From Dictyophora rubrovolvata (taxonomy: Eukaryota; Basidiomycota; Agaricomycetes; Phallales; Phallaceae), in the NCBI GenBank assembly GCA_029959195.1, contig CP114125.1:806001-870000 (forward strand): a stretch of 64,000 nt of DNA, given 5' to 3'. This document shows, in pieces, positions 1-64,000 of the stretch (within the stretch, counting starts at the first letter, position 1; each line of letters opens with the position of its first letter). Under the pieces are notes generated by a model, which had not been told where the DNA came from, did no database searches, and saw only the letters and a program-made list of their open reading frames with translations. Made by a program: the position numbers and the translations under genes.

Positions 1-259
1 AATAAGTTAGTTTTGAAGGAGTGTTCTGCAGTTGCCAAGAAGAATGGGTTCAAGGCCATTGAGCAATTACAAGGCGCGATTTTGATTGCGGATGAATGGA
101 CACCTCATAGTGGACTCGTTACGGCTGCCCAGAAGCTACAGCGCAAGAAGATTGAAGAGAAGTATAAGCAACAAATCCAGGTATTCGCCTTTGTCACTCA
201 GATCATCTTCATCTATACTGACGATTGTTCAGGAAACGTACCAGAACAGCAAGAAGTAA
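1..259 (+). CDS. Long-chain acyl-CoA synthetase, C-terminal end (partial)
   Basis: The reading frame open from the left edge encodes the conserved C-terminal tail of long-chain fatty-acid CoA ligases (AMP-binding superfamily), including the motif DEWTPHSGLVTAAQKLQRKK. This lies in the C-terminal lid domain, around the lysine-containing segment that closes on the acyl-adenylate. These enzymes activate fatty acids with ATP and CoA for lipid synthesis or beta-oxidation. The frame runs to an intron at 181-232 (GT...AG, phase 0). A 27-nt last exon at 233-259 then ends in TAA, giving the tail ETYQNSKK. Everything upstream is outside the window, so start, signals and subcellular location cannot be judged. 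The family call is secure; the paralogue (FAA1, FAA4 or peroxisomal type) is not resolvable. Confidence 0.88.
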
Positions 260-1200
260 GAAGCCGCTGCGTTGATTACATACCAACTTTATATTTTTTA
301 ACTTTTCCATGAAACCTATATACATACGCAATTTTTTTATATTTTTCAAAGTAACTTACTCCTAGCTCCTTTTTTGTACCGTACGAACAATGACACGATA
401 AAGTTATCTATTTCTGATTGGACCATGTGTTGGCGCACACTGCAGTGACCACGTCACCATCTCCAGCGGTCGATCTGGCATCACTGATTTGAGTTGATTT
501 TGACCATCGGTTGAAATTTCACCCCATGTATGTATGCCAAAAAAAGGTGAAAACAGCAAGCAAGCAAAATGCATAAACACTACACGTGCGCGCGTGCGGG
601 TGTACTAAAGTGATGCCGGACTGAGCTGATTCGCAACCTATTTCACCGAGAAGGTCATGATGTTTGGTCATCTACGTCTTTGCTTCCGGACACGTTTTCC
701 TGTTTACTGTTCTCAGGTATGTTTCTTTGGGCTACGGGGGATATATGCTTAACTTGCTTTTCCTCTGTAGAAGTGAACTATAGAGATGCTGTTGTATTTA
801 TCGACGACTGGTGAACAGACTCCGATACGGTGAAATTCCTAGACTTTTCCATGGAAAAATTAATCACGGGTTCAGCTTGTGAGGGGCGACGTTCAAAAAA
901 CACATGATGGGCAAATTCGAATGAAGATAACCTGTATAGGCAAAAGGCCATAGCTTAAAGTACAATCAAATTCAATTACAAACCATCTTTCATCACTCAA
1001 GTACTAACTTTCAAGGGACTCGTCTGATTATACGCGTCGTGCTGGAACCGAGGAAAACGCGTATGGACCAGTTGGACGCGCGTTTTAAGCTCGGAGACCC
1101 TCTCCACCATGAAATTTCATATGGCAGTAAACCCGTAAAATAGACGGAGATTCTCCTGACGGGCAGCCAGTGAAGTCGTCTTTCGAATCCATAGGAGGGC
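260..1200. other. Intergenic region, no gene seen
   Basis: About 0.9 kb between the acyl-CoA synthetase stop and the esterase promoter. No reading frame resembles a conserved protein and there is no obvious repeat. It presumably holds the 3' UTR of the former and the upstream control region of the latter. Confidence 0.6.
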
Positions 1201-1207
1201 TATATAA
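1201..1207 (+). promoter_or_regulatory. TATA box of the CE1 esterase gene
   Basis: TATATAA lies 62 nt upstream of the predicted start codon at 1269, a normal fungal spacing for a strongly inducible gene. Placement is by sequence only. Confidence 0.55.
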
Positions 1208-1268
1208 GAAGAAGAGTATCGTCGGGGGTTGCTCTTCAGTTTCAAAAAACGCCTCGCCTTCGAGCACG

Positions 1269-2660
1269 ATGTTCTTCAAAGCACTCAGAAGCTTGACATT
1301 CATCGCGACTGCGTATGCAGCGTCGTTGCAACAATTCACCGGAAACTTTGGATCTAATCCTACAGGTGTAGGTTTTTACTACTACACGCCCGCGACGTTA
1401 CAAAACCCACCACCCGTCCTCGTCGCCGCACATCAATGTACAGGAACGGCGCAGGAGTACTACGAATCTACGACCTACAGCAGTCTTGCTGATCAGTATG
1501 GCCTGATTGTTATCTACCCCAACGCTCCCACTGCCGGTGGATGCTGGGATGTTCATACCAATGCTACGTTGACACACAACGGCGGTGGTGATTCATTAGG
1601 TATCGTTTCTATGGTCCGGTACGCTATCAGCACTTGGGGAGCTGACCCGACCCGCGCTTTCGTTACTGGCACGAGTTCTGGTGCTATGATGACCAATGTA
1701 CTTATTGGTGCATATCCCGATGTCTTTGTTGGAGGCGCTGCGTTCTCCGGCGTACCCTTTGGCTGCTTCGCTGGTGCTAGTGCTTGGAATACTCAGTGTG
1801 CTCTCGGTGAAGTTATTATGACTCCTGAACAATGGGTACGTTTACAAAAAAAAATTGCCCCGTTTGAGTAATAGGGGCTTATATGTTTCCGAAAGGGTGA
1901 CCTTGTCCGCAACGCTTACCCGGGATACACTGGCGCACGTCCCAGCATGCAAGTATGGCATGGAACTGCGTGAGTTTTACGGCTCGGAAATACTGTAGAA
2001 ACTAAAAACTTGTTTGATCAACAGCGACACAACTCTTTACCCTCAAAACTATTACGAAGAGGTAGGTAGCATTTTGTCTGAAAAGGAGAGGGAGAGTAGC
2101 ATCTAAAAACATTCCAAATACTTAGGTCAAACAATGGACAAACGTTTTGGGATACAGTCAAACACCTACTTCAGTTGAAGTAAACAATCCTCAAGCTGAA
2201 TACAACCGCTCGATCTACGGACCAAAATTCCAAGCCATCTTGGCTGAAGGTGTTGGACACACCGTTCCAGAGCATGAAACAGACGTTTTTACCTTCTTCG
2301 GTTTGAGTGGTGGCTCCACGAGCTCACCGACCACACTTCCACCGGTCAATTCTCCGCCGGTGACCAGCACACCAAGCACACCAACTCCTGCCCCACCTTC
2401 TGGAGGTAGCGTTGCACACTGGGATCAATGCGGTGGTATCGGTGAGTAAAAACATTCGCGTGCATTCCTTTTTTTTGGTTCATCGATGCTAATATACATT
2501 TTTTATCGCCTTGCCTAGGCTGGACTGGTGGAACTGGTACGTAATCTCTTTTTAGAATTCGTCAAACTTCAGATTGCTCATTGCTACCGTGACCGTTTTA
2601 GTTTGCCAGTCTCCATACGCCTGTCAAGTAATAAACGCGTACTATTCTCAATGCTTGTAA
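1269..2660 (+). CDS. Secreted carbohydrate esterase family 1 (acetylxylan/feruloyl esterase type) with C-terminal CBM1
   Basis: The ATG at 1269 starts a hydrophobic signal peptide ([17 protein letters not shown]) followed by a PHB-depolymerase-like CE1 esterase. The nucleophile elbow GTSSGAMM and a late GVGHTVPEH segment carry the expected catalytic Ser and His. A Pro/Ser/Thr linker then leads to a cellulose-binding CBM1 module (DQCGGIGWTGGTVCQ...), ending in YYSQCL. Five introns keep frame: 1836-1895, 1970-2024, 2062-2125, 2442-2518 and 2537-2601. The CBM1 is split by two introns around an 18-nt exon at 2519-2536. The protein should be secreted and act on acetylated or feruloylated xylan near cellulose. 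CE1 family and CBM1 are clear; acetylxylan versus feruloyl specificity cannot be told by eye. The gene looks intact. Confidence 0.9.
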
Positions 2661-3063
2661 ATATTTTTTTTTCTTTCAGGGGTGTCTTTTGTGCAGTAGT
2701 TGTATGAATAAACTGTCTTACGAATGTGTGGATGAACCAAAGTTTGAATAAAACTGTGTGCATTCAATATGCCGGTGTGACAACAACTTGAATGCCGGTT
2801 GAGATGCATTCAATGGTTTCGCGCTGAGCCCTACTAGTCCTCAAGAAAACCAGACGCATATGGGAATTTTAATTTACCAATCAAAAGAGTCTCAAGTAAA
2901 AATATTTTTTCGCGTTCTTCCGGACATTATGCATTAAATTCATGCTCCTTTAGTAGTACTTGACGTCGACGATCATATCCACAGCAAAATGAACCTCAGG
3001 TCATCCACTGTGCGTTCAAATGCTCTGCTTAAAAACTACAGGAACCTTCTTTTGAAACCTATA

Positions 3064-3959
3064 ATGTCAGAAAACGAACGGTTTGACTCCCAATGCGAGT
3101 GATACTGCTAATCCGAGCGAGGAGACAGAAGTCACTTACAGAGGTTATATCGGAGAAGGAGACCTTCCCGCTATCATGGGCCTGGTGGATACCGAACTCA
3201 GTGAACCATACGTGATATACACGTATCGATATTTCCTACATCAATGGTACGCTTCCATGACTTGCGAAAATGAAATTTAACAGCAGTTTCAACGTCAACT
3301 CCTAATTTCCTTTCATCCCTTCCCAGGCCTCATCTTGCATTTTTAGTAACTTCACTCTTCCTTTCCTTCAACTTTGTGTTAATATTAAAAAAAATGATCA
3401 CCTAGGCCATTGATTCTCAAAACACTCCTATAGGCACTGTAGTATGCAAACAAAGTCGTCATCGAAACGGTGCTGAGCGTGGTTATATCGGTATGCTTAG
3501 CGTTCAAAAGGGCTGGAGAAAGAAAGGGATAGGTACGCGCTTTTATCCAAATCTAACTTGTTCAGTTTAACTCGGAACCCCGGGAATGTTGTTCTTTTTT
3601 AGCCAAGACATTGGTGCAGTTATCCATTGAAGCTATGGCAAACCACAAAGCTGACGAGGTGTGTTTATGTGTTTATTGTTCTCTTCTCTCAGTTCATGAT
3701 AACAATTATATATCACCGCGTTCAGGTGGCGCTGGAAACTGAATACGACAACGTCGCCGCACTGGCACTATACGAAAGTCTAGGTTTTATACGTGAAAAG
3801 AGACTGTTCAGATTCTACATGAACGGAAAGGATGCGTTCAGGTTGGTTCTTAGGTTGACAGAATCGAGTCCGGGGTTTATTCAGCAAAATGGTGATGAAA
3901 TGGGGAATTCAGATGACGAACTTATTGAAGATTCGGATACTGCATTGGCGGTGTTGTAA
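3064..3959 (+). CDS. NAA30: N-alpha-acetyltransferase 30, NatC catalytic subunit
   Basis: This GNAT-fold acetyltransferase closely follows yeast Mak3/Naa30: [18 protein letters not shown], then [22 protein letters not shown] (acetyl-CoA binding R/Q-x-x-G-x-A loop), then [18 protein letters not shown]. NatC co-translationally acetylates N-termini such as Met-Leu/Ile/Phe. Clear introns interrupt it: TTA/GCC near 3346-3404, a phase-1 intron ending at 3601, and one just before the ETEYDN exon. The C-terminus is a short acidic tail ending at 3959. The 5' end is uncertain. The conserved frame is closed upstream by a stop at 3062. The nearest ATG (3064) reaches it only through an unusually short intron (about 37 nt, starting at 3081). 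A missed upstream exon is the alternative. Confidence 0.85.
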
Positions 3960-4698
3960 CAATACGAGAGAAATGGATATTAATCCCCCTTTCGTTTCCG
4001 CATGTTACAAGAAATTGTACAGAAAGTCGGAGACGTTTTCTCTCAAGAACTGGCCACTCGAGCCTTTCCTTTTTTTTTGCCGGCTCTGCATGAAAATAGT
4101 TGTATTGTCATGAATTTGTACCGGAAACCCGACTCGGTACATGACAACAGTTTATCCGACATTTCAAAGCACCTTGGAGCTTAAAAAAACCATAAACTGA
4201 GCCTATTGGGTATGTAAGATTTTCACGCTTTTACTCTCCCAGGTTCAAACTGTTGAAGTTGTTCCACTGCGGGGCCTTTTTCCCCGGCGGCCCGAATACT
4301 TGGGGGAAGATACTGTTATCCAATAAAGACGCTGAATGACAGATTGAGCATAGAGTCTTACCATTGCACGCACGGGAAAGGGGAACATTAACATGGAATG
4401 GTGGTTTGGTCTTGAAAGACGGCCCGCTTTACAAACTGAGGTGGTTATTTTGTGGCGGGGGATGCACTTTCTTTATTTGTGAAGCAATTCCTGTAAAATC
4501 ACTTGGAGAGTACGCTCGTCTTATACGTTGAACTTCCCGAATCATCGGGTAATTCTCAGCCAACCGGTTGCGGCATGGTTTGCAGCATATATTTACATAA
4601 CAAAGGTTTTCTGGCTATTATACAGACAGGTATCATATTGACGTGTGAAATGAATTCAACTCAGAGTTCAGACATAGAGGGGATTTACACACTAAACG
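3960..4698. other. Intergenic region between convergent genes
   Basis: About 740 bp between the 3' ends of NAA30 (plus) and FunK1 copy A (minus). I see no conserved reading frame, only AT-rich 3' UTR-like sequence. Confidence 0.6.
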
Positions 4699-7580
4699 TT
4701 ACTCCGCTATGGCAGACAGTTTTCTCTTCTTTGTGGCGGGTTCGACAGCGATATGCTTAACAAGCTCTGATGATCCTTTCATAAGCTCTATTTCAGGGGG
4801 TTTCCGTATTTCGTTCTCTTGCGCTGCATCATCTTTTGGCCATGGTTCATTCTCCAGAAAAGAGTGAAAGAGATAGATCATCCCCTCCGACGTTTCTATA
4901 AACTCCAATTTCTCTTTATGCTCTGCCATGGGCTCTGTTTTGCGGGCTAAATACTTGACCTTAACCCTGTTGGTCACATCAATGTAACGAATGGCAACGG
5001 CCGTTTTGGTCTCCAGTAGCAAATAGTGAAGCGTTGGGTTTGCAGTGTCGATCTTGGCATTTAAAAGAATGTGCTCCGTTTTCAAATACGACTCCTTCGC
5101 TTCTCCGCCTACTCGATTGCGCCCGACCCGATAATTTGCATCAAAAATGTTACGCATGTGGAAGTACAAAGCTTCGGGCGAGAAGGCAACTTTAGTGTAG
5201 CGGAAAGCGACCCATGTCAAGACATGCACAAATGACTCAAGGTCATCTTGGAGAACGTGTGGCAAGCTTTGAGAAGGATCTGCTAGTAAACGTGCGGCTG
5301 CAAATTGCCACGTTCCCTTGAAGCACATATTAGCATGAAGGATAGACAATGGTGAAAAACAAAACTCACCGTTCTTTCTTTCGCAGGAGGAGACTGATCA
5401 TCTTTAGATTTAGCCATATCCCAATCCACGAGAAGTGCCGCCCGGTTTCCTTCTTCATCAGCTTCACCCATCATAATATTCCCTACACTAATGTCCCTGT
5501 GTAAAATCCCAGCCTCTTTGTACGCTGAAGCATGCGCTAGATACTTCTTAGTCAATTATTAATTTACCGAAATGTGACTATATAATTACCTTGTAATGCC
5601 TGATACATGATCGTCGCTAATTCTTTCGTTGATGAAAACTCTGTCAGTGGTGTTCCCACTTCTTTGAGGATAAGCCGATAATGTTGAAAACTGCGAAGTC
5701 CTTGCGGCGCTTTCTGGGCCCACGATGGGTCTTCCTCGCATAGCTTTTGCACGATGGTCTCCTGATCTTGAATGTCTAGCCATCGTAAAACGCTCGGAAT
5801 ATAAGGCACTTTCTTTTCATGGAGCTTAGCATAAAAGGTATGCTCCTGAGGGCGGCCAAGAACTCTCCAAGTATCTTTCAGAAACACTTTCTTAGCTTGT
5901 CCTTTCAGCGTCATCAATTCTGAGTAAGAATATGCGACAAAGCCTCGAGTTGATCGTCCAAACGGAGACGTCCCGCCCATATAGGTCAATTGTTCCGCAA
6001 CGTACAAACTGTCCGATCCAGAGGCGGACGTGGTCGTTAACATTACCAGCCTAGCGTCTTTTGCAAATACCCGTGCACGGCGAACGACATCTAGTTCTTT
6101 TTGGCGCAAGAGACGTGCGGTTGGATCATATCCTCGTTCTTCTGCGCTCGCTTTGTTGTATCGACCCAAGAATTCTGCAAAGAGACCGTTCGTCAGATGG
6201 AATCGTTCCGTAACGACCACCCCAGCATTGTCCCAATATAACAACCTTGCGTGTTGTTTAAAGACCAGCATGGAGAATATATGCGTTCGAAACTGCGCAG
6301 ATTTTTGTGCAGTTGCATATGATGTGATTTGACCTAAAGTGTCTTTTCCTTGCAACGTAAGTTTTGTAATATCAGCCTCAAAGGGGTTTGAAATTCCTAA
6401 TATCTCATCATCATCATCATCTTCTGTTTCTTCTTCTCCTTCTTCGGTATCTTCATCTCGACCCTCGTCTTCATCTTCCTCGTTCTCATCATCTCCCTCG
6501 TGATCGTGATCGTCGTCGTGCGCACAGTCTGGTTCTCCAACCATCAGCTCGCGGGTCTTCATATCCATCCCATCACCTCTATCCGCAGGCTTAGGGTATT
6601 TGTAAGACGATGGTTCAAGCCCATTACTATCGATAAATGCGTCATCATTGAGACTGATCTTGAACTCTGCCATCAATTCGACGGCAGAGATTCCCCTCAT
6701 CCCTAACTTCGCCCATTTCTTGTCGTAAAAACAAACATCGGGTTTTACAGTTATATTATGAAAATCTTTGAACACTTTGTCGTGTGTATCATATGGAGGG
6801 AAATTAGGACATAGATCTTTCACTGCGTCAATCTGTCCGTCGTTGAGTGATATATACGAAATCGTCATCTTAAATACACTTACGAAGACAGGATATAAAT
6901 CCTTTTCTACCGTACACGCCGCCATTTCTTCGATTTTCTTTTTAAATTTGTTTCGCCGTGCTTTAGAAACAAATTCTTTTTGTCGTCGATTCGGCATGAA
7001 GGTGTTGAGAAACGTTTCCAATGGCATCGGGCCGAGAATATGATCCTCCGCTTCTTCCGCCATGGCAGTCATTCTGAAATTTCTATAGACATGACCAGAT
7101 GTGCATGGATGGTCCTGTGATGTCTTCTTGACTAGTGGCGTTAACTGAATTTGAGGTGCAGGATCTCTCGCCTGAGGTTGTCTGGGTGGGGTTTGGGGGG
7201 GAATTGGAGCTTGTTGAGTCTGATGCGAACGTAGAGTGCGCGATGTCGAAGGGTGTGAAGATGAAGAGTCGCTGGTTTTGGGTGGCATTAACGAATACTT
7301 TCAAAAGGCAAACAGTAGGAAACGACAAGCAAAAACACGCGCTTGTCACTTTATATGTCACGCGTTTCGGCTTTCGTGATGGACACCGGGGCTACAATAA
7401 GTCCCTTGTGTGGACACGGACTGTAATTCTGAATCCACGAATAGATTTGTGCAGTCATGCTCAACGTTAAGTTTTTTTGACGTTTAGCCCAAAAGCTCGT
7501 ATCATCGGTGCACGCTGGCTGACTATCTATCTCACTTTGAAAACCGACGTATTAGTATCTGGAGATACCGATAATTCTTG
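4690..7580 (-). repeat. FunK1 duplication unit, copy A (gene plus promoter)
   Basis: Homology with the plus-strand unit at about 38240-41240 covers the whole gene and at least 290 bp upstream. Shared upstream pieces include a promoter segment with GAAACGCGTGACATA followed by GCGCGTGTTTTT. Further out, a stretch at 7528-7575 matches 38245-38290 in the opposite orientation. The duplicated block therefore included its promoter, and the copies lie inverted about 31 kb apart. Confidence 0.8.
4699..7288 (-). CDS. FunK1-type fungal protein kinase, copy A
   Basis: This is a fungus-specific FunK1 kinase. The C-terminal half has the catalytic loop HRDISVGNIM, the metal-binding LLVDWDMAKS (DWD in place of DFG, usual in this family) and GTWQFAAARLL. 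The N-terminal part carries a variable Ser/Pro-rich leader, then the conserved block MAEEAEDHILGPMPLETFL and an acidic Asp/Glu stretch. Translation starts at 7288 and ends at 4699 (SAIAE). Introns: 6833-6883 (51 nt, in frame if retained), one after MYQALQ near 5540-5580, and one after KERT near 5340-5390. A further 57-nt segment (7115-7171) may be a GC-AG intron matching an intron in copy B. Substrates are unknown. FunK1 families are greatly expanded in mushrooms. It forms an inverted duplicate with the gene at 38680-41234, upstream region included. Confidence 0.88.
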
Positions 7581-7705
7581 TAGTAAGCCACGTCGTTGAC
7601 ATTGTCCAGTAAATTGTTATACTTTGATGTCCGCATCGCTTGTCGTCACCTATGGAACATACGATTGTCAACTCCATCCCCGGCCCGTCGGGACGAACTT
7701 GAGGA

Positions 7706-7882
7706 AATCAGTGTCAACACTTCGGATTATTCTGTTCAACTGACCTCTGAACCGGATTATTATTATTACACGAGGCTAATCATGTGCCCATTTTATATTC
7801 CATGTCCATTAGAATGCAATAAAAACCGACAGTACGGCACCTAACAGCCTAGGCCGCTCAACAAGGAATGTTACCCCATCAG
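7706..7882 (+). repeat. Dispersed repeat of about 175 bp, copy 1 (spans the GH28 promoter and start codon)
   Basis: The stretch from ACTTCGGATTATTCTG through TACACGAGGCTAATCATG to GGAATGTTACCCCATCA matches, with substitutions and small gaps, the reverse complement of about 33957-34125. The other copy lies in the 3' flank of the Myb gene. In this copy the unit contains a TATA-like TTTTATATTC (7791-7800) and the ATG of the GH28 gene. No coding capacity is evident. The type of element (MITE- or SINE-like) is unknown. Confidence 0.75.
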
Positions 7883-9847
7883 CCGTCAATCCTTGTCTTC
7901 GTCGCCGCATTATACCTGTTTTCGGACCTTTCCTCAGCTACCTCAAATCTCGGCTTTCCTTTCAGAACCTGCGTCATCCAGCATCAAGATGGTACAGATG
8001 ATGTGCCTGCGCTAAAAGCTCTAATTCCAGAATGTTCAACCAACGGACGCATTCTATTTTCGCAAGGAACGACGTATAACATCAGGTATGCCTTACTCCT
8101 ATTGCTTTTTCTGTCATTTCATGCTCATGAACGTTCAGTACACCTGTAGATTTCGGTCAACTGACGAATGTTGAAATCGCTATCGAAGGAAACCTCGATT
8201 TACCGCAGAATATTCCTTACGTCCAGGGCATTGTAAGTAGCGCACCGGGAGGTTCAGTACACTGGTTTACAGCATCCGGATCAAACGTCACCCTAAGTGG
8301 GAGTCAAGACCCTACGGGAGGATGGATTAATGGTATTGATCCAGCAAAACATTCAAAATAATAACTCTTATTGATTACGGGGTGCGCATACATAGGATAT
8401 GGTAAACCGTGGTGGAAAGCGGCACAATTAACAGATCCAGGAGGTCTTGCAAGTGGCCCTTTTTTCTTCGGCGATCTTATATTAATACTTGATTTTGAAA
8501 AGGCTTCGCGGCCCCACTTATGGAACCTCAATCTCCAGTAAGGCACTCCCTGGCAAACAACAAAAACTCAGAGTAAATGATCCTCTTAGAGACTCCGTCG
8601 TTCGCTGGCTCAAGGTCAAACACCCTATTGCTTGGAATTTTGCCATTGGTGGGAACAACGTTCATGTTTATAATATCACAATCGACGCAAGTTATGATCT
8701 ATCAGCAAGTTTTCACATATTTTGTTTATAGTTTCTTAAACTTACATGCTTGTTTTTTTAGAAACCATTCGATTTTCCATTTAATACGTACGTTGCCTAA
8801 TCTAGTACTAAACCGTATAGTCTGATATGTATGCCCTAGTGATGGTATGATGGCAATACGAGTCGATTTTTACCTAGACTTCGTTATTATATACAGGTTT
8901 CGACATATCCGGAACGAACTTTCTTCTCGAAAACAGTCAAATTTTCAATGGGGATGACTGTGTCGCAGGTAAGCTTTGAGAAAACATGTCACTCGGAATG
9001 AACCATTAACGAGACAGTAAAGTTAACAATGGTGCGCACAACGTGACCGTTCGCGGGTTCACCTGCGAAGGAGGACATGGCGTATCTCTTTCAGGGACTG
9101 ACGATATAAGCAACATACTTTTCGACAATATATACAGTCGCAATTCGCTTTATGCAACACGGTTCAAAAGCTCGCTTGATTCGATTGGATCGGTCGGTAA
9201 TGTGACTTGGTCAAACATGTTAGTCTGCGTGAAGTGATGCTGGCCCAGTCTTATCGCTTATGATGATTGTTTTATGCACGAAGCCATGTTTTGAATGCCA
9301 CATTCCCCGTCTTCGCCACTAGTGTCTATTTTGACCAAAACACGAATCGGGGACGTACTCCGTCAAATCAATACCCACCTAATTCGACGTCGACACATAT
9401 TTCTGATTTCGCGTGGATCAATGTCACTGGGACGATTAATTCTGAACATCCAGGGGATGGATCGTGAGTACACGTCGCGCACTACTGAAAACCCAGGTTG
9501 ACGACATAATAGCTGTACTACAGTGCCATGTTGTACGTGTACCTCTTTCGTGCTTGGAGGATTGAATAACGTTTTCGTTATGCAGGGTATGCTATAGACG
9601 GGATTACGAACACGGAGGGAATCGTCCTGCAGCTGCTTAACGCAAGTGGTGCGTCTGTTTCAAAAGTGTCGCATGCCCCGTAATTCTCAATATCTTGCTA
9701 GCAACGAACGTTGTTATAAAGAATATCAACCTTATGCCCATAGATGGCGTAGGCATAGTCGATGTGTACTGCGATTCTTCATCGTTCACCGATGGAACGA
9801 AGAGTCTGGGGTTCAAATGTCGAAATGGAGCGTATGAGCTCATTTAA
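7868..9847 (+). CDS. Secreted glycoside hydrolase family 28 (exo-polygalacturonase type)
   Basis: After a signal peptide (start 7868), the protein has the GH28 landmarks: RPHLWNLN, KHPIAWNF, PFNTDGFDISGTN, NGDDCVAV (catalytic Asp pair), CEGGHGVSL (conserved His) and the Arg/Lys pair in TRFKS. Such enzymes cleave pectin galacturonan outside the cell. The model needs 12 introns: 8086-8138, 8333-8395, 8449-8502 (GC-AG), 8538-8589, 8705-8761 (GC-AG), 8788-8839, 8845-8896, 8969-9022, 9219-9283, 9464-9512, 9533-9585 and 9646-9701. A 5-nt exon lies at 8840-8844. With these the frame is intact to TAA at 9847, ending KCRNGAYELI. Read with GT-AG introns and larger exons only, the gene would look broken. 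Exo- rather than endo-activity is inferred from the PIAWNF and NGDDCVAVNNGA context. Confidence 0.88.
8449..8502 (+). other. GC-AG intron in GH28 gene
   Basis: Donor GCAAGT, acceptor AAAAG, 54 nt, phase 0. Removal joins DPGGL to ASRPHLW, restoring the family spacing. No GT donor in the right phase exists here. Retention would add 18 residues without a stop, so both forms keep frame. Confidence 0.7.
8705..8761 (+). other. GC-AG intron in GH28 gene
   Basis: Donor GCAAGT, acceptor TTTTTTAG, 57 nt, phase 0. It joins IDASYDLS to KPFDFPFNTDGFD. The nearby GT donors are phase 1 and lead into an early stop. Confidence 0.75.
8840..8844 (+). other. 5-nt microexon in GH28 gene
   Basis: TGATG is flanked by TAG on the left and GTATGA on the right, between two introns of 52 nt each. 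It completes AC|TGATG|GT as Thr-Asp-Gly, restoring the strongly conserved PFNTDGFD. Direct splicing from 8787 to 8897 loses the Asp and shifts the frame. Confidence 0.75.
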
Positions 9848-10073
9848 ATAGGCTATGGGCTTTCATAATTTTCAATGTGCTGGAGTTGTGATCTGAATTC
9901 TTTTCTAAATCTGTGGAAATGCTATATACGTTCAGTGATCTCTGCCATCTAGATTGAAAATGAAATAATAAACTGTTTTTTTGTAAATCATACAGAGTCA
10001 ATGGCGTCAAATATACATCAATAATTACCTATTAAGTTCATCACGATACAAGGATAATTCCTTCAACTTGCAG

Positions 10074-10630
10074 TTAGTTTTTGTTTTTGGACATTTTTTT
10101 AGCACTCTCTTCCGCTTGAACTTCCAAGCGGTGCACCTCTTCTGCCTCTTTGAGACGAGCTTCAAACCGTCTTCGCTCAGCTTCCTTGTCTTCTTCCTTT
10201 GCTTCTGAGCTGGCACTTAACGCAGCACTGGCATCATTATCACTGGCAACAGAAACTCTTCTGGCTTCTTTTCTCTCTTGGGCAAGCTTATATCCTCCGA
10301 GTACTGCTGCAACCACTGTAAACCCTTGAGCAATGACACGGAAACGGAGCCATCTGACAGAAGAAATAAGAGGCAATGAGATATTGTTTATATGATCCAT
10401 TTGGAAACCTCCCACCCACCTATTGAATGACTCCCTGTTCCCTCTCCGCATTTGAAGTGATGCACCAGCGAATGCGACGCATGTTGCAAAAACACCTGCA
10501 GTAGATAAGAATTGTATGTCAAAAACATGATTTAAACTGATAACATGCCCAAAGGAATTAAGGGCTGCTCTTTGAACTTTCGAGTATATTTCGCCCAGGT
10601 ACTTTCCTGTCCATGGCTGTGGGTGTCCAT
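10074..10630 (-). CDS. RCF1: Respiratory supercomplex factor 1-like, HIG1 domain protein
   Basis: The protein reads MDTHSHGQESTWAKYTRKFK, then EQPLIPLGVFATCVAFAG, then MRRGNRESFNRWLRFRVIAQ and GFTVVAAVLGGY. This matches the HIG1 domain: two transmembrane helices joined by a basic loop, with the QG motif. Rcf1 sits in the mitochondrial inner membrane and assists cytochrome c oxidase and III-IV supercomplex assembly. The C-terminus is a long charged helix rich in Glu/Arg, ending KKMSKNKN. Three exons are needed: 10630-10549, 10495-10420 and 10353-10074. The second intron is normal. The first (10548-10496, 53 nt) begins GCATGT, so it is GC-AG, and it restores PLIPLG-VFATC exactly. The gene is divergent from SSZ1. 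Confidence 0.85.
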
Positions 10631-10778
10631 GGACGATGGCACCAAGGGTTTAACTACGTATGTATACGAGCGTCTATCCTGTGATAACGGCCTTACTTCC
10701 ATAGAGCTTTCTCGGTTTTTTTTTGGTTCTTTTTATCTCTCCCCGATAATCACATATATTCCGAAATAGAGAAAAAAA
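10631..10778. promoter_or_regulatory. Bidirectional promoter between RCF1 and SSZ1
   Basis: Only 148 bp separate the two divergent start codons (10630 minus, 10779 plus), so both core promoters and 5' UTRs must share it. It contains T-rich and AT-rich runs and a TATATT. Confidence 0.6.
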
Positions 10779-13167
10779 ATGAGTGTTCCAAATGGAACTG
10801 CGGTTGCAGAAAATGAACGGGAAACGCTGATAGGTATTAGTTTCGGGAACACTTTCTCTTCCATTGCTGTCATTACAAAAGTCGGTCTACTTTTTTTTTT
10901 TTTGGCGCGGTGTCTTTTTTGACTGAACTTCTACTTCATTTTCTTTTCAGGAAGGAAAGGCAGAGTGTATAGCTAATGAAGAAGGGGAACGCCAGATTGC
11001 ATCATGTATAGCTTTCCATGGTGAAGAGATGGTAAGTATTTGCGCCAACCGTATTCGACATAAATAACTGACTTTTGTGCCAGTACATTGGGAATCAAGC
11101 TACACACCACCTCATTAAAAACTCTCAAAATACTATTACAAGTTTCCGTAATCTAATTGGCAAAAAGTACGTTCTTCGTTCCTCGGTAAACAGAAAATAT
11201 GTTCGAAAGCTGACCCGCCGCGTTTCTTCAACAGATTCTCAGAAATATCTTCTGAATCTCAAAGCTCCTTGACACCCTCCGCACCAATCATCCAACACCC
11301 AACACTTAGCGACACACCATGCTACGCAGTGCAGGTACTCGTACCTTCGCCCTCTCCTCTACTGTCCCTTCCAACGACACCCATTCCACCGTCGTCAAAA
11401 CCCTCATCAAAACCAGCGACAGCAGCGCAAACGCCGCTAGACACACCAACCCCTCGTTCCGAACCAACTCAACAAACGAGATATATAACGCCTTCCGAAG
11501 CATGCACCATCTTTCTGCGTTCCCTTCACCAGTCTGCAACAGATTTCTTAGGACGTACACCTCGCGGTGTTGTTATATCCGTACCGAAATCTTTCGATGA
11601 AATTCAACGCACTGCATTGCTTAGTGCAGCCAGTGAAGCTGGGCTGAATGTCCTACAGTTGCTCGAAGAAACAATCGCTGCCACAGCCGTTCTTCTTGAC
11701 CCCCAAACTGCACAAGCTTCACGATCAAGCGTAGATAAGACGACGCTTCTTGTCGACTGGGGTTCGAGTGATCTTACCGTCACACTGTTAAGCATTAGAT
11801 CTGGGCTAGCTTCAATCGTGAGCTCACGAACTGCCCCAGAACTTGGGAGCGCTCGCTCAGGAAGCATCGACGAAATTTTCATCAAGTATTTTGCCAAAGA
11901 ATTCAGCAAAAAGACGAGTGAATCGTTCTCTGTTTGTCCACCAACTTCGGCCTCGGTTCGCGGACAGACTAAATTGGCACTGGCACTTCCCGGTTTGAAA
12001 CGTTCCCTGACGGCTGCTATTCTAGGTAGTGGCACTGGGGCAGCGTCTGACACAACCAAGTCAGCGCAATTATCTGTCGAGTCTCTTCACGCAGGCCTAG
12101 ATTTCAGCGCCCCACTCAATCGCATACGTGCCGGATCGCTTCTGGGACCTGTTTGGAGTCGTTTCGCCGCGGTCGTGAAGGACGTGTTATCGGATGTTTC
12201 TGATGCTAATGCCGGATTATGGGTTGACACACTCGCATTTGTAGGTGGGACGGGTGCCTTAGCCAGCGCGGCGGGCGCATCAAACACTCTCCTTGCTTCC
12301 GGTTTATTCGGCACACGCCAGACAGACGATGAAGAGGTGCGCACCGAAGATTTCGCAGGTTCCCCGGAGGAGGTTCTTGCACGCGGATGTGCCATTCACG
12401 CGCACGGCGTGTTGAGTTTGGACGACCAGCTTAAAGAGGTTGTGCTCCAACAGTTGTTTGTCACTGGCGAGGGTGAGGGCGTTCCAAAAGAAGTTTCGAA
12501 TGTCAAAGTTACGAGTCATGGTATTGGTGCTGTCATCCCCACTGCTGAGGGAGAAAATAAACAAGAAAACGGCAGTGCCGACTCCGAAACGTTATTATCT
12601 AACCTAGGCGGCCATTTTATCTCCATCATTCCGCCAAACACACCACTCCCCACAAAAAGAATCGTGCAATTCCAACTTCAGCTTCCGTCATCCTCATCTC
12701 CAGATGCCAATGATGATGCGCCGTCCACTGCTTCGACGCTTTCTCTTCCTCTCGAATTCTATACGTACTCCCCTAGTGCACGAGTTCAAATCATTCCCCC
12801 CGTAGTCTATAGCGACGCCGAAGAAGACGAAGACGAAGACGAAGACGAACCAGAAGAGCCTGAAGAAGAACGACACCGCGCCATCGCTAAAAACGCTTAT
12901 CTGGGCCATTTACAACTCGAGCTCAGTCAAACAACAACTACAGTCTCATCATCATCGTCATCATCCGGTGGTGGCACGTCGGCGAAAAAATCAAAAGCCG
13001 GAAAAAAGAAGTCCGAATCTGCGGCGTTCAATGTTAAGACGATTGAGATTCGGCTTCAGATATTTGAAGATGAAAAAGTTGAGATTGAGGCTAGAGAGAC
13101 TAAAGCGGAGGCTGAGGAAGGTGGAGAAGGATGGGTTAAGTTGTCGTTGAATGCCACATCTGCTTGA
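10779..13167 (+). CDS. SSZ1: Ssz1-type atypical Hsp70 of the ribosome-associated complex
   Basis: The N-terminus has the ATPase-like ETLIGISFGNTFSSIAV, then YIGNQATHHLIKNS, GVVISVPKSFDEIQRTALL and NVLQLLEETIAATAVLL, as in fungal Ssz1. With zuotin, Ssz1 forms RAC, which stimulates Ssb at the ribosomal exit tunnel. Introns: 10881-10950, 11032-11083 and 11167-11234. The last exon is one long frame. The protein is long for the family (roughly 700 residues against about 540 in yeast). It has a Ser/Pro/Thr-rich insert after YAVQVLVPSPSP, an acidic Glu/Asp run (about 12819-12870) and a Ser-rich then Lys-rich stretch in the C-terminal domain. The start ATG is the first in frame and closely follows the shared promoter. 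Confidence 0.88.
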
Positions 13168-13366
13168 TCTTGCTGCGATGCGATGCGATTTCTTTCTCTG
13201 TTTTTTCTTTTCTTTACCCATGGAGGAAGATAGAGACATCTAGAGCTATCCATAATCAGAGCCGATTGCATGCTTGCATATTAACTATGTGCTTAGTATC
13301 CGTATCCGTATTTGTGACTATATTCAATTCCATAATTTCACTTCACTTCAAAAACACCCGGGGTGT

Positions 13367-13519
13367 TACACTCGTCGCTCTTGGAATCCATCGCCGTAGT
13401 ATGCAAACCGTCTTCCATTCCCCATACATCAGACATCGCGGGGAAAAAATCCTTAAGAGTTAAAAAAAATGTTTCTCACTAGCGCAGTCCGAAACAAAAA
13501 CTGAACTGCGGTGAGAGAC
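13367..13519 (+). pseudogene. Decayed inverted fragment of the mitochondrial uL30 gene
   Basis: The sequence matches, in opposite orientation, the middle of the uL30m gene (about 13844-14003). It still reads TLVALGIHRR and MQTVFH before losing frame. Similarity continues through CTTAAGAGTTAAA and GCAGTCCGAAA to GAGAGAC, with a gap of about 16 nt. It lies in the 3' flank of SSZ1 and is far too short and disrupted to be functional. With the gene it forms an imperfect inverted repeat with arms of about 150 nt. Confidence 0.8.
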
Positions 13520-13790
13520 AATTAGATTCCTTTAACGAATATATATGTTTTGATTTGATTGTATGGGCCCTTACGCTTGATTTTATTTGATGATGAAGTT
13601 GTTTATTTGTATTTATGATAAAAATTTCTAATAACACTGCGATGCAAAGGTTTGGCAGTATCCACCTCTAGTATGTATATAAATACATCCTCATCCTCCA
13701 ACGCGACGAGCTACATACGTTAACAACAGACCTTCAAAATCGTAATGGATTAATGACAAAATTCTGGCATACTCACATTATATGTAAAGA

Positions 13791-14204
13791 TTAATGCCTT
13801 CTGGCCCCCCACGATCCAACAATTTCGAAACCAGGGTCCGGTCGTCTCTCCCACCTTTGTTCAGTTTTCGTTCGGACCGCGTTAGCAGGAACATTTTCAA
13901 CACGAATCAATTCTTTAACTCTAAGAATTTTCCCCGCGATGTCTGGTGTATGGGGATGAAAGACGGTTTGCATACGGCGATGGATTCCGAGAGCGACGAG
14001 TGTGTCTTTGTATCTTTTCGGAAGTGCTATCGCAGAGCGAAATAAGGTGATCTTGTAATGCGTTTTTTGTGTTTGATTTGCCGTTTTATTTTTAAGTAGA
14101 GTTGAATATAACCGTTGAGATGGGCTTGGCCACCATTTTGAAGACATTGAAGAGTCAAGACCAAATTGTTGTATATTACATTGTGTGACCACGTGTAACG
14201 CCAA
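13791..14204 (-). CDS. MRPL33: Mitochondrial large ribosomal subunit protein uL30m
   Basis: The single-exon frame contains YKITLFRSAIALPKRYKDTL, then VALGIHRRMQTVFHPHTPDI and AGKILRVKELIRVENVPANA. This is the bacterial L30 fold as found in fungal mitochondrial uL30 (yeast Mrpl33). An N-terminal extension rich in basic, Ser and Gln residues is consistent with a mitochondrial targeting peptide. Start may be 14204 or the internal ATG at 14147 (MSSKWWPSPSQRLYS), which looks more like a presequence. The C-terminus GSWGARRH ends at 13791. It converges with SSZ1. A decayed copy of its central part lies inverted about 400 bp away. Confidence 0.85.
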   Translation of the reverse strand: MALHVVTQCNIQQFGLDSSMSSKWWPSPSQRLYSTLLKNKTANQTQKTHYKITLFRSAIALPKRYKDTLVALGIHRRMQTVFHPHTPDIAGKILRVKELIRVENVPANAVRTKTEQRWERRPDPGFEIVGSWGARRH

Positions 14205-14689
14205 ACGTAAGGCCCATTACAATCAAATTCGTTGAAGGAAATATCCCAAAGATCAATTGGATCTTGTCGGAAGGAGAGGGAATTTCACAACGATGGATCT
14301 CGGGAACAGTTCAAAATAAACTGCAATATTCATATAATTAATTTTATATGTAATGTAGAGTGATGGACGTTAGGATAATGATACAAGAATGATTATCATA
14401 TATTAATACTAATAATTGCCAGTGGAAAAAATAAATCCAATGCATAAAAAAAGTTTGTGGTGTAATTCCGTTCGTTTATTGTGATGCCTGCCTGTATCGG
14501 TTCTTAATGCCAGTAAAATTAAACCGACACACGAGTGCAGAAGAGCGAGAGAGAAAAAAATAATTGGAGGATTGAAATGCGAAGTTTGTTGACAATGTGG
14601 AAAGAGAAAAAAAAAGGGGGAATGCAAACAAGAAAAACAAACGGATGAGATAGATAATAAATCGAAATCCAAGTCTTCGACCCTCAAGC
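14205..14689. other. Intergenic region
   Basis: About 485 bp between the uL30m 5' end and the HMG-CoA reductase 3' end. AT-rich, with no conserved coding potential. Confidence 0.55.
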
Positions 14690-17600
14690 TCAAGAAGCGG
14701 GAGGAGCTAACGAAGAGGATTCCTTATGGAGCTCTTCTCGACTTCCAGGTGGAGTCGGCAACCCACTCGCATCGGCACCAGAACCAGACAATGGTGATGA
14801 CGATGAAACCGACGCATCAATCACAACTTTCCTCTCTCTCCTCTCCAGCCCTCTCGTAGGCGACGCAGGTCTCGTAACAGCAGGCGTACCAGGCGCACTA
14901 CGATTATGCATCAAATGAGCCTTAATCAAATGTCCCGCCGCAAGCGCACTCATGAGACTCAATTCTCCAGCCATAACAGCCGCAGCCACAATTCGTGCCA
15001 GTTGTTGTGCATTCGCACCTGGCGCGGTCGGATGTGCACCTCGTACGTTTAAGAATTCGAGAACGCTTTGTTGTGGGGCGAGAACGGTTCCACCACCGAC
15101 TGTTCCGACTTCGATGGAAGGCATTGTGACGGTTATTAGCAAGTCTTGATTGTTATTTGTCCTGAGAGCATAAGAGAGAAATAAGTATTATTTCATAAAC
15201 ACAAAAAAATTAAAACAAGAAAGAAACTCACGCCTCCATCATAGTCATACAATTCGAACTCTCAACGTTCTGCGCAGGATCTTGCCCGGTAGCCAAAAAC
15301 AACGCAGTAACAATATTGGCAGCATGGGCATTAAACCCACCAACCGAACCAGCCATAGCGCTGCCCACCAAATTCTTCTTAATATTCAACTTCACCAAAC
15401 CCTCCACGGTGGTCTTCAAAACATTTCTGACAACTCTCCCGGGAACGACAGCTTCAGCAACAACACTCTTCCCGCGTCCTTCAATCCAATTGATAGCAGC
15501 AGGTTTCTTATCCGTGCAATAATTACCGGACAATGCCAGAATCTGCATTTCGGGGAACCGGACTTGAACAGCTTCCAAAGCTTTCTCCACACCCTTCGAA
15601 ATCATATTCATTCCCATCGCATCACCCGTAGTCGTCACGAATCGAATAAACATAGTCCGTCCAGACAACGTGCACTTCAAACTCGATATCCGAGCGAACC
15701 GACTCGTACTCTCAAACGCTTCGCGCACGACCTGTCCCCCACTTGCAGATTCGATCCAGGCTTTGGCTGCTGCAGCGCTGACGATACTAGGGAATTCAAC
15801 AGCAGGACCGCGAGACATGCCGTCTTTCACTACAACGGTCGTAACACCTCCACCGGCGTTCAACGCCTTGCAACCTCTCGAAGTAGAAGCGACGAGTGTA
15901 CCTTCTGCTGTAGCCATCGGAATATGATATGAACGCCCGTCGATGGTCAAAGGACCGGCGATACCAAGCGGAAGTGGAATATACCCGACAACATTTTCGC
16001 AGCATGCACCTAGAACGCGGGAATAATCGTAATCCTTCATAGGAACTAACGAATGCTCAAGCGTTTTCGTATCCGAAGCACGAGCTGCAAAAAAAAAAAA
16101 AAACTCGGTAAATAAATTCAAGAGCTCGTGAAAACAACTCACAAATAACAGCCCGACGGATTTTAACAGCTCTTTCTAAATCACCAAGAACCTTTTCAAG
16201 CGCATACGGAGCAATCTTGCCATTCTGTGTCAACAAAACGATCTCTTCATCGCTCAAATGTTTAACGGCATCAGAACCAGACCCGAAAATGGTCAAAATC
16301 TCTTCATAAGGCCTCACAGGACCGGTGGGCGAAGGGGGGACAACGGCAGTAGTATTTATGGCAGTGGAAGGATTGTTACTAGAGGCCGGAAGAACGAACC
16401 CGTACTTCTTTTCTTTATCTGGTGAAGCCGATCTTGAGAACTCGGGAGTGGGCAACGCTATCGAAGGAACGATAGTAGCAGTGCTCGTCGTCGTCGTCGT
16501 CGTCGTAATCGAAACTGGAGGAGCCTGCACCACCTGAGCTGAAACCACACGAACGGGGGCAGATTGATCTGTCTCCACAGGTACCGAAAGACTAAATCCA
16601 CCATTCGGAGGAAGACGAGGAGAAGGCGTATGAATTTTGACTTTGCCACTTGTTGTATTATTACTTTTCTTCTTCTCCTCCTCTTTTTCTTCATCTTCGT
16701 CGTTAGCCTCGACGAGAACGACCTTCCTTCCTTTCATAACCTTCTTCTCCAACACTCTCTCCCGTTCTTGTTGCCGTAACTGCACAACCTGGGCACGAGA
16801 CGTAGTAGCACTAAGCCCTTTCAAAAGATATCCGTTCAAAAACACACTCAAAGCGAGAGCGACGACGATCCATTTGGATAAAGCCGGATCGCGGAGAATC
16901 GACGTCCAGAACGTTGAAACGGGCGATTGAGGAGCACGAGATGAAATGGATGATCGGGACAGATGCTGGTTGGACTGCGATGCACCGCGAGAAGAGGCGT
17001 ATGATCCCGTGAAAACGGAACCAAAGTAATCCAACATGCCACTAATAGGTCCGACGGGATTAGAAGCGGAAGCAGACGCAGACGCAAGTCCGGCGGCGGC
17101 GGCGTGAGCTTTCAAAGAAGGGGGTATAACAACAGCAATTCCCAAAGGCGGACCAACTTTAACAACCATGTGTCCTCCTTGCCCTTGTGCCTCTTCCACA
17201 AAAAGCCCGAACGCTTGCATCACAGAATCCAACGCCTCAAAATCGACTTTGCGGGAATAAACATCCTTGCCGTATCCAGGTTCGTCGTCCATATCAGCTC
17301 GCGAAACGCCAATACCACGTGATGACGATAATGATGATGACACCAAACTCGCGGAAGCGGAAGATTTCCCAATCGCACGACCCCTGTATCGAGCGAGTGC
17401 AACATCGGGAGCGAGCGTAGACAACAAATTAAGCGAGTGGAGGGTCAAGAAGGAAACAATGAGCAGCAACTTGAGTCTTCCAGCTGGATTTTCCAATTTA
17501 GGTCTCGGTTCAGCATCAGGTTCGGAAATGGTGTGTGTGGTAGTGACGGTGGGGCCGAAAGATGTCAAATCTGCGGTCGATACATTTCTGGAAGAGCGTC

Positions 17601-18267
17601 TAAGTATTCCGAGTGGCTGCTGCTGCTGCGCCGCCGCCGCCTTCGGATGAATCTGAGTCTTCTGACTTTCTTCCGTCAATCTGGCGATGCGTCCTACCTC
17701 TACGAGAACGGTCAAGATTGCGGCATAGAACGTGCAAAGCGCCAAACAGTCGAGTGTCAAAATCAAGGCAGCGAGAGCACAAAATTCGCGCAAGCCCGTG
17801 ACTCGGCTATTAGCTCCTGCTAAAAGCACGGCGATTTCAATTGCAAAGTCACGGACAATGGATGGTGAAAAGGAATCGAGGGCGTCGAGAACAACCAGGT
17901 GGGATGGTTTGATGGGCAAAGTTTGTTGAGTATCGGAAGGAGAGGAAGAATCTGCGGAAGGCGCAGGGAGATGGAATTGGGGATGTGTGTACACTGCACG
18001 TGCGAGCTGGAGCGCTTTATCGAAGCCGATGGCTATGACGAAGAATGGAAGTGCCTCCGAAAGGCAAATAGGGTCGAGTGGAATATTAAGATAAGAAGCA
18101 ATGGGCAAACTCAATATGAATGCACCGACAGATGAGCTGAGAATTGCAGTGGGAAGCCAGAGAGTTGATCCCAGTTTGCGACCGGTAAGGAAAAGGCGAA
18201 TAAAAGTACTGTGCATGAGGATATACCCCAACAAGACTACGAGAATATCGGCGCTGTCAGCTTGCTA

Positions 18268-18298
<31 letters not shown>

Positions 18299-18989
18299 TG
18301 ATACCATCAGTAAAAGAAAATTTTTAGATGTGTTCACAAACCTGAATCAAATCCCAAAAACGAAGAACGAAGGCTCGAGCGGCATATGCAACCCATTTGC
18401 CGCTGCGCATCTCGGCTATGGACTCGGGATTAGATGGGTGGGCCGGTTCAGCCTGAAAATGGAAAGATTGTTGAATAACAGAATGTTGCAACGCGAGAGC
18501 AGCGGACCAGGCCTCGCGGGATCCGGGCAGAAAAGCCAATGTGAGTAAACGAGATTCAGGCTGATACATGCTGAAACACTCTGAATCGGTCCTGTAGCAT
18601 AAACCATTCTCGTAGGTCAATGCGTCATCGTGTGTTTGAATGTTTTTCGTGAGATACGTTATAAGAGCGGCTAGACCGTCCTGTGTCTCTGGGTCTGGGC
18701 TGGAGAAGTTGGTGCCGTGGAGGGGTTTGAGAGAAATTTGAAGCAGCTCAGCTGAGATGGCGTCTGTTTCTGGAATCGAGACCCATGAAGAGCCTGTACG
18801 ACTTGCGAAAGCGGGACGAAGGACGTGAGAAACGGTTGGAGATGAGAGAAATGCGGAATGTTTGATGGCATGGATAATGTGGAAATAAGCTAAAGTGATG
18901 AACACAAATGTCGCGACAATAGTTTCTATAGGAAATTTGGTGGAACGATAGGCCAACGGACGGACGAAGGAGCGAACGATGGCGAGCAT
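14690..18989 (-). CDS. HMGR: 3-hydroxy-3-methylglutaryl-CoA reductase
   Basis: HMGR reduces HMG-CoA to mevalonate, the committed step to ergosterol and terpenoids, and sits in the ER membrane. The N-terminal half has several hydrophobic segments, including a sterol-sensing-like stretch ([13 protein letters not shown] through [14 protein letters not shown]). A long low-complexity linker follows. The C-terminal catalytic domain shows [43 protein letters not shown] (catalytic Lys), GQDPAQN (Asp), GTVGGGTVL and the terminal HLMHNRS (catalytic His, with Ser at the place of the AMPK site in animals). Four exons: the first ends at 18342 (LIQ), the second starts at 18264. The remaining introns are near 16082-16138 (joins RRAVI to SRAS) and 15163-15232 (joins MMEA to TNNNQ). 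The gene is intact, with no in-frame stop. A Ser/Pro-rich tail follows the His motif. Confidence 0.95.
18267..18298. repeat. (ATT)n microsatellite in HMGR intron 1
   Basis: About ten uninterrupted TAT/ATT triplets lie inside the 77-nt first intron of HMGR (18265-18341), close to its acceptor. Length variation here would change the intron but not the protein. Confidence 0.85.
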
Positions 18990-21684
18990 CGTATATAATA
19001 GGTGGAGGAGAGACTAATGGGGATTAAAGGGAAGAGAGAAAGGTGTCGAACGATTTGTGCGCGTTCTTTTTATTTTTTGTTGTGTTGTGTTACGATTTTT
19101 GGGGGAAAAGTGTGTCACTCTTTGGTCTCTTGTTGTTATACCCATGGGAATCGTATGGGCGCCCATGGGCGAGGATCCTTAGAACGTTAGACGCCCACGC
19201 GGTGCAAAAGAACAACAGCCTGCGATATCTCCGCCCGACAGTGTGCCAGGCTCAAAGCCAAGCTCTAGTTAGCTCGTGATTGGCACAAGCACAGCGCCAC
19301 GAACGACACGAGCACATTGTCTCGGTCATAAACTACAATTGTGTCCGGAAGAACGGATCTGAGAACCCCCGGGTGCTTAATCTGGCCGACCTCCGTTTGA
19401 ACGTGCATCAAAGAGGATTTACGTCGGCGTTTCATACTTACTTCAAGTAAAACCCTAAACTTGAATCTCTCGGTCGATGGACCCCTTCCCCGCTTATTCA
19501 TTTCCCGCATGGACGATTTTGCGGGCGTTCTATGGCAAGATTCTCTCAGCTGCTATTTCAGCAAAGCAGGATAAAAAAAAAACACGGTGATACTATCATC
19601 ATGATAGCCGTTATCACTCACTATTGTAGCTCTCTTATCGTAAACTCACTTCAATCCTCAGTTTGCCAAAAATAAAATACAAATTACAATTGCAACATTT
19701 CACCATTATACAAATCGCCCGATTTTTACGCATCCCCAGTGTGACGTTTTTTAATTAGCGTCTTCAATTACGCCTCCGTAAATCCCAGTCCCAGTCCGAT
19801 TTCCTTCGAACTAGAGCCTATGCCGTCATTCGAGATGCGCCCAGATTATCCTATGCACGCATTAATGTGCCAGAGATGAAGCTACTCAAATAGTACTATA
19901 TGACACAGGGTTATAGGATTAGCAGGCACCCATCAAAGCCAGCTTAGTCCCGAGCAGACTTGGTCTTCTGATATGAGGTCACAACTTTGGCCATAGCCAC
20001 CATGATATCGATATCAACACCATCCACGAGTTATTTTGCTCCTTTAAAACGGTGTCCATCCTCACTTTTGACTTGCGAGGTGATAATAAATTTTGTAATA
20101 TATTCAAATCGCAAACCCAATACGTACAGAATGTCAGAGTAGACCGTTTCGCTGTCTGCTTCGATTTCAGTGGAACCGTAGCCGGTGAAACGCCTAGCAA
20201 ATAATAATACTCGAAGCGAAATGACAAAAAATCGTTTTTGCTATCCGTTTCACTCACTGCCGCTCATTTTTTTTCAACCAGGGAGAAGCATTTTAAAGCG
20301 AAATTTTATAAAATTATTTCTTTGATAAATTATGTAAATGTTTGTTCAAAGCAACTGTACAGCTGCTCTGCGAAGTTTGCATCAGTCCCTAGACGGTTCA
20401 GCTGCTTAATAGCAAAGACCCCCGACAAAATGGGTCTGTTGTCTCTTGCCGCCGCGACAGTTCAAGGTCATCGTCACGTCCAAGGTCATCGTAGGCAGAA
20501 AAACCTACGCTGTGCTTGATGACTTGTGTCCAGTTTCACTCCACAGCCCTCCCTTCTCAACCAGTTCCTTAGGCAGTTGACAATAGACCATTGGTGGTAT
20601 TACCATATTACGCTGTCGGAAGCCGAGGGAAGATTTAATAAATGAATAAAAAAACCCTTTGTGGTCGGCACATCCCCGCAGCAAAAAATATGACAGTGAT
20701 AATCGATAACGTATGACTCGGAGCCCATCAGGATAGAGCTTGATATCAAGGATGGTAATTTTCCCAATACGATCGAGCGATGCGAATTTGCATAGATTTC
20801 AAATTCTGGTTCGGTATCGCTATCATGATAGCCATGACTGGCTCCCTAAGTACCAAGAAAAGAAAATTCCAGCAATCTCCGTGACAAAACTGTTCGACAC
20901 ACAAAGAGTAACACAGCTTGTATATGTAAATCCGGTCAACATTCAATACCGAATCGAAGGGGGGTTGCATAGGGAGGGATCTTGCGTTTCGAGGATCCCG
21001 TAAGCCGTAGGGACGGCATCCGGACGAGATTGCAGTTGTATGGACGCAGGAAAAATTGTGAGAGAGACGGATGTAGGCGCGGATGGGGATAGAAGATAAA
21101 GGGCGTTCGGTAATAGTATGAGCGATATTGCATATGAAAAAACGGGGAACGGTGGAGCCTTCTTTATAATCGTCTGGACTGAACTTGAAAGGCCGGTATA
21201 CATAAATATAACCCGTTTTGTTTTTTTTTTCAAATCTGTTATCTACATGTGGGAAAACTCCGCCGGCGAGCTACGAAGAGAATAGTTTGAAGCAAGTCGC
21301 AGTAGTTTGTCTCATTGTCATTGTCTGAGAAAGATTCGGAATTTGGGGCAGATGAGACTGTCATGGCATAATATCCCCTCCTGAAGTTGGATTGAGTGTC
21401 GGTTTCCCTACTAGTCCCAAAACAAGAGGTTGACTAAAAGGGATCCGCGGAGGCTTAAACCTTTGTCTCGATACTAGTTGGTGACACTGGGAACAGGAGG
21501 CTGCTTGAAAGGGGGTGATGAATCGAGTGCATATGGTGAGATCTCACTCCAAGATGTAGCTGAAAAAACTCGAATTTGCCGTTGACCACAGTGGCAAGCG
21601 GGTGATCCGTTTTGGTTGGGAATGGCACTGTGGAGATTTGACGTAAAACTGAATTCAGATTATTGAAACGTTTAGCGGGGGAGT
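18990..21684. other. Long intergenic region, no gene recognised
   Basis: About 2.7 kb upstream of HMGR and up to the left end of the mobile element. No frame resembles a known protein. I see scattered short motifs, for example TATCATGATAG-like palindromes near 19597 and 20820, and CGCCCATGGGCG near 19160, but no convincing array or gene. It may hold HMGR regulatory sequence and old decayed repeats. Confidence 0.5.
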
Positions 21685-22095
21685 GGCACCGGGAGTTATG
21701 GGTCGATTGTTCAGATCGATATCTCAGATCCAGCCGCTTAGGTGAATGGACCCCAGTCACATCACATTATATACTTCAATAAAATATATTATACGGCATC
21801 ATTTTCTTTTCGCTAAGTTCAAAAATAAAACTGAATGAAGTAAGCTGCGTCTTCAAAATTATGGCGGGAACGGGAATCGAACGAAGAAGCTTTAAAAAAG
21901 ACATACAGCCAGCAGTATGCACTAGGCCACAGAGCACACATAGATTTGCTACAGTTGAAACGCTATGATGGTTAGTTACTGAAACAATAGAGAAAGTCTT
22001 TTACAATAAAACCACTGCGAATGCGATGCATCAATTAGTGTATTTACTACTTGTACTACTTGTATTAATCGAGCATATGAATTAAAAGCTTGAGT
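21685..22095 (-). repeat. Left inverted repeat of the element
   Basis: The reverse complement aligns along its full length with 27020-27477. Anchors include CTTTTAATTCATA, ATTGTTTCAGTA, CATAGCGTTT, GGCTTACTTCAT / AGCTTACTTCAT and GACTGGGGTCCAT, then GGCTGGATCTGAGATATCGA. It contains a tRNA-like pair of Pol III boxes (TGGCCTAGTGCA and GTTCGATTCC) on the minus strand around 21868-21930. Confidence 0.8.
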
Positions 22096-22150
22096 AAAAT
22101 TTAAGGGTATCCTAAGCTATGAAATAGTGTAAGTACGCTATAGGGAAAAC

Positions 22151-23266
22151 TCAGTCTGAGCCGTAGTTTGCGTATTCAATGCAGTCTTCTTTCAAATGAT
22201 TCTCCATAAGGTCTTCAACAACCCCAGATCCACAGTAAGGGCAAAATTCGATCTTTGTGGAGTCGTCATCATGACCTGCAGGTGCTTCTTCATAGATCTC
22301 CATCGGTTTGTGTGTTCGGGTGCTGGAATTGGCAGAACGGTGTTGCCTCTGGGAAGTATATTGACGTTTCTTTCCTTCAGATAATTTAACACCGGCGAGA
22401 ATTCCTTCAAGTGTGCCAGGTAAATCTGGGCTTGGGCTTCTTTCGACTTTTACTTTGATGCGTGGCCTTAAAGTGTATGCTAGATAGAATTAGAATAACA
22501 ATTAATTTCCATTGATTATATAAAAAAAAACTAAAGCTTACGGGTACTATATTCTCGACGAACTTCTCGTTTATTGCGACGAATTCGGCTGAGTTGGTTT
22601 CTCTCTGGAGCGGGAATGGCTAGGGCCTTTATAATTGGCTGAAGCGCTGTTGTGAAATTTAGCGGGGGAACAGGAATGATGAAAAGATCAACTTACCGCC
22701 ATTTGCTGTGTAAGGATATCCTGCGAGTTCAGTTGCCGTTTCATATGTTTTATTCAAAGGAACTGTTTTGAAGTTCAGTGAGGGATTGAAAACATATGCC
22801 AGAAAATGCTTACCATAGAAACCGCAATCATAGCACTCGAGAAACGGTCCAAGTTGGTCCTGCGTGAATGTTGCAAACTTTGGTCGTTCGGCACACAATG
22901 AACACCAGCAGCACCAGCCCAGTCTTCGTGCTCTAGCATATGTTGCAAGTGCCGTTACAGCCACTGCGTGGGAGTACCGTCCGGTGTGAAGTGGACTGAA
23001 AAAATCGAAAATTAAATAAGAACTAAGGATAAAAGGAAGACATACTACGGTGTTTCTTCAGCTTCCTTTTTGAAAGGATTGCAAGTGACGATGTTGGGCG
23101 ACTCAGCTTGTAGTTCCATGGCAGAAACATAAAGTGTGCGAAGAGCGGGGTCAAGAAAGGAAAGAGGCAGCCTCAAGGCACGCTGGGAGGCTCTCCAACG
23201 TCTTGTGGTGTTTCGATTAGAAAAAAAGGAATGCGCAGAGTGAGAGTGGGCGATTGCATATTGCAT
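22151..23266 (-). CDS. Uncharacterised Cys-rich, zinc-finger-like protein of the element
   Basis: I do not recognise a family. Introns after EAEETP (joins to PLHTGRYSHAVAV), after CGFY (51 nt, frame-neutral), after TANG (joins to ALQPIIKAL) and after REYST (joins to PYTLRPRIK) give an intact frame ending YANYGSD at 22151. Visible features: a basic Arg-rich N-terminus, a Cys cluster CCWCSLC followed about 20 residues later by CYDC (four or more potential zinc ligands), a basic segment RIRRNKREVRREY and a C-terminal FCPYCGSG...HLKEDC (C2HC-type finger). Start may be 23266 or an upstream ATG at 23398. Its position inside the inverted repeats, divergent from the transposase across a 553-bp shared promoter, suggests a transposon accessory protein, perhaps DNA-binding. 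That role is inference. Confidence 0.6.
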
Positions 23267-23819
23267 TGTCAATGAGAAAGGATTGTGGAGAATGGGAATG
23301 AGGATGAAGTGCTGAGTTAGCTGCGGTGCCCATGCCCACCTTATATATGCCCTCAAATTGTCTCGGGAAGAAATAAATAAAGACAGGGTCCTATTCATAA
23401 AACACGAGGTAAATAAATTGAGTGAAAATCAAACGATAATTTATGTTTTTTCACACTCAAAAAACACTGGGGACGCCCCATCCCGGAGGATCATTTGAGT
23501 CAACGGAGAAGAAAAATACCAAAAAAAGAAATTATTAATTATCTACCTCCAATTTTTAGAGCTTCGTCATCTCTTTATTTTTGAGCCAACCAATTGTGGC
23601 GGTCTTATATGCAATAGGGAGACAGAGTCATGTGCTCCGCGTTACCCCAGCGCACAGAAACTTGAAGAAATGAATTAGTTAGCCGTTATATGCCTTTGCA
23701 AACAAACAAAGAAAAATACGACGCGTTTTTTGCTTAAAAACCTCGACTTTTTTGCCTAAAGTCCTTGACGTTTTTCCCTGAATTTCGACATCTTACCAAA
23801 GTCCAACATTCCTTTCCTT

Positions 23820-26800
23820 ATGTCACCTCATCCCTCTGATTTTCTTTGTCCTTCACTCGTTGAAATTTCTACTTTTAATGTTTCTGTTAATTCGTCTTTT
23901 CTCTGCAATTCCTATGTCTCACCACCTCCTGTTTTCTTCATGCCAGTCCAACGTCTGCTTGGATCGGGGCGAGTAACACGGAAAACATATGTCGATGCCG
24001 TTGTAAAGCATTTACCCGGCGCGATAGTCGAAACACCAGTCTCTGGGGCTCAAATGGGCGTAGCTATTGCACACATATTTCACGTAGATCCTGACAATTT
24101 TGTTCACCCAAAAGATAACCTTCAATATTCGCTCACCGGTGGTAGGCACAATGGAACAAAAGATGTTACGTGCTTTTTACTTCGCAACAAAGATACAGGA
24201 ATGCCTGTTAAATGCGAGAAAACGCATTATACATGTAAGTGATTCTGAATTTATAACTGAACTCACTCACTAATATTCTGGGAATTAGGCGGCTCTACAA
24301 AAAAATGCTCTTTCAATCCAACGGGTAACGGAGGGCCCTTCACCTCAATGGTATATGATACCTGGGGCGAAGTTTTTATGAAGACACTCGGTTTTTATTG
24401 TGCGTTGCAGGACCACGGATGCTCATTTTCCAGCCTTCATCCCGAATGTCTGGACGAAGACCCAGATAGCGACAGTGAATCCCAGATTGTCAATCCAATG
24501 CCGGACAATCTTGTTCTTGTGAAAAAGGATTGTCGTTTGCCACGCAAAAATCAAAAGTGTAGAGGAGAACTGATAATCTGCAGTGATATATATGGCCATT
24601 TATTTATTCGGTGAGCATTTTAAGATACATAATACGTGTAACTTAGCACTAAAAACTGCATTAAGTTGCGAACACTATTCGAAAGGGAGGCGCAACCATC
24701 TGCGGCTTCGAAATCTTGGCGAGTACAACATCGACTACCTTGTTGCACTCTTCACGGCCAACACCAGGAAGATATGGGAGTTCGAATGTAGGGCGGCGGA
24801 CGAAGGCTATGGTCCGTTGCTACCTTGCAATATTACAGTTGTCACGCGGGCACAGAAAGGACTTTGTCGTGAGTTGAAAATAAAAATATTTTCCACCCTT
24901 TGTATGCTAATGGCGATGATAGCCCATTGGCATCGGGATTCCCAGGGTATCTTACAACGCGGTGAAATGATCCCAACAGAAGACTGTTCCACTCGTTTTG
25001 ACATGTTCACGCCAAACGACCTCCACCAGTGTCCATTTGTTGTGATCGTTTTGACAAACCCACACTCACATACCCTGCCACAGCCTACAAAAACTCCTGC
25101 AACAATACGTGCAATTTTCGAATCCTTACTCACACCGCTTGACTGGAGATTGGCTGATGCCACACCCCGCCGCATTTTGCTGGATCACTCATTTATGCAA
25201 AATTTGCGGGATATATTAGGGTGGAAGAATCATCAGGACCCAGGCCTTGGTGATCTCCATCCTTCCTTAGCTAATTACGATCACGCTGCGCGATTAATTG
25301 ACAACTTACGAGACGAGAAGTACCCGGCGGGTACTGGGCTGCAAGGTAGGCACCCGCGTCGTATACACATCTGAGCTTTTATTTACTTAAATCTTAGGTG
25401 CCAAATATTTGTTAGAAGAACACTTAAAATTACCCACCGATAAGCGGTACCTTCGACACATCGAAACATACAGTGATTCCAAGGAGGGAAGCTTCACTAT
25501 TATTATCTGCATGTTTCAACAAATGAGTGAGCTTTTACTTGGAGCGTCACGGTTAACCATCGACACTTCCTTCAAACGTCTCCAAAATTGGCAAGAATTT
25601 GAGATGGAGGCTTGGTTTTCAGAGTATGACCGCTGTAAGAACTATCATAGTAAACAAATTATGCTCTATGTTTACTCATATTTTTTTACTATAGCTGTGG
25701 TCGTTGCGCGAGCTATTACGACTTCAGAGAGTGCAATCGCTCATTATCAACTATTCAAGCTTATATTCACTATCGTCGAGGCTGACACTGGCCAAGCCAT
25801 CCGATTCCGACATATTCACGGGTATGGAGTTGATACTGTCACAGCCGACGGACACTGCGGTCAAGCTCTGGGTGAGTTTGGAACAAATTTTGTTACTATG
25901 TATCTGACATCTTTTTTCTGGAAAGGATTGGGACTGTATTGTCAAGAAATATCCAAGAACATACATGGGTACTGTTCAATCGAATGGACGCGACCCTTAT
26001 ATGCGCTCAGTCCAAGAGAGCACCTGACGCGTTTTTATCGGTATTGCCTTGCACACTACTCACGCAATGTTTCAAAGCTCAGAGGACATGTCGATGAGTC
26101 TATACTCTCTGCAATGATGAGTTTAGCCAGTGCAGAGCCTTTACCAGATTTTAGCACAACGCTAGCTTATATTTGCTCTGGTGGGAAAAAAGCCGTTGGT
26201 AAGTAGGGTTCTGTGATGTTTGTTTATCAGTTACTAACAATATTTATTAGATTGGTTGAAGGATAAGCAACCCGTTGAAGGGTTTTATCCTTTAGCGGCA
26301 ATATACTGGCCTGAAAGCAGAATACCGTTGAATAGCTGGAGAGCGGCATTTTCAACTACAAACGGTAATGAACAAGCCCATAGAAATATCAACAGAGATG
26401 GGACTATGCTTACTCTGCTCGCTGGGATTATGCGCGGCCTGCAATTTGACTCGCGAGCCCTTGGAAATCTGAAGTTCTTGATTAATGATTCTATTCAGCC
26501 GCGCGACCGGAGCTCAACCCATTTTCAAAGGCTATTAAGAGGGATAAGAGTGAAATGTAATATTTTATTTGTTACTTTATTTTTCTATATTCTGAAAATG
26601 TTTAGCTTCGTCCCAGCAGAAGATTGTACAAGGAAAGGACGCAGAAATTTCGAAACTGCTGGAGAAGACCAAACAGGTTCAGGCCTCCATAGACTCAGTG
26701 GCGAATTCTCTCAAACGCTCTAGTGAAAATAACAAGTCTGAAAGAGAATGTAAACGACTGAAGAAGTTTACAGAAGACCTCAAAGATGTGAACGAGCGAT

Positions 26801-27034
26801 TGAGCCAACTCATACCTCAGGGTTCAGGTTCAGTGCTGCCCACCGGGCTGCAACAAGCTTCAATAAAGGTTTTTTTTCTTTCTTTGTCTAATCTTAAAAT
26901 ATTCCAACACTTTTTAGACATATATTACAGATGAATTCGAATTATTCATGCCAGGTCCTTCCAACGGATTCTCAGCGGCACCTCCACCTTCTGCACATGA
27001 ATCCATACCCTTTGGATTTTATCCCAACTTTTAA
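23820..27034 (+). CDS. DDE-type transposase-like protein (possibly MULE-related), intact
   Basis: About ten exons join cleanly into a protein of roughly 850 residues. The N-terminal region is Cys-rich (CEKTHYTCGSTKKCSFNPTG, then RCEHYSKGRRNH), reminiscent of the WRKY/GCM-like zinc modules seen in MULE transposases. A possible catalytic triad follows: LTIDTSFKRL (Asp), TVTADGHCGQALG (Asp) and NGNEQAHRNINRDG (Glu/His). The C-terminus has a Lys/Glu coiled-coil (about 26620-26820) and ends IPFGFYPNF at 27034, where the right inverted repeat begins. Introns: 24235-24289, 24612-24664, one near 24869-24920, others near 25346-25398, 25635-25695, 25871-25926, 26200-26250, 26556-26605 and 26869-26919. 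No stop or frameshift is needed, so it may still encode an active enzyme. The superfamily is uncertain; a domesticated gene is the alternative. Confidence 0.65.
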
Positions 27035-27477
27035 TTCATACAATTGATTAATACAGGTCTAAAATTTCCGGACTTTACTTAAATACACTCATTAATGCAG
27101 ATGTCGCGTTCGACGTGGTTTTAGTGTCAAAAACTCAGTAGCATTGTTTCAGTAGATAACTTTCATAGCGTTTGAAATGTAGGGAACTAAAGTGTGATCG
27201 CATGCCTTAGTGGTCATACCCCGTGCAATTGTGATTTTTTTAACCCCCTTGGTTCGAATCCTGTTGCCGCTATATTTCTGGAAAGACGCTCAAACCTTTT
27301 TACTTTTTGGCTTACTTCATCCAGCTTTAGGCGAACTTTAGGCGAAAAAAATAACACTAGCCTATATATTTACAAAAAGTATAAATTACACTACGTGACT
27401 GGGGTCCATGCACCTAAGCGGCTGGATCTGAGATATCGATCTGAACAATCGACTGATCACTCTGGCACCGGTGCCCA
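27020..27477 (+). repeat. Right inverted repeat of the element
   Basis: Partner of 21685-22095. It overlaps the last codons of the transposase gene (TTTTAATTCATA is shared). It contains a tRNA-like segment with box A-like TGCCTTAGTGG and a perfect box B GGTTCGAATCC (27251-27261). The outer end, GACTGGGGTCCATG through GATCTGAACAATCGAC, is nearly identical to the left copy. Confidence 0.8.
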
Positions 27478-28635
27478 GTGTCAAAATGAATTGTGTATGT
27501 ATGTACCAGCGTCATTAAAGAACGACGGTCTGGCACTTGAGCCATTTGATATGACGGGAATATACGGAGGTATCAAGGTGAAATCTCTCACTGTGGATCT
27601 GCCAGGGGAAAACACGATTTCGTAGAATTTTTTGGAGTAAGCGCGCTGTGCCTTGAAAACATGGATTGGACGAATGGGATGAGTGTTATACACGGGGTAG
27701 ATCAAGGCACATATCATTCTGGTTTCGCCTGACGGAACGAAGCGAAGCGAGATGGATATTTAGTTGCTCGAACTCGGAATGGAAGGGACTGACTGGCTTT
27801 GGGCGGACGCGTATTGTAACGAGGCAACAGGAGGCTGGCAACAAGGAACGAAGAAGTGTGCACGGTCATTATCGCTGATGTCGTTCAGACTTGAGACCAC
27901 ATGGCATATTAATTTCCTGGCCAGAAAGAAGTTGATTTGGGAGATACAAATTTAAAAAAAAGAGAGTCATATGATATGATAGGGTGGCCATGATAGTAGA
28001 GACATTTGCATCAGGTGGCTGAGGGGGGAGAGTATGGTAAATGGGAGATTGAGTGGATATAGGAGTGTATATACATACGTATGGGATGCTGTATTTGGGC
28101 TGTGCATGTGCCTGGGCAGAGCTAGAGATCCGGAGTGATGCCGGCGGAGGAGTGTGAGGGAGTGTACCCCTGTGTACCCCCGTGTACCCCCGTGTATCGT
28201 GTAGTCTCTGGGCCTCCCTTCTTGAGACAATTAAGGGGTCGAAGCTGCAAAATGAGTGCAAGATTGGTCCGCACGCCCTGGTTCCTGAATGCGTGTCGAA
28301 AGAGAGTGAATGAGTCGGAGGGTATGCAGTGAGCTGTGCCGTCTCGGTGCCGAATTCACCCAGGAGGCTTTTTGTTTTGTCAGATTTTTTTTTTTAACCC
28401 CAAGGGCCGTAGTCTGCACTGCGTGAGAATTAGCGCATGAAAACGGGCGACCCAATCCCAAAAGTATCATGGACTTGATTAGTCGTATACCCTATCTGGC
28501 GAGGTGTCCACTCTTCGCTTTTAATTCTCCGTCGATAACTCCCTCTTGCTTCAGTCACCGTACTCCATGCCTCGTCTGTACTAATACCCCTCTAATACCC
28601 CCCTGCCCCACACTCACCCATTCCTATCCCTCGCT
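27478..28635. other. Intergenic region upstream of the G-alpha gene
   Basis: About 1.16 kb without a recognisable gene. It includes a short tandem repeat (28163-28198, units of about GTGTACCCC). The last ~100 bp before 28636 are C-rich, as in many fungal 5' UTRs. Confidence 0.5.
28163..28198. repeat. Short tandem repeat, GTGTACCCC units
   Basis: Three to four imperfect copies of a 9-10 nt unit, GTGTACCCC(C/T), occur in the G-alpha upstream region. Confidence 0.7.
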
Positions 28636-30735
28636 ATGCCCGCCCGTACCAATCACGACTCTACTGACGATCCGCTAACCCTCGCCCTCAACGCCTCCAT
28701 CGCCCACGAATCCGACACCGAGCGAGGTCTCCGTCTCAAGAAGGAATCAGAGGCAAGAACCGTCTCAGAAACAATCGACGAACTCATCAAACAAGAAAAG
28801 GCTTTATTGAAGAAGCAACGTCCTGTCAAAATTCTTCTACTCGGTAAGCTCATCATACACCCAAGAACTACATACATAATACGTATTCCCTGACGTCTTT
28901 CTTCTAGGGCAATCCGAATCCGGTACATTCCTCATTATTTTCTCTGTGCCTGACTCGGCAGATATTTATTTACTTCCAGGAAAATCAACAGCTCTCAAAA
29001 ACTTTCAAATTATACATACCCCACAAGTACGCCCGAATAGTTCGTTCCCCTTCACTTTCCTCTCTCATCTTCTTCTTCTTCTTCTTCTTCTTCTTCTTCT
29101 TCAAACAAACAGGCATGGGCAGCAGAACGAATATCATGGCGAACAGTCGTTCAACTCAACCTCATTCGCTCCATTCGAATCATCCTAGAAAAAATCCTCG
29201 ATTCCTCATCCTCCACATCAACATCAGCATCCCGCAGACACAGTTTACCTTTATCCATCAGCCCAGCTCTCGATCCCGATCATCACGACAGGTCACACAG
29301 CCCTCCGCCTCCACCCATCTCCTTCCGACAACGATACTATGAACTCGAAGAGCGTTTGCGGCCTTTACTAGCTGCAGAAAAATCTTTAATTCAACGTCTT
29401 GCTCCAGATAAAGAATCAGGCGAACCGACTAAAAACCATCTTTCGCCATCTCCGTCTCCATCTTCCCCGCATTCCGCTCAATTTCATCATATTTCATACA
29501 GCAATGGCTACCCTTATTATCATGTCCACTCTCACTCACACTCATACCCGCACTCTCACTCTAACTCTCACTCATACTCGCACTCACACTCACCGAAACA
29601 CCACGAAATCTCAGTAAACGCGCTCTCGTCATGGAAAAACGCGCTTTCGAAACTCGTCAATGTCAACGGCACCGAAGGAACCTCTGCCAGCCCATCCGAT
29701 TCTTCTTCATTATCATCTCCGACAATACTCAAAGACACCATTTCAGAACTCCTCTGTTCGATGAAAGAAGACATCAGATCACTCTGGACAGACCCCGAAG
29801 TGCGTTCAGTAATTCAAAAACGAAAGCTCAAAGTCGAAGATATATCAGGCTTGTCAGTCCTTTTTCCCTCCCCCTTTTTTTCCCCACTACCTTATACTCA
29901 ACCCTTCTTTTTGAAATCAACCAGCTTCTTAGATGATCTAGACCGTATAGCATGTCAAGACTACAGTCCATCAGACGACGACATCCTCCGCGCCCGTCTC
30001 AAAACAGTCGGCGTAACAGAATACAAATTCACCCGCGAAACTCCAAACATGTTCGGATCCGACTGGCGGATATACGACGTGGGCGGGAGCAGGACCCAAA
30101 GAGCCGCGTGGGCTCCATATTTCCAAGACGTCGATGCTATCATTTTTTTGGCCCCTATAAGCGGGTTCGATCAGGTTCTCGTGGAAGATTCGAGTGTGAA
30201 CCGGTTGGAAGATACAGTGCAGTTGTGGAAGCAGGTGTGCAGTCATCCGCTGTTGAGCAGGTGTAATGTTATTTTGTTTATGAATAAGACGGATTTGATG
30301 GCGAAGAAGTTGGAGGCTGGGGTTAGATTGAGTCGCTATATTCCTTCGTTTGGCGATCGGTCTAATGATTTTAAGACTGCTTCTTCTTGTGAGTGTTTTT
30401 GTTTGGAGTATTTATTTTCTGCGGCTGAAAACGCACTTTGTATAAGACTTGCAGCGGAAGTTTCAGGTTATTTTTGATAAAACTTCTCCAGAACGACGAC
30501 CTTTTTATTGTCATATGACATCTCTTACCGTACGTTCTCCAGGGGTTTTTTTTTTTTAATACTAGACACAGACATCTCATCTCTCTTTTTGGTAGGATAT
30601 GCACGCCTCTGCTAAAGTTATTGCTTCGGGTACGTACAAATCTACATACAAAGTCCCGTTATGACAAACACGCTTTTGTTTACAGTCGCCGATTTGATTT
30701 TTCAAACTTATTTACGGGATAGGAAAATGATTTAG
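28636..30735 (+). CDS. Divergent G-protein alpha subunit with long His/Ser-rich insert
   Basis: Spliced exons give a Ras-like/G-alpha fold: P-loop GQSESGKST, switch I RLKTVGVTEYKF, switch II DVGGSRTQRAAW, guanine-base motif FMNKTDL and a C-terminal TSLTDMHASAKVIASV. The protein is roughly 550 residues against about 350 for a standard G-alpha. A large insertion in the helical domain contains a run alternating His, Ser, Tyr and Pro (about 29500-29600). The catalytic Gln of DVGGQ is replaced by Ser (codon 30088-30090). The C-terminal TCAT-like loop is also altered (TSLT). Introns lie within the P-loop (two), after HTPQ (contains a (CTT)n run), after EDISG, after TASS and two near the 3' end. The N-terminus lacks the usual Met-Gly myristoylation site. 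Receptor coupling cannot be inferred. Confidence 0.88.
29069..29102. repeat. (CTT)n microsatellite in G-alpha intron
   Basis: About eleven CTT triplets lie inside the intron between HTPQ and AWAAER and form part of its polypyrimidine region. Confidence 0.8.
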
Positions 30736-31861
30736 GGTGCCTCTCTTCTTTGATTTCTTTTCGTGTTGTAGGAGTATCATCGTGTAGGAGGGGGGTTTTC
30801 ATGTTTGCATGCATATCCATCTGCTCTTGTGTGCTACCGTTTTCTTTCTCTTTCCTTGTTGGTTGTTTGGCACCTTTGTACCTTCTCTTTGCTCTGAATT
30901 ACAATGCACAAATGCATCAAATCACATGCCATGTTTATTCGTCTGAGTCGTTGTTTTACTGAAAAGCTTTCTTCTTTTTTTTGTTTCTTCCCTTGGGTTT
31001 ATTTGTTTTCAAAGACTGTATATTCCCTGCCATCAGTCGTATTGTAATCAAACTCGAAGGAAAAAGGAAAGAAAAAAAAGATGTCTAGATTTGAAATCAT
31101 AATGTTCGTGCGTACAGGGACGGATCTGGATACGCTGTATGTATGTGTATGTGTATGTGTTTATTCAATTGGAGGAAGATCAAGGGTCGATTAAACACAA
31201 TAGAGATTAGGGAGAGAGGAGATTAGGAGAATAATCACGAGGAATTAATAAGATAAGAAGGCACCTTTATATGTAAACCGTGTTCGGGTGTATTACTAGT
31301 ACGCCGCCGGGATTGGGATGGGCACCCGCATAGTTGGAAATTCGCAATTCGCAAGGAAATACTTACTCTGGCTGTTTGTTTTTTTCTTTCGTTTTTTTTT
31401 CACTTGAATATTGATTCTCGATTTGATTTCGTCTCGTGGATAACTTGAGATACTCCCTGGTACCAGTACGTACTAATCAATTGCTAGTGCCGCATGCAGT
31501 CTGGGTCCTGAGGCCTGAAGGCCTGACTCACTGAGGGGGAAATGCGATGTTGAACGCATGAATGATTACCACATAATTAAGTAAAGGAGAGGGTTATAGC
31601 CATCTAAGTAATGTTTGCGGGAAGTTCACCCCAAAGATTCGGACGAGTCGCGGGCAGGCTGCTGGTTTCTGGACCGTCAGCCTCTGTATTGGCCCTTGGG
31701 ACGCGAGTGCTTCAAGGTTGTGTAAAAGAGAGAATAACCATAACGTTAACTCTTGCCGCGGTCTGCGCTCTGTGATCAAAAAGTCAAGCTGGGATTGCTT
31801 ACGACGAGGAAAGGCGACCGTTGACGTTAGTTGAGATGTGACGTCACGATTCTCATACTTT
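30736..31861. other. Intergenic region between G-alpha and the Myb gene
   Basis: About 1.1 kb with no conserved frame. It is T-rich downstream of the G-alpha stop and contains GTATGTGTATGT repeats near 31140-31162. Confidence 0.5.
31839..31846. promoter_or_regulatory. CRE-like palindrome TGACGTCA
   Basis: A perfect ATF/CREB-type octamer lies 15 nt before the predicted ATG of the Myb gene at 31862. Binding is untested, and the site may fall within the 5' UTR. Confidence 0.35.
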
Positions 31862-33882
31862 ATGTCTCTCTCACAAAAAGCTATCGCCAAAAACAACGAA
31901 CTAAGGCAAACTATAGAAGAATACTACGAGAACCTCAAACGAGAACTCGATTCTCTCAATTCAATAATTGTCAGTTTGAAAAAAAAATCATTTCTTCGCG
32001 GAAAAGTTTTTGTTTATTATCTCATCTCTCTTTTTTTTTTTTGTAGGGAAACGTGGAAAAACTGTCTGATAATGATTTTCAAGTTGGGAGTAATGATAAA
32101 TGGTGTTTGCATGCTGATGGGGCGTATAAACCCATAGGAGCGGTTGAATTGGGACATGCCCTTAAACCTGTATTTCTCCCACCCTTTTATTCTCCTTGAA
32201 TGGTTGTTTTGACATGTCATGCCACATGCCACCGTAGCAATCCCCATTCTATGAAGAAGCAGCTCGTCAAGAAAGATATCTAAAATTCATCCTTCCTAAT
32301 CCACGTAAGTAAGTCAAAATTTAACCCCTTGCCATTCCTCGTTAATTTTTCTTTTTCTTTTTCTTTTGTGGAAAGTTAGTACTGCTGAAAGAAGATACCT
32401 CGAAAAAGCTGTTGTGAAAGAGAATAAACGTTTAATGGCGTTACGTTTACAACAAAAGTGGGCTTCAATAATTACTTCCCTGTGTTTATGATCTTGACAA
32501 ACAAAAAAAAAAAAACAGCGGACAGAATCCTCTCGAGGTACTTCCTACTGAGAATGAAGCGTATCTGGATAACACCGAAGGCCTCGATTGGTCAGCTATT
32601 GCCAGAGATGTCGGTTTTTTTCTTCTTTTCTTTCTTTTTCAAGTCCTCTTACTTTGTTTTTTCAGGTATCCACTTGGAATCACCCCGGCGAAGCTAGAAC
32701 ACCCCAAGAATGCAAAAGCCGCTGGCTAACTCAACAACATCCGAAATTAAACTACGAAGATTGGACGGACGAGGAGACTAAAATGCTGCGAGAGATCGTT
32801 CAGGATAAGCAGCGATTTGGGAGTTTGGATTGGGATGTTGTATCGGAGTCTTTAGGAGTAAGTTACGCCCCCCTACGATTTCTTTTTCAAACGATGCTCT
32901 TTTGGCGTTTGGGGAACTAACTCGATTTTTAAAATTTGTGATGATAGACTAATCGAATTGCGTTGGATTGTATTAAGCAATATCAAGCTCATAACAAGAC
33001 GACGCTTAAATGGACAGAAGAGCTGGATAAGAGATTATTAGCTGCTGTGGAGAAATATGGTTATTCCAATTGGGCTTTAGGTATGTATACAAAATCCAGA
33101 AAACACTCGTAATGAAAAAAAAAAAATCACTAACGACATGAATTGAATTACTGCTAGTCGCTCCCGCAGTCTCATTAGAACTCTCACCAAATCAATGTCA
33201 AATCCGATACGAAAGAACTCTTAATCCGACACTCAAACACGGTAAATTTACACCGGAAGAAGATGAAATGCTATTAAAGGCTGTTGAATTTCATGGATGC
33301 GAATGGAAGAAGGTTGCGTTGATGGTTTTTGGGAGGAGTAACACGCAGTGCAGAAGCAGGTGGTTGAGTTTAGACCGACGGAAAGAGAAAGAGAAAGAGA
33401 GGGAACAGCAGAGCAAGAATAAGAGCAAGAAAGCTGAAGTACTTGGTATGGAACACGCGTCGACATCAACACCTATACCTCCTGTTCCTGTACCTCCTGT
33501 ATCGGGTGACATTGAAAACGCGACTGCTCCTACAGCAGCAGACACCATGGAGGAGAAGGAATCAGCAAATGATACTACAAGGGTGGTTTCACCCACCGAA
33601 GACGCTCCCGAAACCGAAACACAATTGCGTAGAGTTCCGAAGGCTAGACCGGTGATTCGGATTCGGACAAGTACGGTAGAAGATACAGAACCCGCAATTG
33701 ATACGACAGGGATGGTATTAACTACTGGAGATGCTCCCGAAGTCGAAACCGAAACTGGGACCGGGACCGAAGCACAATTACCGCGTAAAGTTCTGAAAGC
33801 TAGACCTGCAAAAGAGACATCGAAGTCTGTACATCCCATGAGGACGAGGACGAGGACGAGGACAACTGCGAATCCTGAGTAA
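31862..33882 (+). CDS. Four-repeat Myb protein, SNAPC4/SNAP190-like
   Basis: A coiled-coil N-terminus (MSLSQKAIAKNNELRQ...) precedes Myb/SANT repeats: DWSAIARDVSTWN...ECKSRW, DWTDEETKMLREIV...IKQYQ, LKWTEELDKRLLAAVEKYG and HGKFTPEEDEMLLKAVEF...QCRSRW. The arrangement resembles SNAPC4, the DNA-binding subunit for snRNA gene promoters, or related fungal Myb activators. Introns, including those ending at 32046, 32239, 32376, 32518, 32665, 32947 and 33158, all restore frame. The tail is Lys/Glu-rich, then Pro/Thr-rich, with the imperfectly repeated phrase RARPVIRIRTS / KARPAKETS, ending RTRTTANPE. Start at 31862 is the first ATG in frame. SNAPC4 orthology is likely but not certain. Confidence 0.75.
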
Positions 33883-33956
33883 AATGTTATGTATGTATGT
33901 AAGGTTCGTGTTTGTACGATAATATTTATTGTGAACTTTCGGTGGCATGTCTTTGG

Positions 33957-34125
33957 TAGTGACGGGGTAACATTCTTTGTTCAGCGGCCCAATATGCTAG
34001 ACGTCGTACATTCGGTTTTGATTGCATTCCAGTAGATATGGGATATACATGTGTACCATGGGCACATGGTTAGTCTCGTGTAATAGGTTTTGAGAGGGCC
34101 AGTTGAACAGGATAATCCGAAGTGC
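33957..34125 (-). repeat. Dispersed repeat of about 175 bp, copy 2
   Basis: The reverse complement carries CACTTCGGATTATCCTG, TTACACGAGACTAACCATG, TGGAATGCAATCAAAACCGA and GCCGCTGAACAAAGAATGTT. These correspond in order to 7706-7882. Here it lies in non-coding 3' flank of the Myb gene and drives no visible gene. Confidence 0.75.
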
Positions 34126-34914
34126 GTTTTCGCCTGTTTCTTTGCTCTAAAACGCGTGATAAACCCTGATTTTGTAGAGAAAATGGAGCTCATGTTCATA
34201 GATGACGGCCCCTTTGTCAGAGGAGTGGGGTTGCTAAATGCATTTTTGTTTAGGAAAAGTTATCATATAATATTGTTTTGCTTTATTTCACACGATCTAA
34301 CGAGAGAATAAGAGGAACGATGGGAGAGAAATTGGCGTAATTGTAAACTTGGATTGTGACCACCGCGGCGAACACGGCCTAGAATCCTCATATACAGTAC
34401 CTGTGTGTGATAACCTCGACTCTAACTTGCTGTACCAGTAGGAGTTGGTTTAGTAAACTGGAGGCGGAAGGGCCAACGCGTCGTTTACGTATCGCGCATT
34501 TAAGGACAGATATTTAGTCGCACTCGAGCAGCGAGCTCTGGAGACTCGGACTGGCACCACAATCACGTAAGGATCACGACTTAGGCCATCCGAATGTGGA
34601 TTGTATAGATGCAATCAAGGCTAAATATACATATGTATGTCCTTTAATAGATCTATAATAGGACATTCCGTTCACGATTTACAAAGTGACACCGTAAAAC
34701 TGTCGCAACTAGCGGTTATGGTATAGATAGAACTTGTTATTTAGTGCTCGAAATATAGAGCTTTATATACAAAATTATAAATATGAAAAGGTGAAAACTA
34801 ACTACCGGGATTTATAATATTTTACTAAGACCTAATTAATGCGTCGTCGCCGACGACGCAATATTAATTTGACTGTTAGCCGGCGACTCCGATACCAACA
34901 AAAACCTTTGTATA
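34126..34914. other. Intergenic region
   Basis: About 790 bp, AT-rich, without a conserved frame. It contains one strong hairpin at 34834-34869. Confidence 0.5.
34834..34869. repeat. Perfect GC-rich palindrome with AT flanks
   Basis: TGCGTCGTCG, a single C, then CGACGACGCA form a perfect inverted repeat (34840-34860). It is flanked by AATTAA on the left and ATTAATT on the right, which extend the symmetry after a 2-nt offset. It could fold into a very stable hairpin or be a dimeric protein site. Confidence 0.7.
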
Positions 34915-36684
34915 TCAAACGGAAGCCTTCCAATCTCGGGTTCCGGGCTGAACATCATGATTGTCCTCGATAGCCGCTAGATTAATCTCATAGTAATCCC
35001 TGCTTCTGTTGTTTTCATCAATATTAATCTCTTCTGGCGTGGTTAGTTCCAGACAAAACGACTGATGTACATGTTGGAGTATACTTTGGAAGTGAAGTGT
35101 TGATAAAGATATGCCGCTAGCTTCGATTCTAGCAGAATTACGATGACGAAGGTGCAATGTGAAGTCGGCCACTATAATGGCCTGCAGGCTTTCGACAGAA
35201 ACGGTAAAACAAGATAGAGTTAAGGAAAGGTCGAATTCTTACAAAGATAATCTTACGTGTTTTGAAAAACAGCCGTAATTTCCACGGCGGTGAAAAAGAG
35301 ATTGAACTAAATATATATCAGTCAGGGTTGCGTGAGGACTGAATGCTAAAGGATAATTTGAGCGGAAAAGTACCTACATCATTCGTCAACTAGATGAAAA
35401 TGATAAGTAGGTGCAGGTTTAACCTCCTCACTTCACCACTCACTTCGGTCTCGACTGTTGCAGCCAAGACAGCGACACAGCTTGAAGAAACCGTAACGAA
35501 TTCATCTCAACATGAAAAAATAAGGGCCTACCAGCATATGGCTGAAGCGTTTCTTATTAGTGCTCACAAAAAGATAACTGAAACTTACTTTGTATAAGAA
35601 ATACGACAACAAGACCACTACAGCTTTGAAATCCAGTTTCACGTCTCAACTTCCACATACGCCAAATCTCCCGCATACAAATGAAGAATATATGAACATC
35701 TGTATAAATGGTGATAATATTTATGAGCAAGTCGAGGACGAACACCTCGGCTGAAATGTGTGGTTTGTACGATGAGCCAAGCGTTCAAAGACGAACATAT
35801 GATAAAAGCATACTGCTATTGGCTCTGGGATTTGTAGCGTTGAATTGATTATAAGCAAGGTACCGAGTATCGATCAGTTTCTGACCTTACTAGACATCCA
35901 TGAAGTGCTATTACCTCTGTGGAAAGAGTGAGATATCTGTCTTTATTTGACACGATCCAATATTTCGTACCGAGCACAGTCAAAAACAACGCTGAAAAAA
36001 AACCAAGAATTAAGATCTTAGCTAATATTCGATTCCCTCGACACAAGGAATATGCCCGAGCGACCAATAAGCCTGAAAAAATTATCATCCACGATTTGAT
36101 TTGGCGAACAAATAAAGACCTTGAACACCAATATACCACAAAACAACCATAGAGTTTGCTGCAGTTGCGAACTTATTACAATTCCTTTGATTGTGGTCGT
36201 CCAATTGCCCCGAAATATCAAGGACTGCAAGATCTTGCCTCTTCAGCTTTAGAAAATGAGGATATTGAATATTTTCAGATAGAACCCGACTCACTGTGTC
36301 TGGTCCAGCATCTGCTGAGAAAAGAAGTACTTTCCAAATAAAGGTGGGATATCTTGTAAAGAGGTAAAGCAACGCGGGCAAGCTAAATGATTTCCAGTTC
36401 AACCATATGGTTTCTATTTCTTGCGAGAGGCTTAGCAACGTGCTGTAGAAAAGAAGTGCTGAAGTTCATGCTTTATCATGGGGTCGCTACCTTCCCTGAA
36501 TTTAAACTGCTCACTCGAGGAACTGATCAATGCAAAGCCATAAACCTGACTGATATTTCAGGCTGATTGCGACGTGTCTGTTACTAGGGATGGAAAAAAG
36601 GGATACGTACTCAAAAACGGCTTCCTGGACATTGACGTTCATGACCGCACTGGCGGCGGCTACGTTAATGTTTGTGCTGTTCAT
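34915..36684 (-). CDS. DUF6533-like multi-pass membrane protein
   Basis: Starting at 36684 (MNSTNINVAAASAV), splicing gives a typical mushroom DUF6533 N-terminus: EYSGLWLCIDQFLDTLLSLS, QEIETIWLNW and LLYLFTRYPTFIWKVLLF. Helices follow with NSMVVLWYIGVQGLLVARAY and GNRILAKILILGFFSALFLT. A cytosolic C-terminal tail ends at 34915 (TRDWKASV). Exon joins used: 36684 to about 36607 (EAVFEY), a short exon near 36504-36539, then exons around 36230-36450, 36137-36180 and about 35975-36085. The joins between 35200 and 35950 are less certain; one helix-rich exon lies near 35600-35745. The family has seven predicted helices and unknown function. I see no frame break in the parts I could join. Confidence 0.65.
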
Positions 36685-38240
36685 CTTTTCGAATTTGACA
36701 GCCACGAAGACCTTCAGAACCCGAGTCCTTAAATCTTGTTGGAACGGAACCATCATGTATCATGCAGCGCAATTATTTCGAAGCATCGCCATCATTGAAG
36801 AGAAAGATCTCAGTAAGATGCGATATTATCGGAAGAGAGATGATGTCACAGCATCTGGATAGTATGCGAGAGGAGATCATTTCCTCGTCCGCGGCAGATA
36901 TATGATTAATCAAGACGTTCAATTTTACTTGCCCTAATAATACCAACGATCTTTGGAGTAAAACTAATTAGGAATGGGAGGTTACCGTTTGATCTCAGTC
37001 CCACGCAGGATCGTCTCAACAGTCACTACTAGTCAATTGGTGGCACAAGTTGAGTGATGGTTGACACTGTGGAAAAAACCGCGCGGAAAATAATTTGGGT
37101 TTACCATAAATGTTATCAGTGGTACTCCCAATATGACTTTAATGCAAAGTTCCACAAAAATATGAGTGGTTCTTCACTCGTTTTCCAGTGTTTTTGGTTT
37201 GGAAAACACGGTTGCTTCCATTGGAATTTCCCAGTTTCTTTTGAGTGGAATTTACAATAAACCATAACTGGCATTTACACTCGATTAGTCTCATTTCTAG
37301 CTCACTTATCAGTGACTTAATTTTGATAATGAATTTTATTTTATTTATTATATGTAAATAAGGTAATTACAACTATTTTGAAAAAACAATGGTTGATATG
37401 AAGTTTTTTTTTATGTCATAAATTAAACTCTTTGGGAAAGATGTTGGCACAGTAAAAAGGAATAATGATTCATAGGTAAATTACTTAGTTTACTTGAGCG
37501 CGATTACAGCGAAAGGAAAGAGCAGGATGAGGATAGGATGGATACTGGCGAGTTTAACGGGACGTTGGCGCCGTTGTCGTCACTGCTCGTCAGCGTGGTA
37601 AAGAGAGCGCTGGTTCGGCGGTTACCGGTTACCGCTTCACCTAAGACTACCTTTACCATCCTCGCCCTCACCTCCAGCACCGAGTCTACTAGTTATTTTC
37701 TGCCGAATATTACAATCAGCTTCTCCTTAGTTTCTTCTTCTGAATCCAATGCTCGTTCTTCGCTTCCGTAGAACTCATCACAACATGCCTTTCGAACTTA
37801 GGACCGGACGAGAGCAGAGAACGCTAGGGTATGATCTCGGAAGAGGAAGCTGGATTTTTAGGGGGTTTGTGTGCATAATTTTGGTAGTGACTAGTGATTA
37901 GTGACTTGCCAGCCATAATGAGAATGATGATTACTTTTAGCCATCAGTCAGCAAGGCGTGGCTTGGATGAAACGTCGGTTTGTTTGGTTGGGGTGGCTGT
38001 AACGTAGAATCGTAAGCAAATTGGGTTCAAAAGTGGGAACATCCAGGCTCGCCCCGCTAGGCATACCGAACAGTCTTGCTTGGAGGAAAACCATCTCTGC
38101 GAGTATCCGGTAGGTCAGAGTTAATGGTGGCCTTAGTGTCATGAGGTAAGGTAGTCTACCTCGCTTCTAACATTCCCCACCCCTCCAGTCACCAGCCTGT
38201 GGTTGGGTCAACTAGTGGCCTAGCATATACTGCAAGAACT
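36685..38240. other. Intergenic region
   Basis: About 1.55 kb between divergent genes. No frame resembles a known protein. Confidence 0.5.
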
Positions 38241-41240
38241 ATAGCTATCTCCGGATACTAATGTGTTGGTTTTCAAAATGAGATGGTCACCCAACGTACG
38301 CGAAATTACAGACTCCAAATAGATGGGGCGCATACAGACATGCTCAGAAAACACGAATATTGCACGGACACGGACACAAACGCGGGAGGAAAACGCGTAT
38401 TGTTTATTAGTAATTGTTTGGTAACTGTGTAAGCTACTATATATCGAGCCACCAAATTTAACACACTGATGGTACGAGTCTTTGGTATAACGTCAAAGTT
38501 CAACGTTGATCATGACTGCACAAGTCTGTTCGTTGATCCAAAATTACAGTTCGTGCCCACAGGACTTTAATGTAAGTAGTCCCGGCGTCCATTGCGGAGG
38601 CTGAAACGCGTGACATACTAAATATATAGTGGCAAGCGCGTGTTTTTACTTTTCGTTTCCCACTGCTGCCTATTGGTTCATGCCAACGAAAACCGGCCAG
38701 TCTATTTCTACACGGCCTTCGACATCAAGCACTCCCCGTTCACGTCAGATTCCTCAGGTTCCGCCTCAAAAGCGAACCCCAGGTGAGCGATCACGCCCCT
38801 TAGTCTTAGCTAACGTCACTGGTTGAAAACACAGCAAAGGAATTTCCCTGTACATCTGGTCATGTTTATAGAAACGTCAGAATGGCCGCCATGGCGGAAG
38901 AGGCAGAAGGTCATATTCTCGGTCCGATGCCATTGAAAACGTTTCTCGAAACCTTCTTGCCCAAACGACGGCGGGATGACTTGGTTTCCAAAGTACGGCG
39001 AAGAGAATTCAAAGAGAAAATCAAAAAAATGGTGTTGTGTGGAATAGAAGAGGATATGTATCCTATTTTTGTAAGTAATTGGTTTGATGCTTTGACATAT
39101 CACTTAGTAACAACGAACAGGTCAAGGCAGTTGAAGATTTATGTCCTAACTTCCCTCCATATGACACACACGACAAAGCGTTCAAGGTTTTTCACAATAT
39201 AGCCGTGAAACCCGATGTTTGTTTTTACGATAAAAAATGGGCGAAGCTAGAAAGGAGGGGAATCTCCGCTGTCGAATTAATGGCAGAATTCAAAATCAGT
39301 CTCAACGATGATGCTTTTATCAATAGTGATGGCCTTGAACCATCGCCCGACAGATATTTTATGCCTGAAGGAAACCGACGACGTGAGATTGAGGATATCG
39401 ATGCTCCCACCCACGAGCCAATGTTTCGAGAGACTGACTATGTGCACGACGAAGATGGCGGGGGAGATGTTGAAAATAAGGAGGAAGAAGACGAAGGTCG
39501 AGATGAAGACCGCGAGGAAGAAGGCAACGGGATGTTGGAATATTCAAACCCCTTTGAGGCTGACATTACCGAACTCACAGTGCAGGCAAGAGATACTTTG
39601 GGTCAAATCACATCGTATGCAACCGCACAAAAATCTGCGCAGTTTCGAACGCATATATTCTCCATGCTGGTCTTTAAACAACACGCAAGGTTGTTATATT
39701 GGGACAATGCTGGGGTGGTCGTTACGGAACGATTCCATCTGACGAACGGTCTCTTTGCAGAATTCTTGGGTCGATACAACAAAGCGAGCGCAGAAGAACG
39801 AGGATATGATCCAACCGCACGTCTCTTGCACAAAAAAGAACTAGATGCCGTTCGGGCTACACGGGTATTCGCAGAAGACGCCAGGCTAGTGATGTTAACG
39901 ACCATGTCCACTTCTGAACCGGATAATTGGTACGTTGCGGAACAATCGATTTATATGGGCGGGACGTCTCAGTTTGGACGATCGACTCGAGGCTTTGTCG
40001 CATATTCTCACTCGGAACTGACGACGCCGAAGGGACAAGCTAAAAAAGTGTTTTTGAAAGACACTTGGAGAGCTCTTGACCGCCCGGAGGAACATGCGTT
40101 TTATGCGGAACTTGATAATAATAATGTGCCTTACATTCCATCCGTTTTACGATGGCTGGATATCCAAGGTCAGAGGACCATCGTGCCAAAGCTATGCGAG
40201 GAAGACCCGTTTTGGGCCCAAAAAGCGCCGCAAAGACTTCGCGGTTTTCAACATTATCGGCTTATCCTCAAAGAAGTGGGAACACCACTGACAGAGTTTT
40301 CATCAACGAAAGAATTAGCGACGATCATGTATCAGGCATTACAAGGTAATTATATAGTCACATTGCGGTAAATTAATAATTGACTAAGGAGTATCTAGCG
40401 CATGATTTAGCGTACACAAAGGCTAAAATATTACACAGGGACATCAGCGTAGGAAATATCATGATGAATGAAGCAAATGGAGAAGGGAATCGGACGGCAC
40501 TTCTCGTTGATTGGGATATGGCCAAATCTGAAGACGATCATTCTCCTTCTGCACAACGAAAAACGGTGAGCTTTTCTTTTACTGTTGTTTATTCTTCATG
40601 CTATATGTGCTTCAAGGGAACGTGGCAATTTGCAGCCGCACGTTTACTAACAGATCCTTCTCCAAGCTTGACACATGTTCTCCAAGATGATCTTGAATCT
40701 TTTGTGCATGTCTTGACATGGATCGCTTTCCGCTACACTAAAGTTGCCTTCTCACCTGAAGCTTTATACTTCCACATGCGCAACATTTTTGATGGGAATT
40801 ATCGGGTCGGGCGCAATCGAGTAGGAGGAAGCACGAAGAAGTCGTATTTGAAAACAGATGACACTCTTTTAGAGGCCAAGATCGACACTGCAAACCCAGC
40901 GCTTCACTATTTACTATTACACACCAGAATAGTCGTTGCCGTTCGTTACATTGATGTGTCCGACAGGGTTGAAAGCATATTTTTTCCCCCCACAGAAAGC
41001 TTCATGACACAGCATAAAGAGAAAATGGAGTTAATAAAAACTTCCAACGGGATCATCGATATATTTCGCACTTATTTGGAGGAAGAAGCATGGCCAGAAA
41101 ATGACGCAGCGCAAGAGAACCCAATGGTGAAACCTCTTGAAATGGAGCTTATGAAAGAATCATCAGAGCTTGTAAAGGATATCGCTGTCGAACCCGCCAC
41201 AAAGAAGAGAAAACTGTCTGCCATAACGGAGTAATGATTA
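38241..41240 (+). repeat. FunK1 duplication unit, copy B
   Basis: Inverted partner of about 4690-7580. Similarity includes the upstream stretch CTCCGGATACTAATG (near 38250), ATGACTGCACAAGTCTGTTC (near 38512) and the proximal promoter GAAACGCGTGACATA. It then runs through all exons and introns to the stop. Confidence 0.8.
38680..41234 (+). CDS. FunK1-type fungal protein kinase, copy B
   Basis: Paralogue of the minus-strand gene at 4699-7288, with the same motifs: MAEEAEGHILGPMPLKTFL, VKPDVCFYDKKWAKL, an acidic stretch, HRDISVGNIM, LLVDWDMAKS and GTWQFAAARLL. It ends KKRKLSAITE. The start at 38680 (MPTKTGQ) is homologous to that of copy A. Four introns: 38783-38834 (GT-AG, joins QKRTP to AKEFPCTSG), 39070-39120, one after MYQALQ near 40347-40386, and one after QRKT near 40566-40617. 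The first intron resolves what looks like a frameshift in the disordered leader. Two tracts match copy A almost perfectly: 39625-39829 without any mismatch, and about 40244-40386 with one mismatch. The gene appears intact. Function beyond kinase fold is unknown. Confidence 0.88.
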
Positions 41241-41965
41241 GTGTGCAAATACCCTCTCTATGCCTGGACTCCGTGAGTCAAATTCATTTTACCCGTCAAT
41301 ATGATACCTTGTTATGTATGTATAATAGTCGGAGGACCTATGTTATCTGACTGCAAAAAGTCTTCAATTAACGCTGTTCGAATTTAACCACTCTCCATAT
41401 TAATGCCCCCCTTTCCCTTGCGTGTAATGCTAAGACTCTGTGCTCAGACTCTCATTGAGCGTTTTTACATCATTCAAGCGATGTAAAAGTACTAGGAAAC
41501 TAGGATGTAAAGTACACTTGGAGACAAAAATTACATTAATTCCCTTTCCTCTGAAAGAGATGTCGAATAACTTATTGGTGTGACAACTTATACCGTGCGC
41601 CAAGCGAATGTGAGCAACATCGAAGCAAAGATCAACGTAATCCATGTATGTATGGAGTAAACACTTGAATGAGGTAATTAACCCGTTGCTATACGGTGGT
41701 CCCTGCCCTGCATCAGGCATCCAGGATTGCCTTAATTGCGACGCATCACGAATACATATGCAAGTACACCATTTTAAGGCGATAAGAGCTAAGGCCTCCC
41801 ATATCTATATGATTGATCACATCAGGTACACCAGCGGAAGTGTGGGAGCTGCGTAGCTGCTACTATATGTGGACGGAAGCCACGTGCCACCACTACTGGC
41901 TAGTAGTCTTACCGTAGTGGTCTCAGCACCTCTGCCTCTCTCATATACCCGCACTCCAGTATCCA
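41241..41965. other. Intergenic region upstream of the deubiquitinase
   Basis: About 720 bp without a conserved frame. The last 90 bp before 41966 are pyrimidine-rich, as expected of a 5' UTR. Confidence 0.5.
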
Positions 41966-44900
41966 ATGCCCAAACAGAAGAAGCTGACTCCAAAGGTAAG
42001 CGCGATTTACACGTTCCTGGTGCTTAAACATTTAAATATTCTTTCTCTCTAGGAGTTGTACTGGGCTAAGAAGAACAAGGAGGAGCAGGAACGCGCCGCA
42101 TACCCACCTCCGGGTCTGATCAACCATGGAAAGTGAGTCGTCGCTTGTATTTCGTCTATTTAGATAACTCATAGCGCAACAGTACCTGTTTTATGAATTC
42201 CGTTCTGCAAGGTCTTTTTGCCACAGATCTACTCCGTCGAATGGTCGAATTCCAATCCCAAAATGGCGATGGCAGTAGTAGTGATTCACTTCTCGCTATC
42301 CCTTCGCCATCCCGTAGTCCCCTTTTGACTAACGGACGGGGTCCCAAGGATGCACAGCAAGAATGGTGTGAAGGATTGTCTGTTGGGGACATCTTCATCC
42401 GAACCCTTGAACGGGCTTGGACAATGCGAGATAAAAAAGACAGAGCGAACATGAGTCCCAAGTGTGTTTAATTTTTTTTTTTCTATCATTGACCCTCTCG
42501 CTAATTCTTACCCATTAATTACAGAGAACTATTGGCTGCTCTGGGAAAGAAATATGACCAGTATCTAGATGTTCGTCGCTATTTCCTGCCTCATCACGCT
42601 TCACTTCATACTCAGTTTGTTTGCTTTATTATTATTTTTCTGTGTTAGTTCCGCCAACAAGACGCTCACGAATTCTTTATTCACCTCCTAGATTGCATGA
42701 GGATGGAAGAAATTGATGTATGTGTCTTCTTGTCGTTCATAGCTCCACAATTTCATTTTGCATTCGCTTCCAGATCATCAAAAAACGCCAGCCACCGTTA
42801 CCCAAAGCGCCAGCTCAGAGTCGCCCTAATAATACCAACATTCCCACTGACAATAAACATACAACCCTACAACTAATATCAGAAGAAGAAAGACTAATGC
42901 CGTTCGTGGATATGATATGGGGCGGAAGATTTACCAGTTACCTAATTTGTACGACTTGCAAACATGTGAGATGTCCGTTTTATACCCACATTTCTCATAA
43001 CTAATCCTCACATTTCATATATCATATAGGTATCTCATACATATGAAGATTTTGATGGCCTGTCTCTCCCTATTCGTCATGATGAATCTAAAGAACGGAA
43101 GGTTAGTCCCTCGTTATTCACCTCGCTCTATTCTACCATCATCATCCTGATTTCGTTGAATAGCGTGACAGACTACGTGCCTTTGCCTCCAAATTCATGG
43201 CAACTTCCGGTGGTACACATCAATGGCACGCTGTACTCCTGCCTCGAGCTCAATCACAACCTCCTTCCCCGCGTTTAACTTCCAGAAGAACGGAGCAGAA
43301 GTTCGAATTAGGAGACATACCTGAATCGACGAGACGAAGGAGTTTCGAGTTGACAGTGGGTTCATTGTCCATATCTAATATGAATGATGAGATCCCAAAG
43401 AAAACGAGTGAAGAAGATGGTTCGCTAAATGTGGAAAAGACGAGAGAAAAGATTTTGGAAGAAATAAGCAATGTGGCGGCTACTATTCTCCCTTCCGACA
43501 TTACCAATCCTATATCTGGAACTTCCACGCCAGACTTGAGTGATGTACCTGATAAATTGGCTGCCGCAGGTGTTGCAACTCAGTACCAGTCCTCGGTACC
43601 CAGTTCCGCGTCTGCAAGCACACGAACGTTACCAGTGGTCTCCTCTGTCGCTTCCGGAACGCAGTGGTCCAAGAAAGTCAGTGGACGAATAAGCAGACGA
43701 ATAAGCCTGACCATGTCGAAAAGTGGAAAGCTAGGTGAAATGATGAAAACTACTGCTAAAGACAAAATGGAGAAATCCGATTCAGAAGCCGGTGGCGGTG
43801 TTTCTGCAGCATTGGAGAAACTTACTGGAAAATCCACTCCAGTTTCTGAAGATGCTAACACTGAAGCGAGCACATCCCGATTGCAGTCGATCGTCGCACC
43901 GAGTACCTCAGAACATGGTCATACAAAGACAAAACGACGTTCCGCTCTTTTACTCCACAATCGCCTCCGAGAACGTGAACGTGAGCCTCGTCAGAAAACA
44001 CAAGTTCCTGCCTCGGATCGTGATGCACTGGAAGCCGCGTATCTAACGAGGATCTTACAGGATACTCCAGCGACATATTCAGTTCTGTCGCAGCTGTTGA
44101 CTGCTTCTGCTGGTTCCGCTGAGTCTTTAGTTAGAACTGGTTCCACTAGTTCTAGTGGTTCAGGTTCTGGATCAGGAATGCATGCGTTGATGGCGCAGTT
44201 GTCTCGGTTGAACATTGGTGGAGCTAATCAGAGTATTGAGGAGTGTCTTCGGACTTTTACAGCTGTGGAGGCGTTGGATGGGGAGAATATGTTTGGATGT
44301 CATATGGTGAGCTTTTAGCTTTTTCCTCCCCTTTGAAATCTCGTAGTCTCTGATTAAATTTACTACTAGTGTTGGAAGATTGCACATGGAAAAATGTCCG
44401 TGTCCGCTCGTCGCCGTACTAGTGGTGACGACTCGTCCGACGAAGAAGAAAGGCAGAATGATACTCCACTAGATAAATCCCCAATTCCACGAGCTGCTGT
44501 TCCCCGGCCGCCGTTTATGTTATCTGAAACTGGACGAGCGAATACCAGCTCGTCTATTGCATCGATCAGCAGCGTTCCTTCAACCACATCTACCAAGTCC
44601 ACAGTTTTTGCTCAATGGGCACCGGATTCTGGTGGAGCGGTAGTGTCTAGTAATAAAGAATCGGAGGACGCAAACCAATCGACGGACAATCAAGTGCCTA
44701 GTACACTCGTGAAAACTCGTAGACTGTCTGAAGACAGTCCTGTTTCCAACGCTAGTTCAGTCAGTGCGGATAGTAGCAGCGTCAAGTCGGATAAGGCTTT
44801 GACAATCTGTACTTCGCCGGGGAGCGCTGTTGAAAATAAAGGATCGGAGACAACAATTTCGGGTCTTGTAACTCCTGAAATACCGACTATTGCGATGACG

Positions 44901-45835
44901 ATGAGTTCGCCCATATCACCGGAAGACGTACAACAGGAAGTTCGGGGGTTTGCTATTCCAATGCTCAATGGTATTTTACCTGATGAGAAAAATGTGTTAC
45001 GTCCCCCGGAACGGAGCTTTCGATCATCTGGGCAATTCAAAGATGGGTTCAGTTCGGAGAGTAGTATGACGTCTCCGTCGTCGGAAGATGAGCAAGGCGA
45101 AATGTCGAATATTTCGGATGCTTCTTCGGTTCCTGCTTTTGTAGGGCCTACTTCGGGTTTGAACGGCTCAACAAACAACTCCCCACGTCGTTCTCGTTCG
45201 GGAACTATACCTAGATCTAAACAAGTGATCTACCGACGCGCTTTGAAACGGTATCTTATATCTGATCCACCACCGATTCTTGTTATACATTTGAAAAGAT
45301 TCCAGCAAGTTTCGAAGTCGTCTTTAGCGTTATTTGGGAATCTTAAGAAGTTGGATGATTATGTTAGTTTTCCGGAGTATTTGAATCTTCAGCCGTTTCT
45401 TGCGCCGCGGAAGGAAGATTACGGGCTTGGGAGAGGAGAGATGGAAGGGAGAGTTGCTGAAAAGGGTACGAGAATGGAGGATAAACCGTGCATCGGTAGA
45501 CTTTATGCAGTGATTGTGCATATTGGAAATTTGGTATGTCTTGTTTCTTTTTGTCGTGGCCGTGGGGCTAAGGGCGATGTCAGCTTGGAGGACATTACGT
45601 AGCGTACACGGCTTTACCGCCAAATGATCCCATACTACAGCATTCTCAGGACACGGAAAAGGACAAGGATAAGTCTAGATTATCGGAACCTGGAAAACGC
45701 AGTGAGACGCAGTCTTCGCGGGCTGGGTCTCGACAGTGGTGCTATATCAGTGATACCGAAGTCAGGCTGGTTAGTTTGGACGAGGTACTCAAGGCGAAGG
45801 CTTATCTTTGTATGTATGAACGTATTGTTGACTAG
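41966..45835 (+). CDS. Ubiquitin carboxyl-terminal hydrolase (USP family, USP16/45-like)
   Basis: A USP deubiquitinase releases ubiquitin from conjugates by cysteine proteolysis. The Cys box is GLINHGNTCFMNSVLQG, with the codons of Asn-Thr-Cys split by an intron. DFRQQDAHEFFIHLLDC follows. The finger region has CTTCKHV and later MFGCHMCWK, the four zinc ligands. The His box is HIGNLVLGGHYVAYTALP, with WCYISDTEV downstream. Two very long Ser/Thr-rich insertions separate the finger halves and the His box (about 43200-44200 and 44400-45200), making the protein far larger than the core fold. The start MPKQKKLTPKELYWAKKN at 41966 is the first ATG. About nine introns keep frame, the last at 45534-45580. 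The stop is at 45835. The USP assignment is firm; the subfamily is tentative. Confidence 0.9.
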
Positions 45836-46042
45836 GGACGCGAATGCCAGTCGGAGAGCCAAAGCTGTATAGTAATTATTGTAATGGGTTTCTTTTTGGA
45901 AATTTAGAGGACATTCTTAATCTTATAATTTTACTTTTTTGTGCATTGATAATGTTATTGTACTATTTCGCTTGTTAGTATGTGACGATTTAATTGCTTC
46001 CGGTAGGCGATCACTATTTCTATACTCTCAAGCTCCTCATCA

Positions 46043-46810
46043 ATGCCGCGCTCGGATTTTTGGAGACCGCTGGTCATATCTGGACCATCTGGAACTGGAA
46101 AAAGCACTCTTCTAGCTCGTCTTTTTCTTGCTCATCCCGATAAATTTGGATTTAGCGTTTCCCGTTCGTAAGCCTTTCCCTGCGAGCGCCGGGCCAACCA
46201 ATATTTATAACGATTTGGGTCTTTTTCATTCTCAGATACGACTCGAGCACCACGTCAAGGAGAAGTTGATGGAAAGCATTATTATTTCGTTCCCCGAGAA
46301 ACATTCCAAAGATTAATTCAGGAGGAAGCGTTCATCGAGCATGCTCAGTTCTCGGGTAACTACTACGGCACAAGTGTTCAAACCATCAAGGATGTAGCTG
46401 CATCTGGGCGTCGATGTATTTTGGACATAGATAGTCAGGTATAGGTGTTATTTAGATGAGCTATGTTAAAAATTCCTTTTGGGACTAAATTCTTTTGAAA
46501 GGGTGTACGCCAGATTAAAGCAAAAAGCGGCCTTGAACCAACCCCGGTCTATCTATTCATTTCCCCTCCTAATATGAAAACGCTCAAAGAACGTTTAAAA
46601 GGACGTGGTTCGGAATCGGAATCGTCTATTCGAGCTCGTCTAGATACTGCGGTTAAGGAAGTCGAGTATGCCAAAACGCCCAGCGTACATGATATTATCA
46701 TTGTCAATGATGATTTAGATCGGGCGTATGAGGCTTTTGAGAGGGTTGCTTTAGGAGATTCGAGCAAGGTGGATGATTTGCCGTTGTTGGATGATAGAGA
46801 TTGGATATAA
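46043..46810 (+). CDS. GUK1: Guanylate kinase
   Basis: GMP + ATP to GDP + ADP. The P-loop GPSGTGKST follows the start [12 protein letters not shown]. An intron from 46166 to 46230 joins FSVS to [19 protein letters not shown], which carries the GMP-binding Arg and Tyr residues. A second intron (46439-46500) joins LDIDSQ to GVRQIK. The lid [17 protein letters not shown] and the base-binding IIIVNDDL complete the family pattern. The size (about 210 residues) is normal. The gene lies just downstream of the deubiquitinase on the same strand (about 200 bp gap) and looks intact. Confidence 0.93.
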
Positions 46811-47244
46811 AGTGATCTGTACAGGTAGATATTTCCAGTTGCTGTTATGAATGTGCATTTCCACGGTGATTTGTCTTCAATGCCTTGGATATCGTCACAC
46901 TAAATATTCTCAAGCTAAACGTTCTCTGGAGCACTCCGGTCTGATATAATCACATCTTTATTCCATTTCCGGTCTCGTTTTGTCGATCCTTGCTCGGTAT
47001 CTTCTCATACAACCGTCTCATTTCTCATGTATTGCTCGTGTACTTTTTTTTGGTGTATCGTGATCTCAATGTGCACATATTTTTAATCCCGTATGTCATC
47101 TCAACAACACGAACGAGCCCGAATCGCTACTTATCATGAAAGAATTAACAACAGCTTGTGATTGTACACTGAGGTGTTCGGCGAAAAAGTCGATCGGAGT
47201 TTTTATTCCGGCTAGATTGTGCGAGTTACTCCATCCCGTCCAAT
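46811..47244. other. Intergenic region
   Basis: About 430 bp, AT/T-rich. It holds the 3' flank of GUK1 and the promoter of the KH protein; nothing else seen. Confidence 0.5.
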
Positions 47245-48859
47245 ATGTCGTCCAAGCGCAAATGGGATCAACAAGCTGAACCCAAAGAAAGTGAATCTCA
47301 AATCAAAATCCCAAAAACAGACGATAGCACTGGGAAAAGTGCAACAGAGGCTGCAGCTGCAGCTGCCGCCATTGCTGCTAAAATCGCTGCCCAGTTTGCC
47401 TCTGGTGCCGGTCTTGGCCCGAATGGCGAGCCTCTTGACGCAACTTTCGTTCGAGATATTGAGATCAATGATGTCAGAAATCGTTATATACTTACCAAGG
47501 GTTCTACTCAGCAACAGGTTCGTCACCTTTTTTTTCTGGTTACAAGTCATGAGTGTTTACTTGCGTCTTATTGGCTTGCCACCCTTCAGATTCACGACGA
47601 AACAGGTGCTTATATCACGACTAAAGGCGTATGGTACCCAGATAAATCAAAGGCTACCGAAAGAGATCCTCCTCTATACCTCCATGTCGCGGCATCTACT
47701 CAGGAGATCCTGGACAAGGCCATCGAAAAAGTCAACGATCTAATAAACATGGACATGGGATCGCTCGTAGATGATAAGAAAGATCGCCGTGAAAAGGTGC
47801 AGTGGTCTGATTGGTTTTTTTATGGAATATACACTGACATGTTCACCTCATCAAAGCGCAAATGGCCCGAGGAAAAGATTCCAGTTGGTCTGGAAACCCT
47901 ACGCAATTTCAACGTCCGAGCGAAGGTAGTCGGACCTGCGGTATGCTATGGTGTCTGCACAATTAACGGCTCTTACTTACCTTGCAAAACATTAGGGTTT
48001 GTTTGTCAAGCATATTCAGCAAGAAACGGGAACACGTGTCCAAATTAAAGGAATCGGCTCGGGCTTCGTAGATCCTGAAACTGGACGGGAATCTGATGAA
48101 CCAATGCACATTCATATAACGTTTGTCTATCCATTTCTCTTAGTCGTTGATAAATATTTGACACATATTGACACATAATTATGAATAGAGGTCCTGATGA
48201 ACTTCAGCTAGCTCGGGCGAAAAATCTCACTGAAGATTTGCTCGAAGTGGTTCGCTCTGAGCATGCAAAGGCTAAAGCAGCACTACAGCAGCAACAGTTG
48301 GAGCTGCATCAAGCACAGATGCAATATGCTTCTTATGCCGCCTATGCAGTTAGTATTATTTGGTCCATATCTGCTCTTTTCAAAGCTCATCAGAACCTTT
48401 AGTATGCTCCCCAACCCCCGTCAGATGCTCCACCGCCACCTCCTGGCGAAGTGCCACCTCCACCTCCTCCTCCCCCTGCCGACGGCTCTCGTCCACCCCA
48501 GCCACCGTCCGATTCTGCTGGTGGCGCTCAATCGGGTGACGCGTATACTTCTTACTGGTAATTCTATGGTTTTTCTTCGTCAGGGTTTTACTTGACTGCA
48601 TACTAAATAACAGGGCGGCGTATGGATACGATGTCAATTCCCCTGAATTCAAAAAATGGCAGGCAGAACAGCAGCAACAGTATGCTCAGTTGAGTTTGAT
48701 TATGATGTCAATTTGCGAACTGCTGTTTTGTAACCTTTCTTCTTTTTTTCCTCCTTCAGGTACTATGCCACTCAGGGATATCCTGGACAAACGGCAGATC
48801 CGAGTGCTGCTGCACCGCCACCCTCACAACCTCCACCACCCGTTCCTACGGACCATTGA
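47245..48859 (+). CDS. KHDC4: KH-domain protein, KHDC4/BLOM7-like splicing factor
   Basis: The N-terminus MSSKRKWDQ leads to an Ala-rich helix and a first KH-like segment, DIEINDVRNRYILTKGSTQQ, joined by an intron to IHDETGAYITTKGVWYPDKS. A second KH domain reads NFNVRAKVVGPAGLFVKHIQ, then QETGTRVQIKGIGSGF. The C-terminus is Gln-rich, then Pro-rich (PPPPPGEVPPPPPPPP), then Tyr/Gln-rich (SPEFKKWQAEQQQQYAQ). This order matches KHDC4 (BLOM7), an RNA-binding factor in pre-mRNA splicing. Introns are near 47518-47588, 47795-47853, 47940-47994, 48119-48187, 48346-48402, 48559-48612 and 48690-48759. The predicted stop follows PVPTDH at 48859. Nuclear RNA binding is inferred from the family. Confidence 0.82.
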
Positions 48860-49045
48860 AAATCGCTCGCCGTCTTGACAATATTCTCCGTCGTAACCGT
48901 AAGTTTGATCCGTTGGTAGCTTTGGTAAATATTTCCTTCGAGCAGTAAAACTAGGTTTGTTGATTCCTTCAAAGCATATATTTACAGTGTATTTTAGTAC
49001 AAATTGAGCAGATAGTTATGAGAATAAGCCTCACCGGTTGATTTA

Positions 49046-49972
49046 CTAAACAAGCCCAGCCATAAGCATGATACGCGTAAAATCGTCAAAGCTCAACGTC
49101 TTATCAGGTGAAGTTGAGAACCATTCTATCATTTGCTTTATCTGTGCACCAACATGAATTTCAACGAAAAAAACGGAAGCGAGTCTGGTCGTCGATACCT
49201 CATCGGGTTTCATTTCTTCTTTCAAGGATTTTGCTACTCTGTCTAGGTCTTTTACTGTAAGCCTTTTTTGTTTTAAAGCTGTCTCGGAATCGGTGGACGG
49301 GAAGAAGAGTGCAAACGCTTCAAGAGCCACTTGTTGTTGACCTGAGGTCGGTTTATCGATTACACGTTGTTTTTTCTTCCCTTTGAGGACCAGTTTTGAA
49401 CCACTTGGTTGTCCAGAATGCTCAGATGCTGTATCTGAATAAACATCTTCAGCAATTTCATCGTACATGTCATCCGAGTTCTGATAAATATCAGAGTCAT
49501 TGTCTTCTGTAATGTAACCACCGTGTGTGTCATCCTCCATGATATAGCCTCCTTGAAGATCTTCAACATTCCCCATTTTTTGATCTTCGGTTTCATATTG
49601 TCGTTCTTCTAATGTCTCAGGATCTTCAGATTCATCCATCAGGACAGCGCAGACGGCTCGCCAATCCTCCCTATTGATGAATGCACCTTTTGTTCGATCT
49701 AACGCTTTTTCTTTCGATGGACCCACGTGCCATCCTTTAGCAGCCGTTTCTAATACTGCCAAAGTATCCTCGTCATCTTGGGGTAAATTCAGGAAACCCA
49801 GGGCTTGACGGACAGCTGAGAGTGGCATTCCAGCATTTTTGCCGCTCGACAAATCGCTGTGCACTTGAGCCTCGTCAGTTAGATTGCCTACTCCGATATT
49901 TGCAAATGCATCGAAGGCTTCATCGATTTTCCTTTGTGTGGAGACGGGAAGCGCAAAGAATTGTTCTGTCAT
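49046..49972 (-). CDS. Acidic protein with EF-hand-like ends, uncharacterised
   Basis: A single-exon frame starts at 49972 (MTEQFFALPVSTQRKIDEAF) or, less likely, at 50056. I do not recognise a specific family. The N-terminal part (RKIDEAFDAFANI...SAVRQALGFLNL) and the C-terminal part (KTLSFDDFTRIMLMAG) have helix-loop-helix character like degenerate EF-hands of the calmodulin/centrin type. Canonical Asp-rich calcium loops are not evident. The middle is strongly acidic with a repeated GGYI motif (QGGYIMEDD, HGGYITEDN) and many Asp/Glu/Ser. It is divergent from TRM4, with only 174 bp between start codons. Confidence 0.65.
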   Translation of the reverse strand: MTEQFFALPVSTQRKIDEAFDAFANIGVGNLTDEAQVHSDLSSGKNAGMPLSAVRQALGFLNLPQDDEDTLAVLETAAKGWHVGPSKEKALDRTKGAFINREDWRAVCAVLMDESEDPETLEERQYETEDQKMGNVEDLQGGYIMEDDTHGGYITEDNDSDIYQNSDDMYDEIAEDVYSDTASEHSGQPSGSKLVLKGKKKQRVIDKPTSGQQQVALEAFALFFPSTDSETALKQKRLTVKDLDRVAKSLKEEMKPDEVSTTRLASVFFVEIHVGAQIKQMIEWFSTSPDKTLSFDDFTRIMLMAGLV

Positions 49973-50146
49973 GACATGGATGACTCTGTGACTAGTCTGG
50001 TTATGACAGTCGCGTCTTCCTTCTGTCTTAGCGAATCGAGTTGAACAAAACGCCAAATCCCATCCCTTTCAAGATTGACTTTTTGGCTTGAACAAGCCCG
50101 TGTTAAGTCAATTTTTCTGATCCATACATCAGATTATATTAAGTCA

Positions 50147-53204
<3,058 letters not shown>

Positions 53205-53371
53205 TATAAAGAGGCGTCCATAACTTGACAATCCTATTAGTCATGCTTTTCCATTCCTCCTTCTCGAGTATGTCTTTTAATTAGTACTATTTGCAGCGGG
53301 TTATGTATTCATGGTAATTTGCAGAGAAATAATATAATATAGTGTATAGGCGGAAGATTTGTGAAAAGTAG

Positions 53372-56300
53372 TCATAATGAGCTTAAGAGGTTTTCACACC
53401 AACGATTGGCCTGAATCTGAGGTTTCCACCGTTCGAAATACTGTTTGAGACGCACGATCTCTTCTTCTGCGCTGCCTGCTTCTTTCATCACGGCATCGCC
53501 TCCATCGATTTCGGAAGCCCATTCTTTCAGAAAAGTTGCTATAAGTTTTGAGCCTTCCACGATTTCTTCTTCGCTAGCTTGAGTAACAACATCTTTCTCT
53601 AGATAGCACCGATGATCAGCGGCGGGCAGTTGAGTCAGAAGTGATATAATTACCGCCAAAATCTTCTAGTTCCTCTGCTTTACGTTTTGCCAACTGAAAG
53701 ATAATTAGTTTTTGGATTCAGAAAGGGAACTTGAACGAAACCTTGATAATACTGTCAGGAAAGTGAGCCAATTTGGCTACGTGTATTCCGAAGCTTTGAT
53801 CGCAAATGCCTAACTTACAGCTCAGAATAAAATACATCCTATAATGCGAGTCGAGCTTACCAGGTTCAACTTTATATAACAGAGTTATATCTCGACTATC
53901 CGTTGATTCCGATTCCTTAGCCACATGGGCTGTTACATGTAAATTTTTCACTTGAGGCAACTCTTCAGCCAGAGTGGTAAGCTCATGGAAATGTGTGGCA
54001 AAAAGACAAAAGGCATGAATATTGGTGGCAATGAACCTGTTCAATAAATGTCAAGAGCGAGCGATTTTCATCATGCGTTGGGACATACTCCGATATTGCC
54101 CATGCTAACGCGAACCCATCTGCAGTAGATGTCCCACGACCAAGTTCATCAATGATAATGAGTGAATGTTCAGTTGCGGTCTTGGGTGATTTTAAAGGGG
54201 GGTATGGGAACTGATGTAAAACACGTACATGAAGAATATTTGCTGTTTCTAACATTTCTGCCATGAATGTCGAGACACCTTTTAGCTGACTATCACCCGC
54301 GCCAACTCGAGCGAGGATCGAATCAAAAATGGGTAGTTGAGCTTCCTGACAAGGCACGAAGCATCCGACTTGCGACATCAAAGCTATAACTCCAACCTAT
54401 TTACGTGATGAAGATAAATAAGCTTCAGCAGTGATCGTCCTCACCTGGCGAATGTAAGTTGATTTTCCTCCCTGAAGTCTACTTAAGACGATGTGTAGTA
54501 TAGACGACGATGAACAATACTTACCATGTTAGGACCTGTCTGTAAATCGTTGAATACAATAATGTTTAGATAATTTCAGTACTTACTATGATCTGCAATT
54601 CACTCGCTCCTGGGGCCTTTTGAGTAACATAATGGGTAAATTTAGGACCTTCATACCTTTAGACATTTCTACATCGTTTGGTATGAAATTAACCTCCTCG
54701 TGTATCTCTAAGCAAGGATGGCGAGCTTCCTTTAACAGTAGTTTACTTTCCCCTGTAATAGAATAGTTTGAGTTTGTTTTCAAATACTCGGAGATCATTA
54801 CTGACCCATGTCGCTTAATACCGGTTTGACGAAAGGTATGGGAGCATTAGAAGAAACGTGAGAGAAACTGATTGATCGTCAGGAGGGTTTGTCATATCTT
54901 GACAGAACTAACTTACCAAATTATGACATCTAAATGCGCTATTAACGTATCCAATGACTCTAAGACAGGCGCATACGTAGCTGCAGAAAAGATCAGTTGT
55001 TAGTTCTGCAAAAATAGACAAGTAAATAGAATCAGATACGCCATACATGCGATGTTAACCACTTCCTTCACGAGACTAGATTGACGTTTCTGATATGCAA
55101 CAGTTAAGTCTGCATAATGTTCCGCTGCTTCTTTGAGAGTCTTGGTTCGAAAGTATATCCCCCCTTTGACTTGTTTCAGTTCCTCGTATTCTCTTTTATT
55201 TTGAATGGCTTTGGCGTCCTAAATGCTAAATGGTTAGTGCGATCTCAGATAAATCTAACTTGGGGCGATAATACAGTTTTCGTAACCCGAAAAACATAGC
55301 CAACCGTCTCCTTATTCTCCAAATGAAGTTTCTTATTAAGTTCCAAATTAAGATCCTCGCCGACTCGAGCATGCTCTTCGTCTAAAGTATCCCTTATCGT
55401 TCTAATTCTCTTTGCTAGATCCTGTAGTGCTTCATCATATTCAGGTTTGATAACGTAGGTGTGAAGTGAGTTTTCTGAAAGATCTAACGTTGCCTCCACC
55501 ATCTCCACATATTTTTCCAAATTCAGATAGTGTTTCTGAAAACATGTAGGAATGCTCTGAATCGCTATTAGAGGGATGCTTACTTGGAACTCATTTATGT
55601 ATATTTCCTCCATCAGCTGTTTGCAAGATGAGTCCGAGACCTCTTGTAAGGACTTTATTAGCTCAGGCAACTAGAATTTTGTTAATATATGCTGCTAAAC
55701 TAAAAAAGAAGGATCTAGACCTTTAAGGTTGTTTGATAAACTCGAACTATTTCTTCCAACGATGCAACACCTTTTCGTAGCCGTTTACTGATGCGGTGCA
55801 GGTCTGGCATATTGTTCATGTATTCTTGCTGTTAAACACATTATGAATGGTAGGAATGTTGAAACCAGCAGTCACAACTTGCCTGAATAATCCTCCGTGA
55901 ATTGAATTCATTTACAAATACCTCAACAAGGTCTTGCCTCTTTTCTACAAAAAGATGAGTTCCAAAGCTCAGATTGAGATGCACGCTAGCAATGCTGACT
56001 TATTTCATGGATATTGACGAGAGGTTGGCGCAGCCATGCACTCAGCAACCTGGTTCCTTGAGAAGTCTTGCATTTGTTAAGAAGACCAAATAACGAGGAA
56101 GTCTTATTCACATCCTAAAACAACAGTGAGATAAATTTGTGATATATTCGTCAAGAACGGGACTACTTCTGGAGAAGGCATCAAGGCCAACGCTTTCAAA
56201 GCACTTGCATCAAGTTTCATGAATTGCGCCAGATTATGTCGGCGAAGTTTATATTGGCCATGATTGGAGCTATCAGTTAGCAGAGAAAGGTATGAAAGTA

Positions 56301-57545
56301 AAGCCGCGGTGGCACCCATCGCCATTGTCAGATCAAACTCGGCTGCAAACAATTTCAAGCAATGGGCCAATGCTTTAGGAAGCATAACTTACGCAAAGCG
56401 GTAGAGCTTGTTTCGGTGTCCAATAAACGGTTGAGGTCTTGTTCGACATTCTTGGCATTGAATTCAACTGAGCTGGATTGAATAGACATAATTTACGCTC
56501 TTAGGGAAATGCGAACCTGCTTTGCGTTCTGTGATAACAACTCCACATCGCCCTGCCATCTCTTTGACTCTACCAAGATCAAACTGCGTCGTAGCGGACG
56601 CGATGGGCAAGAGGCACTCCTTGACTGAGAGTTGAATCATAAGGGACTAGATAAATGCCTTAAAACAAGTCATAAAAGTGAGATAAGTAAAGATTTTGAA
56701 CCTCAGTATTGGAAAAGAGATCATTATCGACAAATTCTCCGACGCCTATTTCCCTGAGACTCGTGTTTGAGAATGCGACACCGATGGTCTTGACCTTGTC
56801 TTTGGTCGCCACCTTGATTGACATGATAATTGGTTCAACCAACATATCAGAGTTAGCAAAGAGTAAATCCTCCAATTCCGTTATATTTCCCGGAGATGCC
56901 TAGAGTGTGGTAAAGACATACAAAGGGAGTTGTATTAAAATCGCCAAACAAACCTGTTTATCCATCTTCCATTTATTAGGATTCTTTTTGGGAGCTCCAG
57001 CTTCGGGTATCCATATTTGGATTCGGAGCTGTCTCGCTGTCAATGCTTCCCTCAAAAAGCTTTTCGCCTGTTCTGGTCGCATGGTACAAGAAGGCAGCCC
57101 TTCTTTGCGACTATACGCCACATAAATAAGCTCTGATATAACTATCGTTCGTAGTATGCTCACTTCCCACTTTTATATCCTCTACCAAACCATTTCAAAA
57201 CGCTTGTAGTGTGGTAGAAATTTTGTGCGACGTAACGAGCGTCATTTCCGTGAACAGAATAAAACTCCTAAAAAAGGTTTAGAAAGAATCACAGCTGTAG
57301 AAAAAGAGAAAAACTGGTACCCCACGATCAAAAAGACGAATTGTGTCGTCGCGTTGCTTATTACCCGGATTAATACGTATACTCTTCCTTTACTACGTGA
57401 AGGCCACCTACTTCTAAGTGCTCAAAAAAGGCACAGAATCCTGAATCCACAATAGACTCTGAATGACGATAACAGTTAATAAAGCAAACTAGGAAAGACG
57501 CGATATACCAGCTTCATTTTCATTTTTTTCTTTATCATACATCAT
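53372..57545 (-). CDS. MSH2: DNA mismatch repair protein Msh2
   Basis: MutS homologue 2 pairs with Msh3 or Msh6 to recognise mismatches. The deduced start is [14 protein letters not shown] (57545). The N-terminal domain follows: [42 protein letters not shown]. The connector, lever and clamp regions lie between about 57000 and 54700. The ATPase has Walker [13 protein letters not shown] (split by an intron near 54480-54530), Walker [21 protein letters not shown] and a nearby [10 protein letters not shown]. The C-terminus ends [10 protein letters not shown] at 53372. About 20 short introns are present, several adjoining very short exons near the 5' end. No frame break was found in the parts examined. 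It is divergent from the gene at 57790, with about 245 bp between start codons. Confidence 0.92.
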
Positions 57546-57789
57546 GTTGACCAGCTGAGCGAAGTTCAAGCGAAGTTGGCATTAAAAGCGCGAGTCGCGC
57601 TTACTGTCGCGGTACGTCACAGAAGCCATGAGGCTTTTCCAAATATGTACCGTATTACGTCACACACACGTGACATGTAAATGGTTCGTGTCCGACGGTC
57701 CGCTGTTCACTGTCCCACTCTCCCTCAGGCTTTGGATCTTTAACCGTAATTAAGTCTTCCATCGACTTAACCTGTACATTCTGATAAAC

Positions 57790-60092
57790 ATGTCATCCAC
57801 TCCTTTGAAGCCGAACTCTAACCCACTCAAACGAAGTCGTCCTATACTTTCACCTTTCCCGCCAAATGTAACCAATGTAACCGATGATCCGCAAGTCGTA
57901 CACTCACCACGTACCGATCCAAGTTTGAAAAGCCCAGCCCGCAAGAAGCGCAAGGATCCAAATATTGAAAATCGTACACCGGAACGGGAGTCAAATTGGA
58001 GTCGAAACAGCAGCAGGAGGTCTGTCACTCCCAGCGTGAAATACGAGCCCCCCAGCGAGGAATTCACTCCTCCTCGAAAGGTGGTTTTACAAGTTTCCTC
58101 TGCCCAAACTACGAGATCTACAAGGGGTAGACTGTCTACCCCCGTTGGCTCGTCTGGAGTGAGCGCGGAAAGGAAGGTTGTCGTGAAACTGGAGCGGTCC
58201 ATGTCGCCGTTCCCCCTTCCCCCGGTTGATTTAACGAAACCCCCCCCTCCTCCGAGTCCTACAGACGACCCCCTTCTTTTGCTCGAGACACCCGCTACTA
58301 CCAAACCATCCTCGGATACCATCGATGCTACCATGGACGACAATATTTTCGACGACTCTACGTCGAACCCAGTGTCCTTCAGCCCAGATCTAAGCTTAAG
58401 AACAGATGTTTTTGACTCGGATGATCAATCGGACGATGCAGGCGAAGCTGAAGGAGAATTCACTGGACGCTTTAAATTTTACAAGACTCCTGTAAAAGAC
58501 GATCCTCCTAGCAGTACGACAAAACGGCGTCGGGACAGTTGGGGTCGCCCCGTCAGTCCCCATCCTCGAAAGATGAATCAATCATGGGGCGATTCCGATG
58601 AGGAAGATCCCGATTTTTCCCCAATGGATACCGGTCTAAATCTCAATTTCAGTCCTCCTAAGCAGGTTGAGCCACTTATTATGGAGCCGCAAATACATGT
58701 AGGTGATGGAGACGAAGCAACCGATCCTGAATATGTTCTACCTGGTGTTGTTGAAGTTTCGAGCGATGACCCAAGAGCAGCCGCACGAGCGGCAGCCATT
58801 CTGAAATTGGTACGCCGGTTGTATGGCTTCACAGATTATGATACTGATAAAAATGAATTATTCGTAGCATCACTCCTACATTCTCGATGGCATAGGTGCC
58901 AAGCAGCCTCACGGATATCGATCACCGTCCGTAAAACTAAATGGGACCATTCAACCTCAATCATATCAACTACCGAATACCCCGAACGTATCCAACATAG
59001 CTGAACGTTATGTAACTAGATCCCCAAGTGTCAGCTATGGGACATTGCCAGACGTCGAAAACTACCAGTCCGGAAAGGAATGGACCAAATCATGTTGGAA
59101 AATGCTTGATACCTGTTTCACGGACGAACGCTTCGCGGTCGCGGAAGCTTCAGGGAAGATAGACAGTATGGCTAACGTAGATGATATACAATTTGACTCA
59201 GTCATTGAACGATTTATTGCCCAATGCAATGATTCCAGCTGGGACCGGTGGGTTGTATTGAGTATCTATTTGAAAAGCAAAGCGAATAACTGATGTACTT
59301 AGAACAATGCTCCGTCGTCGTGTGCAAGTCCTTTCAAATCGACAACGCTCGGGGCGTGGAGCCCCGCGATCTACACCAGCCCCAGCCCAACTTCAGAGCG
59401 GAAGCTCGATAGGATCTGTTCCCTCTATGCTTCTTGCTCCCCGATATGCTCACTTGCGAGATGAACTTTGCTCAACGAAGAGCCCTAGTAGAAAAAAACG
59501 TCCTGTAGTTACTGGGAATAAACCTTCGAAAGGCCAAGTTGGGAGCTCGACAAATAACAAGATACCATTTCCCATATCACAATCAACGGAGCCCGAACGC
59601 ATTGTTCAAAGTCCATCGCGAACCGGTGCCAAGAAGGTGTTAAACTATCTAGGATCGTTCCTAGGTCGATATAGTCCCAAACCGGGGTCACCTCCCAGAA
59701 CGTCCGTCCTGTCACTACCAGGACCACCGGAGATGCGCCAATTAAAGGGGCCAGTCAGCACTCCCGTAAAAATGTCAGTACCAAAGGAGATGGCCCCTAA
59801 AGAGCTGGTTCAACTACACGAAGTCACCCCTACGACACCGATGCCCCTTACAAAGATGTTGCCCGCGAAGGATATGGTACACCTGAATCATGTCGAGCCC
59901 CCACCTTCGACTCGTCCAAGGGCTTTGAGTAATCCTCTCCTGAGAAGTAGGGGAAGTGTCAAGGACCTGGTCAAATGTTTCGAAGAAGCAGACAAGAAAA
60001 CCAGAAGTGAAGTGGAGACTGCCTCGAAACAATCATTGAGAAGAGCGGCTAGCGTAAACAATTTAAATACACGACCAAGTTGGAAACTATAA
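57790..60092 (+). CDS. Uncharacterised Pro/Ser-rich protein
   Basis: No family recognised. The first exon encodes a disordered N-terminus rich in Ser, Pro, Lys and Arg, with several TP/SP sites (possible CDK or MAPK targets) and clusters KRSRP, ARKKRK and TKRRRD that could be nuclear signals. A more structured block follows: SSDDPRAAARAAAILKLHHS, then GKEWTKSCWKMLDTCFTDER. The C-terminal half is again low complexity, with KKVLNYLGSFLGRYSPKP and a short quasi-repeat (PKEMAPKELVQLHEV / LPAKDMVHLNHVE). Introns: 58810-58868 and about 59253-59306. It ends NTRPSWKL at 60092. A nuclear, cell-cycle-related role is only a guess from composition. A decayed partial copy lies about 0.7 kb downstream. Confidence 0.7.
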
Positions 60093-60365
60093 ATGTAATG
60101 TACTAGTTGTTTGATTACCTCTTTTTATTGGATATTTTCCAGTTACGCCTTCTATCAAATCTCTAATTCTACATTGTGAGTTAGTCAACTATGAAAGGGG
60201 TTGTGACTTGGTGCAAACAACAAAGAGATCTTGCGCCATGTCCGACAACAACAGTTCATTATGGAGAAAAACACACACGAATTTGGCTTTTCTGACGCGA
60301 AGAAGATGAGTCTGTACTAGAACCTCGGTGAAAATCCTCATTTCAGGTGCCAGGTGCTCAGAGCA

Positions 60366-60592
60366 CTACTCGGAGGTATTGCTGCTTCTCGTCCAATCGT
60401 AAAGAAATTGTTTGATGGCTTCCATTGCAGCTCTGACAGTTCCAGCTTCCTCCTGACACACTCCTTCATATGATAAAACCTTCGATAAATTTGAAGACAA
60501 ATCGCGAAAATTATCGACAACCGCAACAACATAGGTGGACAAAAGCGTCTGCGCAAGGTGCGTGGTAGGGTCAGACGCTGCTTCCACTGAGC
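60366..60592 (-). CDS. Possible small gene or last exon, unknown
   Basis: An open, strongly helical frame ends at 60366: TLLSTYVVAVVDNFRDLSSN, then LSKVLSYEGVCQEEAGTVRA and AMEAIKQFLYDWTRSSNTSE. It has no ATG; its 5' limit is a plausible acceptor (CTGATTAG at about 60593-60600). It therefore looks like a 3' exon whose upstream part I could not find. Codon use and helix pattern look protein-like, but no family is recognised and it may be chance. Confidence 0.3.
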
Positions 60593-60789
60593 CTAATCAG
60601 GAATTAATAATCAGTAACTTGAAGGCCTTTAAGAATTGTCCGAAAAAAAGTACATTTATATTATACCGCTATTGACGAAAACAAGCATAAGATAAAAAAC
60701 TAAAAAGAAATCACAATCCACTGGATATGAATACAGATCAGCCTGATATCACTCTCAGGCTGTTTCCTCTCATACTCTAAAACGAAGCC

Positions 60790-61010
60790 CAGGGTGGAAT
60801 GCTAAAGATCTGGTTTACCCATGCTTCTTGCTTCGCGATACTACTTATTTGAGGGAAGAACGTTGTTCAAACCAAAAACCCTACTAGCAGACGGAAATGC
60901 TCTGTAGCTACCAAGAATGAATTGAAAGTGAAAGTTGGCTTTTTGACAAGGAGCGAGATCCCACTGCAAGCACATCGCAATCTGGTGTGTCACAGTCCTT
61001 GTTGATCAAC
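60790..61010 (+). pseudogene. Decayed partial copy of the gene at 57790-60092
   Basis: This stretch aligns by eye with about 59395-59600 of the upstream gene: ATGCTTCTTGCTTCGCGATA against ATGCTTCTTGCTCCCCGATA, then matching AACCCTACTAGCAGA / AGCCCTAGTAGAAAA, CTGTAGCTACCAAGAAT / CTGTAGTTACTGGGAAT and a CAATC-containing end. Reading frame is lost. It is a direct, partial, old duplicate. Confidence 0.65.
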
Positions 61011-61426
61011 CGAAGGTTGAAAAACTGTGCTGGCGCCATTCAACGTCATCATGCCTGATTATCGCCAGTCAGTTGACATGCAAGAACCCCCGACGGTCCG
61101 AAAATTGCTCGACCAAGAAACAGAACCCTAGCCGTGCCACGATTCAGTCCTTCCCTGAGCTCGTGACGTGCGGATGTAGTGGTGGATTTATTACGAATCT
61201 GTCGCGAATACTCAAGCGGCGTATGAGAAATGGAGTTCAATAGTCATCAGCACTGTTCAGCCACACTAACACTCCACGCTCGTGACTACGTCTAGACAGA
61301 CGAGAGTGTTCCACGTTAATTACAAAACAACTAGTACAAATAAGGAGAGAGTTTCTTACATCTCGATAATATTTAAGTCGATCCAGTATTTTTTAAAGAG
61401 TAATCAGCAAGCAATTTCGAACTGTT
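61011..61426. other. Intergenic region upstream of GH51 gene
   Basis: About 415 bp without a convincing gene. It probably contains the GH51 promoter. Confidence 0.5.
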
Positions 61427-64000
61427 ATGGTAAAATCACTGGTTTTCCTGAGCCTGCTTGGCGCTCTATTCACTTACGCCATGGCCGCGAACTTCACTAT
61501 CGTAGTCAACGGGACTGCGTCGCATCAGATACCTTCTACTTTATGTAAGTGGGATTAATACTGAATGATGACGCGATGTCGTTGAACATGTAAATTCTAC
61601 GAATTATTTCAGACGGAATGATGTTTGAGGTAAGCCACGTTTAGTAATCACGAAATACACGCCGGTTAACTTGACAATGATCCAATCCAGGACATAAGCG
61701 TTAGTGCAATGGGCACAATCACTTTTCTAAATGCATCTAATTTGATATGCCTATTTTCTCAAAAAAACTATAGCATGTAAGTTTTTTTAGTCGTCAAACA
61801 AACGCACATACGAATTTTGTACACTTAGAGCGGTGACGGCGGGCTATATGCCGAAATGCTGCAGAACAGGGCGTTCCAACAAGTGACTCCGAGTATGTAA
61901 AACTTGCTATTTTTTTTCAGTTTATTCTTCTAATTCTATCTTACTGTTAGATACGACTGCCGCTTTAGATGCTTGGAGCCCTGTCAACGCCGGAACTATT
62001 GCAGTCGTAGACAGCATCCCTTCTCTTTCCGCAGCCCTCCCGAACTCTCTTCAACTTCAGGTTCCAGAAAGCGTCACCGGTACTGTTGGCGTGCAGAACT
62101 CTGGTTATCCGGGTAAATACAACACAATTTAAACCATAAACATCTGATGACTGACGAGCAATGGAAGGAGGCATCAATGTCCAGGCCTCATGGGCATATA
62201 CAGCATCATTTTACCATCGTGTTGCTGCAGGATCGACACTTAAAGGGACATTCACTATCTCACTCAAGTCAGCTACTACAGGGGAAACGTTCGCATCTGT
62301 TCCTGTTCATGCAGAGTCGTCTGAGCATTGGAGTCAAATTTCAGTCAAATTGCATCCCAATGCTACCGCCCCAGACACCAACAATGTATTTGAAGTTACT
62401 GTTGATGGAACTGCAGCTGCTGGGAAATCCGTTTATTTTGCTCTATTTTCCCTTTTCCCTCCAACGTTCAAAGATCGAGAAAATGGTATGAGACTAGACA
62501 TCGCGACTGTAAGTCAATAGCCAATTCGTATTTCTGGTCTATATGTGTATTCTAATGAGCGAAACAGACATTAAGAGAAGCCGGCCCCTCTTTCTTCAGA
62601 TTTCCTGGAGGAAATAACTTGGTGAGCTATATTTTCAGGTGTATCGATGACTACTCACGCTCAATATTTTCACTACAGGAGGTGCGCTTGCTGTTCAGGC
62701 TGGAGAGTCTTTTTGGTAACAGCAATATTCATAGGGACAAATACCTTCTCAAAGGTGGATCTGGAACAATACCATTGGTCCTTTGACGGATCGTCCCGGA
62801 CGATTGGGTGATTGGGGATATATCAATACCGAGTTAGTATATGTCACATCTTGTGCTGCTTAGCACCATCTCAAGCGTCATTCAAAGTGGTTTGGGACTC
62901 TTGGAATACCTTCAATTCATTGAGGATATGGAGATGCAACCGATAATGGCAGTATGGTCTGGATATTCCCTGAACGGTCAATCTATTCCGGAAGACGGTC
63001 TTGCTCCCTACATTCAAGCAGCAAAAGATCAGGTTAGTACTGGATAGTTTTAGAATTCGACACTTGATTCAAATTTAGTACCTTTTACCAGATTGATTTT
63101 GTCATTGGGGATCCAAAGACAAATGCAATGGGGGCAAAGCGTGCGGCCTTAGGTCATCCTGCTCCGTTCGAACTTAACTATGTAGAGGTAAGATTGAAGA
63201 AACCATTATTCAGACCTACTGTTTGCTCAATGATGTGTGCCCCCATAGGTTGGAAATGAAGACTTTTTCTCAACTACGTATGTTCAGTTGCTATATTTTC
63301 CAGCATGGCTTGTATAATGGAATGTCTTGCTGCTAGATACCCTTACCGTTGGAGCCAGTACTTTGGAAATCTGTCTGAAGCATACCCTCAAATTAGTAAG
63401 TGCAAATCTTTGTGCAAGCGGCTTCTTTCACTAACGTGTCATTCAGCGTTCATTGCAACAGGGACAACGTTCGATCCTCCCTTGACCCCCAATCCCCAAG
63501 CTTGGGATATCCACGTCTACCAAACTCCAGGTATGTGCGAATTATCGCCACCTCTGCAGTTTACTTATAGGCATCTTTCATAGAATGGTTTGCGCAAAAT
63601 GCGTTCATATACGACGGATTCGAGGTAAGACATAAACGTTCAGATTCTCAAACAGCCGGAGGCCGGAAACTTCACTGACTTCAATGACTTAGCGTAACGG
63701 GACTAAATATTTCGAAGGGGAATATGCCGCCATCTCAACCAATGCTAACAATTTGTTTGGTTCTCCTGACCAAGGGAGATTTACCTTCCCAACTATGCAA
63801 AGTATGACTAGAATTATCTTTTACCAATATGATAAATCGTATCGTTTTAGGTTCGGCCGGAGAAGCAGCATTCATGACAGGTTTTGAGAGAAATGCCGAT
63901 ATAGTTTTCGCGGCTTCATATGCACCTCTTATCGGAGTAAGCTTTGATCAGTTTCTAGGGTAACTCTTTAACAAGTGTAAATCATTTTTTTAGAACGTAC
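61427..64000 (+). CDS. Secreted GH51 alpha-L-arabinofuranosidase (partial, runs off the right edge)
   Basis: GH51 enzymes release arabinose from arabinan and arabinoxylan. A signal peptide ([20 protein letters not shown]) precedes the conserved start [28 protein letters not shown], then a beta domain, FFRFPGGNN and the barrel with [12 protein letters not shown] (acid/base Glu). A later YFEGEYA should carry the nucleophile Glu. Exons near the 5' end are very small: 61427-61544, 61613-61629 (17 nt), 61691-61699 (9 nt), 61774-61776 (3 nt), then from 61829. The 3-nt exon CAT supplies the His of the family motif DI(N/S)HSGDGG. Further introns are about 50-75 nt. The frame stays open to 64000, and the C-terminal domain lies outside the window. 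Confidence 0.9.
61774..61776 (+). other. 3-nt microexon (CAT, His) in the GH51 gene
   Basis: CAT sits between CTATAG and GTAAGT. The flanking introns are 61700-61773 (74 nt) and 61777-61828 (52 nt), both phase 0. Without it the protein would read EDISSGDGG, one residue short of the conserved HSGDGG. Confidence 0.7.

Follow-up and report, generated by a model that had tools for sequence, protein, structure and literature searches.

A probable two-gene MULE-like transposon with long terminal inverted repeats in Dictyophora rubrovolvata

We analysed a 64,000-nucleotide stretch of the Dictyophora rubrovolvata genome (contig CP114125.1, positions 806,001 to 870,000), referred to here as the window; all coordinates are those of the window. 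The interval 21693-27462 is probably a complete and structurally intact class II transposon of the MULE type, with a gene for a predicted 911-aa DDE transposase and a second element gene for a 300-aa protein. The evidence comes from the inverted repeats at its ends, the direct repeat directly outside them, the structure of the two genes and the comparison with elements described in the literature.

Terminal inverted repeats and target-site duplication

The repeat-bounded interval 21693-27462 is 5770 bp in length and its termini are GAG..CTC. The features at its two ends are as follows.

21693..22110, + strand: left terminal inverted repeat; outer ~60 nt strongly conserved, inner edge soft
27005..27462, - strand: right terminal inverted repeat; holds the last codons of the transposase, inner edge soft
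21684..21692, no strand: target-site duplication, left copy TGGCACCGG, directly outside the left arm
27463..27471, no strand: target-site duplication, right copy TGGCACCGG, directly outside the right arm

In a blastn comparison, 21693-22110 pairs with 27462-27005 at 68.7% identity over 463 columns (E 7.5e-40). The arms are 418 and 458 bp in length by this alignment, as expected of a MULE with long terminal inverted repeats. A repeat search of the window found the outer arms (21693-21760 and 27395-27462) to be 94% complementary, with collinear inner pieces in addition. When the two arms were aligned to each other with gaps, 333 of the 478 columns were identical (~69%) and 404 columns were ungapped. 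Identity is highest at the outer end (56/60 in the outermost 60 columns) and is lower in the next 30 columns (20/30). A conserved outer end with a drifted remainder is the pattern that binding at the ends would be expected to leave. The local alignment score of the arms was 363, and none of 275 control windows taken from the same sequence exceeded 71; a second scoring set-up gave 361, with 68 as the highest value among 200 shuffles. Toward the inside the arms have a soft edge, and local scoring can extend the alignment inward to 22390 and 26723. No second copy of the element was found by blastn within the 64-kb window. A reading made from the sequence alone (the sequence-only reading) had noted two inverted repeats of about 400 bp, and the identity and scores given above indicate that both are real. 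That reading set the bounds at 21685-27477, which proved to be too wide: the true ends lie 8 nt (left) and 15 nt (right) further in, as fixed by the 9-bp direct repeat.

The direct repeat TGGCACCGG matches at 9/9 positions on both sides and exactly abuts the arm ends, which had been computed beforehand. Matches of 9 bases occurred by chance in 8 of 200000 random position pairs. At the exact spacing of the element, one 9-bp match was found among 58212 window positions, and it is the TGGCACCGG pair itself. With ~10 nt of freedom at the ends in both directions, a match of at least 9 bp arose in 12 of 3000 random pairs. The duplication is strong evidence mainly because the arm ends had fixed its place beforehand. 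Given a perfect 9-bp duplication at the arm ends, the interval and both of its genes therefore probably inserted as a single unit. The complete mobile unit with both genes that was proposed earlier thus gains support from a duplication that the proposal itself did not include. Mobility in this sense would be read from the scar of one past insertion at a single locus.

The two element genes

Two genes diverge from the middle of the element. Their exons were predicted by reading splice sites.

23820..27034, + strand: transposase gene, 10 exons, 911 aa (predicted model)
23820-24234, 24289-24610, 24666-24868, 24923-25345, 25398-25634, + strand: transposase exons 1-5
25695-25871, 25926-26198, 26251-26556, 26606-26868, 26918-27034, + strand: transposase exons 6-10
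22151..23266, - strand: Cys-rich gene, 5 exons, 300 aa (predicted model)
23266-23046, 22995-22814, 22762-22697, 22646-22542, 22479-22151, - strand: Cys-rich exons, encoding CCxC/CxxC and C2HC motifs
23267..23819, no strand: central intergenic region between the divergent ATGs; candidate bidirectional promoter by position

The transposase frame is joined across nine GT-AG introns of 49-60 nt and the Cys-rich frame across four GT-AG introns of 50-62 nt, both without an internal stop. The earlier call of two divergent, intact genes was confirmed in this form, with products of 911 aa and 300 aa. Where the transposase starts is uncertain, and Met41 is a possible start codon. Among 2000 shuffles of either CDS none was stop-free; this is a weak control, as introns had been picked by eye so that the frame stayed open. 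The genes were also said to stop at or next to the repeats, and they do: the last base of the transposase stop codon lies 30 nt within the right repeat and the Cys-rich stop sits 41 nt from the inner edge of the left repeat, inside the element. The gap from ATG to ATG is 553 bp and contains one TATATA (23342-23347), 76 nt before the Cys-rich start. It is plausible that this region is a candidate central promoter shared by the two genes.

A candidate catalytic triad was assigned by eye in the transposase at D510/D585/E724 (D-75-D-139-E). RYCLAH (C633 and H636) and W713 are also present; the distance from the second Asp (D2) to His is 51 residues, and W713 is found 11 residues before E724. A 25-aa MULE signature has been described that starts with D-x3-G and ends with [QR]-x-C-x2-H (PMC2725143). 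In the 911-aa protein both ends of the signature are present in order, the middle is not kept and the ends are further apart. When residues 501-780 were shuffled 20000 times, D-x3-G followed by [QR]xCxxH at 10-80 residues turned up in 54 of the shuffles; this wide spacing was allowed after the protein had been seen. In the N-terminal part of the protein there is a C...C...HxH arrangement (residues 335-363), which we take to resemble FLYWCH or WRKY-type fingers; Pfam did not recognise it.

Profile searches returned no transposase. In Pfam none was listed at a limit of E 10, a setting at which HMMER filters drop most matches above ~0.1. In NCBIfam, which was built for prokaryotes, none was found at E 10 with a 257-aa catalytic piece. 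The DDE-type transposase of the sequence-only reading is retained on the strength of motifs seen by eye, now placed at D510/D585/E724, and the profile side of that proposal found no counterpart: no MULE, hAT or KDZ profile was listed in Pfam at E 10. A sequence search of solved structures found no transposases, and the three chains that it returned were at chance level (best E 0.93). AlphaFold2 was run without relatives on 25400-26203, using the window's own translation with introns 5 and 6 kept as in-frame inserts; the mean pLDDT was 39.0, too poor for a fold search. Relatives were also sought in virus and prokaryote collections with six short peptides of a single sequence, a design whose result says little. 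For the catalytic half, two stretches in viral contigs matched a pattern and none was confirmed. For the protein up to the end of the eighth exon, 16 stretches in genome contigs were matched and again none was confirmed.

The Cys-rich protein contains CCWCSLC...CYDC (residues 102-131), C-x2-C-x11-H-x4-C (residues 271-291) and two basic stretches. It was assigned to no family at cut-off in Pfam or NCBIfam, where the only matches were to a zinc-ribbon and to DUF2387 below threshold and others at chance level. These zinc-ribbon and DUF2387 matches (E 0.0024 and 0.0042 on pieces, 0.008 and 0.035 on the whole protein) fell short of cut-off, and membership in the two families was rejected. In a sequence search of solved structures, four kinase chains were matched at chance level (best E 0.26). 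AlphaFold2 without relatives, run on most of the last Cys-rich exon, gave a mean pLDDT of 55.7, which is too poor for a fold search. Four stretches in viral contigs were matched with six short peptides of the single sequence and none was confirmed. From its motifs the product is taken as a putative zinc-binding protein outside the recognised families. By analogy it would most likely help the element, by binding the repeats or the transposase or by countering silencing. Vandal elements, MULEs of plants, encode a second protein that acts on their own silencing (PMC12730594).

Superfamily assignment

By its anatomy the element is best filed as MULE-like, as a divergent member and not by proven homology. 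It is filed in this way because a 9-bp duplication together with long repeats agrees with MULEs, and agrees less well with hAT, CACTA/Plavaka, Kyakuja and Zisupton elements. MULE duplications are given as 8-11 bp and MULE repeats as typically long, 14-500 bp (PMC6446971); a duplication of 9 bp falls in this range. Triad spacing and a Trp before the Glu agree with those of one MULE, Muta1. Duplications are given as 8 bp for Zisupton, 7 bp for Kyakuja (without inverted repeats) and 5-8 bp for hAT, and the CACTA/Plavaka group is described with a duplication of 2-5 bp, mostly CA..TG ends and C(2)C and H(3-4)H motifs (PMC12730594). Set against these, the element here has 9 bp and long repeats versus the 7 and 8 bp of these two KDZ groups, 9 bp versus 5-8 bp for hAT, and 9 bp with GAG..CTC termini versus 2-5 bp and mostly CA..TG for CACTA/EnSpm-Plavaka. 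The duplication and the triad spacing, along with repeats of this length, support the MULE-like class suggested by the sequence-only reading; no matching transposase profile was listed in Pfam or NCBIfam (limit E 10).

Comparison with known elements

The two-gene plan is already known in fungi from Mutyl, and the element extends a known kind and founds no new one. The earlier remark that a MULE-like transposase linked to its own zinc-finger partner would be unusual in fungi was overstated, since Mutyl, itself a fungal MULE, has two genes, the second of them antisense. In the published descriptions, Mutyl of Yarrowia lipolytica carries mutB antisense to the mutA transposase and makes a 9-10 bp duplication; the mutB product is of unknown function (PMC6446971, PMC5014426, PMC2725143). 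Compared by description, Mutyl differs in having imperfect 22-bp repeats, a length of 7413 bp and products of 459 and 1178 aa, versus repeats of ~420-460 bp, 5770 bp and products of 300 and 911 aa here. Hop of Fusarium oxysporum is another fungal MULE with a 9-bp duplication and an 836-aa transposase; it differs in its 99-bp repeats and its length of 3299 bp, and the transposase is the sole product named in these sources (PMC5014426, PMC2725143).

Muta1 of Aedes aegypti is an active MULE in which D214, D283, H307, W401 and E419 were shown to be important by mutation (PMC5225508). It resembles the element here in its triad spacing (D-69-D-136-E versus D-75-D-139-E), in CxxH and the Trp before the Glu, and in its long repeats and 8-9 bp duplications (PMC5225508). 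The distances inside the catalytic domain differ: D2 to His is 24 residues in Muta1 and 51 here, and Trp to Glu is 18 residues and 11, respectively (PMC5225508). In prokaryotic relatives C/D(2)H is placed 11-19 residues after D2 (PMC3942029). As described, Muta1 also differs in having one gene, 145-bp repeats and a recognised FLYWCH finger, whereas no such finger was recognised here (PMC5225508). In the Spectre MULEs of arthropods, which have inverted repeats, the transposase ORF is accompanied by one for a C2H2 zinc finger, and a complete aphid Spectre element couples the two ORFs (PMC6446971). They differ in their 8-bp duplication, arthropod hosts and shorter repeats, which are given as 74 bp in the text of the survey, while its table lists 76 bp and a single ORF (PMC6446971).

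The element is set apart by four features taken together: its repeats are long, its two genes diverge, the transposase coding sequence finishes within one of the repeats, and the transposase falls outside the current profiles. Maize MuDR, with mudrA and mudrB, also has two genes and long repeats. The MuDR genes are convergent with promoters in the repeats, whereas the genes here diverge from the middle. Elements of the maize MuDR group have 9-10 bp duplications where these are given (PMC6446971). In the table of the same 2019 survey, Basidiomycota are named in one subgroup only, which is Puccinia-labelled (PMC6446971). Among the matches listed from the open-licence literature, none was an Agaricomycete MULE with a zinc-finger partner. 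If the partner travels with the transposase, mushrooms would be a further lineage in which to ask about the role of the MULE second gene, next to Yarrowia (Mutyl), arthropods (Spectre) and plants. With exact ends and intact genes, the element offers a defined two-component system for tests in yeast of the kind made with Muta1. A transposase with MULE anatomy that falls outside the MULE profiles would also suggest that Agaricomycete MULEs are under-counted.

Proposed mechanism and alternative explanations

The sequence itself shows the repeats, the duplication, the two open spliced frames and the motifs; from these we infer transposase activity, MULE membership and a function for the partner, and current mobility would follow in the same way. 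In the proposed mechanism the 911-aa protein, as a DDE transposase, would bind each repeat at its outer ~60 bp, which are near-identical between the two, and excise the element through the D510/D585/E724 site. The element would then join a target staggered by 9 bp, and fill-in would leave TGGCACCGG at either end. A second element gene, the divergent one for the 300-aa zinc-finger-like protein, would be carried along.

It is possible, although we consider it the less expected outcome, that the MULE-type transposon is real and that the Cys-rich gene was captured from the host (Pack-MULE-like) or came in later as a nested arrival, in either case a passenger that plays no part in transposition. 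Acquisition of host gene fragments by MULEs is known (PMC6446971), and a captured gene would be in keeping with a Cys-rich protein that has no confirmed relative in viral contigs and no family at cut-off. The gene is intact with four GT-AG introns, however, and is not a fragment; it has the left repeat on one side and the central intergenic region on the other, and its C2HC and CCxC/CxxC motifs would suit a DNA- or protein-binding helper. All three points count against capture and are still compatible with it.

A DDE transposon of another superfamily found in mushrooms (KDZ, hAT or CACTA/Plavaka) is quite unlikely. It would agree with the absence of a listed MULE profile in Pfam at E 10, and CxxH and the Trp are common to hAT as well (PMC5225508). 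The profiles of KDZ, hAT and CACTA/Plavaka were likewise not listed in Pfam, though, and the 9-bp duplication, the long repeats and the 139 residues from D2 to Glu stand against the published traits of Zisupton, Kyakuja, CACTA/Plavaka and hAT. That the repeats are an unrelated inverted pair, the genes chance neighbours and the 9-bp repeat a coincidence is highly improbable and is disfavoured: the locus is single and the window holds no second copy, but the duplication is located exactly at the arm ends, the transposase reading frame terminates inside the right arm and the arm score of 363 is far above the control maximum of 71.

Pol III-like motifs in the repeats

Two pairs of motifs resembling the A box and B box were found in the arms.

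21874..21924, - strand: A-box/B-box-like motif (TAGTGCATAC ... GTTCGATTC), left repeat, outward-pointing; motif only
27208..27261, + strand: A-box/B-box-like motif (TAGTGGT ... GGTTCGAATCC), right repeat, outward-pointing; motif only

The pairs occupy matching places in both arms. For the exact B box GGTTCGANTCC the window has a single occurrence versus 0.11 expected, and at least one occurrence was found in 10 of 100 shuffles. The shorter GTTCGANTC occurs three times versus 2.66 expected; two of the three are at matching places in the arms, and these two are not independent because the arms are homologous. Searched with a loose A-plus-B pattern, the window yielded 12 rows, five of them (overlapping) in the arms and seven elsewhere. 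A tRNA origin of the repeat segment was considered and found no support from tRNA models: ARAGORN predicted no tRNA genes in the window, and Rfam gave no such match at E 5 (6001 bases) or at E 10 (201 bases per arm). The best Rfam match in the element, in the central region, was to a viral tRNA-like family at 20 bits versus a gathering threshold of 40 and was taken as chance. The A/B-box pair may be a worn SINE or tRNA piece absorbed into the repeat, or it may be due to chance. A more far-reaching proposal, which we regard as rather unlikely, is that the element represents a deeply diverged, mushroom-specific MULE lineage beyond the present profiles. Such a lineage would have an obligate two-module zinc-finger partner, a shared central promoter and outward Pol III-type promoters in both repeats, which could make repeat-derived RNA for or against silencing.

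Insertion site and flanking genes

An empty pre-insertion allele would read GAGTGGCACCGGTGCCC. The flanks joined with one copy of the duplication give GAGTGGCACCGGTGCCCAG. The joined empty site (21684-21692 plus 27472-27480) holds a perfect 12-bp palindrome, GGCACCGGTGCC; the window contains 23 perfect 12-bp palindromes in total. A preference for palindromic targets is possible, as judged from one insertion.

The sequence TGACACTGGG is found at 21482-21491 and 27474-27483, once on each strand of the window, and forms an inverted pair. In the joined flanks this pair spans 223 bp, and the first 20 bases are identical at 16/20 positions. The pair was considered as an older small element that served as the target and this was rejected, as no matching bases or duplication flank it. 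The host genes beside the element are HMG-CoA reductase on the left (15228-16142, - strand) and a G-protein alpha subunit on the right (29356-30477, + strand). Two similar long stretches of fungal-specific protein kinase genes, a gene type in keeping with a fungal source, are also present in the window, at 5564-7288 (- strand) and 39205-41234 (+ strand); the former was called by a match to Pfam Pkinase_fungal and the latter by eye from the ORF list.
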